A stretch of 64,000 bases of DNA from Nitrospirota bacterium. GTDB lineage: Bacteria; Nitrospirota; Nitrospiria; Nitrospirales; Nitrospiraceae. The position numbers and the translations under genes were made by a program. Under the pieces are notes generated by a model, which was not told the DNA's origin, did not search any database, and saw only the letters and a list, made by a program, of their open reading frames with translations. Positions 1 to 64,000 of the stretch are shown piece by piece; the first letter of the stretch is position 1, and each line of letters begins with the position of its first letter. The stretch spans positions 1-64,000 of the forward strand of contig JAUXVD010000015.1 of assembly GCA_030684575.1 (NCBI GenBank). The letters run 5' to 3'.

Positions 1-800
1 AGGAGCCTGACCTGAAGCGGGCCCTGGGAATGAACGCGAACCATGACGGCATCGACGGAGCCCGGAAGGCTCCCTAACCCGGAGGACGGACCCCACAGTT
101 CTAATTGTCGCCAACCATCAATTCTAATTGACGTCAGACACCCCTGCTGCGACAGAGAGGCGGCATAATGCCCTGCGGCAGTGATCGCCAAGAGCTGATC
201 CCCACTTGAGAGCTTGAAAAACAACACCCTCGTCGCCTCCCTCTCCAACTTCTTGCCGTTCCGATGTGGGTAGATCCGCCAAAACTCATCAAACAACGCC
301 TGCACCACTACCGCTGACTGTTTCCCTATCGCTGGTACCGCCTTCACAACCGCGCGCTGTTCAATTGACTGTTCATCTGACTGTTCAGATGAAGATTTGG
401 GTGCATGTGGTGCACCCTCCCCCCGCACCTGGTGCACCCTCCCCGGTGCATGTGGTGCACCCTCCCCCCGCACCTGGTGCACCCCTATGGGTGCATCTGC
501 TGCACCCTCCCCACAAGCTGTAGTGGGTCGCTCGGCGCCGACATTCAGACGATAGAGATTACTATCCTGTCTCAGCGAGGCCTTAAAACGAGGGGAGACG
601 GAGATCAATTGCTCCTCGACCAGACGCCGGAGCGCCACCTGAATGGCCCGCGTTTTCCAGCCAGTGCGCCGCTCTAAATCTCCAATGCCTGGCCAGCAGT
701 AGCCGTCCTCATCGGACCGATTCGCCAACGCCACCAACACGCTTTTCGGACAGGGCGGCAAGTCCACAGTAAACGCCCATGTCATGGCTTCCACGCTCAT
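1..800 (-). CDS. Phage-type helix-turn-helix replication protein, runs off left edge
   Basis: The frame is open from ATG at 800 to the window edge (266 codons) and has no stop. The ATG is preceded by GGAG at 7 bases. Residues 1-75 read like the winged-helix domain of phage O-type replication proteins: MTWAFTVDLPP, SVLVALANRSDEDG, CWPGIGDL, then an RTGW..AIQVALRRL helix. Residues 98-135 are a low-complexity repeat of GEGAPHAP and VHQVR units, followed by an SEQSDEQSIEQ linker. Residues 170-178 (FDEFWRIYP) resemble the conserved C-terminal block of this family. After about residue 220 the sequence no longer resembles the family, and the DNA there has insertion-element-like repeats, so the 3' part may be disrupted. 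The expected role is replication of the element. Confidence 0.75.
   Translation of the reverse strand, partial: MSVEAMTWAFTVDLPPCPKSVLVALANRSDEDGYCWPGIGDLERRTGWKTRAIQVALRRLVEEQLISVSPRFKASLRQDSNLYRLNVGAERPTTACGEGAADAPIGVHQVRGEGAPHAPGRVHQVRGEGAPHAPKSSSEQSDEQSIEQRAVVKAVPAIGKQSAVVVQALFDEFWRIYPHRNGKKLEREATRVLFFKLSSGDQLLAITAAGHYAASLSQQGCLTSIRIDGWRQLELWGPSSGLGSLPGSVDAVMVRVHSQGPLQVRL
395..512. repeat. GGTGCACC/ATGCACC tandem repeat within replication gene
   Basis: A roughly 50-base unit built from GGTGCA, TGGTGCACC and CTCCCC blocks occurs about two and a half times. On the minus strand it codes the GEGAPHAP/VHQVR repeat of the replication protein. The units contain the palindrome GGTGCACC. They could be DNA iterons bound by the protein itself, or only a protein-level repeat. 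Confidence 0.7.
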
Positions 801-829
801 AGGTGAACTCCATCTTTAACTATCAAATT

Positions 830-856
830 CAGTTGTTCTAATTTCCTGGACAACTG
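830..856. promoter_or_regulatory. Inverted repeat CAGTTGT/ACAACTG upstream of replication gene
   Basis: A perfect 7-bp inverted repeat with a 13-base spacer fills the short gap between the preceding gene and the replication gene start at 800. The spacer holds TTCTAATT, a motif also found twice near the left edge. It may be an operator, or a weak terminator without a T-run. Confidence 0.4.
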
Positions 857-861
857 ACCCC

Positions 862-1323
862 TCACCATCCCGGCAGCAAGGCTGCCACTTTGCCGGTCTT
901 GTAGGCCTCTGCGATCAGAGGCCGGGCATGCTCCGCCACCGTCTGGCCATCCGGCATCACAATATGAGCCATGAATTCATCCTCGAACCCGACAATGCCA
1001 CTCTGTACCGCCTCCAGTTTCGCCTTCACCACGAGCGCCAGCGCCCGCCAGAGCCGTCGCAACTCCTGCTCCCAGGCCTTCACCGCCTCGCCCTGCGTGC
1101 GAGGCTTCCAGTCGTACCTAGCCTGATGCGTGAACCTCTTCTCAGTCTTGTCCGGGATCGGCAAGACGAAGCGCACATAGCGCCCGTTCGCCCGGAACTG
1201 GATCCGGGCTTCCGACTCCGCCCATCCGGACACGAACTGATCCGCCCCATAGCGCGTCAACATCCCCTCGATCTCCGCCTTCGACCGCTCCACCGGGACG
1301 CTGGTGCCTTCCGCAAAGCTCAT
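862..1323 (-). CDS. Conserved phage-type hypothetical protein, 153 aa
   Basis: The start at 1323 is chosen because GAGGAGG lies 6 bases upstream; a longer frame back to 1395 lacks this. The protein begins with a VPVERSKAEIEGML motif and contains GRYVRFVLPIPD and WRALALVVKAKLEAVQSGI. I recognise this pattern from many prophage accessory regions, where it has no assigned function. It is soluble, with no membrane segment. It follows the 1334-1546 gene in the leftward operon. Confidence 0.8.
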   Translation of the reverse strand: MSFAEGTSVPVERSKAEIEGMLTRYGADQFVSGWAESEARIQFRANGRYVRFVLPIPDKTEKRFTHQARYDWKPRTQGEAVKAWEQELRRLWRALALVVKAKLEAVQSGIVGFEDEFMAHIVMPDGQTVAEHARPLIAEAYKTGKVAALLPGW

Positions 1324-1333
1324 CGCATCCTCC

Positions 1334-1546
1334 TCATGGCTCAATTCCTTCTTTCCACTTAAAATGCAACTTCGCCTTATCAGTCCATTCATCACCGCAC
1401 AGGCCCCTCACTGCCCGCTCCAGGCAGTACTGTTTGCTGGCTGCCAAATCGGTAATCAGCCCCATCAGGAGATCCTCAAGAACAGGATCAATGGCAGCCC
1501 TTACTTGCTTCTCAACCAGGTCCATCTCGCCACTCCATTCATCCAC
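1334..1546 (-). CDS. Small hypothetical protein, about 70 aa
   Basis: An acidic, helical small protein starting at GTG 1546 or at the internal ATG 1516 (MDLVEKQVRAAIDPV). Neither start has a good ribosome site. The frame is open upstream to the stop of the 30-residue gene at 1619, so the true start is unsettled. It sits 10 bases before the next gene of the operon. The function is unknown. Confidence 0.5.
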   Translation of the reverse strand: MDEWSGEMDLVEKQVRAAIDPVLEDLLMGLITDLAASKQYCLERAVRGLCGDEWTDKAKLHFKWKEGIEP

Positions 1547-1618
1547 CTCAACCGATCCAACAACGGCCCCGCCGCCACTGCGAGGGGCAAGCCAGGGATG
1601 CGCCGGTCGATCGAGGTA

Positions 1619-1711
1619 TTAGTCACCATCACTCTCCCCTTTCAGCCACCGCACAAACCAAATGCCCAACAGAATGCACACCACCACGCCGAGCTCGGGC
1701 CAGCCGATCAT
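1619..1711 (-). CDS. 30-residue one-helix membrane peptide
   Basis: An ATG overlaps the stop of the DUF5131 gene in an ATGA junction. The product is a single hydrophobic helix (LGVVVCILLGIWFVRWL) followed by a charged tail. It is below normal ORF cut-offs but fits the operon's coupling pattern. The function is unknown; tiny membrane proteins are common in phage early operons. Confidence 0.55.
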   Translation of the reverse strand: MIGWPELGVVVCILLGIWFVRWLKGESDGD

Positions 1712-2721
1712 GCTGGCACCATTGGAAACTCCCGCACGCGCAGATCCGCGGGCCACTCGGCCATGTCTCCGCCCTTCTTGTCCTTCGTGTGAATCCAGCC
1801 GCAGTCGTCCATGATCGCCGTGGCATTGTTCGCATACCACTCCTTGGCAGTACGGCTCCCCTCGACCACACACGGCCGTGCCCCCAGCTGCTTCACAAAC
1901 ACCGGCACTCCCGACGCTTGGCATTGGTCCTTGATCGACCGAATCCACGTTACGTTACAAGGCCTGGCGCGAGGCCCACTCTCGCCACCGACGACGACCC
2001 AATTCAGATGCCACGGCGTTTCAGGCCGACAACCACCAGTCAAGGCGTCAAGATGAATACCCTTCGCTTCAGGATCGAGCACGGCCCCATCGATGCGCGT
2101 CAGATCCACAGGCCCCAGCAATGGCTCGGCCGACACGAACCGCACTGCGGCTGGCGTCTCCAGGAGAATCGGAATGCGCTCATCGGCCGTCGCTTGGTCC
2201 TCGACGGAGACGCCAAGATGGACGTTCGGAAGCGGCCATGGACGAGTCGTAACCTTTTGATGATCGAAGGTGGGCATCTTGCCAAGCATTGACCAGGATT
2301 CACCTCGCACGGCTTGCCCTAAAGTGTTCAGCGAGAGCCAGTCCTGCATCCTATTCGGTCGCTTGGTCAGAATTTGATAGGTATGTTGAGGCGTGAGCGC
2401 CATGACGGCGAATACTTTTACGAGGAATTCGTGCGGAACATCCCGATGAAACAGATCGCTCATCGAGTTCACGAAGATCTTGCGCGGGTTCCGCCAATGC
2501 AACGGCTGGAGGAGCGCATCAGGCACCAGCCGGATCTCTCCCGTCCACCGTGCCCCCTGCGGGCCGAGCTCCGTCAGACCGTCGTAGGCTTGATCTGGTC
2601 CACTGAACCGGTGCGCCTGCTTCATCGCGTAGCAGTTCGTGCAGCCCGCGCTCACCATCGAACAGCCACGCACGGGATTCCAGGTTTTGTCGGTCCATTC
2701 GATCGAGGTTGCGGTGCTCAT
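1708..2721 (-). CDS. DUF5131 family protein (phage Gp37/Gp68-like)
   Basis: 337 residues from the ATG at 2721, which overlaps the upstream stop (ATGA). The family signature is clear. SIEWTDKTWNPVRGC is at the N-terminus and includes the first of three cysteines spaced C-x6-C-x2-C (to GCTNCYAM), a radical-SAM-like iron-sulfur pattern. Further motifs are KIFVNSMSDLFH, LTKRPNRM, VVVGGESGPRARPC and VFVKQLGARP. Members occur in phages, plasmids and integrative elements and are annotated as Gp37/Gp68. The biochemical role is not established; distant similarity to radical SAM enzymes such as SplB suggests DNA or nucleotide chemistry. Confidence 0.92.
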   Translation of the reverse strand: MSTATSIEWTDKTWNPVRGCSMVSAGCTNCYAMKQAHRFSGPDQAYDGLTELGPQGARWTGEIRLVPDALLQPLHWRNPRKIFVNSMSDLFHRDVPHEFLVKVFAVMALTPQHTYQILTKRPNRMQDWLSLNTLGQAVRGESWSMLGKMPTFDHQKVTTRPWPLPNVHLGVSVEDQATADERIPILLETPAAVRFVSAEPLLGPVDLTRIDGAVLDPEAKGIHLDALTGGCRPETPWHLNWVVVGGESGPRARPCNVTWIRSIKDQCQASGVPVFVKQLGARPCVVEGSRTAKEWYANNATAIMDDCGWIHTKDKKGGDMAEWPADLRVREFPMVPA

Positions 2722-2981
2722 ACCGACTCCTGCATCAGGTGCTGCGCCTCGTCCATCCGTTCCTTCTTCTGCCGTCGATACTCGGTGAAATAATCCAGAT
2801 GTCGCTGGCAATAGTGATGTCCCGCTTTCGCATCGTCTTTACAGTTCGAGCACGGTCGTCGGCGGCCCTGCCTCGGCTCCTCCGGCGCGCGCAGGACCAC
2901 CAGAGGCCTCGCCCCACAATTCATGCAACGCACATCGCCAAAGTCATCCACGACCAGCCCCTGGCATCTCTCGCAGATCAT
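2718..2981 (-). CDS. Zinc-ribbon small protein, 87 aa
   Basis: Contains two CxxC pairs in the N-terminal third (CERC and CMNC) and a second cluster, CSNCKDDAKAGHHYCQRH, near the middle. This implies two zinc sites. The C-terminus is a basic/acidic helix. It overlaps both neighbours by ATGA. It is probably a nucleic-acid or protein-binding accessory protein of the element; the exact role is unknown. Confidence 0.75.
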   Translation of the reverse strand: MICERCQGLVVDDFGDVRCMNCGARPLVVLRAPEEPRQGRRRPCSNCKDDAKAGHHYCQRHLDYFTEYRRQKKERMDEAQHLMQESV

Positions 2982-3169
2982 GCCATCCCCTTCAGCATGG
3001 CCATCGCCTCACCCACCGCCGCCAGGTGCGCAGGACTGCCCTTGTACCGGTGATAGCCCAGCATCAGCCGCCGGCGCAGCTCGACCGGCAAGTGCGACCA
3101 ATGGAACGCGCAGGCGAGCTGCGAATCTTTGCGACTCTCCGGACAGGTCGTCACGGAACAGGGTTTCAT
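2978..3169 (-). CDS. Small Cys/His protein, 63 aa
   Basis: Begins MKPCSVTTC and continues to CAFHWSHLP, giving a C-x4-C...C-x2-H arrangement typical of a small zinc-stabilised phage protein. The C-terminal half is helical, with RRLMLGYHRY. It is ATGA-coupled on both sides. The function is unknown. Confidence 0.7.
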   Translation of the reverse strand: MKPCSVTTCPESRKDSQLACAFHWSHLPVELRRRLMLGYHRYKGSPAHLAAVGEAMAMLKGMA

Positions 3170-3816
3170 CGAGATCCGCCTCTCGCCACGTTGGTTTTCG
3201 AAAAGCGTGCACCCTTCAGTTTCGCCAGCGTCAGGATGACGGGCTTGACCTCCGGAGACGCCTGGTCGTAGTTCGGTCCGCGATGGCCGTTGAGAAAGGG
3301 AAGCAGACTGCGCGGGATCGGGTTCCAGTTCGACGGGTCGGTATTGAGGCGATTCCCGTCGAGGCTTTTCAGCACATGGCCATCAGGGACGGGACCATGC
3401 TGCTGTTCCCACAGATGCCGATGCTTCAACACGTAGCGACGGCCATACCCGGTATGCGGGTTGGTGTCCGCGATGCTGATTCCCACATAGCCATCGACGG
3501 TGACGCGCTCATGACCGAGATATTTGACGTTGGGAGGGACGCCGCCTTTTTTGAATTGAGTCCTCGCGCTGTTGGCGTTATAGGGCATCGTCTTGCCGAG
3601 GTTGGCGGGCGCGTGACCCTTGGGAAAGCACCCGGTGCGGCCGGTCGTCCATCCCTTCCTGGTGCAGAGGCTCTTGAAATTGTCGTAGGACACGTCGGGG
3701 CGGCTGAATGTGCGGCAGAACAGGGCATGCGCGGCTCTGCGTGGCAAGGAGCCATGCCTCTTGATCCAGGCGAGCTCCTTGGGCGAATAGGGAATCGCGC
3801 GTCCTTTTCCGCTCAT
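3166..3816 (-). CDS. HNH endonuclease-like protein
   Basis: 216 residues. The C-terminal half has the phage HNH_3-type pattern: YVLKHRHLWEQQHGPVPDG, then VLKSLDGNRLN and PSNWNPI, where the second motif normally reads VNHxDGN. The N-terminal 60 residues (YSPKELAWIKRHG, then DVSYDNFKSLCTRKGW) resemble a homeodomain-like DNA-binding segment common in these proteins. Expected activity is metal-dependent DNA nicking or cleavage. It is coupled by ATGA to both neighbours. The lysine in place of the central His of VNH may be normal for this subgroup or may lower activity. Confidence 0.85.
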   Translation of the reverse strand: MSGKGRAIPYSPKELAWIKRHGSLPRRAAHALFCRTFSRPDVSYDNFKSLCTRKGWTTGRTGCFPKGHAPANLGKTMPYNANSARTQFKKGGVPPNVKYLGHERVTVDGYVGISIADTNPHTGYGRRYVLKHRHLWEQQHGPVPDGHVLKSLDGNRLNTDPSNWNPIPRSLLPFLNGHRGPNYDQASPEVKPVILTLAKLKGARFSKTNVARGGSR

Positions 3817-4079
3817 TTCTTGGGCCCCTCGATGACCTTCGTCGATCCGCCCATCATCGGCAGCAGGTGCTGGAATGCGTCTTTCCCACCGTATTCCGCG
3901 ACCAGCGCCGCGCCGCGCAACACCATGTTGGCATTGCTGATGATCTGCTCGCTCACCTTCACGAGGGCATCGGTGCGAGTGACTTCCTTCGCGATGGCCT
4001 CAGCGGTCAATTCTTCGTCATTCAACCGTTCGAGTTGCGCGAAGAGATGATCGCTCAGGTCGGTCAGTTTGTTCTTCAT
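3813..4079 (-). CDS. Conserved small phage protein, 88 aa
   Basis: Starts at ATG 4079 within the ATGA junction with the ParB-like gene. A longer upstream frame is only a shadow of that gene. The sequence MKNKLTDLSDHLFAQLERL followed by ISNANMVLRGAALVAEYGG matches a widespread family of prophage helical proteins found near early genes. No enzymatic motif is visible. Confidence 0.75.
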   Translation of the reverse strand: MKNKLTDLSDHLFAQLERLNDEELTAEAIAKEVTRTDALVKVSEQIISNANMVLRGAALVAEYGGKDAFQHLLPMMGGSTKVIEGPKK

Positions 4080-5551
4080 CACGCCGCCTTTCTCCGCGCC
4101 GTGGCCTTCTTCGCCTTCTTCGGTGCAGACGTCTGCGCGTTCTGGTCTTTCTCCGGCTTGGCCAGGAACGTCTTCGGATCCAAGCCGCACGCCTTCATCG
4201 TTTTCGCGCCATAGTCTTCCCCGTGTTCGATCTTTCTCGAAAAATACAGCCATCCGAGATGGCGCAACAGCTCCTCGGCCGTGGTCCCCGGCGGGACCAT
4301 CTGCTGGAGCGCCTTCGAGCACCCATATCCGCGCACCTGCTCGATCAACGCCGAGGCCAGCACGCTGCCCGCCTTCACCGGCAGCTTCTTCACCTGTGCC
4401 GCCAGCGCCGTGCGCATGGCCGGCACCGCCGCATCCCACCGTTCACGCGCTTTCCGCTCGCGTTCCTGCTGTTGTTGCCAGGTGTCCGCTTTGGGCTTCT
4501 CCGCCTTCTTCGACGGCGCCGCGCCACCGGCCTTCTCCTTCTCGCGTTTCTGTTTGGCCCGGATCTCGGCGCCCCAATGGACCTCGCAGCGCTCCTTGTT
4601 CGTGCAGACGAGAAAGGCCTCGCCCTGCCCCGCGCCGGTCGCCACCACGCCCATCACCGAGCGGTCGCAAGTCTTCGAGCCCTCTTTCCCGTCCGCCCGC
4701 CTCCAGGCCCGTTCGCCGTAGACCTTGTCCTTCGAGACTCGCCGGACATCCTCATCCGCCAGGTAGTCGTGGGTGATCTCGATGATCTTCGTCTTCGCCT
4801 GTGCCGCCTCCTGGATCTTCGAGACTGTGTCGGGGAAGAGAAACCCGTCCGCCTCTTGCGCGTTGAAACGGATATGCCGCTTGATATAGTCAGCCAGCTC
4901 CCGCACCGAAACGGCCTTGATCGGTGGATTCCCCTCACCCTCCGCGTGCTCGTCATAGAGCAGCTGCTCGATCCGGAAGAGCCCGCCGTTCCGATAGTCG
5001 TTTGGCAGATCGCCGATCACCTTGGCCTGGTCCGTGAGCGGCAGCCGAGCGAGCAAAATGGCATGGCCCGCCTCGATCTTGCCTTCCCAGAACAGGGCCC
5101 GCGCGGCCTTGGACAGCGCCAGCAACTTCACGCGATCGTAGATATATTTCACCGACTTCCCGACCCGCTCCGCGATCTTCGCCGGGTCCATTTTGTAGGG
5201 CGCCGCCATCAGCGCCTCATAGCCCTTCGCTTCATCGAGCGGATGCACGTCCTCACGCTGGAGATTCTCGATCGTGAGGACCTCCATGAACTGCTGATCC
5301 GTCATGGTCCGCACGATGCAAGGCAAATGCGTCAGCCCCGCCAGCTTCGAGGCACGGTAGCGGCGATGGCCCGCCGCCAACTCAAAACCATGTGCTTTCG
5401 GCCGCACCGTCGCCGGGGTAATCACGCCGACCTTGCGGATGCTCTCGGCCAGCTGCTCCAGCGCGGGCCCATCGAAATGCCGACGCGGGTTGTGCGTCGA
5501 TTCGTGCACGTCGGCAAGGGGAATCAATTTGTATTCGCTGGTCGTCGTCAT
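4079..5551 (-). CDS. ParB/RepB/Spo0J family protein
   Basis: 490 residues. The N-terminal ParB domain carries NPRRHF (about residue 21), the CTP-binding-region motif AAGHRRYRASKLAG (GHRRYR in place of the usual GERRYR) and ENLQREDVHPLDEA. A helix-turn-helix core follows (AERVGKSVKYIYDRVKLL). The C-terminal half is longer than chromosomal ParB, with a lysine/alanine-rich linker and a CDRSVMG...C...CEVHWG cysteine region. No ParA gene is visible, as is usual for phage ParB-like proteins, which often act as regulators or nucleases. It is the first gene of the tightly coupled ATGA chain to its left. Confidence 0.93.
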   Translation of the reverse strand: MTTTSEYKLIPLADVHESTHNPRRHFDGPALEQLAESIRKVGVITPATVRPKAHGFELAAGHRRYRASKLAGLTHLPCIVRTMTDQQFMEVLTIENLQREDVHPLDEAKGYEALMAAPYKMDPAKIAERVGKSVKYIYDRVKLLALSKAARALFWEGKIEAGHAILLARLPLTDQAKVIGDLPNDYRNGGLFRIEQLLYDEHAEGEGNPPIKAVSVRELADYIKRHIRFNAQEADGFLFPDTVSKIQEAAQAKTKIIEITHDYLADEDVRRVSKDKVYGERAWRRADGKEGSKTCDRSVMGVVATGAGQGEAFLVCTNKERCEVHWGAEIRAKQKREKEKAGGAAPSKKAEKPKADTWQQQQERERKARERWDAAVPAMRTALAAQVKKLPVKAGSVLASALIEQVRGYGCSKALQQMVPPGTTAEELLRHLGWLYFSRKIEHGEDYGAKTMKACGLDPKTFLAKPEKDQNAQTSAPKKAKKATARRKAA

Positions 5552-5592
5552 GATGGAATGCCTCCGAAGCTGGATTGAAACTCGTCACGCCC

Positions 5593-5739
5593 TCACCGCA
5601 TCTGCATCAGCCAATAGTTCAGCTGCAGCACCGCAAACCAATACCCCACATTCCGCCAGTGCCCCTGCCACGCATAGGCCACGCCCGCCGCGACGTTCAG
5701 GGCCATCGAGATGCCCAGCACATAGTCGCCAACTCTCAC
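5593..5739 (-). CDS. 48-residue membrane protein
   Basis: A GTG start at 5739 lies just past the stop of the upstream gene (5743). The product, VRVGDYVLGISMALN followed by YAWQGHWRNVGYWFAVL, has one or two short hydrophobic helices rich in Trp and Tyr. It is the type of small inner-membrane protein seen in phage early regions. The function is unknown. Confidence 0.55.
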   Translation of the reverse strand: MRVGDYVLGISMALNVAAGVAYAWQGHWRNVGYWFAVLQLNYWLMQMR

Positions 5740-5742
5740 GGT

Positions 5743-6456
5743 CTAGGCCATCACCGGCATGCCGAGGTTTTTGGATTCGAGCCAGGTCTTGATGGCCAAC
5801 ACCGCGTCGAGCTTCCACTTGCCGCCGTCCGCCTCAAAGAGCGCACAGTCAGGCACCGCGCCATCTCTGGATTTCAAGCGAAAGATGAAATCCGAGGCCG
5901 GTTGCTCAATCTCACGGAACGTGCGGTAGGGCTGGAGGCACACGCGCCCTTTGACTGTCACCGTTTCTTTGAGGGAGATGCCCTGCTTCACGGTCGTGCG
6001 CTGCGAGATCCCGTCGTCCTCCGCCATCACGACCGTCGAGACCTCCAGATTGCTGCACAGCTTCACCACGCCCTGCTGGTCAGGGCTTTGCACGAATTGA
6101 GAATGCAGCCCAATGACGAACTCCTCGCGATTCAGAAACCGCCCAAACGGGAACGGCTGCCCATCGTCGAGCTTGACGGAGGCCAGTCGCACGCGGCGGC
6201 CATAGGCATCGGTTGCGCGATGCAGGAGCGAGACATCGGCGTGACTCCCGACATGCAACACCCAGTCGTCCGCCTTCAGCGCGTCCAGGTGACACTGAAT
6301 GAGATCCACTAGCCCGGTCAGCGTGAGCAGGGAGACGCCAGCCAGACACGGCGGCGCGACGACATGCAGCGCGCGATCCGTATAATCCAATGTGCCGATC
6401 GTCACCAGATTGACCTCTGCGAGACTGAGTATTTTTTCCACGAACTCTTTCAACAT
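5743..6456 (-). CDS. Conserved phage-type protein, 237 aa, function unknown
   Basis: The start at 6456 is set by AAGGAGG five bases upstream. The protein is a soluble alpha/beta protein with the blocks LVTIGTLDYTDRALHVVAPP, WVLHVGSHADVSL and REFVIGL-like segments. A later FREIEQPASDFIFRLKSR block recalls the YfdQ/DUF2303-like phage family, but I am not sure of that match. It lies between the next gene and the small membrane protein of the same operon. Confidence 0.7.
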   Translation of the reverse strand: MLKEFVEKILSLAEVNLVTIGTLDYTDRALHVVAPPCLAGVSLLTLTGLVDLIQCHLDALKADDWVLHVGSHADVSLLHRATDAYGRRVRLASVKLDDGQPFPFGRFLNREEFVIGLHSQFVQSPDQQGVVKLCSNLEVSTVVMAEDDGISQRTTVKQGISLKETVTVKGRVCLQPYRTFREIEQPASDFIFRLKSRDGAVPDCALFEADGGKWKLDAVLAIKTWLESKNLGMPVMA

Positions 6457-6492
6457 CGGACCCTCCTTCGGCACGGTAAAAGATGGCGGCCG

Positions 6493-6849
6493 CTATTTCA
6501 CAATCGAGATCGATTTCCCGTCCGCATCGGCCCCGCCGAACATCGACACCTGCCGATGGTCGAGCGCATAGGCCTGCAGCTGGCCACTGTGCCGCGACAA
6601 GAACACGGGACTCGTCGCCACCTTCACCGGCTGCAGCACCGGCCGACAACTGAAGGAGACAATCGCCCCCGAGCGATCGTCCAATGGTTTGAACGTGAAC
6701 TTCAGCGTGAGCCCGCGGGGCTTGCCCGGCTCCGTATTCGGGTCCGAGATATTCGCCAGCACCTCCGCCAGCTCCCGCGCAAACACTTCCGGCACCCCGC
6801 CATTGCAAATCGTCGCGATCGTAATGACATTCGACTCAGACTCAGACAT
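6493..6849 (-). CDS. Hypothetical protein, 118 aa
   Basis: The start at 6849 has GGGAGGAG six bases upstream. The protein is soluble, with alternating strands (LTLKFTFKPL, AIVSFSCRPVL), and resembles small phage proteins placed before YfdQ-like genes. No catalytic motif is seen. It begins only 28 bases after the internal tRNA-Met, so tRNA and mRNA are probably co-transcribed. Confidence 0.7.
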   Translation of the reverse strand: MSESESNVITIATICNGGVPEVFARELAEVLANISDPNTEPGKPRGLTLKFTFKPLDDRSGAIVSFSCRPVLQPVKVATSPVFLSRHSGQLQAYALDHRQVSMFGGADADGKSISIVK

Positions 6850-6876
6850 GCGAGACTCCTCCCTTCGTGACATTTT

Positions 6877-6951
6877 TGGTTGCGGGGGCTGGACTCGAAC
6901 CAGCGACCTCCTGGTTATGAGCCAGGCAAGCTACCCCTGCTCCACCCCGCA
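6877..6951 (-). tRNA. tRNA-Met (CAT anticodon) inside the mobile element
   Basis: 75 bases including an encoded CCA (6877-6879). Acceptor TGCGGGG pairs with CCCCGCA. The anticodon arm is CCTGG CTCATAA CCAGG and the T-arm is GCTGG TTCGAGT CCAGC. The D-stem GAGC/GCTT contains one G-T pair. It looks like phage-borne tRNA-Met. The first pair U1-A72 replaces the C1xA72 mismatch typical of bacterial initiators, so an elongator role is more likely. A tRNA-Ile with modified CAT anticodon cannot be excluded. Confidence 0.93.
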
Positions 6952-6979
6952 CCGCGCACAGCATTCGACTCTCGCCGCA

Positions 6980-7198
6980 CTAGCGGCCCTCTTTACCAGG
7001 CACGCCAGGCAAGTATGGATCGCATAGGTCGGAGAGATGCGCCTCTGACGTGCAGACGTCCGTGCCAATCTGGACGAGCAGCCATCCACCCAGGAGAATC
7101 AACGTGATCCCCACCGCGAGGAAGAGCAGAAATGCACAGACCCTCCACCAGCGCGGCACAGTGAGAGGGTCAGGCGTGCCATGTGTCCGCTGAGTCAT
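6980..7198 (-). CDS. Small membrane protein, 72 aa
   Basis: ATGA overlap with the upstream gene. A single strong hydrophobic helix (CAFLLFLAVGITLILLGGWL) is followed by a short tail with two cysteines (VCTSEAHLSDLCDP). The N-terminus is likely cytoplasmic. The function is unknown. Confidence 0.65.
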   Translation of the reverse strand: MTQRTHGTPDPLTVPRWWRVCAFLLFLAVGITLILLGGWLLVQIGTDVCTSEAHLSDLCDPYLPGVPGKEGR

Positions 7199-7395
7199 AG
7201 TCGATCTCCTTTCACGAGGAACCCCAATCGTTTCACCACCGCCCGCGCCCGCTTGGCCACCGACGCCAATCCCTGCGCCCGCCTCGCCCGCCACTGACGA
7301 TGCCGCTGGCGCATCAGCCGCCCGTTGCAATGGCGACAACGCTCCGTGCTGCGCGTACTCACTGGCCGGTCGCACTCGCAGCAATGGCCGCTCAT
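7195..7395 (-). CDS. Zinc-finger-like basic protein, 66 aa
   Basis: Begins MSGHCCECDRPVS and continues CRHCNGRLMRQRHRQWRARR, giving a CxxC...CxxC zinc site followed by a highly basic helix, a likely nucleic-acid-binding protein. The start is fixed by ATGA coupling to the upstream gene. The function is unknown. Confidence 0.65.
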   Translation of the reverse strand: MSGHCCECDRPVSTRSTERCRHCNGRLMRQRHRQWRARRAQGLASVAKRARAVVKRLGFLVKGDRL

Positions 7396-7844
7396 GCTGA
7401 GCGCCTGGCCTCCTCCGGCGACATCCCGCGACGAGATTGCTTCAGATGTTGATAGGCGCGACGCAGAGGATCGGCCGTCACACGAGTCGTCCATAACCGT
7501 CGCAACGCAATCCCGATCTCCTGGCCAATCCGATCCTTCAAGCGAATCCCCCATACCTTCGGCGCGTCCGCGCTCGACCATTCCCGCATGCGGCTGCTCA
7601 TGCCCTCGCCATAGATCTGGCGCCGCAACGCCTTCGCTCGCAATCCTCGCATCTCATCCTCCTCTTCGATCGAGCCCCCGAACGGGGACTCCCAGAGTTC
7701 AATTTTTCGCACCAGCGCCGCATCGGCCAGTGCCTTGCAGGTACCGCAAATAATCAGATAGCAGGGCTGCGCATTCACCAGGATCGGGCGCGTAAAGAGC
7801 GGCACCGTCCACCCCAAGACCCCGCATCCATCACAGACCGCCAT
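7392..7844 (-). CDS. Cysteine-rich hypothetical protein, 150 aa
   Basis: The N-terminal region has CDGCGV and CYLIICGTCKAL, a likely zinc-ribbon fold. The C-terminal half is helical and basic (GQEIGIALRRLW, LRRAYQHLKQSRR). It could bind nucleic acid. It belongs to the leftward early operon. I do not recognise a family. Confidence 0.65.
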   Translation of the reverse strand: MAVCDGCGVLGWTVPLFTRPILVNAQPCYLIICGTCKALADAALVRKIELWESPFGGSIEEEDEMRGLRAKALRRQIYGEGMSSRMREWSSADAPKVWGIRLKDRIGQEIGIALRRLWTTRVTADPLRRAYQHLKQSRRGMSPEEARRSA

Positions 7845-7859
7845 GGCCGCCCCCTTTCG

Positions 7860-8009
7860 CTAGACCGTGAACAGCAAGGCCCCTAACACCACCGCCATCC
7901 CCGCCAGCACCAGCCCGCCGAACAGCTCACCAATCTGGATACTCGCCACAGGGAGACGGCGGTTGGGCCTGGGCGTCCGTCCGAATAGCCGAATCATCCG
8001 ACTCGCCAT
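7860..8009 (-). CDS. Small single-span membrane protein, about 49 aa
   Basis: Chosen start ATG 8009 has an AGGACGAGG-type ribosome site just upstream; 8024 is an alternative. A basic N-terminal half (RLFGRTPRPNRRLP) leads to a hydrophobic helix (LFGGLVLAGMAVVLGALLFTV). It overlaps the end of the 7927-8265 frame by about 80 bases in another frame, so one or both ends may be wrong. The function is unknown. Confidence 0.5.
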   Translation of the reverse strand: MASRMIRLFGRTPRPNRRLPVASIQIGELFGGLVLAGMAVVLGALLFTV

Positions 8010-8265
8010 TTCCTCGTCCTGCATCGGCAACCGTGACTCCCGCACCGTGAGTAGCATCCGCATGAGCAACCTCCATCCTGATCGTTAAGAGCGCCTTCCC
8101 GTCCCGAAACCCCTGCTCGAACCGTTGCTGTAAGTACAGGTCGGTGGAATAGGGAAAGTGGCAGGTCTCAAATCGTGCCGCCGCCCGCAGCCCCTGCCCC
8201 TCCGCCCCTTGCCCCGCCTCCAAGCGATCGCACTCGGCAATGCGCGCCAATAATCGTGCGTTCAT
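7927..8265 (-). CDS. Hypothetical protein, 112 aa
   Basis: ATGA overlap with the upstream gene supports the start. The first 70 residues (ARIAECDRLEAGQGAEGQGL, YLQQRFEQGFRDG) look coding. The C-terminal 35 residues are Asp/Pro-rich and overlap the small membrane protein frame. The function is unknown. Confidence 0.55.
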   Translation of the reverse strand: MNARLLARIAECDRLEAGQGAEGQGLRAAARFETCHFPYSTDLYLQQRFEQGFRDGKALLTIRMEVAHADATHGAGVTVADAGRGNGESDDSAIRTDAQAQPPSPCGEYPDW

Positions 8266-8540
8266 CGCCCCACCTGCTCAATCTCCGCCGCCGTCGACAG
8301 CAATTTCGCCACCATCCAGTTCTGCGGAATGCCGATGATGTCGTGCAGCACGGCCTGCGTGAGCGACCAGGCCCAGGCGATCCGCTGCAGCTCATCCGGC
8401 ACCGAAGCCAGCACTTCCCCACAGGCCTGCACCCAGCCGGGGAACCGATCCGCATCCCACGGCTTGATCTCGCCCGCCTGGCGCTCCAGATCTACCCGCA
8501 TCTCCGAGAGGCAATCGTGCTCGCGCAGCCGTGTCGTCAC
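8262..8540 (-). CDS. Hypothetical protein, 92 aa
   Basis: The GTG start at 8540 forms a GTGA overlap with the upstream stop. A longer frame back to 8894 is a shadow of upstream genes. The protein is helical, with WDADRFPGWVQACGEVLAS and WSLTQAVLHDIIGIPQNWM. The function is unknown; it lies directly downstream of an excisionase-like gene. Confidence 0.65.
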   Translation of the reverse strand: MTTRLREHDCLSEMRVDLERQAGEIKPWDADRFPGWVQACGEVLASVPDELQRIAWAWSLTQAVLHDIIGIPQNWMVAKLLSTAAEIEQVGR

Positions 8541-8833
8541 GATTGAACCGCCTTTCTCGTGAAAGGCCAATTCCGCGCCTTCTCTTTCAGATAGCCGACC
8601 ATGTCGATCGACTTCGGCGCCGCACTTGGTCTCGACACCATCACCGGCCCCTTCGGCAAGGCCGATACGACCTCGGCCCACACAAACCGCTTCACGGTGC
8701 CCACCAGGCGAAACGGAATGGCCCCCGCCGCCACCAATCGCCGCACCGAGCGCAGCGAGAGCCGGAGCCGAACCGCGAGTTCTTGGGGGGTAAGGAGATC
8801 GTCGGTGGCAGACATTGGCGGACACGATTTCAT
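8537..8833 (-). CDS. Excisionase/MerR-type helix-turn-helix protein
   Basis: 98 residues with an HTH_17-like motif: LLTPQELAVRLRLSLRSVRRLVAAGAIPFRL in register (start MSATDD possible), then VKRFVWAEV as the wing. Such proteins act as recombination directionality factors or small regulators, here plausibly paired with the integrase at 10650. The C-terminal 40 residues are basic. ATGA-coupled upstream. Whether it excises or regulates is inference. Confidence 0.75.
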   Translation of the reverse strand: MKSCPPMSATDDLLTPQELAVRLRLSLRSVRRLVAAGAIPFRLVGTVKRFVWAEVVSALPKGPVMVSRPSAAPKSIDMVGYLKEKARNWPFTRKAVQS

Positions 8834-9102
8834 TTGTCAGACACCTTTTCTGATTGTCTGCCAATCGCGCCCATGAGCGCCGAATGGCCGACATCGTCGC
8901 CTAGTCCGCCGGCCAACAACGCTCTAAGCTGGCCGTAGTAATCGAGGCGATAGGTGCCAATGCGAGAGAGATCGTTTTCAAAACAGCAGAGCGCGACTTC
9001 GTTGACGCTGACTCCCCGGCGCGTCGCCGCCGTCGTCAGATCAGCCAACAGTTCCTCGGGAAGGCGAAGCGTGATGCGTTCAGTGAGTTTCGGTCGTCCC
9101 AT
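8830..9102 (-). CDS. Ribbon-helix-helix (CopG/Arc-like) protein, 90 aa
   Basis: The N-terminal 45 residues fit the RHH fold: a short strand ERITLRLPEELLADL, then helix, then GVSVNEVALCCFENDLS. The C-terminal half is a helical extension. It is the second gene from the operon promoter, its ATG overlapping the previous stop (TGATG). A DNA-binding regulator of the element is the likely role. Confidence 0.75.
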   Translation of the reverse strand: MGRPKLTERITLRLPEELLADLTTAATRRGVSVNEVALCCFENDLSRIGTYRLDYYGQLRALLAGGLGDDVGHSALMGAIGRQSEKVSDK

Positions 9103-9284
9103 CAGGCCACCTGCCGTACTGAGGTGGCGAGATCCTGCTTCACGAGGAACTCACCATGCTTGGAGACAGACCGGCTCTGCTCAGCCGCGCGCGCCATGAA
9201 GGCCTCGACGAGTTCTCGCGTGGTGTAAATCTTGATGCAGGGCTGCTTCGATGTTTTCGAGTGGGGGTGTTTCGTGCGCTTCAT
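9102..9284 (-). CDS. Small ribbon-helix-helix-like regulator, 60 aa, first gene of operon
   Basis: The core, CIKIYTTRELVEAFMARAAEQ followed by RSVSKHGEFLVKQDLA, fits strand-helix-helix. The start at 9284 is preferred over 9317 because a consensus promoter ends about 10 bases upstream of it, which would make the message almost leaderless; the longer frame begins inside the -35 box. It may bind the inverted repeat over its own promoter. Confidence 0.65.
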   Translation of the reverse strand: MKRTKHPHSKTSKQPCIKIYTTRELVEAFMARAAEQSRSVSKHGEFLVKQDLATSVRQVA

Positions 9285-9285
9285 A

Positions 9286-9322
9286 ATGGGCGCATGATAG
9301 GCCCACGTTGCGCCCATGTCAA
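9286..9322 (-). promoter_or_regulatory. Sigma70 promoter with overlapping operator for the leftward operon
   Basis: On the minus strand TTGACA (9317-9322) and TATCAT (9294-9299) are separated by exactly 17 bases. A perfect inverted repeat ATGGGCGCA / TGCGCCCAT (9286-9294 and 9309-9317) overlaps the -35 end, the -10 end and the expected start point. A protein bound there would block RNA polymerase. The predicted transcript start lies within a few bases of the ATG at 9284. Confidence 0.75.
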
Positions 9323-9339
9323 GACCATTGCATAAAATA

Positions 9340-9355
9340 ATTCTAGACCTAGAAT
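9340..9355. promoter_or_regulatory. Palindrome ATTCTAG-AC-CTAGAAT, probable operator
   Basis: A perfect 7-bp inverted repeat with a 2-base centre lies between the leftward promoter and the ATG of the rightward gene at 9366. Its size and placement fit a dimeric regulator site. Candidates are the RHH proteins encoded on either side. Confidence 0.6.
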
Positions 9356-9365
9356 GGGCCTAGCT

Positions 9366-9641
9366 ATGACCGACAAGCACGAAAATGATAAGCCGCGGGA
9401 AGTAAAGGTATATTTCACGCCTTCCGAGCTTGATGCGATCGAATCCTTTCGGATGGAATCCACCACACTGAGGTCCCGCAATCATTTATTTCATGTTGCG
9501 ATCGACTACTACATGGAGATGGTCAAACGGAGCGGGGGCGTCTTAACTGGCAAGGGTTTTCCCGTACAAATGGCGGCGGAATCTCATGGGGAATATCGTA
9601 TCCGCGGGAGCACTGATCAGAAAAAGAAGGGCGGCTCCTAG
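9366..9641 (+). CDS. Ribbon-helix-helix-like protein, 91 aa, divergent from the operon
   Basis: Start ATG 9366 is preferred over 9354, which lies inside the palindrome. The protein has a charged N-terminus, strand VKVYFTPSELDAI, helix and RSRNHLFHVAIDYYMEMV, consistent with an RHH domain. It faces the leftward RHH genes across a 80-base control region, an arrangement like a phage genetic switch. The C-terminal tail ends in KKKGG. Confidence 0.65.
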   Translation: MTDKHENDKPREVKVYFTPSELDAIESFRMESTTLRSRNHLFHVAIDYYMEMVKRSGGVLTGKGFPVQMAAESHGEYRIRGSTDQKKKGGS

Positions 9642-9657
9642 TTCTAGCGCTGGGCTA

Positions 9658-9783
9658 GTGGCATTGGTGGGCGGGCAACATCACAGCGTCGTCGAGAAGT
9701 CACACCGGTACAAGTACTGTCCTCGGCATCAGCAGGCGCTCATCGATGGCACCTATTGCGAGACCTGTCCACTCAATCGATAG
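9658..9783 (+). CDS. Possible small zinc-ribbon protein, about 41 aa
   Basis: The frame reads from ATG 9586 or GTG 9658. Only the C-terminal part looks real: YKYCPRHQQALIDGTYCETC, a C-x2-H...C-x2-C pattern. The upstream part overlaps the previous gene's end. It precedes the cytochrome gene closely. The function is unknown. Confidence 0.35.
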   Translation: MALVGGQHHSVVEKSHRYKYCPRHQQALIDGTYCETCPLNR

Positions 9784-9790
9784 GACGATC

Positions 9791-10237
9791 ATGGCCTTCT
9801 TCCTCGTCATCATACTGAGTCTGCTTGCACCGGGATGCGTGGCGCAGAACGCCGCCGATATTCGCGCGAAGAAATTCGCTCAACGCAGCGCCACACCTAC
9901 ACCGATCGCGATCAATACACGTACGTGCGCGAGCGATTCCTTGGAGCTGGCTCGTATGGGTAAATTTCTGTATCAAGGGAAAGCGGTCTGCTCGGGATGT
10001 CATGGCAGGGAAGGCAAGGGAGACGGAGACCCGGCTTCCCTGCAGCTGATGAACCCAAAACCAACAGACCTCAGCAATGACGCCATGCTAAAGCACCGAA
10101 CCGACGAAGCACGATATTCGGCCATTCGTCATGGCATCCCAGGAACCGCCATGCCCCCATTCCGTGGGCATCTGACCGATCAGGAAACTCGCCTGATCAT
10201 CGAATACCTGGAAGTCCTTCGAACTGGACAGTGCTGA
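9791..10237 (+). CDS. Class I c-type cytochrome lipoprotein, 148 aa
   Basis: The N-terminus MAFFLVIILSLLAPGC is a lipoprotein signal with Cys at about residue 16. A single heme site CSGCH is followed by GREGKGDGDPASL, and the distal methionine is probably in TAMPPFRGHLTDQE, the standard mono-heme cytochrome c layout. It would be exported, heme-loaded by the cytochrome c maturation system and anchored in the membrane as an electron carrier. It is unusual cargo for a mobile element; it sits between the regulatory switch and the integrase and ends before a strong terminator. Confidence 0.9.
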   Translation: MAFFLVIILSLLAPGCVAQNAADIRAKKFAQRSATPTPIAINTRTCASDSLELARMGKFLYQGKAVCSGCHGREGKGDGDPASLQLMNPKPTDLSNDAMLKHRTDEARYSAIRHGIPGTAMPPFRGHLTDQETRLIIEYLEVLRTGQC

Positions 10238-10269
10238 GGAGCGATTATGCGTAGAGCGGCCCTCACCTA

Positions 10270-10305
10270 GGCACTGACTCGACTACTTGAGTCAGTGCCA
10301 TTTTT
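10270..10305 (+). terminator. Rho-independent terminator after the cytochrome gene
   Basis: A perfect 11-bp stem, GGCACTGACTC / GAGTCAGTGCC, with an 8-base loop is followed by ATTTTT. It lies 33 bases after the cytochrome stop and separates it from the lipoprotein and integrase genes. Confidence 0.9.
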
Positions 10306-10322
10306 ACTGAGTAGGGTATTTT

Positions 10323-10646
10323 ATGTGGCATATCATGCTAGTGGTGGCGGCGCTCTTCACGTTCCCTGGCTGCATCAATATGACGACGAATCTGCAGCCG
10401 ATTGACCAGACGGTGCGAGCCGTCGTACAGGGGCACGATTGCATCCCGATCATCTTCGGCATCGGCATCGGTGTCAATACGGTTGAACAGGCCAAAATAG
10501 CCGATCTGCATCGCGCCACGGAGAGCCGGCTCGACGAGGGAGTTCCCGTCACCACGCCAATCACGCGCGTCCGAAGCATTGCCCTCACGGATATGCAATT
10601 CCTCATGTTCGGTGAGCGCTGCCTCGATGTCGAGGGCGAGCCGTAG
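10323..10646 (+). CDS. TRL-like lipoprotein, 107 aa
   Basis: The N-terminus MWHIMLVVAALFTFPGC is a lipobox with Cys at residue 17. The central part (CIPIIFGIGIGVNTVEQAK, then ADLHRATES) resembles the small TRL-like lipoprotein family, in which a glycine-rich G-x-G core is followed by an alanine-rich helix. The C-terminal half has ITRVRSIALTDMQFLMFGERC. Members are envelope lipoproteins without a settled function. It ends 3 bases before the integrase start, so the two are likely co-transcribed. Confidence 0.65.
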   Translation: MWHIMLVVAALFTFPGCINMTTNLQPIDQTVRAVVQGHDCIPIIFGIGIGVNTVEQAKIADLHRATESRLDEGVPVTTPITRVRSIALTDMQFLMFGERCLDVEGEP

Positions 10647-10649
10647 CCG

Positions 10650-11747
10650 ATGGCCCTCCCCCGCAACCCCGATCGCGGCCTCTATGCTCGCGTGAATGTT
10701 CACGGTGAGGAGCGCTGGTACGTGCGCATCGCGGTCAATGGCCGGATGCGCACCTTCGCTCCACATGGCGGTTTTCCCGCCGAGAAGGAAGCGCGGGAAT
10801 TTCTCGACAACACCCGTGCCGATATCCGCAGGGGGAAATTCTTCCCCGACTCCTTCACGCGCCAAGTCCTGCCCCTCAAGGCGCTTCTTGAGCAGCAAGA
10901 AAAACGGCGCCGGAACACACCCAACAGCAAGAACGATGCGCAGTATCAGACCTGGTGGATCCAGCACTACGGCCAGCGCGACCTGCGGACGCTCGACCCG
11001 GCCCTCATCGATGAGGCGAGACGGCAATTAGAGACCGACAAGAAACGTCCGCAGACCATCCATCACTATCTCAAGTTCCTCCGCCACGCACTCAACCTCG
11101 CCATCCGGGACGAGCAGCTCGACCGTTCCCCGTTTCAACGTGTCAAGTTGCCACCGGTCCACAATCTGCGCGAGCGGTTTTATTCCATGAAAGAACGCAG
11201 GGCCCTCTATGCGGCGCTGGGGCCCATCTGGCGGGAGGCGGCGGAACTGGCAGGACTCACCGGCCTCCGTTGGTCGGAGCAGTTCGGGCTCGAACGCAGC
11301 CGCGTGAACGTGAAGGCGGGCCATCTCGTGCTGGCGACCACCAAGGCCGGACGGCCACAGACCAGGCTGCTCAATACTCGAGCCCGAGAACTCTGCCGGA
11401 TCCAACTGAAACGCGCGGGCACAAGCCGCTGGCTCTATCCCAACCAGACCAAGACCGGCCCGATCGACTATGCCAATTTCCGGAAACGCATCTGGCTCCC
11501 CGCCTGTGAGGCCGCAGGCTTGACGAACGCGAGGTGGAACGACTGGCGGCACACGTTCGGCAGCGATCTCACGATGGCGGGCCATTCCGACCGCACCGTG
11601 GCCCATCTCCTCGGCCATACCAGCACGCAAATGGTCAAACGGTACGCCCACCTCGCGCCGAGCCACCTGAAGGAAGCCGTCGAAGGGTTGGGCACTGCGA
11701 AGCAACTGCAAACTCGCCGACCATCCAAAAAGCGGAAGTCGTTGTAA
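10650..11747 (+). CDS. int: Tyrosine recombinase/integrase
   Basis: 365 residues: an N-terminal arm-type region (RGLYARVNVHGEERWYVRI), a SAM-like core-binding domain (about 70-165) and the catalytic domain. Visible catalytic parts are Arg in TGLRWSEQFG (about 205), WNDWRHTFGS (about 300), LLGHTSTQ (about 325) and nucleophile Tyr in KRYAHLAP. The box-II His of the usual HxLRH is Asn here (NDWRH). It would integrate and, with an excisionase, excise the element at the adjoining tRNA-Arg 3' end, 14 bases downstream. Confidence 0.95.
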   Translation: MALPRNPDRGLYARVNVHGEERWYVRIAVNGRMRTFAPHGGFPAEKEAREFLDNTRADIRRGKFFPDSFTRQVLPLKALLEQQEKRRRNTPNSKNDAQYQTWWIQHYGQRDLRTLDPALIDEARRQLETDKKRPQTIHHYLKFLRHALNLAIRDEQLDRSPFQRVKLPPVHNLRERFYSMKERRALYAALGPIWREAAELAGLTGLRWSEQFGLERSRVNVKAGHLVLATTKAGRPQTRLLNTRARELCRIQLKRAGTSRWLYPNQTKTGPIDYANFRKRIWLPACEAAGLTNARWNDWRHTFGSDLTMAGHSDRTVAHLLGHTSTQMVKRYAHLAPSHLKEAVEGLGTAKQLQTRRPSKKRKSL

Positions 11748-11761
11748 GTGGTTGATTTATT

Positions 11762-11838
<77 letters not shown>

Positions 11839-12334
11839 ACTCTATTTATCAATCACTGATGTGCAGAGTAATCGGCCATGGTCTCGACAACTGTTCCCAG
11901 CTTGTTCGCCTGGAGGTATTTGTGAACCTTTTGCGCTGCTTGCGTCAAGCCCCGCTCACGCGAGGGATTATACCGGCCTAGAATCTAAATTCCCACATGC
12001 CTGCGCATCAGCCAGGTACCACGGGAAAATAGACTGCGCATGCTCTGTCGGGACAGGAACGGTCCGGAAAGGACATGACCCTGGCCGCCCCCTCCGTCAC
12101 TCGTTACCGAGGCTGACATAGCCGCGCCCAAGACTGCCACGGCGAGCCAGCCGGTGAAGGAAGCCTCACAAAAAGCGGCCTATCTTGCATCCGGGATCTA
12201 CCTATCAAATGAAGCAGCGTGCGAACGATTTTTTACGCAGATGAATACCTCTCCATCATTGATCCGACTCACACCCGTGATATACTTGACCGCGATACGT
12301 TGCATATCCCGACCGATCGAACCGGGAAAGGTAG
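11839..12334. other. Non-coding gap between tRNA-Arg and lipoprotein gene
   Basis: About 500 bases without a convincing gene. The frames present show no conserved motif or ribosome site. It may hold the promoter of the 12335 gene, but no clear box stands out. Confidence 0.5.
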
Positions 12335-12985
12335 ATGATGCTCATCACGACCATGTTTCCAGGCCAAGCCCTTGTGTCCCTCCTCCTCAGTCTGCTGATG
12401 CTTGCAACCACGTCATGCGACACCCTGGACGCACTCACGGAAAGCACAAAAGAGAAGATGCTTGAGAACAAGGAAGCGCTAATCGGCAGCCTCGCCGGCG
12501 GCACAGCAGGTGCGACGATTGGGGGCCTGGCCGGGAAGAAAAAAGGAGCCATCATCGGGGGAACCGTCGGCCTCGTATCCGGTGGGCTGATTGGAAACTA
12601 CTACGCCAAACGAGAGCGCGATCGGACTCAAACGACGGCCTCCGTTGGGTATCGCCCCGAACAAGGCAACATTCTGACGATCAGCGACACACTGGCATCG
12701 CCCTCTGTTGCCAAACAGGGAGACTCCGTAAAGATCAATGCCAAGTACACCATCCTCAGACCAGACGAAAACAAGGCGACCATCAAGGAAACACGTGAGA
12801 TCCGTTATAATGGAACAGTCGTGGACACACAAACAGCCGAAATTCAGCTGGATCAGGGTGTGCAGAACATTACCTGGGAATATCCCATCTCCCGTGAAGC
12901 CAAATCCGGCAACTACCAAGTCTTAACCACCGTCGCCATCGATGACAAAAACGCTGCAGCCACAGCCACGTTTTCGATTAAATAA
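12335..12985 (+). CDS. Glycine-zipper outer-membrane-type lipoprotein, 216 aa
   Basis: Signal peptide with lipobox (LLMLATTSC, Cys near residue 28; ATG 12338 is an equal start). Residues 45-90 form a glycine zipper: GSLAGGTAGATIGGLAG, then GAIIGGTVGLVSGGLIG, probably membrane-inserted. The C-terminal 110 residues are a beta-rich domain (VKINAKYTILRPDE, ITWEYPISREAKSGNYQ), like proteins that assist envelope integrity. It lies 42 bases before the caspase-like gene on the same strand and is likely co-expressed with it. Confidence 0.8.
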   Translation: MMLITTMFPGQALVSLLLSLLMLATTSCDTLDALTESTKEKMLENKEALIGSLAGGTAGATIGGLAGKKKGAIIGGTVGLVSGGLIGNYYAKRERDRTQTTASVGYRPEQGNILTISDTLASPSVAKQGDSVKINAKYTILRPDENKATIKETREIRYNGTVVDTQTAEIQLDQGVQNITWEYPISREAKSGNYQVLTTVAIDDKNAAATATFSIK

Positions 12986-13027
12986 GTCTGTCGGTCGTTG
13001 CTCCACCGCTTTTCAGCAGGTCATCCT

Positions 13028-16000
13028 GTGACGCGGTGGCTTTCGGCCTCAGCTTGGGCATGCCTGCTGCTGCTGACCGGTACAGTCGTTCAATCTGTAC
13101 CGAGCGGGTGGGCCGCCTCACCGACTCAACCAGAGCCACCTCCTTCTTCACCTCCCCTCCTCCGTATCGAAGCCGGTCGGCACACCAGCAGCATTCTGCG
13201 AATCAGCACTGACGAACACAACCGCTACTTAGCAACGGTCTCCCTCGACAAGACGGTACGCATCTGGGGACTGCCGAAACTTGAGCTTCAAACCGTCCTC
13301 CGTCCACCGATCGGCAGTGGAATGAAAGGCACCTTGTATGCCGTTGCCATATCCCCCAATGGCCTCAGCATTGCGTGTGGAGGTGTGGAGGGAGAAGTCC
13401 TGATATTTGATCGGGAAACAGGGCGTCTGACCAATCGATTGCATGGCTTTCCCAACATCATCAATCATCTCACCTACTCGCGGGACGGTCGGTGGCTCGT
13501 CATTACGCTAGGAGGCCAACAGGGTATCCGGCTCTACGCCACCAAGACCTACACCCAGGTCGATCAGGACTCCGCCTATGCGGCGGCGAGCCATTATGCA
13601 GAGTTCAGCCATGACGGACGATTGATCACCGTATCGGACGATGGCCATCTTCGTCTCTACGAGGTAGGCGCAACCAGCACGTCACCGCTCACGCTCATCG
13701 GCAAACGAAAACTAGCCGGTGACCGCCCTCGTTCTGCCAGCTTCTCCCCTGACGGCAACACATTGGCGGTGGGATTTGTGGACCATCCCAGGGTGGATCT
13801 GGTATCGGGAAAGGACCTCACCGCGCTGACCTCCCTCCCCACGTCCAAAGTGGACGAAGATCAGTATTTCATATCCGTCGCATGGTCCGGCGATGGTCAA
13901 GGCCTCTATGCGGCAGGAAGTTATCAAGAACGCGGCAAGACCGGACATGCACGCGGCACGACCTTCATCCGCCGGTGGACGATCGGTGCAAACAAAACCT
14001 TCCAAGACTATCCCGTGTCAGAAGGCTCTATCGAGCAATTACTCTCCCTGAAAAACGGGGACGTGATCTTCGCCTCGCACGATCCTGCGTTGGGTGCCAT
14101 CGACAGCTCCGGCATTCGCACTCAATATCTTGGCCGTCCTATTCCGGACTTTCGCGGCATGGGCGAAGAGTTCATGATCTCGGAAGATGCCGCAGTCGTG
14201 AAGTTTGCCTACAACCGCGGCAACTCGTTTACCATGTTTTCGCTCCCTGCCAGATCCTTCGCGCAAGATCCCCCGCCAGGCCTTGTGTTGCATGGCCCAG
14301 ACCGTGGAGAGTCCACCTTCACGATGTTCGGGCTGCTCGGAGACGACAAGAAAGATCTCCGGATCACAGACTGGCATGACTCGCCGGCGCCTCGACTCAA
14401 CGGCCGGCCGCTCCCCCTCCAGCCGGGGGAACTCTCTCGCAGTCTCGCCATCGCACCGGACCAAAACAGCTTTCTGCTCGGCACGGAATCCAAGCTACGG
14501 CTCTTCGCACGTGACGGGACCCCACGGTGGCACATTTCCGTTCCCGGCATTGCCTGGAACGTGACCATTTCGAAAAACGGTCGCCTGGCTGTCGCCGCAC
14601 TAGGAGACGGCACGATCCGATGGTTTCGCCTCCAGGACGGTCAGGAACTACTGGCGCTCTACCCCCACACCGATCGAAAGCGCTGGATCGTCTGGACGCC
14701 CAAAGGCTATTTCGACGCCGAGACAGATGCGGAAGCACTCATCGGGTGGCATCTGAATCGCGGCAACAACCGCGAAGCCGAGTTCTACGATGCCTCGCAC
14801 TTCTTCGAGCAGTTCTACCACCCGGAACTCGTGGCACGAGTGCTTCACACAACAGAGGCCGATACAGCCGCGCTCCAATATTTCGGCCAACAGGAGCGAG
14901 TCAACTTGGCCGTCGGATTTACTTCCCCGCCGACGGCCACCATCACGGCCCCTACGCTGAATGCCCAGTTGAACCAAGAAGAGATCGACGTGACCGTAAC
15001 CGCTGAGGATCAAGGAGGCGGGATCGGCGAGATACGCCTCTACCACAACGACAAGCTCGTCGGAGCCGACATTCGCGGGATCGCCGTGGCAGCAGATACC
15101 GCGGTACGGAAGCAGCGAACCCTCCCGTTTCATATCCGCCTCATTCAGGGAGAGAACAACCTGAGAGCCGTGGCCATCAGCACGGCCAGGATCGAAGGGA
15201 AATCGGTCGAGCTGCGAATGACCTTTAACGGGCCGCAGAAACAAGCCGTCCTGCATCTCATTGCAGTCGGTATCAATCAGTATCAGAACTCTGCGTTGAA
15301 CCTCAATTTCGCCCAACCTGATGCCGCGGGCATTCTGAAGTTTTTCTCTGCGTCATCGTCCAGTCTGTTTCGAACCGTCAAAATCACCGAGCTGTTCAAC
15401 AACGGTGCAACCAAGACCGAGTTACTCACGAAACTCCAGAGCCTGAAAGGCACGGCTCCGGAAGACGTCGTCATCGTGTATCTTGCCGGACATGGTGAAA
15501 GTGTTGGCGCAGACTGGTACTTCCTCCCACACGAAGTCGTGTATCCCGAGCGGCCGGAAGAAATACGGCAGAAGGGCATCTCGTCACAAGAGATAAAAGA
15601 CCTGGTGATGCAGATCGGAGCCAAGAAGGTGCTCTTGCTCATGGATGCCTGCAAATCGGGCTTTGCCCTGCAAGCATTTTCAGCCAGAGGCGTGGACGAA
15701 CGCCAGGCCTTGGCTCAGTTGGCGCGGGCCAATGGCGTTCATATCGTGGCTGCGTCCACAAAAGATCAGTTCGCCAGCGAAGTCAAAGAACTCGGACATG
15801 GGGTGTTCACCTATACCCTCCTCGAAGCGCTCCAAGGGCAAGCCGACGGGAGCCCGAAGGACGGCATCGTCACGGTGCGAGAACTCCTCGCCTTTGTGGA
15901 AGCCCGCCTGCCAGAACTCAGCCTGAAATTCAAAACCGAACGGCAGTACCCGGTCGCCGAATCCCGTGGCATGGATTTCCCCATCGCAGCGATCAAATAA
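13028..16000 (+). CDS. Secreted WD40 repeat protein with C-terminal caspase-like domain
   Basis: 990 residues from GTG 13028, which gives a clean signal peptide (WLSASAWACLLLLTG); a TTG at 12998 would add ten residues. Residues about 50-520 are WD40-type beta-propeller repeats, e.g. DKTVRIWGLPKLELQ and FSHDGRLITVSDDGHLRLY. Residues about 630-720 form an Ig-like domain (TATITAPTLNAQLN, IRLYHNDKLVG). Residues about 735-990 are a peptidase C14 fold: VIVYLAGHGES with His822 and LLLMDACKSGF with Cys875 form the dyad. Members may be paracaspase-like proteases acting after Arg or Lys. The signal peptide places it in the periplasm. The substrate is unknown. Confidence 0.9.
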   Translation: MTRWLSASAWACLLLLTGTVVQSVPSGWAASPTQPEPPPSSPPLLRIEAGRHTSSILRISTDEHNRYLATVSLDKTVRIWGLPKLELQTVLRPPIGSGMKGTLYAVAISPNGLSIACGGVEGEVLIFDRETGRLTNRLHGFPNIINHLTYSRDGRWLVITLGGQQGIRLYATKTYTQVDQDSAYAAASHYAEFSHDGRLITVSDDGHLRLYEVGATSTSPLTLIGKRKLAGDRPRSASFSPDGNTLAVGFVDHPRVDLVSGKDLTALTSLPTSKVDEDQYFISVAWSGDGQGLYAAGSYQERGKTGHARGTTFIRRWTIGANKTFQDYPVSEGSIEQLLSLKNGDVIFASHDPALGAIDSSGIRTQYLGRPIPDFRGMGEEFMISEDAAVVKFAYNRGNSFTMFSLPARSFAQDPPPGLVLHGPDRGESTFTMFGLLGDDKKDLRITDWHDSPAPRLNGRPLPLQPGELSRSLAIAPDQNSFLLGTESKLRLFARDGTPRWHISVPGIAWNVTISKNGRLAVAALGDGTIRWFRLQDGQELLALYPHTDRKRWIVWTPKGYFDAETDAEALIGWHLNRGNNREAEFYDASHFFEQFYHPELVARVLHTTEADTAALQYFGQQERVNLAVGFTSPPTATITAPTLNAQLNQEEIDVTVTAEDQGGGIGEIRLYHNDKLVGADIRGIAVAADTAVRKQRTLPFHIRLIQGENNLRAVAISTARIEGKSVELRMTFNGPQKQAVLHLIAVGINQYQNSALNLNFAQPDAAGILKFFSASSSSLFRTVKITELFNNGATKTELLTKLQSLKGTAPEDVVIVYLAGHGESVGADWYFLPHEVVYPERPEEIRQKGISSQEIKDLVMQIGAKKVLLLMDACKSGFALQAFSARGVDERQALAQLARANGVHIVAASTKDQFASEVKELGHGVFTYTLLEALQGQADGSPKDGIVTVRELLAFVEARLPELSLKFKTERQYPVAESRGMDFPIAAIK

Positions 16001-16115
16001 ACTGCGGCACAAGGTTAATTTCTCCGCATACGCCAACCAACCAATGAGCCAATGGCATCAATGGCGAACGGCTATATTTTATGAGCCTGAAAGCGGGTAC
16101 TAAAAACTGGAGGTC

Positions 16116-16152
16116 TTGATCCAGCCGCCTCAATGATGCGGCGACGGATCAA
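16116..16152. terminator. Hairpin TTGATCC/GCCGC...GCGGC/GGATCAA
   Basis: A two-part stem with small internal loop and 9-base top loop lies 115 bases after the caspase gene and just 3' of the tRNA-Pro gene on the other strand. There is no T-run, so termination from either side is only possible. Confidence 0.4.
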
Positions 16153-16164
16153 GTAGACTGCGGT

Positions 16165-16241
16165 TGGTCGGGGCGACAGGATTCGAACCTGCGACATCCT
16201 GCTCCCAAAGCAGGCGCGCTACCGAGCTGCGCTACGCCCCG
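16165..16241 (-). tRNA. tRNA-Pro (TGG)
   Basis: 77 bases with encoded CCA (16165-16167). Acceptor CGGGGCG/CGCCCCG. The anticodon loop reads CTTTGGG around TGG. The T-arm GGTTCGAATCC is standard. No mobile gene is attached. Confidence 0.96.
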
Positions 16242-16504
16242 ACGCTGGGATAACAATCAAAGATACTATGCCCTAAGGCTTGAGAACAGGAGAAGCCTTT
16301 GACGAGCCTCTCTTTATACAGGAACACCCGGTGAGAGTCCAGGCTACAGGCCTTCCAGGAAAGACACCGTAGGCAGTAGGGGCTATGAAAAACGACCCCC
16401 GTAGCCGGCCACAAGCTCTCCTGCCAAACAACCGTGAGCAAAACAGACCTACTGGCTGTTGCGCTCTGCAAACAGAATTGCGCGGGAAATTTCCGGACTA
16501 CGAA

Positions 16505-17533
16505 TTACTGAAACTGTGCGGCGAGATCGGCCGGCTTGAAGACGCCGCGCTCGGTGATGATGCCGGTGATCAACTCTGCCGGGGTGACGTCGAAGGCTGG
16601 ATTGTAGACGGCGACCCCTTGGGGTGCGATGGGATGGCTCCCGTGAATGGTGGTGACTTCGAGAGAATTGCGTTGCTCGATGGGAATGTCGGCGCCGGTC
16701 TTGGTCTTCAGATCGATCGTGGAATAGGGCGCGGCGACATAGAAGGGAATCCCATGCGCCTTCGCCAGCACCGCGACCGAATAGGTGCCGATCTTGTTGG
16801 CCACATCGCCGTTCGCCGCGATGCGATCGGCGCCGACGACGCAAAGCTGAATCTTCCCTTGGCGCATGAGTGAACCGGCCATATTGTCGGTGATGAGCGT
16901 CACAGGAATCTTGTCCTGCATCAACTCCCAAGCCGTGAGCCGCGCGCCTTGCAACACCGGCCTGGTTTCATCGGCAATAACCTGAATCTTCTTCCCCTGC
17001 TCCCAGGCTGCGCGAATGACACCCAATGCCGTGCCATAGCCGGCTGTCGCCAGCGCACCGGCATTGCAATGGGTCAGGATCGTTTGGCCGCTCGCGATGA
17101 GCGTCGCTCCATGCTGTCCCATCGCCTTACAAAGTGCGATATCTTCATCGAGAATGACTTGTGACTCGTTCAACAAGGCTGCTTTGATCGAGGCAACGGG
17201 CTGCGTGCGTACCGAGGCGAGCAGGCGCTTCATCCGTTCGATGGCCCAAAACAGATTGACCGCTGTCGGCCTGGTCGCAGCCAGATGATCGCAGATGACG
17301 AGCACTGATGTGGCGAAGGACTCATAGTCAGAGGCCGTGACGGTCTGGGCGCCGAGGGCGACTCCCATCGCCGCAGTCACCCCGATTGCTGGAGCGCCCC
17401 TGACTTTCAATGTACGAATCGCATCAGCGACGGTTTGGTAGTCGCGGCAATCCAGAAACTCGACATACTCAGGCAGCCGGCTCTGATCGAGTAGCCGAAC
17501 CGCGCCGTCTTTCCATTCAACAGTGGGAACCAT
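16505..17533 (-). CDS. mtnA: S-methyl-5-thioribose-1-phosphate isomerase
   Basis: 342 residues from ATG 17533 ([17 protein letters not shown], the usual N-terminus). Conserved blocks are [36 protein letters not shown] (active-site Cys), [37 protein letters not shown] (catalytic Asp) and [13 protein letters not shown]. It converts methylthioribose-1-phosphate to methylthioribulose-1-phosphate in cytoplasmic methionine salvage. The end [11 protein letters not shown] type is normal ([16 protein letters not shown]). No other salvage gene is adjacent. Confidence 0.95.
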
Positions 17534-17673
17534 GAGGCATCTTGTAGCGGGAACTGTGGCACAGTGCAAGGGGGGAGGGAGAGAGACTCTCCGCTCGGGC
17601 AGTCGACATGCTGCTGGGTGCCGTAACTGCCCCAGCCGATTGACTGACCATTCTGTTTCGCATAGTATCTACA

Positions 17674-17694
17674 TCGTAGATACTCACGGAGGCC
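17674..17694. promoter_or_regulatory. Perfect palindrome AGTATCTAC-ATC-GTAGATACT before mazEF
   Basis: Nine-base arms with a 3-base centre end 6 bases before the antitoxin ATG, overlapping the expected promoter/leader. MazE-type antitoxins repress their own operon by binding such repeats. Confidence 0.8.
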
Positions 17695-17700
17695 CACATC

Positions 17701-17943
17701 ATGAAAACGACCGCTCAGAAATGGGGCAATAGCCTGGCCGTCAGAGTTCCGAAAAGCATCGCGGAGCAAGCGGGCCTCAAGGTCAACGATGATTTGGACA
17801 TTGAAGTCAAAAAAGGCATGCTCATCCTGAAGCCTCACCTCCGTCGCGTGTACAGACTTGAGGACTTGCTCAAACGCATGACCTCTGAGAATGCCCACGA
17901 TGAAGTCGAGTTTGGTGGCCCTGTCGGGCATGAGGCACTCTGA
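17701..17943 (+). CDS. mazE: MazE/AbrB-type antitoxin
   Basis: 80 residues. The N-terminal SpoVT-AbrB swapped-hairpin domain is clear: KWGNSLAVRVPKSIAEQAGL, then DLDIEVKKGMLILKP. The C-terminal tail (LEDLLKRMTSEN, EVEFGGPVGHEAL) would wrap and block the toxin. The stop overlaps the toxin start (TGATG), giving coupled translation. It autoregulates through the upstream palindrome. Confidence 0.93.
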   Translation: MKTTAQKWGNSLAVRVPKSIAEQAGLKVNDDLDIEVKKGMLILKPHLRRVYRLEDLLKRMTSENAHDEVEFGGPVGHEAL

Positions 17944-18281
17944 TGGCAGCCAGAAAATACGTCCCTGACCGTGGAGATATCGTCTGGCTCCAATTCACGC
18001 CGCAAGCCGGACATGAACAGGCAGGACATCGCCCGGCCCTGGTCCTCTCGCCGGCCAGTTATAATCGGCGCAGCGGTTTGATGCTTTGCTGCCCGATCAC
18101 CAGTCGTGTAAAGGGCTATCCATTTGAAGTGGCATTAGGAGAGGGAGAGGATTTGGCAGGCGTGGTCCTCGCCGACCAGGTCAAAAGCTTAGACTGGAAG
18201 GCCCGGCAAGCCAGCAAGAAAGGAAAAGTCTCCACACAAGTCATGGCAGAGACTTTGAGCAAATTGCACACACTACTCTGA
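17943..18281 (+). CDS. mazF: MazF/ChpB-type endoribonuclease toxin
   Basis: 112 residues. Family blocks: YVPDRGDIVWLQFTPQAGHE, HRPALVLSPASYN, LMLCCPITSRVKGYPFEV, GVVLADQVKSLDWKAR. The barrel core and the RNA-binding loop are intact, so the toxin is probably active. MazF toxins cut mRNA at short sequences and cause growth arrest when the antitoxin is lost. It lies between mtnA and the polysaccharide locus, convergent with the latter. Confidence 0.93.
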   Translation: MAARKYVPDRGDIVWLQFTPQAGHEQAGHRPALVLSPASYNRRSGLMLCCPITSRVKGYPFEVALGEGEDLAGVVLADQVKSLDWKARQASKKGKVSTQVMAETLSKLHTLL

Positions 18282-18362
18282 TCGGGCTATCCCCTCGAAT
18301 TCCCACATGTCCTCTTGAAGTCACATGTTCATCGGATTGAACCGGAGAGGTTGTGCCAGCAC

Positions 18363-19532
18363 TCAAAGTCTCTGGCGTCCGCTCCATTCGAGAATCGTGA
18401 TCATGACCACAATTAAGCAGGCCTGGATGAGGAGCAGTACCGCTTCAGCCGTCCCGGCGTGACGGAGCGCCAACGCCGCCAACCCGAGACAAATCGTCAT
18501 GAGGAAGATCATCGCCACACTCGCCTGGCGAGACCCCAACGCACGCTCAAGACGATGGTGGAGATGGTCTTTCCCCACGTAGTCCAGCCATTCTTTGACG
18601 GAATGCACTTTCCCCATCGCCACCCGCTCTACGGTAATGTGGATCATGTCGTAGATCAGCACACCGAAAATGAGGAGCGGATTGCTGAATGAGACGATCG
18701 GACTGGCATCTGCCCAATTCCCCTTGACGGCCAAACAGGCCAACGTGAACCCGAGGAAGGTCGCCCCTCCGTCTCCCAGAAAAATGACGGCCGGTTTCTT
18801 TCCTCTAAAATTATAGGGCAAAAACCCCACCCCGGCTCCGATGATGGCGATGGCAAGCCAGCCCACTCCCGGCTGGTTCGTCTCAAACGCCACCGCTCCC
18901 ATGAATCCGGCAATGAGAATCGCCAGCCCCGTAGCCAACCCATCCATGCCGTCGAAGAAATTGAAGGCGTTCGTGATCCCGACGATCCAGAGTAACGTCA
19001 TCATCACGTTCGCCACATCGCCAACCGGCCCGACAGGAAACAGGGTCAGAACCTTCCCCGTGGCAATGACAATCCCTGCCGCGATGAGTTGCGCAATCAA
19101 CTTCACCGATGCAGGCAATTCCCAGACATCGTCGATCACACCGACAATCAAGAGCAACGATCCGGCGACCAACGTCGCAATCATCCAGTCCGGCAGAATC
19201 GAATTCAACAGCACCGAGCCCAGAAAACCCAGATAGACGGCCACTCCACCGAGCCTGGGAGTCGGGTATACATGGATCTTCCGGTCGGAGGGCTGATCGA
19301 CCAGCCCCCACTGATGACTGAGATGCACCATGAGCGGCGTCAACGCACCGGCGCCGAGAAAGGCAAAGAGGAGGATATAGAGCCACCGAAGCCCTTCGAA
19401 GACAAAGAGCTGCCGCACCGTGGGAACGGCCAAGGCCACCACTCCCAATAAAGCCCCCAGCACAGCAGGCGTCAACCAACGCCAACTGCTACGGACTGCG
19501 AACGGCGACAGCTCGACCACGATGGCTTTCAC
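18363..19532 (-). CDS. MraY/WecA-family sugar-phosphate transferase
   Basis: 389 residues from the GTG in a GTGA overlap with the aminotransferase stop. About ten or eleven membrane segments. Family motifs: DRKIHVYPTPRLGG (N-terminal), VGVIDDVWELP, the metal site NAFNFFDGMDGLATGLA, VIFLGDGGATFLGF and the HHRLERALG loop. It would transfer a sugar-1-phosphate, probably an N-acetylhexosamine, to undecaprenyl phosphate on the cytoplasmic face, starting repeat-unit assembly. It is the last gene of the locus. Confidence 0.92.
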   Translation of the reverse strand: MKAIVVELSPFAVRSSWRWLTPAVLGALLGVVALAVPTVRQLFVFEGLRWLYILLFAFLGAGALTPLMVHLSHQWGLVDQPSDRKIHVYPTPRLGGVAVYLGFLGSVLLNSILPDWMIATLVAGSLLLIVGVIDDVWELPASVKLIAQLIAAGIVIATGKVLTLFPVGPVGDVANVMMTLLWIVGITNAFNFFDGMDGLATGLAILIAGFMGAVAFETNQPGVGWLAIAIIGAGVGFLPYNFRGKKPAVIFLGDGGATFLGFTLACLAVKGNWADASPIVSFSNPLLIFGVLIYDMIHITVERVAMGKVHSVKEWLDYVGKDHLHHRLERALGSRQASVAMIFLMTICLGLAALALRHAGTAEAVLLLIQACLIVVMITILEWSGRQRL

Positions 19533-20608
19533 AACAAAACCTCGTCCAACGATAATAGAATCTGCCTGACTTCGTCGTCTGCGAGATTGGGATAGAATGG
19601 AATCGACAGGGCCGTTCGGTCTGCTTCGTCGCTGTTGGGAAAACCGGACTGATCCAGATAACGGTGAAGCGGTCGAAAGACGGGCTTGCGACAATGAATC
19701 CCCTGTACCTCCAATGTGCCGATCAGCCCCATGAGGCCATCGGGATCGGTCCGGAGATGCGGAAGTCTGACCACATATCGATAATATCCGTGGGCCCTGC
19801 CAGGAGGCGCGGTCGGGCAGACGGCAGTCTTGGAGGAGAGTGCCGCACGATAGGCTGCTGCGAGGATTTGGCGCCGTTCATGAAAGGCCGAGAACCGTCC
19901 CAACTGGGACAGCGCAAGTGACGCTTGCAGGTCGGTCAGCTTCACATTACAAGAGAAGGGGTCCAATGTCGGTGCGCCGTCATATTCGCGCAGCGACCGG
20001 ACTCGCTCGAGATCCCCCTTCACATTCGACAGCACCATCCCACCTTCTCCGGCGCACAACAGCTTCGTCGCGTAGAATGAACAAACCGTGAGCCGTCCTA
20101 CCGTCCCGACAGGCCGACCCTGTTCCGCAACCCCCAACGTCTGCGCACAATCTTCAATCAGCGGAATCCCGATCTGCTCAAGTGCTGTCAGATCGGCCGG
20201 CAGGCCGAACAGATGCGGGACGATGATCGCGCGAGTCTTCTTAGTCACGGCCTGGCAGGCGGCAAGCGGGTCGATATTGAACGTATTCAGGTCGATATCG
20301 ACGAGTCGGGCCTGTGCCCCGACCCGTTGCGTCGCAAGCCATGGCGCCTGGCAAACATAACTCGGCATGATGACTTCGTCGCCGGCGCCGACGTTGAGCG
20401 CCCGCAGCGCCAGTTCCAGCGCCGCAGTCCCAGAACTGACCGCCACCCCACCCCGCACCCCCATGAACGATGCCATGTCGCGCTCGAATCGCTCGACCAA
20501 TGGCCCTTGGGCAATCTGCCCTGAACGCAGGACCTCAGCCGTCGCGCGCAGGTCTTCTTCGTCGATTGCAGGTCGTGAATGGGGAATGATGATCGCCACA
20601 ATGGTCAT
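19529..20608 (-). CDS. DegT/DnrJ/EryC1 aminotransferase
   Basis: 359 residues, fold-type I PLP enzyme. IPHSRPAIDEEDLRA is the entry motif; SSGTAALELALRAL binds PLP phosphate; LIEDCAQTLG supplies the ring Asp; SFYATKLLCAGEGG carries the Schiff-base Lys; REYDGAP follows. The family transaminates keto sugars bound to nucleotides, giving amino sugars for surface polymers. Coupled to both neighbours (ATGA upstream, GTGA downstream). Confidence 0.93.
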   Translation of the reverse strand: MTIVAIIIPHSRPAIDEEDLRATAEVLRSGQIAQGPLVERFERDMASFMGVRGGVAVSSGTAALELALRALNVGAGDEVIMPSYVCQAPWLATQRVGAQARLVDIDLNTFNIDPLAACQAVTKKTRAIIVPHLFGLPADLTALEQIGIPLIEDCAQTLGVAEQGRPVGTVGRLTVCSFYATKLLCAGEGGMVLSNVKGDLERVRSLREYDGAPTLDPFSCNVKLTDLQASLALSQLGRFSAFHERRQILAAAYRAALSSKTAVCPTAPPGRAHGYYRYVVRLPHLRTDPDGLMGLIGTLEVQGIHCRKPVFRPLHRYLDQSGFPNSDEADRTALSIPFYPNLADDEVRQILLSLDEVLL

Positions 20609-21249
20609 ACGCCGATATTAATAAACAATCGCAGCGGAACAAAGCCTTCTGCGTTTTTCACCCGGCCCTGGATGCCACGAAAATGCGCTCCGGCCCGAAT
20701 CACATCTACGATACTCAGGCCTTCGATGTTGGTCTTTTTCACCTGCGAGACATGGGCCTCGATCGATTTCACCTTCGCCTCGACCACTTGGTCAATATCG
20801 ACGAAGACGGTCGGAGAAAAATTCTGGGTGGTCGGCCCTTCGTAGAACAGCACATTCTTGGTGTAGCGGGTCGCGGTGATCGTACTCATCGCCAAATGCC
20901 GATGGTCCTGATGGGTATCGTCGTGATAGTGCGAGAAAATGAAATGCGGCTGCACTTCCTGCACCACCTGCTCGATTTTCTGAATCACGTCCAGCCCCAT
21001 CGGCACCGCCGTGTCCTTGTATCCACCCCAATAAATCTTTTCGACGCCCAATTGTTTCGCCGATCGTGCCTGCTCGCGTTTGCGTATGCCGCTCGCGCCC
21101 CCCTTATCGCCGGAGGTCATCACCAGGAGAAAGATGCGATGTCCCTTTTGCGCATACTTGAGCAACGTACCTCCGCACCCTGCCTCGATATCGTCCGGAT
21201 GCGCGCCAATGGCCAGAATCCGCATCGGCACTCTACGCTCAGTTGCCAT
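20605..21249 (-). CDS. PIG-L family deacetylase
   Basis: 214 residues from ATG 21249, which follows GAGGAGG. Zinc/catalytic motifs: LAIGAHPDDIEAGCGGTL (HPDD), MTSGDKGG, and FSHYHDDTHQDHRHLA (HxxH site). The C-terminal region (VFVDIDQVVEAKVKSI) is typical of N-acetylglucosaminyl-type deacetylases. It probably removes the N-acetyl group of a sugar in polymer synthesis, opening an amine for further substitution by neighbouring enzymes. Confidence 0.92.
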   Translation of the reverse strand: MATERRVPMRILAIGAHPDDIEAGCGGTLLKYAQKGHRIFLLVMTSGDKGGASGIRKREQARSAKQLGVEKIYWGGYKDTAVPMGLDVIQKIEQVVQEVQPHFIFSHYHDDTHQDHRHLAMSTITATRYTKNVLFYEGPTTQNFSPTVFVDIDQVVEAKVKSIEAHVSQVKKTNIEGLSIVDVIRAGAHFRGIQGRVKNAEGFVPLRLFINIGV

Positions 21250-21268
21250 CCCATCCTCCTCGATTACC

Positions 21269-21392
21269 AGGATGCTCAAACAGTCTGCCAGCTTCGTGCT
21301 CGCCTCGAACGCATCCTCAACGTAGCCCTGAGGCTACGCCTCCGGCGCGTTCGTCGGCTGCGGCCTTGCTGGACAGCCTGTTTGAACATCCT
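21269..21392. repeat. Long palindromic intergenic repeat
   Basis: The ends AGGATGCTCAAACAGTCTG and CAGCCTGTTTGAACATCCT are inverted copies, and the inside holds further pairing (CGTAGCC..GGCTACG, GAACGC/GCGTTC). From memory, repeats of this form are scattered in Nitrospira genomes. Here it lies between the WbqC and PIG-L genes within the polysaccharide operon and could fold into a strong RNA hairpin. Confidence 0.7.
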
Positions 21393-21473
21393 ACATGACT
21401 ATATCGATCTCACCAATCGCAGCCACTCCATTGTTCGATGAACATCGTGCCACAACAGTTTTCCTGCCGACTC

Positions 21474-22187
21474 TTACTGCTTTGTCACCGCATTGACGTT
21501 CTGCCCAGCCTGCGCTTCGCGCAATCGCGTCAGCGCCTCCGGCCCGCAACAACACAACAGATCGATCGCCGACATCGCCGGCATAAACGGTTCGTAGACT
21601 TGTCCATACAGCGGATGCTGGAACCGTTGCATCTCTAACGTCAACCCGGACGATTCAAACCGAGGCACGTCCAGATAGGCATCCCCGCCGGGGCCCGACA
21701 GATAGACCGATGCGCCAACGGCATGGCACAGATCGATTAATCGATCGGTAGGCTCTTCACGCGCCTCCCACTCCGACGCGCACCGAACGGGCGTCGTAAT
21801 CCCGAAGGCCCCCAGCAACCAGCGGATGACCGCAAGATTCACGTCATGCAGCCGTTCCCATGGGGCCTCATAGAGGCTGCGCAACTCCGGCAGATAGCGG
21901 TCACGAAACGGCGCCTTCGCATAATGGATCTCGAGCGCCCGCAGATGTTGAGCCCGCCAGTTCACCGTCTGATTAATCCGCACATCCTTCACCAATTGGC
22001 CGAAGCGATGGATCACCGGCACCGTAATCCATTGGCACCCGTCTGCCGTTCTGATCCGATTGCGATTCTGCCATTCATTTTTTTTGAACTGCACCGTGTC
22101 TAGTGCGATAAACAGATCCGCCTGATCGATCTTGTCCAGATACCCCAGCCAGGGCAAAAACTGCGGTTGATGAATGGTGACGCGCAT
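21474..22187 (-). CDS. WbqC family protein
   Basis: 237 residues. Signature opening MRVTIHQPQFLPWLGYLDKI, then ALDTVQFKKNEWQNRNRIR, WITVPV and SGPGGDAYLD. WbqC-like proteins occur in O-antigen and capsule loci. Their chemistry is not firmly known; a role in amino-sugar acylation is often proposed. Placement beside the aminotransferase and deacetylase fits that idea. Confidence 0.92.
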   Translation of the reverse strand: MRVTIHQPQFLPWLGYLDKIDQADLFIALDTVQFKKNEWQNRNRIRTADGCQWITVPVIHRFGQLVKDVRINQTVNWRAQHLRALEIHYAKAPFRDRYLPELRSLYEAPWERLHDVNLAVIRWLLGAFGITTPVRCASEWEAREEPTDRLIDLCHAVGASVYLSGPGGDAYLDVPRFESSGLTLEMQRFQHPLYGQVYEPFMPAMSAIDLLCCCGPEALTRLREAQAGQNVNAVTKQ

Positions 22188-22195
22188 AAGCTCAG

Positions 22196-22291
22196 TGATC
22201 CGTGATGCGTGATGGGTGATGAGTACGGAAATGCGAAGATTCTCTCTTGTACCCTAGTCGTCTCGCATCACTCATCACCGATCACCCATCA
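22196..22291. repeat. GTGATGGGTGATGAGT microrepeats forming an inverted repeat
   Basis: A run of GTGATG/GTGATGGG units at 22196-22222 is matched in inverted form by ATCACTCATCACCGATCACCCATCAC at about 22266-22291. The two arms can pair across about 45 bases. It sits between the PHP and WbqC genes and may pause transcription or stabilise RNA ends. Confidence 0.65.
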
Positions 22292-23788
22292 CTTCCCCAC
22301 AAAAATCGGGTTACTCAACAGTTCTCCGCTACCGGTGATCTCGACACGATAGGTCATCCGCTCTGCTGTCGGCATGGTGGGGTCCGGCCAATCGGCGAGA
22401 AAAGGCGTCTCTCCTGCCAATTGCGCCACGACCTGCCCGGAACGAATCAGCCGCACCTTCACAGGATGGCGTCCGTGATCGGCCGCAGAAATCGAGAGAT
22501 GGACCGTCAGATCGCGAGCGCCGACTGGATCCAGACGCTCACCCATTGAGGCCGATCTCGCTCCGTCCTGACAGAAAACTCGAAACTCATCCAACCGAAG
22601 CTGGACATGGCGATCTCCCTCACCCACTGCATATGCACGACCTGCACTCAGCGCCTCCAGCACCGCTGGCACCGTTCGTTCCTTCACCGACAGGACCGTG
22701 ACCAGACGATGCAGGTCCTTCCCGGCATCCTTCATTCCATGAAACGCCAACTCCCCGATCAATACCGGAACCGGACGCTGCGCATCTACCGGCACTTGAA
22801 GCAACCGATCCCAGAGTTCACCAGGCCTATTGAGGGTTCGTTCGTCCTGATAGAGCCCGCCGAAACCGGTATACCCGGTCGTCCGCAGCAACGATTCCGG
22901 GTGAGCCTCCGTCTTGACGGTGACCGTTCCCAATGGCCCGAATCCATACTCGTGAAAATCGCGCGCTTCCGTCATCGACCAGAACGACAGTCCGCCCTTG
23001 TTCGCCACATCATCAATGAGAGCCTGATAGGGACGATACCCCAGCCCTGCGTCATAGGAACTAAACGCCGGCTGACTCAACGGCCAGGCATTGGCCACCA
23101 GCGCCACCGCCAAGACGATCAAGACCACGGAAGCCATTCGCCGTGGGGATCGCCGGTCAGCCGCAGACCGGAAGGGCCTCCAGAGCCAGACGGCGGGAAC
23201 GACCAACAAGATCGGCGCGCCATTTACCGCCCCTCGCCAATCGAAGCTGTAGGATCCAGGGTTTCCACTGGCAGGAAGGGACCGGTATTCCTCCGGCTTG
23301 GTCAAGCCGAGCACCAGGAGGTTGCGCTGCGCATTGTGCATCGTCAGCGTCCGTTCAACGAGAGAACCGGTCCAATAGTAATATGGCGCGACTTCAACCC
23401 CAGGCACAATGATGAGTCTCGGATGACGGCGCTGCGAGGCTGCAATCTCATCGAGATACCGTTCAATCCCATACTCCAGCACGGAGGGAACAGTGACTCG
23501 CTGTTTCAGGATACCCCGCAAAGGCCAGAGTCCATACTCATATCGCAGCGAGAAATTATCGGTCAGTATCAGGACATCCAGGCCGAGCTGCTCCGCCCTT
23601 ACAGCCAAGGCCTCGACCGTCATATCGCCGGTACTGGCGGTGCTATGGACATGGAGCGTAGCCAATAGTTGTAGGCGCTCGTCCGACGCTGCGACATGCC
23701 CGACCATGCCACATAGTACAATCGCCAGCGCCATCAACGGCAGCATCAACCGCACGACCCATCGCTTCTGTCTCTCTCGCTTACCCAT
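22289..23788 (-). CDS. Membrane-anchored PHP-domain protein
   Basis: 499 residues from ATG 23788, overlapping the upstream gene's stop by 8 bases. An N-terminal hydrophobic segment (LMLPLMALAIVLCGMVG) is followed by PHP motif LHVHSTAS (His46, His48), then LILTDNF and IIVPGVEVAP. About residues 200-260 contain two hydrophobic stretches (PILLVVPAVWLW and VVLIVLAVALVANAW) inserted before the C-terminal PHP part (KGGLSFWSMTEARDF). PHP domains hydrolyse phosphoesters using metals. Here the fold seems to face the periplasm. The substrate is unknown; a role in polymer or lipid-phosphate processing is inference. Confidence 0.75.
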   Translation of the reverse strand: MGKRERQKRWVVRLMLPLMALAIVLCGMVGHVAASDERLQLLATLHVHSTASTGDMTVEALAVRAEQLGLDVLILTDNFSLRYEYGLWPLRGILKQRVTVPSVLEYGIERYLDEIAASQRRHPRLIIVPGVEVAPYYYWTGSLVERTLTMHNAQRNLLVLGLTKPEEYRSLPASGNPGSYSFDWRGAVNGAPILLVVPAVWLWRPFRSAADRRSPRRMASVVLIVLAVALVANAWPLSQPAFSSYDAGLGYRPYQALIDDVANKGGLSFWSMTEARDFHEYGFGPLGTVTVKTEAHPESLLRTTGYTGFGGLYQDERTLNRPGELWDRLLQVPVDAQRPVPVLIGELAFHGMKDAGKDLHRLVTVLSVKERTVPAVLEALSAGRAYAVGEGDRHVQLRLDEFRVFCQDGARSASMGERLDPVGARDLTVHLSISAADHGRHPVKVRLIRSGQVVAQLAGETPFLADWPDPTMPTAERMTYRVEITGSGELLSNPIFVGK

Positions 23789-26189
23789 GAACCGTGAGCG
23801 CCTCGGCAAAGATAGATTCGATGGCATGGACCATGGAGCGCGATCCATATCGGCTATCCACGCTACGGCTCGCTGCGACGCCCAACTGCCTGGCCCACTC
23901 CGGTCGCTCGAGCATCCGCCGTAACGCCCCTGCCAATGCACCGGCATCGCCTGGCGAGACCAGCAAGCCGGTTCGTTCGTGATCGACCACGGTCGGAATA
24001 CCGCCGACGCGTGAAGCAATCACCGGAAGTCCAGATGCCATGGCTTCGATCAACGCACGGCCCATCCCTTCATTCAGCGAGGGTAAGACAAACAGGTCCA
24101 TCCCCGCGAGGCAGATATCGACATCCTCCCTGTGACCGAGGAGATGTACGGCATCGCGGATACCGAGCGATTCTGCCTGCTGTAACAATGCGTCCTGCCG
24201 ACCCCCACTCCCGACGATCACGAGGTGAAGAGAGGGGAAATCCTGTTTCAATGCAGCGATGGCTTCGATCAGATGTTCGTGGCCTTTAATATCGGTGAGC
24301 CACCCGACCGACCCGACGACCAATGCATCCGCGGGGCAACCGAACCAGTCCGGCTGTTGTTTCCCGTGAGCCCTCGCCTGTCCGAACTTCTCACGATCGA
24401 TCCCGCTCGGCACGACAGCGAATCGGTCAGCCCTGCCGACTGTACGATCGAGGTGGTCCTGCCGCTCCGCGTCCGTCAATGCGATCAGACGGTCTGTGAT
24501 CAGGCTCAACCCTCGTTCGATCTGCAGAAACAACCATGACCGGAAGGGACCGAAATGGCCGTAGAACACATGGCCATGCGGCGTATGGACGATGACTGGC
24601 ACCCTCGCCAACCAAGCTGCCATTCGTCCCACCACGCCGGCCTTCGACGTATGGGTATGGACCAATGCCGGCTGCTCTCGCCGGAAGAGGCCGATCAATT
24701 GCCACAAGGCCTGAAGATCTTTCAGCGGGTGAACGGCTCGCGTCAGGGAAGGCAGCAGCAGCCAACGAACTCCGGCCTGATCGAGTCTCCGGCAATTCTC
24801 CTCTGTCGCAGCCTGTCCACCTTGCGCATCCCACGAACCCGGATAACCAGCCACCACCAGCGGCTCGAACTGCTCAGGATCATGACCGAGGGCCGTCAAC
24901 ATCGTATTCTGCGCAGACCCGCCATAGTCGAGGCGCGTGATTACATGGATCACCTTCCTCGCCCCAGTCACTTGTCCGGCTTTCGAACCAGCGGCAAAGA
25001 GACGATCCAACTGCGCCGTATGGGCTTCCCAATTGAAGCGCCGCTCCACGACCTCACGGCCTTTCTTCGAAAGGCGCTCCCGCTCACCAGGCTGCTCACG
25101 GAATCGCGTCAGCCATAATCGCAAGGTCGTTGCGAGAGACCCTCCATCTGTCCCTTCTGTCACCAACAACGGATCGACCGTACTCAATACTTCCGGAATC
25201 GCGCCAACTGGCGTCCCCATCACCGGAGTGCCGCAGGCCAGCGCTTCGACCGTCACCAGGCCGAACCCTTCGAGCTGCAGCGTCGGCATCACGACCAAGT
25301 CAGAGGCCTGGTAATACTTCGCCAACTGTTCCTCCGGCACAAACCCGAGCAACTGTACGGAGTCTTGCAATCCCTTGCTGCAAATCAGCTCCTCCAATCG
25401 CTGGCGGAGAGGGCCTTCCCCGCCGATCAAGAGGAGTAGGTTCCGCCGCTCCTCCCCGAGAAGCGTCATGGCTTCAATCAGATGTTCCAACCCCATGCGA
25501 GGGACCAGATTGCGCACCGTGAACAACACGGTACGGTTCTCGGGAATTTTCAGCTCTCGCCTGACCTCGGCCCGATCCTCTGCCGGATAGAACAGGGCAA
25601 GATCGGCTGCACCAGGGACCACCGTAATGTCCTTCGGCGCAATGCCATGAGCGGCTATGACCTGCCGTTTCATGAACTCGCTCAAGACCACCACATGATG
25701 ACAGCGGCGCATCACCATTCGTTCAATCCACCGTCTGGCGCGCGCGCTCAGCTTCCGTCTGATCCGTTCCAATGTCGAAGGTGCCCGCTCCGCCCTCGTG
25801 AGGTATTCCTCATGCGCCAGCGAATGACAGACATAGACCCAGCGGCCGACCCTGCGATAGCGAGACAAGATCGGACCGAGACCAGCCAACGATTGATGGA
25901 TGACCCCGACATCGATAGGACCGGTCTGCCCCATCACATCGAAGGCGCGCAGGGAATTCTGTACCGACGACCAGACAAAGGCCGGCTCGCTGGTTCTGGT
26001 CACGGGATAGCGCCGTTCAGTCACGTTGCCGATCGAGCATGTCGCCTCGGCAGACTCGCAGGGAGCCCGCACGATGACGCGCACCTGATGGCCCAGCTTG
26101 GCGAGACCTAACGACTGCTGGAGAAGGACTCGCTCGGCACCGCCGATCACCCGCTCGACCGTAACCTCTGAGAACAGAACGACGTTCAT
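23781..26189 (-). CDS. Fused double GT4 glycosyltransferase
   Basis: 802 residues, about twice the family length, ATGA-coupled upstream. Domain 1 (1-395) has VTVERVIGGAERVL, FTVRNLVPRMGLEHLIEA and LQLEGFGLVTVEALACG. Domain 2 (about 405-802) has HVITRLDYGGSAQNT, HTHTSKAGVVGRMAAW, VGSVGWLTDIKGHEHL and LNEGMGRALIEAMASG. Both keep the E-x7-E donor-site motif (EGFGLVTVE, EGMGRALIE), so both may be active and add successive sugars. The domains are too different for a simple recent duplication. It is cytoplasmic, acting on the lipid-linked repeat unit. Confidence 0.9.
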   Translation of the reverse strand: MNVVLFSEVTVERVIGGAERVLLQQSLGLAKLGHQVRVIVRAPCESAEATCSIGNVTERRYPVTRTSEPAFVWSSVQNSLRAFDVMGQTGPIDVGVIHQSLAGLGPILSRYRRVGRWVYVCHSLAHEEYLTRAERAPSTLERIRRKLSARARRWIERMVMRRCHHVVVLSEFMKRQVIAAHGIAPKDITVVPGAADLALFYPAEDRAEVRRELKIPENRTVLFTVRNLVPRMGLEHLIEAMTLLGEERRNLLLLIGGEGPLRQRLEELICSKGLQDSVQLLGFVPEEQLAKYYQASDLVVMPTLQLEGFGLVTVEALACGTPVMGTPVGAIPEVLSTVDPLLVTEGTDGGSLATTLRLWLTRFREQPGERERLSKKGREVVERRFNWEAHTAQLDRLFAAGSKAGQVTGARKVIHVITRLDYGGSAQNTMLTALGHDPEQFEPLVVAGYPGSWDAQGGQAATEENCRRLDQAGVRWLLLPSLTRAVHPLKDLQALWQLIGLFRREQPALVHTHTSKAGVVGRMAAWLARVPVIVHTPHGHVFYGHFGPFRSWLFLQIERGLSLITDRLIALTDAERQDHLDRTVGRADRFAVVPSGIDREKFGQARAHGKQQPDWFGCPADALVVGSVGWLTDIKGHEHLIEAIAALKQDFPSLHLVIVGSGGRQDALLQQAESLGIRDAVHLLGHREDVDICLAGMDLFVLPSLNEGMGRALIEAMASGLPVIASRVGGIPTVVDHERTGLLVSPGDAGALAGALRRMLERPEWARQLGVAASRSVDSRYGSRSMVHAIESIFAEALTVHG

Positions 26190-28117
26190 GCCGCGCCCAC
26201 TCCCATCGTCTGGTTCGAAACAGGCTGCGCGACCTGCCGATGCCATAGTTCCAACACCATGAGCGCATAAATCTGATCGGTGAAATTCCGTCTCCCGCTC
26301 TGATGCTCAGCCAGCAACCACTGCACATAGGAAGGATCGACATAGCCTCGCCGGCGAATCGCCTCATCGGACAACAGATCCCGGCTCATCTCGCGAAGAT
26401 CCTCCCGCAGCCATCGTCCAAGCGGTAGCATGAATCCTCGCTTCGGACCAGAGACGATGCTGCTCGGCAAGAGGTCTCGCAGGGCAGACCTCATGAATCC
26501 TTTCAGCTTCCATCCTTGCAGTCTCGTGGCAGCCGGCAAGGAACAGGCAAAGGCCAGCAGATGGTGGTCGCAAAACGGCACGCGAAGTTCAAGTGAATGG
26601 GCCATGCTCATCCGATCACCCATTCGCAACAGATCGTCCGGCAGATAGGTTTGCAGATCGACACCCATGGCTCGATCGGCCGGCTCATCAGACGGCCATT
26701 GATCGAAGAGACGCCCGAGATTGTGGAGCGCCGAGCGATCGGCGACGGCCATACGCAGTCCATCGGCCAACAATGGTCCATCCCATCCGGCTGGTTGAAA
26801 CGTCGTCCAGCGGAGATATTGCTCATGGAGGGGACGGTTGCCATCGAGCAGAAACCGTTTGATGCGGCCGAGCGCATTGCGGCTCCCTGAACCGTCAGAT
26901 AGAGACTCTGCTCGGGCGGCGAACCAAGTACGCATCGCCACGGGAAGCGCGGCATACTGAGCTGCCGCACGTATCCCGAGATAGCGGGGATACCCGCCGA
27001 AGAGTTCATCCCCGCCGATACCGGACAGCGCGACCGTCACAGACTGCCTGGCCACCTCGGACACCAGATAGGTGGGGATGGCGGACGAGTCGGCGAATGG
27101 CTCCCCCATACCGGCCACGACACGAGGCAACAGCGAGACCGCATCCGGACGCAACAGGGCTTCCGTATGGTCGGTCCCGAAATGCGTCGCAAGGAGCCTG
27201 GCGGCCTTGAGCTCATTGTACGATTGGTCTTCCGGCGCCTCGTACCCGATCGAAAACGTTTTGATTGATCCAGGAATGACCTCGCGCATACAGGCCAGGA
27301 TCGACGCGGAATCCAGCCCACCAGAGAGAAACAAGCCGAGCGGGACGTCGCTGATCAAGTGGGCCTGTACAGAGTCACGGAGCATGCTCCGAAATTGCTC
27401 CCGCTGGTCGCCCTGCTGAAACTCGACCTGGCGAAGGACCTCTTCCTCGGGACGGTAATAGCGCCAGAACTCCAACCGGCCCCGCACAATCTTGAGGGCC
27501 TCGCCCGGCCGGAGCTGATAGACCCCTTCCACCAGCGTATCGGGGCCAGGCACATAGAGCAGCGACAGGAAATCTGCGATGGCCTGCGGACGAATCCTCC
27601 AATCCGGCAGACCTTCCAACAGCGATGGGAGCTCCGACGAAAAGAGCACGCGATGAGCCGCGCCGGCATGCCCCGGTTGAACGGAGTAGTAGAGCGGTTT
27701 GATCCCCAAGCGATCGCGGACCAATAAAACGAGCTCCCGCTCTCGATCCCAGATGGCATAGGCGAACATGCCGCGCAGCCGATAGACCCCCTCTGGCCCC
27801 TCCTCTTCATAGAGATGCACCAGCACTTCGGTGTCACAATCGGACTGAAAGCGATGGCCTTTCCGGATCAACTCCTCGCGAAGTTCGCGATAGTTGTAGA
27901 TCTCCCCGTTTAAAACCGCCCAGACAGAGCCGCTCTCGTTGCGAACCGGTTGATGGCCGCCGCGCGGATCGATCACTCGTAATCGCCGCGCACCCAGTGC
28001 GACGCCTGCGGCAGAATGCATCCCCTCATCGTCAGGCCCACGATGGATCAGGCGGGCAAGCATCCGCTCAAGCAGGACCGGATCGTTATCGCCCACAAGG
28101 CCACAAATACCGCACAT
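26186..28117 (-). CDS. asnB: Asparagine synthase-type amidotransferase
   Basis: 643 residues from ATG 28117, leaving Cys2 as nucleophile (MCGICGLVGDND). The glutaminase domain has RGPDDEGMHS and VLNGEIYNYRELREEL. The synthetase domain has the PP-loop FLSGGLDSASI and ALSGIGGDELFGGYPRY. In surface-polymer loci such enzymes often amidate a uronic acid or another carboxyl group rather than make free asparagine; that role is inference from context. Confidence 0.9.
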   Translation of the reverse strand: MCGICGLVGDNDPVLLERMLARLIHRGPDDEGMHSAAGVALGARRLRVIDPRGGHQPVRNESGSVWAVLNGEIYNYRELREELIRKGHRFQSDCDTEVLVHLYEEEGPEGVYRLRGMFAYAIWDRERELVLLVRDRLGIKPLYYSVQPGHAGAAHRVLFSSELPSLLEGLPDWRIRPQAIADFLSLLYVPGPDTLVEGVYQLRPGEALKIVRGRLEFWRYYRPEEEVLRQVEFQQGDQREQFRSMLRDSVQAHLISDVPLGLFLSGGLDSASILACMREVIPGSIKTFSIGYEAPEDQSYNELKAARLLATHFGTDHTEALLRPDAVSLLPRVVAGMGEPFADSSAIPTYLVSEVARQSVTVALSGIGGDELFGGYPRYLGIRAAAQYAALPVAMRTWFAARAESLSDGSGSRNALGRIKRFLLDGNRPLHEQYLRWTTFQPAGWDGPLLADGLRMAVADRSALHNLGRLFDQWPSDEPADRAMGVDLQTYLPDDLLRMGDRMSMAHSLELRVPFCDHHLLAFACSLPAATRLQGWKLKGFMRSALRDLLPSSIVSGPKRGFMLPLGRWLREDLREMSRDLLSDEAIRRRGYVDPSYVQWLLAEHQSGRRNFTDQIYALMVLELWHRQVAQPVSNQTMGVGAA

Positions 28118-28143
28118 GAAATGAGGACCCCCATGAAACGTGG

Positions 28144-28395
28144 CTACCGATTCTTCTCCATCACGGCTCGCTCCCGCCGGTCGTACTCGTCCCTCTCTTT
28201 TTGGTGCCGCGGCGAGACCTCCTGAGGCGGCACATCGACAGGCTCGTACCGCATATGTTTGGCAGACCCCACCGAGGTGAACATCGAGCGCACCGTGAGT
28301 GCAGCCAAGGCACCAAGCAGGCACAGTGCCACCAGCAGCCCCACAAATCTAAGTGCGCGTCTCCCTCGGAGGCTGAACCAATGAGATTGACTCAT
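28144..28395 (-). CDS. Small membrane protein, 83 aa
   Basis: One hydrophobic segment (FVGLLVALCLLGALAALTV) after a basic N-terminus is followed by a charged C-terminal helix (KERDEYDRRERAVMEKN) likely outside the membrane. It is coupled by ATGA to the methyltransferase and ends 27 bases before AsnB. No family recognised. Confidence 0.75.
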   Translation of the reverse strand: MSQSHWFSLRGRRALRFVGLLVALCLLGALAALTVRSMFTSVGSAKHMRYEPVDVPPQEVSPRHQKERDEYDRRERAVMEKNR

Positions 28396-29282
28396 GACAA
28401 TCCCTCGTTCCGCCTGGCAATGAGCTCAAATGACGGAGCCCAGACCACACGCCCGCCTGTCACCCTGTAGAGCAACTCCGCACAGGACCAGAACGCGGCC
28501 GCACCGATCCGCCACTTGAGGCGGCTCATCCAGGGATTCGCGGGAGTGAGCGGCCCTCGGCTCGGAACTGAGTTATGGATCGCGATCGTCTCCAATCCAA
28601 TCCCCTGCAACAGCGAACGGAGGGCCTCTGGCGAATAGAGAAAGAGATGAAAGGCTTGATCGTAGCGCGATCCAACCCACCGAGCCGGTGTCCGCATCGG
28701 AAGGTGGAAGGCCCCGTTGGTCGCTCTGATCACCACGAGACCGGATGGCGCCAAGGCACCAGCGACCTGCCGGAGGACAGTCGCCGGACTCGCGACCGTC
28801 TCCAACACGTTCACCAACGAGATGACATCGAACGGTTCGCACTCACCGATCCGCTCCAAAGAGTCTGGAGGCAACACCGTCACACCACGACGAACCGCGC
28901 GCGCAGCGGCCCGCTTCGACAACTCCAGTCCGTAACAGCTCCATCCCGCAGACTGACAGAGGAGGAGGAATGCGCCATCCCCACAACCGACATCGAGCAG
29001 CCGCCCGGGCGGCTGCCGGTACTGGGCAAGACGACGCGCGACACTCTCGAACACCGGGTCGCGATCCGACGAGGCCTCGATCTCGCCATAGGCTTCGTCG
29101 TAGTCTTCGCGGTAGAACTCCTCAACTTTTGTGGTCAACGGCCGAGGATTCAGAAACACCAACTCACAGTCTGGGCAACGGACATACCGTCTGGTCGGCG
29201 TCTGAAACACCTTGATCGGTAGGACCTGGCTCCCACAGGGACAGGAGATCTGTTCTGTCTCCGGCATGACTGCCGTCTTCAC
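28392..29282 (-). CDS. SAM methyltransferase with N-terminal zinc ribbon
   Basis: 296 residues. CPCGS near residue 14 and CPDCELVFLNPRP form a zinc ribbon. The methyltransferase core has LLDVGCGDGAFLLLC (motif I), CEPFDVISLVNVLE and LAPSGLVVIRATN. This two-part layout is common in sugar methyltransferases and related enzymes of surface-polymer loci. It is coupled by ATGA on both sides. Confidence 0.88.
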   Translation of the reverse strand: MKTAVMPETEQISCPCGSQVLPIKVFQTPTRRYVRCPDCELVFLNPRPLTTKVEEFYREDYDEAYGEIEASSDRDPVFESVARRLAQYRQPPGRLLDVGCGDGAFLLLCQSAGWSCYGLELSKRAAARAVRRGVTVLPPDSLERIGECEPFDVISLVNVLETVASPATVLRQVAGALAPSGLVVIRATNGAFHLPMRTPARWVGSRYDQAFHLFLYSPEALRSLLQGIGLETIAIHNSVPSRGPLTPANPWMSRLKWRIGAAAFWSCAELLYRVTGGRVVWAPSFELIARRNEGLS

Positions 29283-30439
29283 GCGATCACCTGCCTCTGG
29301 ACCGATAACGGCCCGCCCGCGTCTTGCACTGCCGCATCGAAGATGGCCGTCGTATTCGCTACCATGCGATCCGCCGTGAACTGCTCTCGTACCACCGTTC
29401 GTCCCGCGGCTCCCATCCTCGATGCCGCGACCGGATCGCTCAACAATGCTTGTATGGCCCGCGCAAGCGCCTGATGGTCTCGCGCAGGCACAAGGAGCCC
29501 CGTCTTCCCGTTTTCAATCAGCTCAGGAATACCGTTCACCATTGACGCAACGACGGGACAACCTATCGCCAGCGCTTCCAACAGCACAAAGGGAAACCCT
29601 TCAGAGATAGAGGGCAAGACGAACAGATCCGCCGAAGCCAGGATATCGGCGATGTCTGTACGGACCCCCACAAACAGGCAGGCCCGCTCGACACCCAGCT
29701 CTCTCGCCGTCCGCTGCAACGCGTCTTGTAATTCACCTTCTCCCACAAACAGGCAGCAGAGCTCCGGCCACCTGTTCAGCAGTCCTGGAAGCGCCTCCAG
29801 CAAATAGCGATGTCCCTTTGCTGCGGTCAACCGCGCGATCGTCACCAAGACTGGCCGCTGTCCCAGCCCTAACTCCCGTCTGATTTTCTGGCGATCCGGC
29901 TGTGCAGAAAAGTCCGAGGGGTCTATGCCGTTGTGGACCACTTGCACCTTCGCCACCGCGGCCGAACATTCGTCGATCAAATCACGGCGAGTGGCGTCCG
30001 AGACGCAGATGACCCGTTGGACCAGTGCGAGCGTCAGGCGAAGTGCTGCCGCATAGACCCATCGTGTGAAGACAGAAACTTCATAGTCTTTCAGTGAATT
30101 ATGAACGGTTGAAATAATGACTGGGACGCCGGCCAGACGTCCCGCAATCCGCCCATAAAAGTTTGACCGGGCACCATGCGTCTGGAGAATGGTCACTCGT
30201 TCCTGAACCAACAACCGACTCAACCGCCAGAGGGCAAAAGGATTGAACAAGGGCGCCAGGTGCACGAGGTGAGTCTCCACGCCTCGCGCTTCCATCCGCC
30301 CTATAAACGAACCGGGCTCTGGACAAATCAACAGCGATCGATACCGCGTGCGGTCGAGTCGCTCAAAGAGTAGTTCTAGATATCGCTCACCGCCTCCATA
30401 CGCCGCGGACCCGGCCAGTTCTGCCACCACGACCGGCAT
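29279..30439 (-). CDS. GT4 glycosyltransferase
   Basis: 386 residues from ATG 30439, in a TGATG overlap. GT-B fold blocks: ELAGSAAYGGGERYLELL, LQTHGARSNFYGRIAGRL, VTIARLTAAKGHRYLLEA and SEGFPFVLLEALAIGCP (donor-site E-x7-E). It would add one sugar of the repeat unit in the cytoplasm. Confidence 0.92.
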   Translation of the reverse strand: MPVVVAELAGSAAYGGGERYLELLFERLDRTRYRSLLICPEPGSFIGRMEARGVETHLVHLAPLFNPFALWRLSRLLVQERVTILQTHGARSNFYGRIAGRLAGVPVIISTVHNSLKDYEVSVFTRWVYAAALRLTLALVQRVICVSDATRRDLIDECSAAVAKVQVVHNGIDPSDFSAQPDRQKIRRELGLGQRPVLVTIARLTAAKGHRYLLEALPGLLNRWPELCCLFVGEGELQDALQRTARELGVERACLFVGVRTDIADILASADLFVLPSISEGFPFVLLEALAIGCPVVASMVNGIPELIENGKTGLLVPARDHQALARAIQALLSDPVAASRMGAAGRTVVREQFTADRMVANTTAIFDAAVQDAGGPLSVQRQVIA

Positions 30440-31281
30440 CAGGGTTTTCTCCCCAGGATCAACAGACTCCCGCGCAAATGCGGAACAAGATAAAACGGCA
30501 GCTTGGTCCAGTCGATCGCGCTCTGGCGGGCGGTCTGTTGGCAATCCTGCGTGTCTTCGCCCAAGAAAAACCTTGAGAGCGCGATCTCGAATCCGACGTG
30601 ACGCAGCATCTCCGCCAGTTCATGCATCGCATATTCCCGCGCATGCGGTCGCCACTCATCGTTGGGATCGTTGTACCCGGGAGGAGCCAGCCGATCGTTG
30701 GGTGATCGGCCGACCAGCAGCTTGAAAATATTGCCGATGCGGGTGACATTCGGGGTGGTGATCACCACATGCCCACCGGGCTTCAGCAATCTGTAGGCTT
30801 CCGTCATCAAATGAAACGGCGATATCAGATGTTCGACGATCTCCAGGGCAAAGACGAGCTGTGCGGAAGAGTCCGGCAGCGGGACCGTCTCCTGGTACCC
30901 TTTCGACGTGAACTGTTGCCCGGCAGGATCGAGATTCACGGTGAGAATCTCTACATCGGCATCCTGCTTCATGAATTGCACAAACTCCGGACTCGCCATC
31001 AAACCGGCGCCGAACAGCCGCGCCGTCTTCGTCGGCTGAATCCCCCGCAAGAGGCGCAAGAGACTGCCTGGGAAGGGACCGAAATCCACAATCGTCTGAG
31101 GGCCTTCAGGAAGACGCTGCAACCCGCTTCGTAGCGCCACATGAAGGCGGTCGCGAGATTTCAAGGCATGATTCATCGGGGTCGTGAAACGCGCGTCTTC
31201 CGCGCCAAACGTTTCATACCGCGAGGGCTGGTACGCGCGCACCAGGCGATTGAACTGGCTTCTGGTAAGGTCATAACCCAT
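30439..31281 (-). CDS. SAM-dependent methyltransferase, divergent motif I
   Basis: 280 residues from ATG 31281. Motif I reads TIVDFGPFPGSLLRLL, where a GxGxG would be usual. The acidic post-I residue is unclear, but LVFALEIVEHLISPFHL and LLKPGGHVVITTPN are normal for the family. Substrate unknown; probably a sugar hydroxyl of the polymer. Confidence 0.82.
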   Translation of the reverse strand: MGYDLTRSQFNRLVRAYQPSRYETFGAEDARFTTPMNHALKSRDRLHVALRSGLQRLPEGPQTIVDFGPFPGSLLRLLRGIQPTKTARLFGAGLMASPEFVQFMKQDADVEILTVNLDPAGQQFTSKGYQETVPLPDSSAQLVFALEIVEHLISPFHLMTEAYRLLKPGGHVVITTPNVTRIGNIFKLLVGRSPNDRLAPPGYNDPNDEWRPHAREYAMHELAEMLRHVGFEIALSRFFLGEDTQDCQQTARQSAIDWTKLPFYLVPHLRGSLLILGRKP

Positions 31282-31307
31282 TAGAATCACAGCCTCAGGA
31301 AAAGAGA

Positions 31308-32621
31308 TTACCGATGGCGTCCAGACATTCTCGAGAGGCGAACGTGCGCCAATCCCGCCACCGACAGCACCATAAGGCACGGTAGCACAGGCAACGCATA
31401 CCGGCCAGCTTCTACTGTGAATAGTACGTAGCCCGACATCAGGCCGATGGGGAACAGATAGAGGGGAAGAAGTTCCTGCCAGCGCGTTCGATGAGACCAG
31501 GCGCTCCAGACCGCCAACAGGACCAGACCAGGAATCAGGAGCAGTCGTTTCCCGACACTGTAACTAGCCACCAGCCAGCCTCGGTCTGCAACATCCTTAC
31601 TGAGACTAGAGACAAATCCCTGATCTGAGTTGACCAGGTAGTAGGAATTCCCGATCCAGAAATCGAACATTCTGGTCAGCGTCAGCCAGAGGTATCGAAC
31701 CGGCGCTTCTCTGATACGCGCCCAGCCCTTCTCCCGCAAGAGCTGATCGGTCGACACCTCGTACATCGCATAGGCATGAGGCAAGGGGGTAATCCCGGCG
31801 GTTTCCCAAATCTGCAACTCAGTCTCATTGGACATGGGCCAACTCCCTCGCGAGACGGGGTCACTGCCCATCCAGAGGCCGGCCCCGACTCCGGCAGACA
31901 CGGGCATGACCGCATCGAACGTCAGATAGTTACGGATGGTCCAGGGCATCACGATCAGCAGACAGGCGAGCAGATACACCGTCGCAGAGCGGGTCTTGCA
32001 TCCTATGGTCTCGGCTCCCCCATAGGCCAGCGCGACGACACCGATCCCCAGCAGCATCGCAGCCGGCTTACATAGCAGGCTCAGCCCGGCGAACATGCCC
32101 ATGATGGCAAAGTGGCGGAGTCGTCTTGATTCGATCGAGACGATCGTCGCCCATAACCATGCGCTCATCAGCAATGTCAGCAGGCTCTCACTCCTGATCC
32201 GAGGATCGTAGGTCCAGTAGGTTGGATAGAGAAACATGACCGATGCCGCGATCGCACCGGTCCAAGAGCCAAACAGTCTCGTTCCCACCAGGTAGATACA
32301 GCTGCTTGTGCCGATGTCGAAGACGACATGCAGATAGGGCACCCAATCCGGTCTGTGACCGACCAGGTGATAGAACGCGGCTAAGACAGCGGGATAGAGA
32401 GGACCGACATGGGCCGACGGCGTGCTCCCATCCAGAGTGAACCGTCCAATCGATGCAAGATTCCAGGCCAAGGTATCGAACAGATCATCGACGGCATAAC
32501 CCTGCCTTGGCGTATGGGAAATCATCCAGGCCCTGGCCAACAATCCCAGCAGACCGGCCAACAACAACAGCGCCGTGGGAGACCATCGTCCGGCTGATCG
32601 CGCGTCGTTGACCTGCGTCAT
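31308..32621 (-). CDS. Polytopic GT39/ArnT-like glycosyltransferase
   Basis: 437 residues from ATG 32621 (ATGA coupling), with about ten or more membrane helices. GT-C features: the Asp pair in the first periplasmic loop (YAVDDLFDTLAWNL), RIRSESLLTLLMSAW, and a late helix bundle (FPIGLMSGYVLFTVEAGRYAL). Such enzymes use polyprenyl-linked sugars outside the membrane, perhaps to decorate the polymer or a lipid. Acceptor unknown. Confidence 0.85.
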   Translation of the reverse strand: MTQVNDARSAGRWSPTALLLLAGLLGLLARAWMISHTPRQGYAVDDLFDTLAWNLASIGRFTLDGSTPSAHVGPLYPAVLAAFYHLVGHRPDWVPYLHVVFDIGTSSCIYLVGTRLFGSWTGAIAASVMFLYPTYWTYDPRIRSESLLTLLMSAWLWATIVSIESRRLRHFAIMGMFAGLSLLCKPAAMLLGIGVVALAYGGAETIGCKTRSATVYLLACLLIVMPWTIRNYLTFDAVMPVSAGVGAGLWMGSDPVSRGSWPMSNETELQIWETAGITPLPHAYAMYEVSTDQLLREKGWARIREAPVRYLWLTLTRMFDFWIGNSYYLVNSDQGFVSSLSKDVADRGWLVASYSVGKRLLLIPGLVLLAVWSAWSHRTRWQELLPLYLFPIGLMSGYVLFTVEAGRYALPVLPCLMVLSVAGLAHVRLSRMSGRHR

Positions 32622-33358
32622 TTCATGCAAATCCCGATGAGATTCGTATCGCTGGCGACGCCTTCCGTATACTCGATATCTTCCGGAGTCAGGGCTCTCA
32701 ATGAGGGTCCACCCTGAAGCCGGCTGACCACACCGCCGAGCCAATGCCGAATGGGACGAGGCACGATATTACGGAGTCCGCCGGGGTCGAATCGACGCAC
32801 GGAGTCCATCGATCGCTCAGCCGCTTGCAAACGTGCGCCTTGACGGCGACCGAACCAGCGGATGCTCGAAAAGTAGGGCGAGAGTATCTCGCGAAACTCT
32901 TCCTGGTTGTACTCCCGCACGTGGTAGGGATCTTCTGGCTTGTCCAGGGTACTCTTACCGTGAGGCGTAAAAATGACGAGAGTGCCAGTTTTGCGCAAGA
33001 CGCGTGCGACCTCGTCCACGAACCGCCGGTCGTCCACGATATGTTCGATCGTATCTTGCGATAGGATGCAATCGAAGGATTCGTCCTGAAAACCGAGCGC
33101 ACAACCGTCCATGGCTAAAAACGACGCGCCGGAATGGCCGTAGCGGGCACGGTTGCGGGCGACGATCTGAGGGGCACAGTCCACCCCGACGACTCGACCG
33201 GCCTTTCCACTCAGATAGTCGGACCCGTAGCCCGTCCCACAGGCAAGATCGAGCACATGCAACCGATCCAGCCCTGGAATCTGTTTGGCTGCCCAGACAT
33301 AGCCTGACAAGTTCACGATATGTTGCGTATCGGTCGGATAGGCTTCGCGGCGTTCCAT
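32618..33358 (-). CDS. SAM-dependent methyltransferase
   Basis: 246 residues from ATG 33358; the longer frame upstream overlaps the GT2 gene without a ribosome site. HVLDLACGTGYGSDYLSG is motif I, VVGVDCAPQIVARNRARYG motif II, then LSQDTIEHIVDD and LRKTGTLVIFTPHG. Probably methylates a sugar or terminal phosphate of the polymer. Third methyltransferase of the locus. Confidence 0.9.
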   Translation of the reverse strand: MERREAYPTDTQHIVNLSGYVWAAKQIPGLDRLHVLDLACGTGYGSDYLSGKAGRVVGVDCAPQIVARNRARYGHSGASFLAMDGCALGFQDESFDCILSQDTIEHIVDDRRFVDEVARVLRKTGTLVIFTPHGKSTLDKPEDPYHVREYNQEEFREILSPYFSSIRWFGRRQGARLQAAERSMDSVRRFDPGGLRNIVPRPIRHWLGGVVSRLQGGPSLRALTPEDIEYTEGVASDTNLIGICMK

Positions 33359-33372
33359 ACGATCTGTCCTCT

Positions 33373-34341
33373 CTACCGGTGCGGTGCTGATGAATGGGCC
33401 GGCACCTGCTCGACCGGCTGCGGTGCGCTCCACAATCGGCGCATGACCGCCACACCACTCTGGATCTTCAGGCGTCGCGTCTCGGGCGCACAACCCAGCG
33501 ACCGCGCCAATCGCCACCCGATGCCGACTGCAATCCACCCCTTCATGAGCCAGCGCTTAACCGGAGAAAAATGCTTCTCGACATATCGAATGCGGCTGAA
33601 CTCCCACACACGTTGTAAGAAGTCACGATCTCGGCCGCTGCTCCGTCCAATCAAATGAACGATGGCCGCCTCAGCGAGATGCCGCACACGATATCCCTCA
33701 TGGTGCAGGCGCCTGCACAGATCGGCGTCTTCGAAATACATAAAGAATGATTCGTCCAATCCCCCCAATTGTTCAAACAACGATCGCCGGACCATCAAGC
33801 AGGCCCCATTCGCCCAATCGACATCTTGAGATATTGTACAATCGACCGCCTGTGCCGACGCGGCAGCCGCTTGCATAGACGGGGCGACTCGATGGAACAG
33901 AGCCGAGTAGAACAGGTGGTCGCGAATAGAAGGAAACGGGAAGCAGGTTTGGTTCAGATGTCCCTCTCCTGTCCACTGTTTACCACTGACCGCCCCAACA
34001 TCAGGATGCTCGTCCAGATACCTGACCATGGTCGTCAGTGCTTGATCCCTGACAAGCGTATCGCTGTTGAGCAGGAGCAGATGCCTCCCGCGACTCACCG
34101 CTCCCGCTTGATTCACCGCCTTGGCAAATCCACGATTATCCTGATTCGCAATGATCGTGATGGCGGGATAGGTGTTTCTCAATGCCGATGTCGTGCCGTC
34201 GCGTGAATCGTTATCGACGACGATCACGTCGAACCTGATTCCAGGAGTGTGGGCATGGAGCGAACGAAGACAATCCAGAAGGAGATCCTTCGTATTGTAA
34301 CTCACGATCGCAATCGACAGATCGATCATCGCATCATCCAT
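33373..34341 (-). CDS. GT2 rhamnosyltransferase-like glycosyltransferase
   Basis: 322 residues. GT-A fold: LSIAIVSYNTKDLLLDCL, VIVVDNDSRDGT, NRGFAKAVNQAG, LLLLNSDTLV (the DxD-like NSD) and WANGACLMVRRSLFEQLGG then FFMYFEDADLCRRL. This WbbL-like pattern is typical of rhamnosyltransferases, though the donor here is not proven. Start ATG 34341 or 34329. A soluble or peripheral cytoplasmic enzyme. Confidence 0.92.
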   Translation of the reverse strand: MDDAMIDLSIAIVSYNTKDLLLDCLRSLHAHTPGIRFDVIVVDNDSRDGTTSALRNTYPAITIIANQDNRGFAKAVNQAGAVSRGRHLLLLNSDTLVRDQALTTMVRYLDEHPDVGAVSGKQWTGEGHLNQTCFPFPSIRDHLFYSALFHRVAPSMQAAAASAQAVDCTISQDVDWANGACLMVRRSLFEQLGGLDESFFMYFEDADLCRRLHHEGYRVRHLAEAAIVHLIGRSSGRDRDFLQRVWEFSRIRYVEKHFSPVKRWLMKGWIAVGIGWRLARSLGCAPETRRLKIQSGVAVMRRLWSAPQPVEQVPAHSSAPHR

Positions 34342-34344
34342 CCG

Positions 34345-35841
34345 TCAGTGATGCTCCCAGAGCACTTTCAACCGTGGAACCTCGATCAGCCAGAGATAGC
34401 CGCTATAGAGTCCGCCTGCGCTGAGACAGGCAGTAACTACTACCCATGAGGATGGCGTGGCTGAGGTGGCCCCAGACATCAGAAGGATCGCTCCGACAAG
34501 GGTCCCTCCAATGAGGCAGGCTCTCCCGGTCGACCAGTACACGGCGTCCACTGCCGTACCGATCAGATCTCTCGTCCCGATCCCTTGTAACAGGAGTCCC
34601 ATCAGGTAACTGGCGACCAGCGCAACAGCGGCGCCAGTGAGACCAAATCTCATGGTGAGCGGCACTATCGACAACGCATAAAAGAGACATTGCCCGATCC
34701 AGCTCTTCATCTGAAGATCCGGCCGATTCGCCCCATAGTGCAGGGCGGTCATGACGCTCGAGTACCCCGCACAAACCGCGTACAAGCACAGCACCCTCAG
34801 AGGGTCGACGATGGCAAGCCACTGGGGACCGAATGCTACGGGCACAATCACCGGAGCGAACACCGCGACTGCCGAGGCCAATGGAATAAATATGAATCCC
34901 ACCAGCCCCATTTGCAGTTCGAAAACACGGATCACTCCTGGTCGATCCCGTTGAAGCAACGCATAGGTGGGCATGCTGATCTGATGGATCAACACGGTGG
35001 CCCGTACGCCCAACAGCAGTGGAATCGCTAACGCGATCTGATAGAGGCCCAGCGAATCCTGACCGAGCATACGGCCGATGATCAGCTCACCCCCGCTCAT
35101 GACCACGAAGATACAGAGCGTTGTGACGTTCAAATGTTTGCCGTAACTCCACAAGTATTCCCGTGCAGGACCATAGAGCGAGAGGCGCGGCTTGAACGGC
35201 GCCACCCAGAAGGACAGGATGCTGCCCACGCACATCCCCAGCAGTTGCCCAAGCAAGAGCGCCCAGACGTTTCTGAGCCACAACGCGAGTCCGATGATTG
35301 CGCCAGCTTCAATGACACGTCTGACGAGATCCATGGTGACACGAAGGCGCAGGTTGAGACTTTTTGCCACGAGTGCCATCGCCGGACTCTGCAATCCCTG
35401 CAGCACGAGCAACCAGGCATGGACTCGTAACAGCGACGCCAGTTGAGGCATCTGCATGACCTGACCGATCACATCGGCCGTGGCCCAGAGGCAGGCAGCC
35501 ATGGTGACTCCCCGCGCGATCGCGATGGTCCAGGCGACCGCCAAATCCTCACGGTCAACCTCAGTCTTGGTAATCAACGCCGACTCAACACCCAGCTCGC
35601 TGATCATCATGAAGGCCAGGACGATGGTTGCGGACGCCGCCATGACGCCGAAATCGGCAGGACTCAAGAGTCGAGCCACCACCATGAGCTGAATCGCTGC
35701 GATCACCTTATCCAAGACAAATCCAGCCCCAGCCCATCCACCGGCCTGGAGAATCCGATGGCGGAGACGGAGTGGAACCGGCGCTACCAGGCCCTGCTTC
35801 ATCTGAGAGTCCGTGATCGTCATCTCGCCCTGTGTCATCAT
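34345..35841 (-). CDS. Wzx-type oligosaccharide flippase
   Basis: 498 residues with about 14 hydrophobic helices. The opening ILQAGGWAGAGFVLDKVIAA, LLSPADFGVMA and FGPQWLAIVDPLRVLCLYA are typical of polysaccharide transporters of the MOP superfamily. It would flip the undecaprenyl-linked repeat unit to the periplasm. ATGA coupling upstream, 3-base gap downstream. Confidence 0.92.
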   Translation of the reverse strand: MMTQGEMTITDSQMKQGLVAPVPLRLRHRILQAGGWAGAGFVLDKVIAAIQLMVVARLLSPADFGVMAASATIVLAFMMISELGVESALITKTEVDREDLAVAWTIAIARGVTMAACLWATADVIGQVMQMPQLASLLRVHAWLLVLQGLQSPAMALVAKSLNLRLRVTMDLVRRVIEAGAIIGLALWLRNVWALLLGQLLGMCVGSILSFWVAPFKPRLSLYGPAREYLWSYGKHLNVTTLCIFVVMSGGELIIGRMLGQDSLGLYQIALAIPLLLGVRATVLIHQISMPTYALLQRDRPGVIRVFELQMGLVGFIFIPLASAVAVFAPVIVPVAFGPQWLAIVDPLRVLCLYAVCAGYSSVMTALHYGANRPDLQMKSWIGQCLFYALSIVPLTMRFGLTGAAVALVASYLMGLLLQGIGTRDLIGTAVDAVYWSTGRACLIGGTLVGAILLMSGATSATPSSWVVVTACLSAGGLYSGYLWLIEVPRLKVLWEHH

Positions 35842-37025
35842 GCTGTCCGCTGCGCTGCGGCATGAGCCGCGACACAGACCTGCTCCAACTCTTGTGCACG
35901 CGCTGCCCAGGTATGGGACTGCACCACTGCCATCCGTCCACGGTCCCCCATTGTTGCCCGCGCATCCGGGTCTTCAAGCAAGCGGAGCAACTGTCGAGCC
36001 AAATCCTCTGCATCCTCAGGCTGTGCTGCGAGCCCACAACCGATCGCCTCCACCGTCTCTCCGTACCCGGGGCCGGCTGTCGTCACAACAGGCCGCCCAC
36101 AAGCAAGATATTCCCATAGTTTCATGGAATCGCCGGGATAGGATCGTGTGTGACGATGCAAGACGACACAGACATCGCAGGCCGCAATCCATGTCGGCAC
36201 CTGGGCCCAGTCGGCCCGACCGACAAAACGGACAATCTCCGTCAATCCCCGTTGCCGAACCAGTTCTTCGAGCGCAGGCCTTGTCTGGCCGTCTCCCACC
36301 AGCAAGAACGTGGCAGTGGGCACCTTGTCACAGACCAGCTCCACTGCTTCAATCAACGTCTCCAACCCGTGCCACGGAAAGAATCCTCCGACAAATCCGA
36401 TATAGGGGCCTGAGGCAGGAAGGCCGAGGACCTGTCTCGCCGCTCCATGCGATTGAGGGTGGAACCGATCCCCATCGACCCCGTTACGAATGACGAAACA
36501 TCGCTCTGGATGGACGCCCCAAGACTGCTGCATCTGTGTGACGATCTCGCCGCAGATACTCACCACCGCCTCCACACGGTGCGTCGCAGCTTTCAATGCC
36601 GTACGAAGCACCCACCGTATGAGCGGAAACCGCCAGAACCCTTGCACTTCTTCCTCCGGGAATCCGTTGACGAACAATACGCTCGCACAGCGATGGCCGG
36701 ACAAGGCGAGCAATGGAGCCATCTGCCCTGGCGAATCGAACCAGAGCAACACCTCCGGTCGCCACGTCACCAGTTCTTTCCGGAGCACAACCCATGACGC
36801 GACCAAAAATGAAAATGGCCTGAGTCCGGCCACCCGCCAGACCCGAATAGGATGGAACGACAGCGAGGAAAACTCCTGCGCAAGTCGATGGCCGTGAGCA
36901 GGCTGAGGGCCCAGAATTTTAATGGTATGGCCGCGTAACGAAAGAGCCTTGGCAAATTCTAAAACCTGCCTGGCTCCGCCTGCTGCAATACTCAGGTCTT
37001 CATCACAGAACAGAAGAATGCGCAT
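35838..37025 (-). CDS. GT4 glycosyltransferase
   Basis: 395 residues from ATG 37025, overlapping the upstream gene by 23 bases. Blocks: CDEDLSIAAGGARQVLEFAK, FVGGFFPWHGLETLIEAVEL, and PGDSMKLWEYLACGRPVV in place of the common E-x7-E loop, as in the GumH-like branch. Adds a sugar of the repeat unit. Same length and similar layout as the next gene, suggesting an old tandem duplication. Confidence 0.9.
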   Translation of the reverse strand: MRILLFCDEDLSIAAGGARQVLEFAKALSLRGHTIKILGPQPAHGHRLAQEFSSLSFHPIRVWRVAGLRPFSFLVASWVVLRKELVTWRPEVLLWFDSPGQMAPLLALSGHRCASVLFVNGFPEEEVQGFWRFPLIRWVLRTALKAATHRVEAVVSICGEIVTQMQQSWGVHPERCFVIRNGVDGDRFHPQSHGAARQVLGLPASGPYIGFVGGFFPWHGLETLIEAVELVCDKVPTATFLLVGDGQTRPALEELVRQRGLTEIVRFVGRADWAQVPTWIAACDVCVVLHRHTRSYPGDSMKLWEYLACGRPVVTTAGPGYGETVEAIGCGLAAQPEDAEDLARQLLRLLEDPDARATMGDRGRMAVVQSHTWAARAQELEQVCVAAHAAAQRTA

Positions 37026-38190
37026 GTTGTATCGGGACCTGCCTGGCGGCAAGCCATTCTTTCAAACGAGTCGTGAGATGCGTCCAACTATAATCCTGCT
37101 CAATGAAACGACGGCCCTGCATGGCCATATCAGATTGCCGTTCCCCATCGTCCAGTAATGCCACCACCGCTTCAGCCAATGAAACTGGATCGTCAGGCGG
37201 AACCAATGTGACTCCGGCCTCAACAGAAAATGTGGCAGAGACTGAGGGAATCGCGCTGGCAATCACGGGCCTTCCGCAGGCCAGGTAATCGAACACTTTG
37301 ACCGGAGATGTTTCCCCCCTATCTCCTCGGAATGGAGCCAGACAGAGCGTCATCGCACCGATCCAGGTCGGAACCTCCCGATAGGGTATCCTGCCGGCCC
37401 AGGTAATGCACGAAGTCAGTGCCAAGTGGTCTGCTTGCTGCTTCAACTCCGGCGCGGCTTCTCCATCACCGACTAACAAGAGATGCACAGAGGGTCTCGT
37501 CCGCCTGACGATAGCCATCGCCTCCAATAAACACTGCAGCCCTTGATAGCGATAAAAGCTCCCGACAAAGCCGATGTACTCCCTCTCGGGGTCTAACCCA
37601 AGTCGATGCCGACATGTCGTGGCATCCTGAGGAGCAAATAGGTCGGTATCCGTCCCGCTCGGTACGACGGCCACTCGTTCAACAGCAACCCGATAACGGT
37701 GAATAACGAGCTCCCGCAACCCATCGGTCAAGACCACGACCCGATCGCAGCGCCTGAGTGCCCACGACGCCAGCCAATGTTTGAGCCTCTGCTTGAGCCC
37801 GCGGTCGGCCCCCGACCAATCGGGCACCGGCTCCCCATTCACTTCACAGACACATTGCGCGCCGACGAGTCTCGCAAACAGTAACGGATGAGGGCTGTCC
37901 ATCCATCGGTAATAGACGATGTCGGGTTTCGACTTGCAGGCTTGGACAAGTCCGACGAGGCAGGACAGCACTGCATAGGACAGCGGTCGCAGGACCGGCC
38001 AAGAAAGAAGGGGGATCGGCGCGGTCGAAAAACCACGTTGCAGCAACGAGGACCGGTATCGCGGGGGGAGCACCGTCACGCGGTCGCCTTGCTCGACGAG
38101 CTGGCGCGCCAACGTCCAGATCCTGACGAGCCCGACGGGATCGGATGGCGCATCCGGCTCATACCAGTAACAGAAGATGAACCATCTCAT
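37003..38190 (-). CDS. GT4 glycosyltransferase
   Basis: 395 residues. Opening FIFCYWYEPDAPSDPVGLVR; acceptor region YYRWMDSPHPLLFARLVG; donor region FVGSFYRYQGLQCLLEAMA and TSPVKVFDYLACGRPVIA. Paralogous in layout to the downstream gene. ATGA coupling with the polymerase/ligase. Confidence 0.9.
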   Translation of the reverse strand: MRWFIFCYWYEPDAPSDPVGLVRIWTLARQLVEQGDRVTVLPPRYRSSLLQRGFSTAPIPLLSWPVLRPLSYAVLSCLVGLVQACKSKPDIVYYRWMDSPHPLLFARLVGAQCVCEVNGEPVPDWSGADRGLKQRLKHWLASWALRRCDRVVVLTDGLRELVIHRYRVAVERVAVVPSGTDTDLFAPQDATTCRHRLGLDPEREYIGFVGSFYRYQGLQCLLEAMAIVRRTRPSVHLLLVGDGEAAPELKQQADHLALTSCITWAGRIPYREVPTWIGAMTLCLAPFRGDRGETSPVKVFDYLACGRPVIASAIPSVSATFSVEAGVTLVPPDDPVSLAEAVVALLDDGERQSDMAMQGRRFIEQDYSWTHLTTRLKEWLAARQVPIQHAHSSVL

Positions 38191-39569
38191 GCCTGCGCTC
38201 GCTGAAAGGTACCGTCTGTTTGCTCCGATGTCAGCCGTGGCAAGATCATGACGAGTCCCGCACAGAGCCAGAATGGTTCCATGATACGAATGATGATGAA
38301 GGTATTGGCTCCCACGCCATGCGCCAGCATCGCCACCATGCCGAGCAGCAACCCATGGGCCAATCCTTTACAGAAGGGATCCTGTTCGGACAGGAAGGTC
38401 TCCCGCGCGCGGCGCCACAAGCGGACGATCAGGAAGATGAACGCGACCATACCGGCGAGACCCGTTTCGCCGAGAATTTTGACATATTGCGCGTCCGCCC
38501 AGGCATAGCCGGTGACCCCTCGCCCGAGCAGAGGGCTATGCAGCCAATCCTTCAGCACATATTGCCAGGAGCGCAGCCGCTCAGTCGTGGACAGGTCCAA
38601 CCCGACATGCCCGACTTTGATTTCACCGCCGTACTGCCGCCCGAAAAACGTCTCGTTGACGCGGTTTTTCACGTTGTCCGGCACAACAAACGGGAGGGCC
38701 ACGGCGAGCAGGAGCATCAGCGCGAGCACACCGGGTCTCCGCCATTGCGTCGCAGCGACAGCCAGCATCAAGACTCCCGCAGCCAGGTACGATGAACGAG
38801 ACAACGTGGCCATCAGCGCGAGACTGATGAACCCCATCAGCAACACGAGTAACACCCGAATCGGATTGGACTTCAAGTGGAGAAACAGGCCCATGACGAT
38901 GGCCATGATGAAGACCAGATACCCGCCGAGGGTATTGGGCTCTCCGCTCTCCCCTTCAAACGGCGCACTCGCCCGTTGTCCGCTCGAAATTTGAAGAATC
39001 GCATAGACACTGATCACGAAGCAGGTGGCAAGCAACGCGGTGACCAAACTGACGACCTGCCGTTTGGTCGACACATGGTTGACCACCATAAAGAAGACGA
39101 AGAAATATTCAAAGTATTTCAGGATGAAGAAGAATCCCGTCAGTGGACGGACCCGGCCGGCGATGACACCCAGCAACGTGGCAAGTACGCAAGCCAGCAT
39201 GTAGTAGGCGATCGGACGGTTGAGTGGCGTCTCGCGAATGAGAGCCAGATCGCGGTAGATAATCGTTTTGACCAACCAACTGAATCCGATAATCACCAGC
39301 AAGAGGTCGTCCACACGCAATGAGAGGTCACGCGCCCCGACGCCTCTCCCGGCCACCTGCCCGATCGATATTTCAGGAGAGAGCAACATGGAGAAGATGA
39401 GCAGGAAGAGCGCGGCGGGAACCGAAGTGAACGCGATCAAGACGATGAGAAAGCCGAAGACGACCTGGATGCCGACCATGGGAGTCGTCAGCGTGAGGCC
39501 GAACGCGAGTACGGCGGCCAACACCGAAACGATGACGGCATCTTGCGGTTTCACCAATGACGCATGCAT
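38187..39569 (-). CDS. O-antigen polymerase/ligase family membrane protein
   Basis: 460 residues with about 11-12 helices. The Wzy_C-type block is visible: a large periplasmic loop with VKNRVNETFFGRQYGGEIKVG, TTERLRSWQYVLKDWLHSPL and GRGVTGYAWADAQYVKILGETGL. It would polymerise flipped repeat units (Wzy) or ligate the polymer. With Wzx and Wzc present, Wzy is the better reading. Confidence 0.9.
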   Translation of the reverse strand: MHASLVKPQDAVIVSVLAAVLAFGLTLTTPMVGIQVVFGFLIVLIAFTSVPAALFLLIFSMLLSPEISIGQVAGRGVGARDLSLRVDDLLLVIIGFSWLVKTIIYRDLALIRETPLNRPIAYYMLACVLATLLGVIAGRVRPLTGFFFILKYFEYFFVFFMVVNHVSTKRQVVSLVTALLATCFVISVYAILQISSGQRASAPFEGESGEPNTLGGYLVFIMAIVMGLFLHLKSNPIRVLLVLLMGFISLALMATLSRSSYLAAGVLMLAVAATQWRRPGVLALMLLLAVALPFVVPDNVKNRVNETFFGRQYGGEIKVGHVGLDLSTTERLRSWQYVLKDWLHSPLLGRGVTGYAWADAQYVKILGETGLAGMVAFIFLIVRLWRRARETFLSEQDPFCKGLAHGLLLGMVAMLAHGVGANTFIIIRIMEPFWLCAGLVMILPRLTSEQTDGTFQRAQA

Positions 39570-39593
39570 GGAATCTCAGCTCCTAGCGCCGCG

Positions 39594-41732
39594 TCAGCGA
39601 TATTCGTAGCGGTACACGCCATAGTCCGGCGTGACTTCGGACTTCACGTTCGTCAAGACGATGCCCATCACATTGGCCTGCGCATGGTCCAGGAGGAACT
39701 TGGCCCGCTTGAGGGCGTTCCGACCGATGCGCCCGACTTGGTAGACCAGAATTGTCCCATCGACGCGCGAGCTGAACGCGACCGCATCGGTGACCGGAAG
39801 AATGGGAGGCGAATCGAAGAGCACGAGATCGTATTCCTCATTCATCTCATTCACGAGTGTTTTGATCTTGTTCATGTTAAGGAACTCGTTGGGATTGCCG
39901 ACCTCAGACCCGCTGGTGAGGATGTGTAGATTATCCAATCCCGGCGTACTCATCACACGATCGACTCCCATCGGGCCGAGCATGAGATCCGTGGCGGATC
40001 GGACATGGTGACGCCAGGACGTACTGCCGACCAGGGCATCCGCCAAACCAGGAACCCGTTCGAGGCCAAGCCGCTGGTGCACAATCGGCCGCCGAAGGTC
40101 TGCGTCGACAAGTAGGACTCGCTGCCCCTCCTGGGCGAGCGTAATCGCCAGGTTGGTGACGCAGGTGCTCTTGCCTTCTCCAATGCCGGCACTGGTAAAG
40201 AGGATGGATTTGACCTTTCGATCCATACTGGCGAACTGAATATTCGTCCGCAACGACCGCAGACTCTCCGACAGCACGGATTTCGGGTCGATCAGACAAA
40301 TGAGTTTCGAGAAGTTCTCAACGGTCGATGCAGTGGCACGGGCTGGAAGCCCCGCACGTGCGGCTTCCTCCATTTCCTTCGCGTCGAACTGCGGGATGAC
40401 GCCCAGGACCGGCACCTTGAGAAACTCCTCAATGCCTTCGATCGTCCCGATCGAGGTATCGAACGATTCGCGTGCGAACGCGACCACGATCCCGAGAAAG
40501 ATTCCCATCAGCGAGCCCACCATGAGGTTCAGCTGCGTATTGGGTGCATTGATCGGTCCGCCTGGCATGATCGCCGGCGCCACGATCGTGACCTCCTCGA
40601 TCTGTTCCGCACTCTTGATCTGCAGCTCTTGATGCTTGGCCTTGAGCGTCGCCAACAGGTCGGCGTTGACTTTCACCTCACGCTCGAGCCGGCTCATTTG
40701 AATCGCCGCGCGAGGGAACTGCAAATACCGGCCTCGGTAACGATCCCGCTGATCCAGAAGTGTCGCCTCACGATCCTGCATGGTCTTGAGCTTGGCTCGA
40801 AGTTCGAGGACCATCTCGCCCCTGACGTTGTCGATCTTCTGCTGCTGTTCGCGAACTTGCGGATGATCAGTCGTGTAGTTGATCAGAAGGGTGTTGCGTT
40901 CCTGAATAAGGTCGAGGAGTCGTTGATTCAGGATCGTGAGCAGCGCATTCTGCTCCTCCGTGAAGATCCGGCCGGTTTGATTGCCAATCACCGCATCGGT
41001 TCGATTGAGCACCGAGATCTGCCGCTCGCCTTCCGCCCGCTTTCGCATGACCTCATTGTGCTGTTCTTCCAGCTTGGTGAAGGTCTCCAGCGCAGCGCGT
41101 GCCTCATCGGTCAGAAAGACCTGGCCCTCGCGTTCTCGAAAAGCCCGAAGCGCGTCTTCTGCATTATTCAACTGCTTCTCAAGCCCGGCCAGCTGTTCCT
41201 CGACAAATCGCCTCGATTCCATCACGAGCCGATTTCGGGTCATGATGTTTTCCATCCGATAAGCAGTCGCCACGGAATTAGCCGTCTTCTCCGCCATCTC
41301 CGGACGATCAGAGGTCGCGGTGATACGAATGATGTTCGTATCACCCTCCCGCTGCGTCTTAATCTCCTGCCCAAGGTTATAGACCATGTTCAGGTACACC
41401 GCCGACCGCTTCTCTTCCGCCGTCACGCTGGCTGGCACCAGCCCTAATTCCATCGCCACGCGCTCCATGACCGGGAACCCACGGATAAACTCCGTCTGTG
41501 AGTTGAGATCGTTGGCGTTGGAGAACGACATGGTCTCGATTAGTTGTTGCGCGACGGTACTCGTTCGGTCGAACTTCACCCGCGCCGATGCTTCATAAAG
41601 CGGGCTCGGCTTGAACATTTCCGAGAATAAGAATGTGAACAATACGACCAGACCGGCCGCCAGCAGGATGAGATACTTCCGCTTCTTGACGATCAGCCAG
41701 TAATCGATGACGTTGAGTTCGTATTGGGCCAT
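39594..41732 (-). CDS. Wzc/GumC-type co-polymerase with tyrosine kinase domain
   Basis: 712 residues. N-terminal Wzz domain with first helix KKRKYLILLAAGLVVLFTF; long coiled-coil periplasmic region (about 150-390, GLEKQLNNAEDALRAFRERE); second helix near 405-425 after PGGPINAPNTQLNLMVG. The C-terminal BY-kinase has Walker A FTSAGIGEGKSTCVTNLA (about 515), Walker A' VLLVDADLRRP and Walker B DLVLFDSPPIL. The tail YGVYRYEYR is the tyrosine cluster for autophosphorylation. It controls chain length and couples polymerisation to Wza export. Confidence 0.95.
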   Translation of the reverse strand: MAQYELNVIDYWLIVKKRKYLILLAAGLVVLFTFLFSEMFKPSPLYEASARVKFDRTSTVAQQLIETMSFSNANDLNSQTEFIRGFPVMERVAMELGLVPASVTAEEKRSAVYLNMVYNLGQEIKTQREGDTNIIRITATSDRPEMAEKTANSVATAYRMENIMTRNRLVMESRRFVEEQLAGLEKQLNNAEDALRAFREREGQVFLTDEARAALETFTKLEEQHNEVMRKRAEGERQISVLNRTDAVIGNQTGRIFTEEQNALLTILNQRLLDLIQERNTLLINYTTDHPQVREQQQKIDNVRGEMVLELRAKLKTMQDREATLLDQRDRYRGRYLQFPRAAIQMSRLEREVKVNADLLATLKAKHQELQIKSAEQIEEVTIVAPAIMPGGPINAPNTQLNLMVGSLMGIFLGIVVAFARESFDTSIGTIEGIEEFLKVPVLGVIPQFDAKEMEEAARAGLPARATASTVENFSKLICLIDPKSVLSESLRSLRTNIQFASMDRKVKSILFTSAGIGEGKSTCVTNLAITLAQEGQRVLLVDADLRRPIVHQRLGLERVPGLADALVGSTSWRHHVRSATDLMLGPMGVDRVMSTPGLDNLHILTSGSEVGNPNEFLNMNKIKTLVNEMNEEYDLVLFDSPPILPVTDAVAFSSRVDGTILVYQVGRIGRNALKRAKFLLDHAQANVMGIVLTNVKSEVTPDYGVYRYEYR

Positions 41733-41768
41733 AGGGTCAGCGTCCTTCTCTCATCTCGATTGTGACGA

Positions 41769-42557
41769 TCATCGCCCCAACAACGTGGGAATAATAAATG
41801 CCGGGTAGAATGGGGCAATCCCAGCAGAAATAATCGGCATGATCAATCTCCCAGCTTCGGACGCGTCGCCCAGATGCTGACGCGGCACAAAGACGATGTC
41901 GTTTTCTTCCAACGCGAGATTCCTCGTCATATCGCCATAGGTAAATGCGCGCGCAAGATCGGCCATTAACATGTTCGGCTTTGAGAGGTCGCCGCCCCGG
42001 ATCACCCGAACTTCTTCCATCAATGCCGTCTCATGATACATGTCGACCGCAGCAAGGGCCTGCATCACGGTCATATGCCTCGACATGGGAACCATCCCGG
42101 GCTTCTTCACATCCCCGAAGACGAAGACACGCTTGACCTTTAAGACCTTTTTCTTCAGCACCACTTGTACACGAGGTTGTTTCATATAGGGGATCGCCGC
42201 TTCTTGAACCCGGGCTTCCGCCACTGCCGCGGTCATGCCTCCGACATCCACTTCCATGAACCCCACAGAAATATTTCCGTTCTCCCGGACCACGCTGGAG
42301 AACTTTTCCTCGCCGGCGCCGCGGCGAATCACCACCTCGAGCGTATCACCGGTTTCGACTGGCGTTTCCGCAGTCGGGACCGTTTCATCGGCATAGACAT
42401 CTCCCTTCGGCAACGGCGGGACCACCGTTCCGGGAGGACTGATGGCCGAAGGAGGCAACGAGGAACTCGCCGGATTGTGGCATCCGATGAACGCCACCGC
42501 GAGGATCGAGCCGGCCCCTAGAACAGCTATGAGATGTCGGGATATGAGCTGTCGCAC
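41769..42557 (-). CDS. Wza-like polysaccharide export lipoprotein
   Basis: 262 residues from GTG 42557, which follows GAGGAG. Signal and lipobox: LAVAFIGCHNP. The Poly_export motif ETPVETGDTLEVVIRRG is followed by NISVGFMEVDVGGMTAAVAE and an SLBB segment (RVFVFGDVKKPGMVPM). The C-terminus has NLALEENDIVFVPRQHLGD and a hydrophobic tail. It would form the outer-membrane channel partner of the co-polymerase. Confidence 0.93.
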   Translation of the reverse strand: MRQLISRHLIAVLGAGSILAVAFIGCHNPASSSLPPSAISPPGTVVPPLPKGDVYADETVPTAETPVETGDTLEVVIRRGAGEEKFSSVVRENGNISVGFMEVDVGGMTAAVAEARVQEAAIPYMKQPRVQVVLKKKVLKVKRVFVFGDVKKPGMVPMSRHMTVMQALAAVDMYHETALMEEVRVIRGGDLSKPNMLMADLARAFTYGDMTRNLALEENDIVFVPRQHLGDASEAGRLIMPIISAGIAPFYPAFIIPTLLGR

Positions 42558-42576
42558 GTTCTCATCTCCTCTTGTT

Positions 42577-43635
42577 TTATCGCGGATCAACCGATAACGC
42601 ACCGATAGGCATCACTTCCACAATATGCAGAGATGTATCGGCCCGCAAGTCCACGGTCTTTGATAACGGTGATTGACCAGAGAGAGCCTGTTGCGAAATC
42701 TGTAAAATCGGACGCAACGGATACTGGCGGTTCAGTTGAAACACGACTCCGGTTTCCCCGGTATTCAAGCGAACGGCCGTGCCTAAGGGGTAGATCGAGA
42801 GTTGATCGATCAACGCCTTCAGGAGATGATGCGGAAACACCGTTTTGCATTCGGCGAGCAATGTACGAATCGCCCGGTGGGGGGACCCCCCACTTCGATT
42901 GGGCCGCACGCTCATTAACGCATCGAACACGTCTGCCAGCCCGATGATCAGCGCGACTTCGTCGATCTGTTTCCCCGATAATTGTCTGGGATAACCGCTG
43001 CCGTCCCATCGCTCATGCTCTTGAAGGATGACCGTTCCCACCCAAGGATAGACGTCTCCGGCTTCCTTGAACACATGAGCCCCATGCTGTGGATGCTCCT
43101 TCATCTGTTTGCGTTCTTCCGCTGTCAACGTCCCAGTCTTGTACAGCAACGAGTCTGGTAGGGCGAACATACCGATGTCGTGCAGCAATCCGGCCAAAGC
43201 AACCCGTTCGAGCTTTGCTGGCTCATACCGAAGGGCCTCCGCAATCTTCACACTCACAATTGCAACGTTTACGGCATTTTTGATGAGATAATCGCCGGCC
43301 TCGTGCTGTAGAACAGTCTGGATCAGCTTGTCATGAGCGCCGATAGCCGCCACGATACCGGATGCGATTCTGGCCATTTCATCAACTGACCAGGGTTGTC
43401 TCGCCTGGACCGCTCGTTTGATTCCCTGGAGTTCCTGGCATGCCCGCTGATACCAATTGATCTCTGGAACAGACGATGCCGGTGTGGAGAGTGAAACAGG
43501 AAGGCCGGTCGGCGCAACCGAATGAATGGGATTTTTCGCATCAGGACCAAGGGCGTTCTGACTTGACTGCTCTCGTAGAAGATCGGTTAACCTTGTCACG
43601 TTTCCCCCGGCTTCCCTCATACTCAAATATGCCAC
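42577..43635 (-). CDS. HD-GYP domain protein, variant metal site
   Basis: 352 residues (GTG 43635; ATG 43620 possible). The C-terminal half is HD-GYP: LLHDIGMFALPDSLLYK, KEHPQHGAHVF, HERWDGSGYPRQ and IIGLADVFDALMS. The first-helix His of the family reads Asn (LIKNAVNVAIVS), and the HHE motif reads EHE. HD-GYP proteins degrade cyclic di-GMP. With these changes it could be a weak enzyme, a variant or a sensor. It heads the polysaccharide operon 20 bases before wza, suggesting c-di-GMP-linked control. The N-terminal 90 residues are not recognised. Confidence 0.88.
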   Translation of the reverse strand: MAYLSMREAGGNVTRLTDLLREQSSQNALGPDAKNPIHSVAPTGLPVSLSTPASSVPEINWYQRACQELQGIKRAVQARQPWSVDEMARIASGIVAAIGAHDKLIQTVLQHEAGDYLIKNAVNVAIVSVKIAEALRYEPAKLERVALAGLLHDIGMFALPDSLLYKTGTLTAEERKQMKEHPQHGAHVFKEAGDVYPWVGTVILQEHERWDGSGYPRQLSGKQIDEVALIIGLADVFDALMSVRPNRSGGSPHRAIRTLLAECKTVFPHHLLKALIDQLSIYPLGTAVRLNTGETGVVFQLNRQYPLRPILQISQQALSGQSPLSKTVDLRADTSLHIVEVMPIGALSVDPR

Positions 43636-43641
43636 ATACGA

Positions 43642-43827
43642 CTATCGGCTATTCGCCCGTCTCCCGACGGGAAAAGGCGTGACTGGCTTCTCTTCCATCT
43701 TGGCAAACTCTCGTTCTAACATTGCCCTGATGAAGCCACTGGTGGTGTATCCCTGTTGTTTCAGGTTATCGAGCTGGGTTTTGAGGTCGATCGGTAACTG
43801 AATCACGATACGTACGAGTTTTGGCAT
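43642..43827 (-). CDS. Ribbon-helix-helix small DNA-binding protein, 61 aa
   Basis: LVRIVIQLPIDLKTQLDNL, then GYTTSGFIRAMLEREFAKM matches the CopG/MetJ-type strand-helix-helix fold. It is the first gene of the locus, 6 bases from the HD-GYP gene, so it is a candidate local regulator of the polysaccharide operon. No toxin partner is adjacent. Confidence 0.7.
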   Translation of the reverse strand: MPKLVRIVIQLPIDLKTQLDNLKQQGYTTSGFIRAMLEREFAKMEEKPVTPFPVGRRANSR

Positions 43828-44064
43828 ACCCTAGCTCCCTTAAAAATAGGCACACAGATCCTAAGTCACCACGAATGAATGCACATGCTATGCCTTGCTA
43901 GCAGATGATGAATAATGAACAAAATTGAAGCCTTATGCTATGAAGACTTCTCTGGGGGTAAAGGGAGGGACGAAATTCGTCTTACCAGGACGTGAAATGT
44001 GCACTCTCTCATGCTCCGGCCGGCCCGAGAATCGAACCAATAGTCAGGTGGGGGCTTTCACGCC
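43828..44064. other. Non-coding region upstream of the polysaccharide operon
   Basis: About 240 bases with AT-rich stretches (43860-43950). It is the expected site of the main promoter of the leftward locus. I could not pick a convincing -10/-35 pair. A tRNA-like stretch was examined and rejected. Confidence 0.45.
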
Positions 44065-44083
44065 ATGCGGCAGGGTGCCGCAT
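44065..44083. terminator. Hairpin ATGCGGCA-GGG-TGCCGCAT at the end of comEC
   Basis: A perfect 8-bp stem with a 3-base loop starts at the comEC stop codon on the minus strand. No T-run follows, so a terminator role is uncertain. Confidence 0.4.
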
Positions 44084-46623
44084 TACCGATCGTGCCACTG
44101 ATTCCATAGCCGAGTCCAATTCGCCCGTTCACAGGCCCACAAGCACGAAGCGCTATCCGTCGGCTGCCACTGCAAGTCGCGTGTTCGATGCACATGAAGT
44201 GTCGCCTCGGAGATTCCTCCGTCAAACCACAGCCCACCGTCTCGATCCGTTCGCAATACGATACTCCCTTCCTCGACATATGCAGCAAGAACCGCGGCTG
44301 CCGGATGTCTGTATGAATTATGGCGACCGGCTGAGAATACCGCATACTGGGGATGTACTGAGGCCAACCAGTCGCGATTCAACGAACTCACCGCCCCGTG
44401 ATGAGGCACCTTAAGTACCTCGATCGGACCATGAGGCGTCGATCGCATCATTCTCGACAAGCCATCTCGCTCGACATCCGCAGCAAAGAGCATGGTATGC
44501 AGACCACAGGTCAGGCGCGTCGCCACCGATCGATTATTGAGCCCATGTCCGCCCACCTGGCTATCCTGGAGCAGTCCATCGCGAGGCTCTTCCGCTGACG
44601 GGTTGAGGGCCACCATCCGACAGGGGCCGGATGCCACAACCTCCAGTCCTTCTCTGACGACCCCTTCTTGTAGACCTCGATACGCCAACGACTGCTGCAG
44701 CCGTTGATAAAACAATTCTGCTCTGGCCTCTCCCGATCCCCAATAGTGCCGGACATTGAAATGGCGGACTACCCAGGCAAGACCACCCACATGATCAAGC
44801 TGGGGATGCGTGCCAATAACCTGGTCGATGGTGCGAATTCCACGGCTCCAGAGAAACGGAGCAACTACCCCACGGCCCATGTCGAATCGCTCATACGTCG
44901 CCCCCCCATCGATCAAAACGACCTGACCATCAGGTAGCTCGATGACCGCGCTATCACCCTGGCCGACATCAAGAAACGTGACTCGGAAATGATCCCCATC
45001 GGGAAATACTCGTGGTGACCAGGCCCACCAGAGTAATACCAGCAGCACTCCGGCACGGACACCCCATCGTATGGGCACCAGGCCTACTCGTTGCCACAAC
45101 AACACAAGACATCCGTAGAACAGCACTATGGTAAGCATCGATGGAGCCGCCACATGCCATTCCCCTCCAGGCAACGTTGACAGGAGGCGAACCGCATCCA
45201 CGAAGGATTCGAGTAACCACTGGTTCAGCGAAGCCATGGGCAGCTGCGTTCCCCCGACCAAGATATGCCAGATGCCTGCGGCCAGTCCGATTGGAACCAG
45301 CAGAATACCCATCACCGGGACCGCCAGCACATTGGTGAAGACACCAAGCCAGGGCAACTGATTGAAGTAGTAGGCCACAAGAGGAAGCGTGACGAGGGTG
45401 ACCACTCCACTCATCAACATCGAGTTCCTCCCCCATTGAACGCAGGTCATCAGGAAAGACGGCGCAGCTGGTAGTTCTTCTACGTCAACAGCGGTATGCC
45501 AAGAGAGCCATCCGGCAATGGCGATGACGGACACAAACGAGAGTTGAAAGGAAATGTCGAATAGCGCCTGAGGGTCGTGCAACAGGATCACAACCGCAGC
45601 GGCAGAGAGGGCATGGAACAGACGACGATCCTGGCCACGCCAGATCGCACTCAGCCCCACAGCCACCATCAACAGCGAGCGCATCGTTGCCAGCTCCGCC
45701 CCGGCCAAGCAGGCATAACCAGCCACTGGAATAATGGTACAGACCGCAGCCACGCGAGTCGGCGTGATGCGCCGGGACAGCGCCAGCAACCAATCCGCAG
45801 GCAACAGAATCACGCCCCATCTGACCACCGCAAAGATGAGCACCGCGACAAGGCCCAAATGACTTCCTGAAATTGACAGGAGATGGACCGTCCCGGTTAC
45901 CATGAACTGATCGCGCAGGTCCGGGTCCAAATACCCCCGATCACCGATGATGATGCCTAGATACAGCCCCAGTGCCGGTTGTGGAAGGGTCTGCAGCGCA
46001 GCGAGCCGGATACCACTCCTCCACCGATCGAACTGATTCCAGATCGCCCACCAGGCATGCGCGCGCCCAGACTGAAGAAGCTGCACCGCATCAGCTCCCG
46101 TCACCGTACCGATGACATCGATCCCTTGATGCTCAAGGTAGACCGCATAATCGAATCCGCCAGGATTCAATGACCCGCTTGGAGGGCGCAACCGAGCCTG
46201 AAAGCGGATCCGATCCCCTTGAAAGAAGAGTCGATCAGGAGTCCGCCAGGTCAGCCGAACATGCCTGATTACTCCTGAATATCCCGAAGAATCATCCGGT
46301 TTGACGATCATCACCAGTCGATCAGACGACTGTTGCACCGGTACCACAATACGACCGATCACTTGGGTCATCGTATCGGAAGGAGGCTCGACCATCGGAG
46401 CATGCAGAGGCAGGTGTACGGCGAGACTCCAATAGACGACGCCTGCCAAGAGCGCGCCGTAAAATCCTATCGCCTGGAGGCTGGAGAATCGATTGAATCG
46501 TTCGAAGAAGGTGCTGCCACAGGCAGCGAGAAAGAGGAGGCATGAAACGGACAGAGGGAAATAGGAAACCCGAGATCCGACGAAGAGCCCGATAATGAAC
46601 GCCACAGTGAGGGACGGCAGCAT
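44083..46623 (-). CDS. comEC: ComEC/Rec2 DNA internalisation protein
   Basis: 846 residues. An N-terminal soluble domain follows two helices, then the polytopic Competence domain (MVTGTVHLLSISGSHLGL, CLAGAELATMRSLLMV, LFDISFQLSFVSVIAI), and a C-terminal metallo-beta-lactamase domain (TFLDVGQGDSAVIELPDG, VIGTHPQLDHVGGL, VPHHGAVSSLN). It forms the inner-membrane channel for single-stranded DNA in natural transformation. All three domains are present at the usual length. Confidence 0.95.
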   Translation of the reverse strand: MLPSLTVAFIIGLFVGSRVSYFPLSVSCLLFLAACGSTFFERFNRFSSLQAIGFYGALLAGVVYWSLAVHLPLHAPMVEPPSDTMTQVIGRIVVPVQQSSDRLVMIVKPDDSSGYSGVIRHVRLTWRTPDRLFFQGDRIRFQARLRPPSGSLNPGGFDYAVYLEHQGIDVIGTVTGADAVQLLQSGRAHAWWAIWNQFDRWRSGIRLAALQTLPQPALGLYLGIIIGDRGYLDPDLRDQFMVTGTVHLLSISGSHLGLVAVLIFAVVRWGVILLPADWLLALSRRITPTRVAAVCTIIPVAGYACLAGAELATMRSLLMVAVGLSAIWRGQDRRLFHALSAAAVVILLHDPQALFDISFQLSFVSVIAIAGWLSWHTAVDVEELPAAPSFLMTCVQWGRNSMLMSGVVTLVTLPLVAYYFNQLPWLGVFTNVLAVPVMGILLVPIGLAAGIWHILVGGTQLPMASLNQWLLESFVDAVRLLSTLPGGEWHVAAPSMLTIVLFYGCLVLLWQRVGLVPIRWGVRAGVLLVLLWWAWSPRVFPDGDHFRVTFLDVGQGDSAVIELPDGQVVLIDGGATYERFDMGRGVVAPFLWSRGIRTIDQVIGTHPQLDHVGGLAWVVRHFNVRHYWGSGEARAELFYQRLQQSLAYRGLQEGVVREGLEVVASGPCRMVALNPSAEEPRDGLLQDSQVGGHGLNNRSVATRLTCGLHTMLFAADVERDGLSRMMRSTPHGPIEVLKVPHHGAVSSLNRDWLASVHPQYAVFSAGRHNSYRHPAAAVLAAYVEEGSIVLRTDRDGGLWFDGGISEATLHVHRTRDLQWQPTDSASCLWACERANWTRLWNQWHDR

Positions 46624-46659
46624 GAGCCTCCCTCAACAAAATTGGGGAAGACGACAACT

Positions 46660-48009
46660 CTACCCTAAATGCGCCTTGACGACGTCGACCAGCCGATTGG
46701 CCACATCACGAATTGTATCGTCACGTTCTCCTTCGACCATCACCCGCAACAACGATTCGGTCCCGGAGTAACGCACCAACACGCGTCCACTTCCATTGAG
46801 CCGCTGCTCACCCTCACGGATAGCCTGTTGCAGTTCCGGAACGGTATCGAGTTTCGGTTTCTTCGTCACCGCCACGTTAAGCAATACTTGTGGCACCGCC
46901 GTCATGGCTTTGGCTAACTCTGACAACGGTTTGCCCGTGCGCTTCATCAGCGAGAGAACTTGTAATGCCGAGAGCAACCCGTCACCGGTCGTATTATGAT
47001 CCAGGAAGATGAAATGGCCCGACTGCTCCCCCCCGAAGTTGTACCCCTCAGCAGACATCCGTTCAAGCAAATATCTGTCACCGACAGCGGTTCGCGCCAG
47101 CGTAATACCCGCTTTCGTCATGGCAAGCTCCAGTCCGAAATTGCTCATGACGGTCCCTACTACCGTTTGCTTCGCCAACTGGCCCTGACTATGAAGGTCC
47201 AACGCCAACATCGCCATGATGTGATCGCCATCCACAACAGTCCCCTGTTCGCAGACGAAAATGGCACGATCGGCGTCCCCGTCCAAAGCGATGCCAATGT
47301 CGGCGCCCTGCGTACGGACGGCCTGCTGCAGCAGTTGCGGGTGGACAGCCCCACAGCCGGCATTGATATTCATCCCGTCCGGTTTATCACCGATCACTTC
47401 GACCTTCGCCCCGAGCTCGCGCAGTACTTTCGGCGCCACCTTATAGGCTGCGCCGTTCGCACAATCCACCACCACTTTGATTCCCTGAAAATCGAGTTGC
47501 TTCGGCAACGATCGTTTGACGAACTCGATATACCGCCCTTCGGCATCATCGATTCGATAGGCCTTCCCAATGGCATCGGCCGTCGGCCGGAGGTGGGCAA
47601 TCTCATTCGAGACGATCAAGTCCTCGATACGCGCTTCCATCTCATCGGGCAACTTCAATCCATCGTTGGAGAAAAACTTGATGCCATTGTCCTGATAGGG
47701 ATTGTGCGAAGCCGAGATCATCACCCCTGCATCGGCTCGAAGACTCCTCGTCAAGAACGCAATCGCAGGAGTCGGCATTGGACCGACCACCAACACATCA
47801 ACACCCATCGAGCAGATCCCGGAGATCAATGCCGACTCCAACATATAACCAGAGATACGAGTATCTTTGCCGATCACGATCTGATGACGTCCCGCGCGAC
47901 GCATAAACAAATGCGCGGCGGCCCGTCCAAGCTGCATGGCCATTTCGCTGGTCATCGGATCAAGGTTGGCAACCCCTCGAACTCCGTCTGTGCCGAATAA
48001 TTTACGCAT
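46660..48009 (-). CDS. glmM: Phosphoglucosamine mutase
   Basis: 449 residues. [18 protein letters not shown] opens the protein; [15 protein letters not shown] holds the catalytic Ser; [16 protein letters not shown] binds magnesium; [13 protein letters not shown] is the sugar site; [16 protein letters not shown] binds phosphate. It interconverts glucosamine-6- and -1-phosphate for UDP-GlcNAc, feeding peptidoglycan and the nearby polysaccharide locus. Its start overlaps the folP stop by 8 bases. Confidence 0.96.
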
Positions 48010-48937
48010 GCTGAGCTTTCATGTGTACGGTCGTTTCCTGACTGATTGCTACGGTCACTTGCATCACATCTTTCATGGCAGTCACATCATGCACGCGAAG
48101 GATCCCTGCTCCACGCTCGACTGCCATCGCCACCGCCGCCGCCGTCGCCCACTGACGATCCTGAACCGGTCGATCCACAAGCTGTCCAAGAAACGTCTTG
48201 CGTGACACGCCCACCAGTAATGGACAGCCAAAACATGCGAAACGGTGAAGTCGGGCCAACAGCGTAAGGTTATGTACGAGCAGCTTACCAAATCCGATGC
48301 CAGGATCAAGCACGATTTGTCTTTGCCCGATACCATGGGTCGTCGCGAAACGAATTCGTTCCTCAAAAAATGCGACAACCTCGCCGACCACATCCTCATA
48401 CTGCGGAACCTGTTGCATCGTGCGCGGCGTGCCTTGCATGTGCATGAGAACAATCCCGGCACCCGTGCGGGCAATGACCTCGACCATCGCAGGATCGCCC
48501 CGCAAGGCGGTGACATCGTTCACCAATACGGCCCCTGCATCGAGGGCCGCCTGTGCGACCGCAGCTTTCGAAGTGTCGATGGAAATCGGAACCGTGACGG
48601 CTCTTGCAACAGCGGTTACCACGGGAATCGCACGACGGAGCTCTTCTCCCTCATCGACGGGTTCGGCGCCAGGGCGCGTGGACTCAGCGCCGATATCCAG
48701 GAGATCGGCCCCTTCTTTCACGAGTTGAATGGCATGGGCGACGGCGGCCTCCGCATCAAAATAGCGGCCACCGTCAGAGAATGAATCCGGCGTCACGTTC
48801 ACGACCCCCATGATCAATGGCCGGCCTGGAAATTCGATCAGCCGATTCTTCGCTTGCAGCGTCAATGTCCGAAGATCTAACACCCCACGACTGCGCCTCC
48901 ACCTATGTAGATTAACCACGCGACCAGAAATAGCCAC
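48002..48937 (-). CDS. folP: Dihydropteroate synthase
   Basis: 311 residues. [78 protein letters not shown] and [12 protein letters not shown] are the pterin and pABA site motifs. It joins hydroxymethyl-pterin pyrophosphate to p-aminobenzoate in folate synthesis. The first 20 residues are not conserved, so a start nearer LDLRTLTLQ (GTG) is possible. Confidence 0.95.
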
Positions 48938-49022
48938 TCATCGTAGCCGCATCTGGATACCTGTGACAGCTGACCATCGCGAGAAGAAATTCCTTCTCAC
49001 CTATCGTCTTGCGGATGTACTG

Positions 49023-49057
49023 TCCGGGACCCCAATGCCCTGAGATGGAGTCCCGGA
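49023..49057. terminator. Hairpin TCCGGGACCCC/GGAGTCCCGGA after ftsH
   Basis: An 11-bp stem with one mismatch and a 13-base loop lies 15 bases after the ftsH stop on the minus strand. There is no T-run. It may protect or end the ftsH message before folP. Confidence 0.45.
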
Positions 49058-49071
49058 ATCAGTGGCTGATA

Positions 49072-50883
49072 TTAGGCAGGAACTGTTTGCGATGTGGACT
49101 GCGAAATGATCTGGTCGATATCAGTTGAGTCGAGCACTTCTTTTTCCAAGAGTGCTTCCGCCAAGCCCTTCAAGCTGGCCATGTGCTCTGTAAGCAACCG
49201 CTTTGCCCGCTCATAGTTCTCCGTCACAAGCCGTTTGACTTCCTGGTCAATCTCCAACGCGATTTGATCACTAAAATCACGCCGGCTCCCAAGCTCTCTG
49301 CCGAGAAACACTTCTTCCTCTTTCTTGCCGAATGTCAGAGGGCCCAATTTTTCACTCATGCCCCATTCACAGACCATCTTCCTCGCAAGATCCGTCGCCC
49401 GCTCAAGATCGTTCCCCGCTCCGGTCGTAATGTGCTTCAACACCAACTCTTCCGCCACACGCCCACCCATGAGAATGGCGAGGTTGTTATACAGGAACTC
49501 CTTCGAGTAGTTGTGCCGATCATCGGTGGGGAGCTGCATCGTCACTCCCAGCGCACGGCCCCGTGGAATGATCGTGACTTTATGCACCGGATCCGTCCCA
49601 GGAATCAGCTTGGCGATCAACGCATGCCCGGCTTCATGATACGCCGTTGTCCGCTTCTCCTCATCGCTCAAGATCAGGCTCTTCCGTTCGGCCCCCATCA
49701 GCACTTTGTCTTTGGCCATCTCGAAGTCGACGACTTCCACTTCTTTTTTATTCTGTCTTGCGGCCCAGAGTGCCGCTTCATTCACCAAATTCTCCAGGTC
49801 GGCCCCTGAGAATCCAGGTGTGCCACGTGCAATCTTTTCTAGCTCCACGTTCGTGGCAATCGGAACCTTTTTTGTGTGCACCTTGAGAATTTCAGTGCGG
49901 CCACGCAAATCAGGGCGATTGACAACAACTTGCCGATCGAAGCGACCAGGCCTGAGCAAGGCAGGGTCGAGCACATCCGGCCGATTGGTCGCCGCGACCA
50001 AAATGACGCCTTCTGTCGTATCGAATCCGTCCATCTCGACGAGTAATTGGTTCAACGTCTGTTCACGCTCGTCATGACCTCCGCCCAACCCCGCTCCACG
50101 CAGCCGGCCAACGGCATCGATTTCATCGATGAAGATGATACAGGGCGCATGTTTTTTCCCCTGCTCGAAGAGATCGCGAACACGGGATGCGCCAACGCCG
50201 ACGAACATTTCCACGAAGTCTGATCCGCTAATGCTGAAAAACGGCACGCTGGCTTCGCCGGCAATCGCCTTGGCTAACAATGTCTTTCCCGTGCCGGGAG
50301 GACCGACGATTAAGACACCCTTGGGAATGCGTCCGCCAAGCTTTTGAAACCGGCGCGGGTCCTTCAGAAACTCGATGATCTCAAGCACTTCTTCCTTGGC
50401 TTCATCGACGCCTGCAACATCGGAGAACATCACCTTCTTCCGCTCTTCGGTCAGCAGACGAGCGCGGCTCTTCCCGAATGAAAGCGCCTTGTTGCCCCCC
50501 ATCTGCATTTGCCGCATCAAGAAAAACCACAAGCCCAGGAACAGGACAAACGGCCCCCAGGTTACCAGGAACGTAATATACCAAGGGCTTTCATCCGGTG
50601 GCTTCGCCTCAATTTGTACGCCACGCTCCCGCAACACCTTTACCAACTCAGGATATTCCACCGAGTACGTGCGAATACGGGTCTTGTCTTTCAGCACGGC
50701 ACTGATATGGCTCGACTTAATGATGACTCGCTCGATCTCGCCCTTATCGAGCTTGGCCATAAACTCACTAAAAATGACATCTTCTTCAGGCGCATGGGTT
50801 GGTACGCTGAACAGGTTGAACAGCAAAATCATGAAGAGGCCGACGACGACCCAGAATAGTAGATTCTTTGCCCTGGAATTCAT
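49072..50883 (-). CDS. ftsH: ATP-dependent membrane zinc metalloprotease
   Basis: 603 residues. Two N-terminal helices ([18 protein letters not shown] and [19 protein letters not shown]) flank a periplasmic domain. The AAA module has Walker A GPPGTGKT (about 194), Walker [12 protein letters not shown] and the SRH ([15 protein letters not shown]). The zinc site is [11 protein letters not shown] with the distal Asp in ATDLARKMV region. A hexameric quality-control protease at the inner membrane. It sits in the conserved tilS-hpt-ftsH-folP-glmM order. Confidence 0.97.
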
Positions 50884-50986
50884 CCAGATCTCCTTGTGGA
50901 TGGCACGCTTAATTGGTGAGAAAAACCAAGCATTTTGATGATGCTACCACATGCCCATTCATACTGACAACCGTACGACCATCCGC

Positions 50987-51526
50987 TTACTCTTGATCCT
51001 CCTCCACATCCAACACGGCCAGATAGGGAAGGTTTCGATACTTCTGTTGATAATCAAGCCCATACCCAATCACATACTTATTGGGAATATTGAACCCCAC
51101 GTAATCGATGGTGACGTCGATGGTCCGTCGATCGGGCTTGCTCAACAACGTACAGACTTTGATCGAACGGGGTTTCTTCTTCGCCAAGGTCTTGACCAGA
51201 TATTGAACGGTCAGTCCGGAGTCGACGATATCCTCAACCAACAAGACATCTTTGCCCTTGATATCCTCGGTCAGTTCGGTGACCATCTTCACTTTACCGG
51301 ATGTTTTTGCCCGGGACCCGTAACTGGTCACCATCAAAAAATCCACCCGCATCGGGATCCTGATTGCGCGAGCCAGATCGGCATAAAACGCGTAGGCCCC
51401 TTTCAACACGCCGACCAAGACGAGATCCTTCCCGGTATAATCGGTCGTGACCTGCTTGCCCAATTCACGAATCCTCGCACGCATTTCTTCCTGCGTCACG
51501 ATCGGTCGACCGAAAATCCGTTCCAT
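50987..51526 (-). CDS. hpt: Hypoxanthine phosphoribosyltransferase
   Basis: 179 residues. The PRPP-binding motif VLLVEDIVDSGLTVQYL is diagnostic. LVGVLKGAYAFYADLAR and FLMVTSYGSRAKTSG form the base/phosphate loops, and VGFNIPNKYVIGYGLDY the C-terminal signature. Purine salvage to IMP or GMP. Eight bases separate it from tilS. Confidence 0.95.
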   Translation of the reverse strand: MERIFGRPIVTQEEMRARIRELGKQVTTDYTGKDLVLVGVLKGAYAFYADLARAIRIPMRVDFLMVTSYGSRAKTSGKVKMVTELTEDIKGKDVLLVEDIVDSGLTVQYLVKTLAKKKPRSIKVCTLLSKPDRRTIDVTIDYVGFNIPNKYVIGYGLDYQQKYRNLPYLAVLDVEEDQE

Positions 51527-51533
51527 GCTCCCT

Positions 51534-53021
51534 CTACTCCTTCTCTATGTCCCTATGGCTTACCGATACCACCAGACAGCTGGTTGTCCCTTGACGGACC
51601 GCGAACCGTTCATCCTGACGCATCCCCACGACCCATAGAATTCCTTCTGGCGCGACCAACAATGGAATCTCCTCCCGCCGGCAACGCGCAATCTTCCGAT
51701 CGGTAAAGAAATCTTGAATCTTCTGACTCTTGCCCCTCATCCCTCGAGGAGAGAATCGATCGCCGGCTTGCCAGGACCGAACCAGAAGCGGCTCCGAGCA
51801 ACGGTCGGCATCGAACAAGGTTCGCTGTACAGACGAACCCACGTCTCCCTGCTCCGCAGCATGGCGAGCCATACGTTGTACATGAATTTGCTGATTCGTT
51901 CTAGCCCAATAGACCGTTGACGGCACTGAAAGCAGCAGGCTCTCGTCCCTCCCCTGGCCCGAACCAGCCCCCACCTTGTCCACCCTGCCTACGGGACGAA
52001 ATTGCACGGACCCCTGATCCAGAGTCACGAGGGCCTGTGCCAACGACAGCCGAACTCCGGTCTTTCCCTTGAGCAAAACATGCCGAACCGACTCCACAAC
52101 CTGAAGGCTGCTTGCGCGCCCCTCTTCGTCATAGGTTCGTAAGATTGCCCGGACGAGCCGCCGCTGAAGTGCAACCGGCAACTCCATGAAGGCCTGGAGA
52201 TTGACTCGTTGCACGCCTCCCAAATCAGGACTCACGAGCGCCTGTACCAGATCCCTCGTCACCTGTTCCAAATACCGTTCGTCTTCACGCACGACATCTG
52301 CCTGTCGCTGCAGCATACGGACGGCAGCCGGAGCCAACTGAGTGATCACTGGAAGGAGGACGTTCCTGATCCGATTACGATAATAGAGCGGCTTCTCATT
52401 GCTCGAGTCACGGCGGTAGGTCAGTCCTTCATGACCCAAATAAGTCAACACCTCATCACGAGTGGAGGCCAAGAGCGGGCGAATGATTCCATCCTCACGC
52501 ATATAGGGCATCCCGGCTAACCCGGCCATCCCTGCCCCACGCAACATCCACATGAGCACCGTTTCGGCCTGGTCATTGGCGGTATGACCAACCGCAATGC
52601 GGACTGCCCCAACCTCGTGAGCCAATTGCCGCATGAAGTCATACCGCGCGTCGCGGGCCCTGGCCTGAAGCGATGAGCGCTGGCGTCGTTTGACCAACGT
52701 AGGCCGATGAATGACAAGAGACAGCTGCCGTTCCCGACAAAACTCCCTGACAAACGATTCGTCGCCGTCGGACTCGGCTCCACGCAAGCCGTAGTTACAA
52801 TGGATTGCTGTGAGCGTGAGTCTCCAGGAATGGGCCAGGCGACGAAGCAGAGACAACAACGCGATCGAATCGGGCCCGCCAGATACCGCCACCAAGAGGT
52901 GCTGGCCGGGAACGAATAGCTGGTGCTGACGCACCGTTCGAACGAGATGCGTCAATAAAGCAGGCCGTGCGGCAGGCCTGCTGGACGGCCGCGTCATCGC
53001 CGCCTCAACAGCCATGGTCAC
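51534..53021 (-). CDS. tilS: tRNA(Ile)-lysidine synthetase
   Basis: 495 residues. PP-loop LLVAVSGGPDSIALLSLL, then HCNYGLRGAESDGDE, VGHTANDQAETVLMW and LASTRDEVLTYL. The C-terminal TilS_C region (FSPRGMRGKSQKIQDFFTD, then EGILWVVG) is present. It converts C34 of the CAU-anticodon tRNA-Ile to lysidine, needed to read AUA. ATGA overlap with ribF. Confidence 0.95.
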   Translation of the reverse strand: MTMAVEAAMTRPSSRPAARPALLTHLVRTVRQHQLFVPGQHLLVAVSGGPDSIALLSLLRRLAHSWRLTLTAIHCNYGLRGAESDGDESFVREFCRERQLSLVIHRPTLVKRRQRSSLQARARDARYDFMRQLAHEVGAVRIAVGHTANDQAETVLMWMLRGAGMAGLAGMPYMREDGIIRPLLASTRDEVLTYLGHEGLTYRRDSSNEKPLYYRNRIRNVLLPVITQLAPAAVRMLQRQADVVREDERYLEQVTRDLVQALVSPDLGGVQRVNLQAFMELPVALQRRLVRAILRTYDEEGRASSLQVVESVRHVLLKGKTGVRLSLAQALVTLDQGSVQFRPVGRVDKVGAGSGQGRDESLLLSVPSTVYWARTNQQIHVQRMARHAAEQGDVGSSVQRTLFDADRCSEPLLVRSWQAGDRFSPRGMRGKSQKIQDFFTDRKIARCRREEIPLLVAPEGILWVVGMRQDERFAVRQGTTSCLVVSVSHRDIEKE

Positions 53022-53965
53022 TGCATTCCCTGTGGGATTCGCTGCAAGCTCCTGCGCGCCTGCTCCACATCACGGACGATCTGCTTCGACAGCTCATCGG
53101 CAGAGGCAAAGGTATGGTCGCCGCGCACGCGCGCCACAAACTGCACGGTGATCTTCTGGCCATAGAGATCGCAGCGCTGATCCAATACATTGACTTCAAT
53201 CAGGCGCTCCCCCGCACCGAAAGTCGGCCTGGTCCCGATATAGGCGATCGCATCAGAAGTTTGAGCTCCGTGGACCGTTCTCGCGGCATAGACGCCATCA
53301 GGCGGTACGACGCGATCGACCGGGATCTGTAGATTCGCCGTGGGCCAGCCCATCGCTTCCCCCTGCTGCATCCCATGCACCACCGTACCGCGAATCCCAT
53401 AGAAACGCCCGAGGAGCCTGGCAGCCTGCTCCACGTTCCCTGCCTGAATGAGCTGGCGAATCCTGGTCGAACTCACCACACCTCCCTCAAGCATCACGGG
53501 AGTCACAGGATGCACGCGGAAGCCATACAGCTTACCGAGACGTACGAGATCTTCGATATGCCCTGCCCGACCCTTCCCAAAGGCAAAATGATTCCCGACG
53601 AATAGTTCGGAGAGGGAGAGCGATCGATGCAGGATACCTTCTGCAAATTCATCCGGACTCATCGCTGCGAATGTGGGGCTAAACTCCAGAAACACCACTT
53701 CATCGATTCCTGCGGCCTCGAAATGCGCTAACTTTTCCTCGGGGCTGGTGAGAAAGCGAAGGTCGATATGGGGTGCAAGAATTTTGACCGGATGAGGATC
53801 GAAGGTCAGGACGAGCGCAGTCCCCTGCTCCTTTCTGGCCGTCTCGACTACCGTCTGCAACAGCGCGCGATGACCTCGGTGGTGGCCGTCGAAATTACCG
53901 ATCGTAGCGACTGGATACGCACGTGGAGGACAGGTACCGGACAACCCACGCGTGACTTTGAGCAT
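53018..53965 (-). CDS. ribF: Bifunctional riboflavin kinase/FAD synthetase
   Basis: 315 residues. FAD synthetase half: ATIGNFDGHHRGHRALL, LTFDPHPV, ELFVGNHFAFGKGRAG and GGVVSSTRIRQLI. Riboflavin kinase half: GIRGTVVHGMQQGEAMGWPTANL (key GxPTAN), IEVNVLDQRCDLYGQ. Makes FMN and FAD. Coupled to tilS and 5 bases from hemB. Confidence 0.96.
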   Translation of the reverse strand: MLKVTRGLSGTCPPRAYPVATIGNFDGHHRGHRALLQTVVETARKEQGTALVLTFDPHPVKILAPHIDLRFLTSPEEKLAHFEAAGIDEVVFLEFSPTFAAMSPDEFAEGILHRSLSLSELFVGNHFAFGKGRAGHIEDLVRLGKLYGFRVHPVTPVMLEGGVVSSTRIRQLIQAGNVEQAARLLGRFYGIRGTVVHGMQQGEAMGWPTANLQIPVDRVVPPDGVYAARTVHGAQTSDAIAYIGTRPTFGAGERLIEVNVLDQRCDLYGQKITVQFVARVRGDHTFASADELSKQIVRDVEQARRSLQRIPQGMQ

Positions 53966-53970
53966 GGTCG

Positions 53971-54942
53971 TCAGTGAAGGAGACGCGCCGCGTCTTTAGC
54001 AAAGTAGGTCAAGATGAGGTCTGCCCCGGCTCGCTTGATCGAGAGCAACGATTCCATCATGGCGCGCGACTCATCGAGCCAGCCGGCTTGGGCGACCGCT
54101 TTAATCATGCTGTACTCCCCACTCACTTGATAGGCTGCCACCGGCAACAACATCTGCGCCCTGGCCGCAGCAATGATATCGAGATACGGCAATGCCGGCT
54201 TCACCATGATGATGTCGGCCCCCTCCTCGACGTCGAGGGCAATTTCTCGAAGCGCTTCCCGGCGGTTAGCCGGATCCATTTGGTACGATTGCCGATCGCC
54301 GAATTGCGGACTTGAACCGGCCGCATCCCGAAACGGCGCATAAAAGCAGGACGCGAATTTGGCGGCATAGGCCATGATCGGCAGCTCAGGAAATCCTGCC
54401 TGATCCAATTCCGTACGAATTGCCGCCACTCGCCCATCCATCATATCGGATGGAGCCACCATATCAGCCCCGGCTTGGGCATGGGTTCTGGCCATGGTAC
54501 GGAGACAATCCAGCGTTTCATCGTTGAGGATGCGCCCGTCCTTGACGATCCCGCAATGCCCATGATCGGTATATTCGTCGATGCAGACATCGGTGATGAC
54601 CGTCACGCCAGGCACCTGGTCCTTCACCGCTTTGACCGCCCGCTGCACAATACCGTTCGGATCGAACCCTGAACTTCCCCGCGCATCTTTCTGATCCGGA
54701 ATCCCGAACAGGATGATAGCGGGAATACCCAAGGCCACAACCTCGCGGGCCTCTTTGACCAAGAGATCGACCGAGAGCCGGAACTGGCCAGGCATCGAGG
54801 CGATCTCCTCCCGCCGGTCTCGCCCTTCGACGACGAACAGTGGATAGATGAAATCGGAAGGGGCCAGATTCGTCTCCCGTACCATACGGCGAAAGGCCTC
54901 ATGCTGCCGCAACCGTCTGAGCCGCTGAATGGGGAAAGCCAT
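53971..54942 (-). CDS. hemB: Delta-aminolevulinic acid dehydratase (porphobilinogen synthase)
   Basis: 323 residues. [16 protein letters not shown] opens the protein. [17 protein letters not shown] is the metal region, with Asp/Cys ligands differing from the all-Cys zinc type. Active-site lysines lie in [19 protein letters not shown] and [15 protein letters not shown]. It condenses two ALA molecules to porphobilinogen. Second gene of heme synthesis in this block. Confidence 0.96.
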
Positions 54943-54946
54943 CGAA

Positions 54947-55339
54947 TTACTTTCTTGGAAGATTCGTTAAAAACACGACGAGGTCGCGGACGGAAATCAT
55001 GCCAACCAACCCGCCATCCCGCGTCACGCCAAGATGGCGAATATGCGTTTGAGCCATCAGATCGTTGGCATCGAGCAACGTCTTATTTTCCTCGATCGTC
55101 AAAATCGGGGCCGACATAATCTGCTCAACTGTCGTCTTATGAGTGTCCGCCCCAGCCGCCACCACCCGCCGAACCATATCGGTGTCGGTCAAAATGCCGA
55201 CAATCTCCTTCCCGTTCGTCACGAACAGGCTGCCAATCCCACGGTCCCGCATGATACGTGCCGCTGTCTGGGCATCGGTATCCCGCTCAACCGTAATAAA
55301 CTTCTCTCTCGGAACCATGAACGACTTGACTGCAACCAT
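54947..55339 (-). CDS. CBS-domain pair protein
   Basis: 130 residues made of two CBS domains. First: [36 protein letters not shown]. Second: [39 protein letters not shown]. Such stand-alone pairs bind adenine nucleotides and act as sensors. Its place between hemB and cobA-hemD, in the same direction, suggests co-expression with tetrapyrrole synthesis, though the link is inference. Confidence 0.92.
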
Positions 55340-55395
55340 GAGAATCCCCCCTCTTACTAAACAAATCAGTTCCGTACCCCGTCATCTACCGCGAC

Positions 55396-56979
55396 CTATC
55401 CATGCGCAGAAACGGCCACTCGCACCCCTTCACTGAAATGCCGGACAATAGCCTGGGTCAATGCCGGCACTGTATTTTCAGTCGGCATGATCGTCACCGT
55501 CAACCCATATTCTTCCGCCGTACGTGCCGTAATCGGTCCGATGCAGGCAATCGCCACCTGAGCCACGAGTTTCATGACCGCCTCTTGACCCCCAAAAAGC
55601 TCCACAAAGTTCCGCACAGTTGACGAACTCGTAAAGGTGAGCGCCGCCACCCGGCCATCGCAAAGTTGCTGCGTCAACGACGTGACATCCACCGTTGGAG
55701 CGATCGTCCGGTAGACCGGAATCACATCGACAAAGGCCCCCAACTCACTCAACTGTTCCGGTAAAATCTCACGAGCGACTTCGGCACGTGGAATCAGCAG
55801 GCGGCTCCCACGGATACCCACCTGAGCTAACGCGGCAATGACCCCCTCTGCTTGAAACTCGGCTGGAACGATATCCGCCCTCAATCCATAGATGCTCAAT
55901 TCCTGTGCAGTGCGCGGTCCAATCGCGCAAATACGAAGCGACGCCAAGGCGCGTGCATCTTTACCTGCGGCATGGAGACGATCCATGAACGGCGTCACCC
56001 CGTTCACACTGGTAAAGATCAGCCAGTGATAGGTATGAAGATGATTGATCGCATCATCGATCGCCTGCCAACTGACCGGAGGGACGATTTGAATCGTCGG
56101 CACCTCCACTGGCTCCGCTCCGTAAGCCGCAAGTAACTGAGAAAACTCGTGCGCCTGCTCCTGAGCCCTGGTCAACACAATGCGTTTCCCAAAGAGCGGC
56201 TTGGTCTCAAACCAATTCAGCTGCCCTCGTAGTCGCACCACCTCGCCGACGACGATCACCGTCGGCGGTTCGAGGTGCACGGATTCGGTTCTCGCCACAA
56301 TATTGTCCAACGTCCCCACTATGGTCAGTTGATCCGCCTTGGTCCCCCAATGAATCGCCGCTACCGGCGTCTCGGACGACCGACCTTCTGCCACTAAGTG
56401 GCCAACAATCGAGGGGAGGTTCTTCATCCCCATCATGAATACGAGCGTGCCGGATGCGCCTGCCAACTTAGGCCATTCCAACAGGGTCTCCGGTTTGGTG
56501 GGATCTTCATGACCGGTCACAAACGTGACCGTGGAGGCCAGGGTGCGATGGGTCACCGGAATACCCGCGTAGGCAGGCACCGCAACCGCCGCTGTCACTC
56601 CTGGGACCACCTCAAAATCGATCCCTGCAGCGGCCACCGCTTCCGCCTCTTCTCCGCCACGTCCGAATACAAAGGGGTCTCCACCCTTGAGCCGGACCAC
56701 CACCTTTCCCTCTTGAGCCCGATCAATCAGCAGCCGATTGATATCGGCTTGGTCTCGATACTGACCACGCCCTCGTCGTCCAACATAGATGCGTTGCGCC
56801 GTGGCCGGAGCATACTGCAACAAGGTCGGATTGGCGAGAAAATCGTAGAGCACAACATCGGCCTGCTCCAGACAGGCCTTCCCTTTCAGCGTCAGGAGTC
56901 CAGGATCGCCTGGTCCCGCTCCAACCAAATAAATCTTTCCTGACCTTCTCGATATCGTCATGCGGTTCCGTAGATCCAT
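55396..56979 (-). CDS. cobA-hemD: Fused uroporphyrinogen-III methyltransferase/synthase
   Basis: 527 residues. CobA part (about 10-250): YLVGAGPGDPGLLTLKG, VVRLKGGDPFVFGRGGEEAEA (in register), GVTAAVAVPAYAGIPVTH, FVTGHEDP and IVVGEVVRLR. HemD part (about 265-520): IVLTRAQEQAHEFSQLL, WLIFTSVNGVTPF, CAIGPRTAQEL, LTFTSSSTVRNFVELFG. It closes hydroxymethylbilane to uroporphyrinogen III and methylates it to precorrin-2 for siroheme or heme d1 type cofactors. Overlaps hemC by 22 bases. Confidence 0.95.
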   Translation of the reverse strand: MDLRNRMTISRRSGKIYLVGAGPGDPGLLTLKGKACLEQADVVLYDFLANPTLLQYAPATAQRIYVGRRGRGQYRDQADINRLLIDRAQEGKVVVRLKGGDPFVFGRGGEEAEAVAAAGIDFEVVPGVTAAVAVPAYAGIPVTHRTLASTVTFVTGHEDPTKPETLLEWPKLAGASGTLVFMMGMKNLPSIVGHLVAEGRSSETPVAAIHWGTKADQLTIVGTLDNIVARTESVHLEPPTVIVVGEVVRLRGQLNWFETKPLFGKRIVLTRAQEQAHEFSQLLAAYGAEPVEVPTIQIVPPVSWQAIDDAINHLHTYHWLIFTSVNGVTPFMDRLHAAGKDARALASLRICAIGPRTAQELSIYGLRADIVPAEFQAEGVIAALAQVGIRGSRLLIPRAEVAREILPEQLSELGAFVDVIPVYRTIAPTVDVTSLTQQLCDGRVAALTFTSSSTVRNFVELFGGQEAVMKLVAQVAIACIGPITARTAEEYGLTVTIMPTENTVPALTQAIVRHFSEGVRVAVSAHG

Positions 56980-57905
56980 TGGAGAATTCTCTCGCCCCCG
57001 CGCGCAAGCAATCGTTCTGCAAGTTGAACACCGATCGACTCAGGATCCTCGATCGTGCCTTCAACCGAATCGCGAATGAGCTCCTTACCGTCCACACTGG
57101 CCACGACGCCTTCCAATCTCACCTTTGCACCGGTCAATGTTGCATGGGCGGCGATTGGGACCTGACAGCCTCCTTGAAGCCGATGGAGCAACGCACGCTC
57201 AGCAAGAACAGCGATCTTACTCGGCGCATGGTCCAAGCCGCTCAAGAGGGAACGAATGAAGGCATCGTCCCTCCGTCCCTCAATTCCAAGCGCACCCTGG
57301 CCAATGGCAGGCAAACTAATCTGAGGTGCCAGATACTCCGTAATTTCATGCGCCCACGCCAATCGTCGAAGTCCGGCTGCAGCGAGCACGATGGCATCGA
57401 ACTGTCCCTCGTGCAATTTCTTGAGCCGGGTATCCAAGTTCCCACGCAACATCGCAATCGTAAGATCTGGTCTCGCATGCAGGAGTTGCGATTGACGGCG
57501 AAGGCTGCTGGTTCCGATCCTGGCACCCAACGGAAGGTCCAGGAAGGACTTTCCGTCACGACTGATCAAGGCATCCCGCGGATCCTCACGAGGCGGCACA
57601 CAAAGAATCTCCAGCCCATCGGGCAGTTCCGTGGGGACATCTTTCATGCTATGCACCGCCAGATCGATCTCACCGCTCAACAACGCTTCCTCGATCTCCT
57701 TGACAAAGAGCCCCTTCCCACCGATTTGAGCCAACGGCACGTCGAGAATTCTATCCCCTGATGTCTGGATCCGTCGCAATGTGACCGTTACATGGGGAGC
57801 CAACGCGTGCAACTGCGCCTGCACCCACTCGCTCTGATGCACCGCCAACTTGCTCCCGCGCGTTCCGAGCACGATGCTCAATCGTTCATGACTGACTTTC
57901 GACAT
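56958..57905 (-). CDS. hemC: Porphobilinogen deaminase (hydroxymethylbilane synthase)
   Basis: 315 residues. LGTRGSKLAVHQSEWVQ, DLAVHSMKDVPTELPDGL, RIGTSSLRRQSQLL, RGNLDTRLKKL and LLHRLQGGCQVPIAAHA, whose Cys carries the dipyrromethane cofactor. It joins four porphobilinogens. Its 3' end overlaps the next gene, giving tight co-expression. Confidence 0.96.
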   Translation of the reverse strand: MSKVSHERLSIVLGTRGSKLAVHQSEWVQAQLHALAPHVTVTLRRIQTSGDRILDVPLAQIGGKGLFVKEIEEALLSGEIDLAVHSMKDVPTELPDGLEILCVPPREDPRDALISRDGKSFLDLPLGARIGTSSLRRQSQLLHARPDLTIAMLRGNLDTRLKKLHEGQFDAIVLAAAGLRRLAWAHEITEYLAPQISLPAIGQGALGIEGRRDDAFIRSLLSGLDHAPSKIAVLAERALLHRLQGGCQVPIAAHATLTGAKVRLEGVVASVDGKELIRDSVEGTIEDPESIGVQLAERLLARGGERILQWIYGTA

Positions 57906-57914
57906 GGCTCCCTT

Positions 57915-58238
57915 TCACCGACTCGTATCATGATATGGAGTAGGAAACGTCGCGGCCCGTTCGCGGCCCGGGAGTTTCTCTACATTGTCGTGGTCCGCCC
58001 GTGACGTCTCGCTGGACAAGGTCTCGCTGACGAAACTTCTATAGGAGGACGAGACGAGTAAAAAGCTGATCAACCCAAGAATCGACAAGAGGTAGACCAG
58101 CACATCCCACCGAAACCCCTCCCGCTCGCGATAGTCGAACCCGCAGGCCGGGCAATCGGGTAGAGGGTCATGTCCCAGGTACGCCTTTCGACATTTGGGA
58201 CAGGTAAAGAGTTTCGGCCCTGTGCGGGTCTTCCCCAT
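57915..58238 (-). CDS. Zinc-ribbon membrane protein, 107 aa
   Basis: The N-terminal LFTCPKCRKAYLG and CPACGFDYRERE form a CxxC...CxxC ribbon. One membrane helix (VLVYLLSILGLISFLLVSS) follows, then a polar tail. It lies between hemA and hemC and is probably co-transcribed. No known family; a heme-enzyme partner is possible but unsupported. Confidence 0.7.
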   Translation of the reverse strand: MGKTRTGPKLFTCPKCRKAYLGHDPLPDCPACGFDYREREGFRWDVLVYLLSILGLISFLLVSSSYRSFVSETLSSETSRADHDNVEKLPGRERAATFPTPYHDTSR

Positions 58239-58251
58239 AAAATTGGTGCAT

Positions 58252-59616
58252 TCATCGATCCGGTGTCTTCACGCCAGCGTTTGGAGTCGTCTCTTCGTGA
58301 CTCTGGATATTGCTCTCTACGGCACTCCCGTTGATGGTCGAACCAGCAGCATCGCCAAGACTGAAAAATCGCCTCGCCGCCTCGACGAACGCAGCCCCGT
58401 CCGAGGAATTCACCTCGGTCTTGAGCGTCACCATCGTGTTATGAATGAGCTTGTTCACGATCGAGGACGCCATCGCCTCGACCAGTTCGCGCTCGGGCGC
58501 GGAGAGATTCGCCAATCGTCCCAAAGTCTTCTCGACCTCTGCCCGTTTGATCTCATCGGCTTTCGTACGAAGCGCCATGATGGTGGGGGTTACTTCGAGC
58601 GACTGGAGCCATTGCCGGACGATCCCGACTTCATCTACCACCATCTGCTCGGCCTTCTCGGCCTCCAGCAAGCGCCCCCCGCGGTTCTGTTCAACCCGCG
58701 CCTTCAAATCATCGATGTCGAAAAGAAACGCATTATCCACATGACGCACCGCCGGATCGATATTGCGCGGGACCGAGATATCGATCAGGAACATGGGGCG
58801 ATTCATCCGTTGTTTGACCGATCGCTGCACATCGTCCTCGCTTACGAGATAATGCGAGGCACCGGTCGATACCAACACAATATCGGCAGACGCCATGTCT
58901 TCCCGAAACTGTTCAAAGGGAACCGCGGTACCGCCGAATCGATCGGCCAATTCCATTCCATGTTGCGGATTCCTCGTCGTGACCCGCACATGACGAACCC
59001 CGCTGGCAATAAAATGTCGAGCCGCCAACTTGGCCATCTCCCCCGCCCCCACCAACAACACCGTCTTCTCGCTGAGATCCGAAAAGATCTTCTTGGCCAA
59101 TTCGACCGCGGCATAACTCACCGACACCGCCATCTCGGCAATTTTGGTTTCCGTCCGCACACGCTTGGCGACGGAGATTGCCTTCTTCACGACTTTATTC
59201 AGAATGATGCCAGTCGACTTGTGTGTGAGCGCCACCTCGAACGCATCTTTAATCTGTCCAAGAATCTGCGACTCGCCGACAATCATCGAGTCGAGACTAG
59301 AGGCCACGCGAAACAAATGGCTGATCGCCCGATCCCCCTGGTGCCAGTAGAGATGGGGGGTCAGTTGTTCCGAAGACAGAGACAGATGGGCATCGGCCAT
59401 GAATTCCTGGATACGACCGTACCCGGCTTCGATTTCATCAACGACGGCATAGACCTCGACCCGATTACAGGTCGACAGTAATATTCCTTCGCGCACCCCT
59501 TGATACGAACAGAGACGGGTCAGGGCTTCACTCATCCGGCTCTCAGGAACCGCGAGCTTCTCGCGAATTTCCACCGGGGCGGTCTTATGGCTTAAACCGA
59601 CAACGACAATATGCAT
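58252..59616 (-). CDS. hemA: Glutamyl-tRNA reductase
   Basis: 454 residues from ATG 59616 (MHIVVVGLSHKTAPVEIRE, the standard start). LLSTCNRVEVYAVVDE has the catalytic Cys. SLDSMIVGESQILGQIKDAF and VLLVGAGEMAKLAARH (NADPH) follow, then FLIDISVPRNIDPAVRH. First committed step of C5-pathway heme synthesis. The gene for the next enzyme, HemL, is not in the window. Confidence 0.96.
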   Translation of the reverse strand: MHIVVVGLSHKTAPVEIREKLAVPESRMSEALTRLCSYQGVREGILLSTCNRVEVYAVVDEIEAGYGRIQEFMADAHLSLSSEQLTPHLYWHQGDRAISHLFRVASSLDSMIVGESQILGQIKDAFEVALTHKSTGIILNKVVKKAISVAKRVRTETKIAEMAVSVSYAAVELAKKIFSDLSEKTVLLVGAGEMAKLAARHFIASGVRHVRVTTRNPQHGMELADRFGGTAVPFEQFREDMASADIVLVSTGASHYLVSEDDVQRSVKQRMNRPMFLIDISVPRNIDPAVRHVDNAFLFDIDDLKARVEQNRGGRLLEAEKAEQMVVDEVGIVRQWLQSLEVTPTIMALRTKADEIKRAEVEKTLGRLANLSAPERELVEAMASSIVNKLIHNTMVTLKTEVNSSDGAAFVEAARRFFSLGDAAGSTINGSAVESNIQSHEETTPNAGVKTPDR

Positions 59617-59617
59617 T

Positions 59618-60421
59618 TCAAGACACCGGTCCGTGACTTTTGAGGACCACGCCAATGAGGGTCAGAATCACTCCGGCAAATCCGATAATCGTCAAATAGG
59701 CTGCCCGTTTGGCTCGCCAGCCCACCGTGAGTCGTCCGAGCAACACGGCGAAGTAGAACACCCATGTTACCAATGCCCATGTTTGTTCGGGGTTCCAGTT
59801 CAAGTACGACCCCCGAGAGAACTCGGCGGACAACGCCCCGGTGATGATGCCGAGCGTCAGCAGCGGAAATCCCATCACGATCGATTGCTGATTGAGATGA
59901 TCGAGAAAATCCAGCGCAGGCAATTTTGAATAGAGAACATTGAAGCGTTTAGACTTGAGAAGTCCGTCCTGAATCAGATACATGACACCAGCCACAAAAG
60001 CGATCGCAAACCCCACGGTCCCGAGCATGCTCAGGGTAACATGGACCCACAATGTACGAAACACAGGACTCAACGTCGGAGCGGTTTCTGGCAATGCCGC
60101 GGCAGAGACGAGCGACACGAGGGCCAGTGGAACGATGAACGAACCAAGCACATGCAGACGATGACGAAACTCTACAGCAAGAAAGACGAGGATCAGCATC
60201 CAGGAAAAAAACGACAGGGCTTCATGGAACCCGGGCGGCGAGACGTCTGCCGTTCCGACCATTCTCGCCACCAGCGCAATAGTATGGGCAGCAAACCCGA
60301 TCGCTGTCATGCCCAACGAGACTTTGGACAAGGCCTCTGAAGGCCACAGCAGGTAAGCAAGAAAAGAAACGGTGGCCGCAAAATACAGGGCCATCGTCAC
60401 CATGAAAAACATGGCGGCCAT
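59618..60421 (-). CDS. CcsA/HemX-type cytochrome c assembly membrane protein
   Basis: 267 residues with eight helices. CcsA family features: conserved His in GFAAHTIALVAR and WVHVTLSMLGT, and the WWD-like loop SYLNWNPEQTWALVTWVFY. It lies upstream of hemA, as HemX does in many bacteria, where it affects HemA levels. It may also deliver heme to cytochrome c synthesis. Both readings remain open. Confidence 0.9.
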   Translation of the reverse strand: MAAMFFMVTMALYFAATVSFLAYLLWPSEALSKVSLGMTAIGFAAHTIALVARMVGTADVSPPGFHEALSFFSWMLILVFLAVEFRHRLHVLGSFIVPLALVSLVSAAALPETAPTLSPVFRTLWVHVTLSMLGTVGFAIAFVAGVMYLIQDGLLKSKRFNVLYSKLPALDFLDHLNQQSIVMGFPLLTLGIITGALSAEFSRGSYLNWNPEQTWALVTWVFYFAVLLGRLTVGWRAKRAAYLTIIGFAGVILTLIGVVLKSHGPVS

Positions 60422-60462
60422 AGAGTGCTATCCCCTCAACTTTTCAGGACAAAAAGACACGC

Positions 60463-61260
60463 ATGAAACGAGGAATTATATCGATGGGGCAAGATGGGAG
60501 TCAACCAAACGATCGGAAGATACCCGGCACCCTCTACATCGTCGGCACGCCAATTGGCCACCCTGACGACATCACGCTTCGGGCACTTGCCACGTTGCGC
60601 CGAGTCTCGATTATTGCGTCAGAAGATCCACGCGTGACCCAGGCACTCCTGACCCATCACGGCATCATCGCGACGATCACGAGCTACGGCCCGCTCAATC
60701 GCCAAGAAAAAGTAGAGCTCCTTCTGCATCGACTCACGCAGGGGCATGATGTGGCCTTCGTCTCAGACAACGGCACCCCGGTGATCTACGACCCAGGCAG
60801 TCTGTTTGTGGCGGCGGCCCATCGAGCAGGAATCATGGTTAAAACGATCCCGGGCCCCTCTGTCATGACGGCCGCTACGGCCATCTCAGGATTTTCTGGC
60901 GATGCAATCATTTTTGAGGGACGCCTGCCGTCATCCAGCTTGCGTCTCACAACATTCCTCGCCAAACTTCGCAAGGAGCGCAGAACGCTTGCCTTCTATG
61001 TGACCTCAGGAGCCCTCAGAAGACTGCTACAAACTCTGGTCAAAATCCTCCCCAATAGACAGGTTGCCATTGCGATAGATCTCACGACGCCCAAGGAAAC
61101 TCTTCTGCGCGGAAGGTCTGAGGAGCTGCTCGATCAGGTCAGACAGGTACCGAAAGACTCGGCTGTGACGGTGGTGATTGAAGGGCACAGAGCAGGATCA
61201 AAACCGAAAAAGATGAGCGGAACAATACCCCGCACTACTCGTCGCCGCGGCGGCGGATGA
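60463..61260 (+). CDS. rsmI: RsmI-like 16S rRNA (cytidine-2'-O)-methyltransferase, divergent
   Basis: 265 residues (ATG 60463; 60484 also possible). Tetrapyrrole-methylase fold: GTLYIVGTPIGHPDDITLRA, SEDPRVTQALLTHHGI, DVAFVSDNGTPVIYDPGSLF, KTIPGPSVMTAATAISGF, IFEGRLPSSSLR. The later FYExPHR motif of canonical RsmI reads FYVTSGALRRLL. It would methylate C1402 of 16S rRNA. The sequence is divergent enough that a related methylase is possible. Divergent from the heme block. Confidence 0.8.
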   Translation: MKRGIISMGQDGSQPNDRKIPGTLYIVGTPIGHPDDITLRALATLRRVSIIASEDPRVTQALLTHHGIIATITSYGPLNRQEKVELLLHRLTQGHDVAFVSDNGTPVIYDPGSLFVAAAHRAGIMVKTIPGPSVMTAATAISGFSGDAIIFEGRLPSSSLRLTTFLAKLRKERRTLAFYVTSGALRRLLQTLVKILPNRQVAIAIDLTTPKETLLRGRSEELLDQVRQVPKDSAVTVVIEGHRAGSKPKKMSGTIPRTTRRRGGG

Positions 61261-61537
61261 GCACTCGAAAGGCCCCCTCGACGCGGTTCTGCGAGAGGAC
61301 GCTATGGCCCTCATTGCTCACGCTGCGAGGAACATTCTGAATCGGGTCGCCATCATCCAACAGTACTGAAAGAATCTGTCCCTGTTCCATCGTTTCTAAC
61401 TTCAATTTCGTCTTGACGAAGTTGTAGGGGCAGATCACTCCTCGCAAATCCAACTCGGCATTCGGTTGATCCGTCACAATCGTGCCTTTCTCTTCATCTC
61501 CAACCACAGGTCTCTCCTTCCCCTCTGTCCAAGCCAT
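61235..61537 (-). CDS. TusA-like sulfur-carrier protein
   Basis: About 100 residues from ATG 61537. The family signature AELDLRGVICPYNFVKTKLKL has the sulfur-carrying Cys in the CPxxxxK motif (here CPYNFVK). GQILSVLLDDGDPIQNVPRSV is the second block. It probably transfers persulfide sulfur. Its 3' end overlaps the convergent rsmI 3' end by 26 bases. Confidence 0.88.
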   Translation of the reverse strand: MAWTEGKERPVVGDEEKGTIVTDQPNAELDLRGVICPYNFVKTKLKLETMEQGQILSVLLDDGDPIQNVPRSVSNEGHSVLSQNRVEGAFRVLIRRRGDE

Positions 61538-61617
61538 TCTTCTTACACAGGCAGGACTCAAATCCTAACAAGGAGTCGGCAACCCCGCAAGCACGATGCT
61601 TCATGGCAGGCAAGGCA

Positions 61618-61653
61618 GACAAAAAAAGAAGGGGCAGCGAAACGCTGCCCCTT
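61618..61653 (-). terminator. Rho-independent terminator of the secreted protein gene
   Basis: On the minus strand a perfect 11-bp stem AAGGGGCAGCG/CGCTGCCCCTT with a TTT loop is followed by CTTTTTTTG. It lies 29 bases after the stop at 61682. Confidence 0.92.
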
Positions 61654-61681
61654 CCCATAGAGCCACAAAATGTATTGCGAC

Positions 61682-62422
61682 TTAGTTCAGACCCTTGACC
61701 AAGTTCGGCTTTTGATAGTCCGTCCCGTAGTCTGACTTGTTGCCGACTGCATTACCCCATCCCGGCTGCGGTTCACAGGCCCAGCAAGGAGCGGCACCGG
61801 TATATTCACCAACCGGGCTGGTGATACCAGTGGTGATCTCTCCTGGCAACACCGCACCGCCAACCCCACCAGTCGTGGAGCCGCTATTCGTGTTAATCGC
61901 GCGCTCGGTCGCCGGATTCGGGCGCTGCCCAAGTCCGCCGTTACCAGCGAGCTTCTCATTCCCTCGAATAACGGTGACCTCTCGGACGATTTTACGGCCC
62001 GTGCCAAACGGATGGCTCTCATCTGTTTCCTCGATTGCCTGAATCGTGACATCGTCACCGGCATCAAGCACACGAAGCTGATCGTAATTGGTATGGTTAT
62101 CAAAATACACTGTGCGGTAGTTCATCGCGCCACCACCTGCACGTCCCTCATCGTGGGAGCTTCCACCCATCTCGAGGTACATTTTTTTGGCCGCAAGATC
62201 AAATCCGATCACGCGACCAAACATGGTTTCTGCCTGTGACAACCGATCGAGGAAGCTGGCTCGATCGAAGGTAGTCACTCGAGTGCTTGATCCTGACACA
62301 TCGCCAACTCCGGTACCGACGCCCATACCGGATTGGTTCGTTTGCAAGCGCTCCTGAGCGAATGACACACCCACGGAACCGACAAAAACAATTGCCGTTC
62401 CTAGTGCCAACACTTTATGCAT
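61682..62422 (-). CDS. Secreted Gly/Pro-rich protein of unknown function
   Basis: 246 residues from ATG 62422, with AGGAGG six bases upstream. Signal peptide LALGTAIVFVGSVGVSFAQE. The middle domain (RVIGFDLAAKKMYLEMGG, RTVYFDNHTNYDQL, AGDDVTIQAIEE, VREVTVIRG) is beta-rich, like small OB- or SH3-like folds. The C-terminus is glycine-rich and holds CWACEPQPGWG. A periplasmic or surface role is likely. No family recognised. Strong ribosome site and terminator suggest high expression as a single gene. Confidence 0.8.
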   Translation of the reverse strand: MHKVLALGTAIVFVGSVGVSFAQERLQTNQSGMGVGTGVGDVSGSSTRVTTFDRASFLDRLSQAETMFGRVIGFDLAAKKMYLEMGGSSHDEGRAGGGAMNYRTVYFDNHTNYDQLRVLDAGDDVTIQAIEETDESHPFGTGRKIVREVTVIRGNEKLAGNGGLGQRPNPATERAINTNSGSTTGGVGGAVLPGEITTGITSPVGEYTGAAPCWACEPQPGWGNAVGNKSDYGTDYQKPNLVKGLN

Positions 62423-62664
62423 GTGCTGCCTCCTTGGTGAGATTAGAGAATGAAGTGAAATGACGGACAACAAGATATTGGACCAACATGATCAGGTTAG
62501 AATCTCCTCATCACTATTTAACGCGCGGACTATAGGCCACCCATATCCGACATGTCAAGTGGCATAATTGCTTTGAATTCGTTATTGATTCACGCAGATC
62601 GACTAACTGAACGAACCGCAGAAAACCCATAGATACATATCCCCACACTGCTACCACTGACTGA

Positions 62665-62751
62665 TGGTGCCCAGAGGGAGGGTTGAACTCCCACTCTCTT
62701 ACGAGAACCGGATTTTGAGTCCGGCGCGTCTGCCAGTTCCGCCATCCGGGC
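62665..62751 (-). tRNA. tRNA-Leu (CAA)
   Basis: 87 bases with encoded CCA (62665-62667). Acceptor GCCCGGA/TCTGGGC with one G-T pair. The anticodon loop CTCAAAA gives CAA for TTG codons. A long variable arm (type II) is present. Confidence 0.95.
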
Positions 62752-62903
62752 ATAGACCATAATCCACAAATAAAACGCCGCACATTCTTAACACGAAGCC
62801 ATGTGCGGGTCAATCAATCTCCCCTCTTTTCTTACACCTGAACGCAGTGCTACACTAACGCCTCTACCCACTTCATACATCTGTGCAGGAGGATCCTTAG
62901 ATT

Positions 62904-63182
62904 ATGGCAGACGTTCAGTGCGTCACGTGCGGACAAGCAGGAGAAGCCATCACCGACACCCTTTTTATGGGAAAGCTCGAAACCGAGATTAAAGCCAAGG
63001 TCTGCAAGCCCTGCTGGAAAAAATGGGAAGGTATGCGGGTCATGGTCATCAATGAGTATCAGGTCAACCTGGGCGAGGAAAGCGGCAGAGAACTCGTCAA
63101 GAAACAGATGAAAGCGTTTCTGAAGCTTGGCGAGCAAATTGACACCGCAAAAATCGATCAGAACTTTCGCCCGCAAGCCTAA
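62904..63182 (+). CDS. YggX-like Fe(2+)-trafficking/oxidative protection protein
   Basis: 92 residues. VCKPCWKKWEGMRVMVINEYQ and LVKKQMKAFL match the C-terminal three-helix part of the YggX family. The N-terminus adds CVTC (Cys6, Cys9), pairing with CKPC (Cys34, Cys37) to form a likely metal site not seen in E. coli YggX, which has a single N-terminal Cys. The family protects iron-sulfur proteins from oxidants. AGGAGG lies 11 bases upstream. Confidence 0.85.
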   Translation: MADVQCVTCGQAGEAITDTLFMGKLETEIKAKVCKPCWKKWEGMRVMVINEYQVNLGEESGRELVKKQMKAFLKLGEQIDTAKIDQNFRPQA

Positions 63183-63318
63183 GCCTGACGGACACTCGGT
63201 GGGCTCCAATACTTCCCCTCTGCCAGTAATAGAGATTTTCGCGTGAATTTCTCTAGCGATCTCGCAGGCTTCGTTGACAGGCCTGTGACAGAAATGCTAA
63301 GTTGCCCCCTTCTTGATC

Positions 63319-63332
63319 CATCCATATGGATG
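63319..63332. promoter_or_regulatory. Perfect palindrome CATCCATATGGATG
   Basis: A 14-base palindrome about 52 bases before the BFN gene start. It may be an operator for the two-gene BFN operon; no partner regulator is identified. Confidence 0.35.
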
Positions 63333-63383
63333 ATGGGCACTGCCTCGCGACCTTAAAAAGCGAGGAAGAGGAACGGGTTTGTC

Positions 63384-63839
63384 GTGATTACACAGATGCA
63401 TATCAAGGGGTTAATGTTCGACCCCTACAATAACGCGTATATCGTGGTGCTCCGAGACGAAGAACATTCCGACATGCTCCCCATTTGGGTCGGAAAGTCA
63501 GAAGCCGGGGCGATCAGTATGGCGATGGAAAATGTCACGCCTCCCAGGCCGATGACGCACGATTTCATGAAGTCGTTTCTCGATGCCTATAATGCGAAAG
63601 TCATCAGCGTGGTCATTACAGATCTGTCAGAACATACCTACTTTGCAAAGATTCACTTGATGTACGAAGACTCAGAATATACCGTCGATGCCAGACCTAG
63701 CGATGCGATTGCACTCGCCCTTCGGTCCAATGCACCGGTATTTGCCAATGATACCGTCATTACGAAACAAAGCTCCGAGGAACTTGAACAGTGGCTGGAA
63801 AATCTTAAACCGGAAGATTTCGGCAAACTGGACTCCTGA
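63384..63839 (+). CDS. Bifunctional nuclease (BFN/DUF151) family protein
   Basis: 151 residues from GTG 63384 (ATG 63396 possible), after GAGGAACG. Family blocks: NNAYIVVLRDEEHSDMLPIWVGKSEA, in parts DMLPIWVGKSEAGAISMAM; HDFMKSFLDAYNAKVISVVI; YTVDARPSDAIALALRSNAPVF. The DARPSDAIALAL core is diagnostic. The family name comes from a plant protein with DNase and RNase activity; the bacterial role is unproven. Confidence 0.93.
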   Translation: MITQMHIKGLMFDPYNNAYIVVLRDEEHSDMLPIWVGKSEAGAISMAMENVTPPRPMTHDFMKSFLDAYNAKVISVVITDLSEHTYFAKIHLMYEDSEYTVDARPSDAIALALRSNAPVFANDTVITKQSSEELEQWLENLKPEDFGKLDS

Positions 63840-63855
63840 TTCAAGGACACCCGAC

Positions 63856-64000
63856 ATGAGCACCATCAATCCATCCAAAGAGCAGACCCTGATCGAATAC
63901 CGGGTGGACCGCATTCTCGAGGAAGCCAATACCGACACCAGAATCGTCGTACTGGCAAGACAAGACGGTGCCCTCGACACGTTTCCGATCTGGGTCGGAT
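63856..64000 (+). CDS. Second BFN/DUF151 paralogue, cut by window edge
   Basis: The frame from ATG 63856 is open to the edge (48 residues). LIEYRVDRILEEANTDTR leads to IVVLARQDGALDTFPIWVG, matching the IVVLRDEE...LPIWVG block of the preceding gene. It starts 17 bases after the first BFN stop, so the two form a tandem pair. Confidence 0.8.
   Translation, partial: MSTINPSKEQTLIEYRVDRILEEANTDTRIVVLARQDGALDTFPIWVG

Follow-up and report, generated by a model that had tools for sequence, protein, structure and literature searches.

The window, as we call the whole stretch of 64,000 nucleotides analysed here, lies on contig C15 of a 3.79 Mb source genome (G000) whose close relatives are Nitrospira MAGs. 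Within it, a gene for a 216-residue lipoprotein is followed on the same strand by a gene for a large exported protein, and exactly 42 nt separate the lipoprotein stop codon from the GTG start of the second gene (Table 1). A preliminary description, made from the DNA sequence, had placed an exported protein of 990 residues 42 bases after a lipoprotein, and both reading frames are indeed intact. An alternative TTG start at 12998 would lengthen the larger protein to 1,000 residues and shorten the gap to 12 nt; the alignment of orthologues fits either start. On the other side of the lipoprotein gene, a tyrosine integrase gene abuts a tRNA-Arg gene, at which the adjacent element ends. A promoter-like site upstream of the lipoprotein gene (12259–12286) is no better than chance expectation and was discarded.

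Table 1 Features of the lipoprotein–caspase locus, in window positions
Feature	Position	Strand	Basis
Tyrosine integrase gene	10650..11747		
tRNA-Arg gene	11762..11838		
Gly-zipper/Ig-like lipoprotein gene, 216 aa	12335..12985	+	Intact ORF; PF13488 match; upstream of caspase in 7 genomes
Lipobox TTSC, residues 25–28, predicted acylated Cys28	12407..12418	+	Read from sequence
Glycine-zipper helical hairpin, residues 50–92	12482..12610	+	PF13488 match; low-confidence helix in AlphaFold2 model
C-terminal Ig-like β-sandwich, residues 111–216	12665..12982	+	AlphaFold2 pLDDT ~89–98
Exported double-WD40/Ig/metacaspase gene, 990 aa, GTG start	13028..16000	+	Intact ORF; domains; AlphaFold2 mean pLDDT 79
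Predicted Sec signal peptide, ~residues 1–30	13028..13117	+	Basic start, hydrophobic core and AWA-like cleavage site, read from sequence
First 7-bladed WD40 propeller, residues 50–361	13175..14110	+	Fold match; PF00400
Second propeller, ~residues 362–588	14111..14791	+	Strand pattern in AlphaFold2 model; double-propeller alignment
Ig-like (Big_7) domain, ~residues 633–733	14924..15226	+	PF17957; strands in model
Metacaspase (C14) domain, residues 740–990	15245..15997	+	PF00656; profile match to solved metacaspases
Catalytic His822 (AGHGES)	15491..15493	+	Invariant
Catalytic Cys875 (MDACKSG)	15650..15652	+	Invariant

The smaller protein has both features of a Gly-zipper envelope lipoprotein, a lipobox and a zipper domain above its cut-off (Gly-zipper_Omp, PF13488; 35 bits against 25 in Pfam). 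The lipobox is present in six of the seven orthologues and is absent from the called reading frame of the seventh (G371), perhaps owing to an error in the draft genome. Residue +2 of the lipobox is uninformative as a guide to outer- versus inner-membrane sorting, with Asp, Gln and Glu all seen among the orthologues. Lysine and arginine residues are plentiful near the hairpin. The succession of a lipobox and a two-helix glycine zipper is shared with lipoproteins of the YiaD/SlyB type, and the best curated model is YiaD_Gzip_OmpA. However, the window lipoprotein scores under the cut-off of that model (40.4 against 175 bits), and its C-terminal part, for which a Pfam search gives no OmpA-domain match, is an Ig-like sandwich instead. 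In a fold search, its matches are Ig-like domains from RbmA and from numerous enzymes (Z 10–13); matches at this level are generic. The zipper had been described as pore-like, a reading that we do not uphold: two-helix zippers of this ordinary kind occur in a large number of Gram-negative envelope lipoproteins, the nearest curated model is YiaD, and the remainder of the protein is modelled as a putative Ig-like binding domain.

The larger protein has a double propeller–Ig–caspase fold. Its N terminus keeps its hydrophobic character among orthologues. In mature form, each orthologue has no more than one or two cysteines, which would fit an oxidising compartment. Pfam models for WD40 (PF00400, 65.7 bits) and for the Ig-like Big_7 domain (PF17957, 32.7 bits against a cut-off of 24.1) match, and no CARD or NB-ARC part was detected with the same library. 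Residues 50–361 align with 7-bladed WD40 propellers at Z 36–37, with an r.m.s.d. of about 2 Å over about 280 residues, and double propellers such as 2ymu and Apaf-1 align over residues 49–571 at Z 35–38, with a large r.m.s.d. (13 Å for 2ymu, at Z 38). The propeller announced in the preliminary description is thus present, although there are two in tandem and not one; the Ig-like domain and the intact His/Cys dyad announced there are borne out.

The score of the caspase domain with Peptidase_C14 (PF00656) is 53.7 bits, where the cut-off is 21.4. Among solved structures, a profile built from 25 related caspase domains matches yeast metacaspase-1 (E = 4.4e-10) and MCA2 (E = 2e-5), in alignments that run through the His and Cys motifs; the domain was identified by profile, the propellers having filled the match lists of the fold searches. 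The two catalytic residues are invariant in 20 aligned full-length homologues and in the 25 caspase domains. Asp765, in the DA motif, is likewise invariant and Asp873, in the DxC motif, nearly so, and both align with Asp residues of metacaspases. In known metacaspases such as TbMCA2, the equivalent residues line the Arg/Lys pocket. By domain score, dyad and acidic pocket positions, the protein classifies as a predicted metacaspase/orthocaspase (C14), and the conserved acidic residues predict specificity for Arg or Lys. The domain also matches the model for EACC1-associated caspases (NF047832) at 71.4 bits, below the cut-off of 140, and no EACC1-type neighbours were identified. For the propellers and the caspase domain, chance can be excluded, since the scores exceed curated cut-offs or are strongly significant.

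The two genes form a conserved unit. Among 175 genomes of the family, close relatives of the caspase (E 0, 52–96% protein identity) occur in seven, and in all seven the lipoprotein gene lies directly upstream on the same strand. The gap is 42 nt in both the source genome and G382, 99 nt in G371, 4 nt in G339 and 9 nt in G325. Distribution is patchy, the pair being present in 5 of 32 genomes at the level of the genus. Values of dN/dS between the source genome and its nearest relatives (about 0.11–0.14 for both genes) indicate that purifying selection acts on each. The divergences of lipoprotein and caspase are correlated (r = 0.98, 7 taxa), a correlation to which shared species history contributes. 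Because the two genes always travel together, the lipoprotein and the exported caspase probably form one envelope protease module. Outside the pair, WD40-caspases elsewhere in the phylum (about 36–40% identical over their full length) stand without the lipoprotein, and homologous lipoproteins are frequently solitary, as is the 38% identical homologue in one further genome, G085; neither gene, therefore, generally depends on the other.

Scanning the flanks of distant lipoprotein homologues with the caspase profile revealed further pairs. The partner in these is a short exported caspase of about 425 residues that lacks WD40 repeats. A search with this short caspase found 10 genomes from three other Nitrospirota families (f21, f27 and f31), and in all 10 the caspase gene directly follows that of a homologous Gly-zipper lipoprotein, in an operon with the order DUF4384 protein, lipoprotein, short caspase. 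By contrast, at 32 other caspase loci the flanking 1.5 kb never contain a lipoprotein of this profile. The preliminary description had named the lack of a conserved neighbourhood as grounds against the pairing; adjacency in seven of seven family genomes, and recurrence of this kind of pairing at 10 of 10 loci of the second caspase type, show that the neighbourhood is conserved. The caspase domains of the two lipoprotein-paired types are only 23–26% identical, whereas that of the window is 55–57% identical to WD40-caspases without the lipoprotein, so the pairing appears either to have arisen twice or to have been followed by loss of the lipoprotein or exchange of the caspase. A test of the lipoprotein tree for a common origin of the two caspase-linked kinds gave a p-AU of 0.51. 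The one deltaproteobacterial relative of the lipoprotein (L166) has no obvious caspase neighbour on inspection by eye.

The pair lies beside an integration site but is not cargo of the adjacent element. The preliminary description had placed the pair next to an element insertion hot spot; the element ends at tRNA-Arg, and the pair is outside it. In G151, the pair and both flanking tRNA genes are present and the integrase is absent, and homology between G151 and the source genome starts at tRNA-Arg and runs rightwards through the pair, excluding the integrase side; because G151 has the pair without the integrase, we rejected carriage by the adjacent integrative element. The pair sits between tRNA-Arg and tRNA-Pro in G000, G151 and G379, and an integrase adjoins the same tRNA-Pro in G372. 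Elsewhere, it is found within an island of many exported proteins (G382), the counterpart of which in the source genome, on contig C23, lacks the pair, and among genes for CHAT-TPR, TPR-barrel, PP2C and FHA proteins (at least one of these in each of G339 and G325). The unit thus occupies at least three genomic settings, which means that the linkage is not merely inherited synteny and suggests that the pair is gained and lost as a unit.

Composition gives no signal of recent transfer, the G+C content being 57.3% for the pair and 57.7% for the window. Nor is transfer needed among G000, G151 and G379, in which the DNA identity of the pair (94.4%) matches that of the best-conserved flanking genes (94%). 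Between G382 and the source genome, the pair is 70.9% identical in DNA and mtnA about 90%, the latter as in other close relatives; only the G382 pair suggests a separate lineage.

Each of the two protein families is separately common in Nitrospirota, and the lipoprotein and the exported caspase might simply have come to lie side by side by chance, as passive neighbours. This is extremely unlikely, given adjacency in 7 of 7 and 10 of 10 genomes against none of the 32 control caspase loci, gaps of 4–9 nt and differing genomic settings. The adjacency and fixed order, the short gaps in two genomes and the contrast with the control loci are also among the reasons to read the two genes as one module.

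A quite different role would be surface or extracellular adhesion and processing, with the Ig-like domains and propellers binding polysaccharide or neighbouring cells and the caspase maturing secreted biofilm proteins. The location of the G382 unit inside an island of exported proteins would fit, as would the alignment of the lipoprotein Ig-like domain with RbmA and carbohydrate-handling proteins; however, those Ig-like matches are of the generic kind noted above and the only secretion route identified for the caspase is Sec, and we regard this role as very unlikely.

Bacterial caspase–gasdermin defence pairs also consist of a gene for a caspase-family protease adjoining one for a membrane-associated partner. 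The preliminary description had accordingly offered a defence or cell-death module as one reading. In such a scheme, the caspase would sense invasion and cleave the lipoprotein, and the zipper would then permeabilise the membrane, as in a caspase–gasdermin pair acting at the envelope. The patchy presence of the pair (7 of 175 family genomes), its several genomic settings and the integrases beside it, at tRNA-Arg in the window and at tRNA-Pro in G372, speak for this scheme. However, the lipoprotein matches no PADLOC model and has no gasdermin match in Pfam, being a Gly-zipper and Ig-like protein; the propeller gives one weak PADLOC hit, to a HEAT-ARM model (E = 0.019); and the models matched by genes around the pair are all generic ones (caspase, TPR or HEAT), with no known defence-system element among them. 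Searches of phages, plasmids and the viral contigs of IMG/VR found no relative, and the idea of a mobile defence system was set aside on this ground. Moreover, homologous lipoproteins are solitary in many genomes, and phages replicate inside the cell, whereas the two proteins seem to be exported from it. With these searches negative and the pair outside the integrative element, the defence reading is not sustained, and we consider an anti-phage or cell-death system improbable; a pore-forming or suicide role of the pair is possible, with no positive evidence for it here. An envelope-stress sensor, the other option put forward in the preliminary description, would fit better than defence.

We tentatively propose, at a little short of even confidence, that the two genes encode an envelope protease module in which a lipoprotein-docked, propeller-gated caspase serves envelope surveillance, remodelling or repair. 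The lipoprotein would be acylated, with the Gly-zipper hairpin inserting it into the membrane and the Ig-like domain holding or gating the exported caspase on the periplasmic face of either the outer or the inner membrane. An envelope ligand or a misassembled partner may be bound by the WD40 propellers; binding would relieve the caspase domain, and the freed caspase would cut at least one envelope protein after Arg or Lys. The output would most likely be surveillance, remodelling or repair of the envelope. This purpose is suggested by the neighbours of relatives and not by the window itself: related exported WD40-caspases of other Nitrospirota lie in clusters with FecR, DUF4384, a CHASE2-cyclase, CHAT-TPR and an MlaE/MlaD transporter, which are mostly envelope functions.

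The strongest rival to an anchoring lipoprotein is one that serves as the caspase's substrate or inhibitor, its cleavage or release being the signal. Strict co-occurrence, fixed order and correlated divergence fit this as well as they fit an anchor, and the abundance of Lys and Arg around the hairpin is a further point in favour. On the other hand, no conserved cleavage motif was established in the lipoprotein, and homologues without an adjoining caspase are common; we judge such a role unlikely, if still worth weighing. More speculatively still than the docked, propeller-gated module, the two caspase types might belong to an envelope caspase pathway of Nitrospirota, in which exported metacaspases of at least two architectures (double-WD40 and short), spread over four families, would be under the control of a dedicated Gly-zipper/Ig lipoprotein, forming a proteolytic switch for envelope damage that would be inflammasome-like outside the cytoplasm.

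Nitrospirota and other bacteria have exported caspases in abundance, for which, to our knowledge, neither a substrate nor a regulator is known. The recurrence of one partner gene beside two unlike caspase architectures provides a handle on them: a co-expression partner, a cell location and residues to mutate. If the module is confirmed, caspase-type proteases would serve the bacterial envelope besides cell death and phage defence. The large protein taken alone is of a known kind. In a survey of prokaryotic metacaspases (Asplund-Samuelsson et al. 2012, PMC3501461), the domain that most often accompanies them is WD40 (10.9% of sequences), metacaspase density is high in Nitrospirae (1.11 per 1000 proteins) and OmpA domains occur in 14 metacaspase operons. 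The window protein shares the C14 domain and its His–Cys dyad with the WD40 metacaspases and orthocaspases reported there. A dedicated Gly-zipper lipoprotein partner is not described in the parts of that survey consulted, whereas here a separate gene encodes a Gly-zipper/Ig lipoprotein. Nor did we find the lipoprotein–caspase pairing described in the literature searched, which took in a minority of subscription journals; within that literature, the new element is the dedicated lipoprotein partner and its recurrence with two caspase types. Like Apaf-1 and other double WD40 propellers of caspase pathways, finally, the window protein has its propellers as a tandem pair, although here, with the CARD and NB-ARC parts undetected, propellers and caspase are joined in a single exported polypeptide.

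Genes for a DUF4384 protein, a Gly-zipper lipoprotein and the short exported caspase (about 425 residues, no WD40) occur in that order in all ten genomes having this caspase, and the three-gene operon is spread over Nitrospirota families f21, f27 and f31. In genome G160, a protein encoded 3′ of the short caspase weakly matches the lipoprotein profile (45.7 bits) and received no Gly-zipper call; it is perhaps a partner with the Ig-like part alone.

Each of the two tRNA genes around the lipoprotein–WD40-caspase pair resembles an integration site. In the window, tRNA-Arg is adjoined by an integrase, and a different integrase adjoins the same tRNA-Pro in the relative G372. On visual inspection, a small two-gene pair close by resembles an AbrB/MazE-type antitoxin with a MazF-type toxin; it lies next to mtnA in G372 and is missing from the corresponding place in a second relative, G151.

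Coordinates of the features (L, loci; C, contigs; G000, genome of the window)
Feature	Location	Remark
Short-caspase operon	L188:834-4092, L189:7645-10936, L190:145-3265
Short-caspase operon, further loci	L101-L103, L194, L196, L198, L200
Weak lipoprotein-profile match	L189:11001-12119	G160
tRNA-Arg	window 11762-11838	flanks pair
tRNA-Pro	window 16165-16241	flanks pair
Further locus for the tRNA sites	L134
Small two-gene pair	window 17701-18281
MlaE/ABC/MlaD/TPR cluster	L069:14426-17001, L184:11954-15490, L185:12350-15638, L186:10372-13645
C14-matching protein	G000:C4:36016-36693	L130:7429-8826
Exported-protein island	G000:C23:86000-140000	L127-L129
Island counterpart	G382:C50	L112, L131, L132

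In several Nitrospirota, genes for exported WD40-caspases and DUF4384, FecR and CHASE2 genes lie near an MlaE/ABC/MlaD/TPR transporter cluster, the gene identities of which were checked against Pfam at one locus (L185). A C14-matching protein of G000, in which neither of the usual HG and DxCxSG motifs was found, is possibly an inactive caspase homologue. The same genome carries a large island of genes for exported proteins, with a counterpart in the relative G382; besides a VgrG-like protein, it encodes three caspases, an ECF sigma/anti-sigma pair and a DUF4384 protein. The VgrG-like protein matches Phage_GPD (217 bits) and appears to bear a signal peptide, an unusual feature in a baseplate hub.
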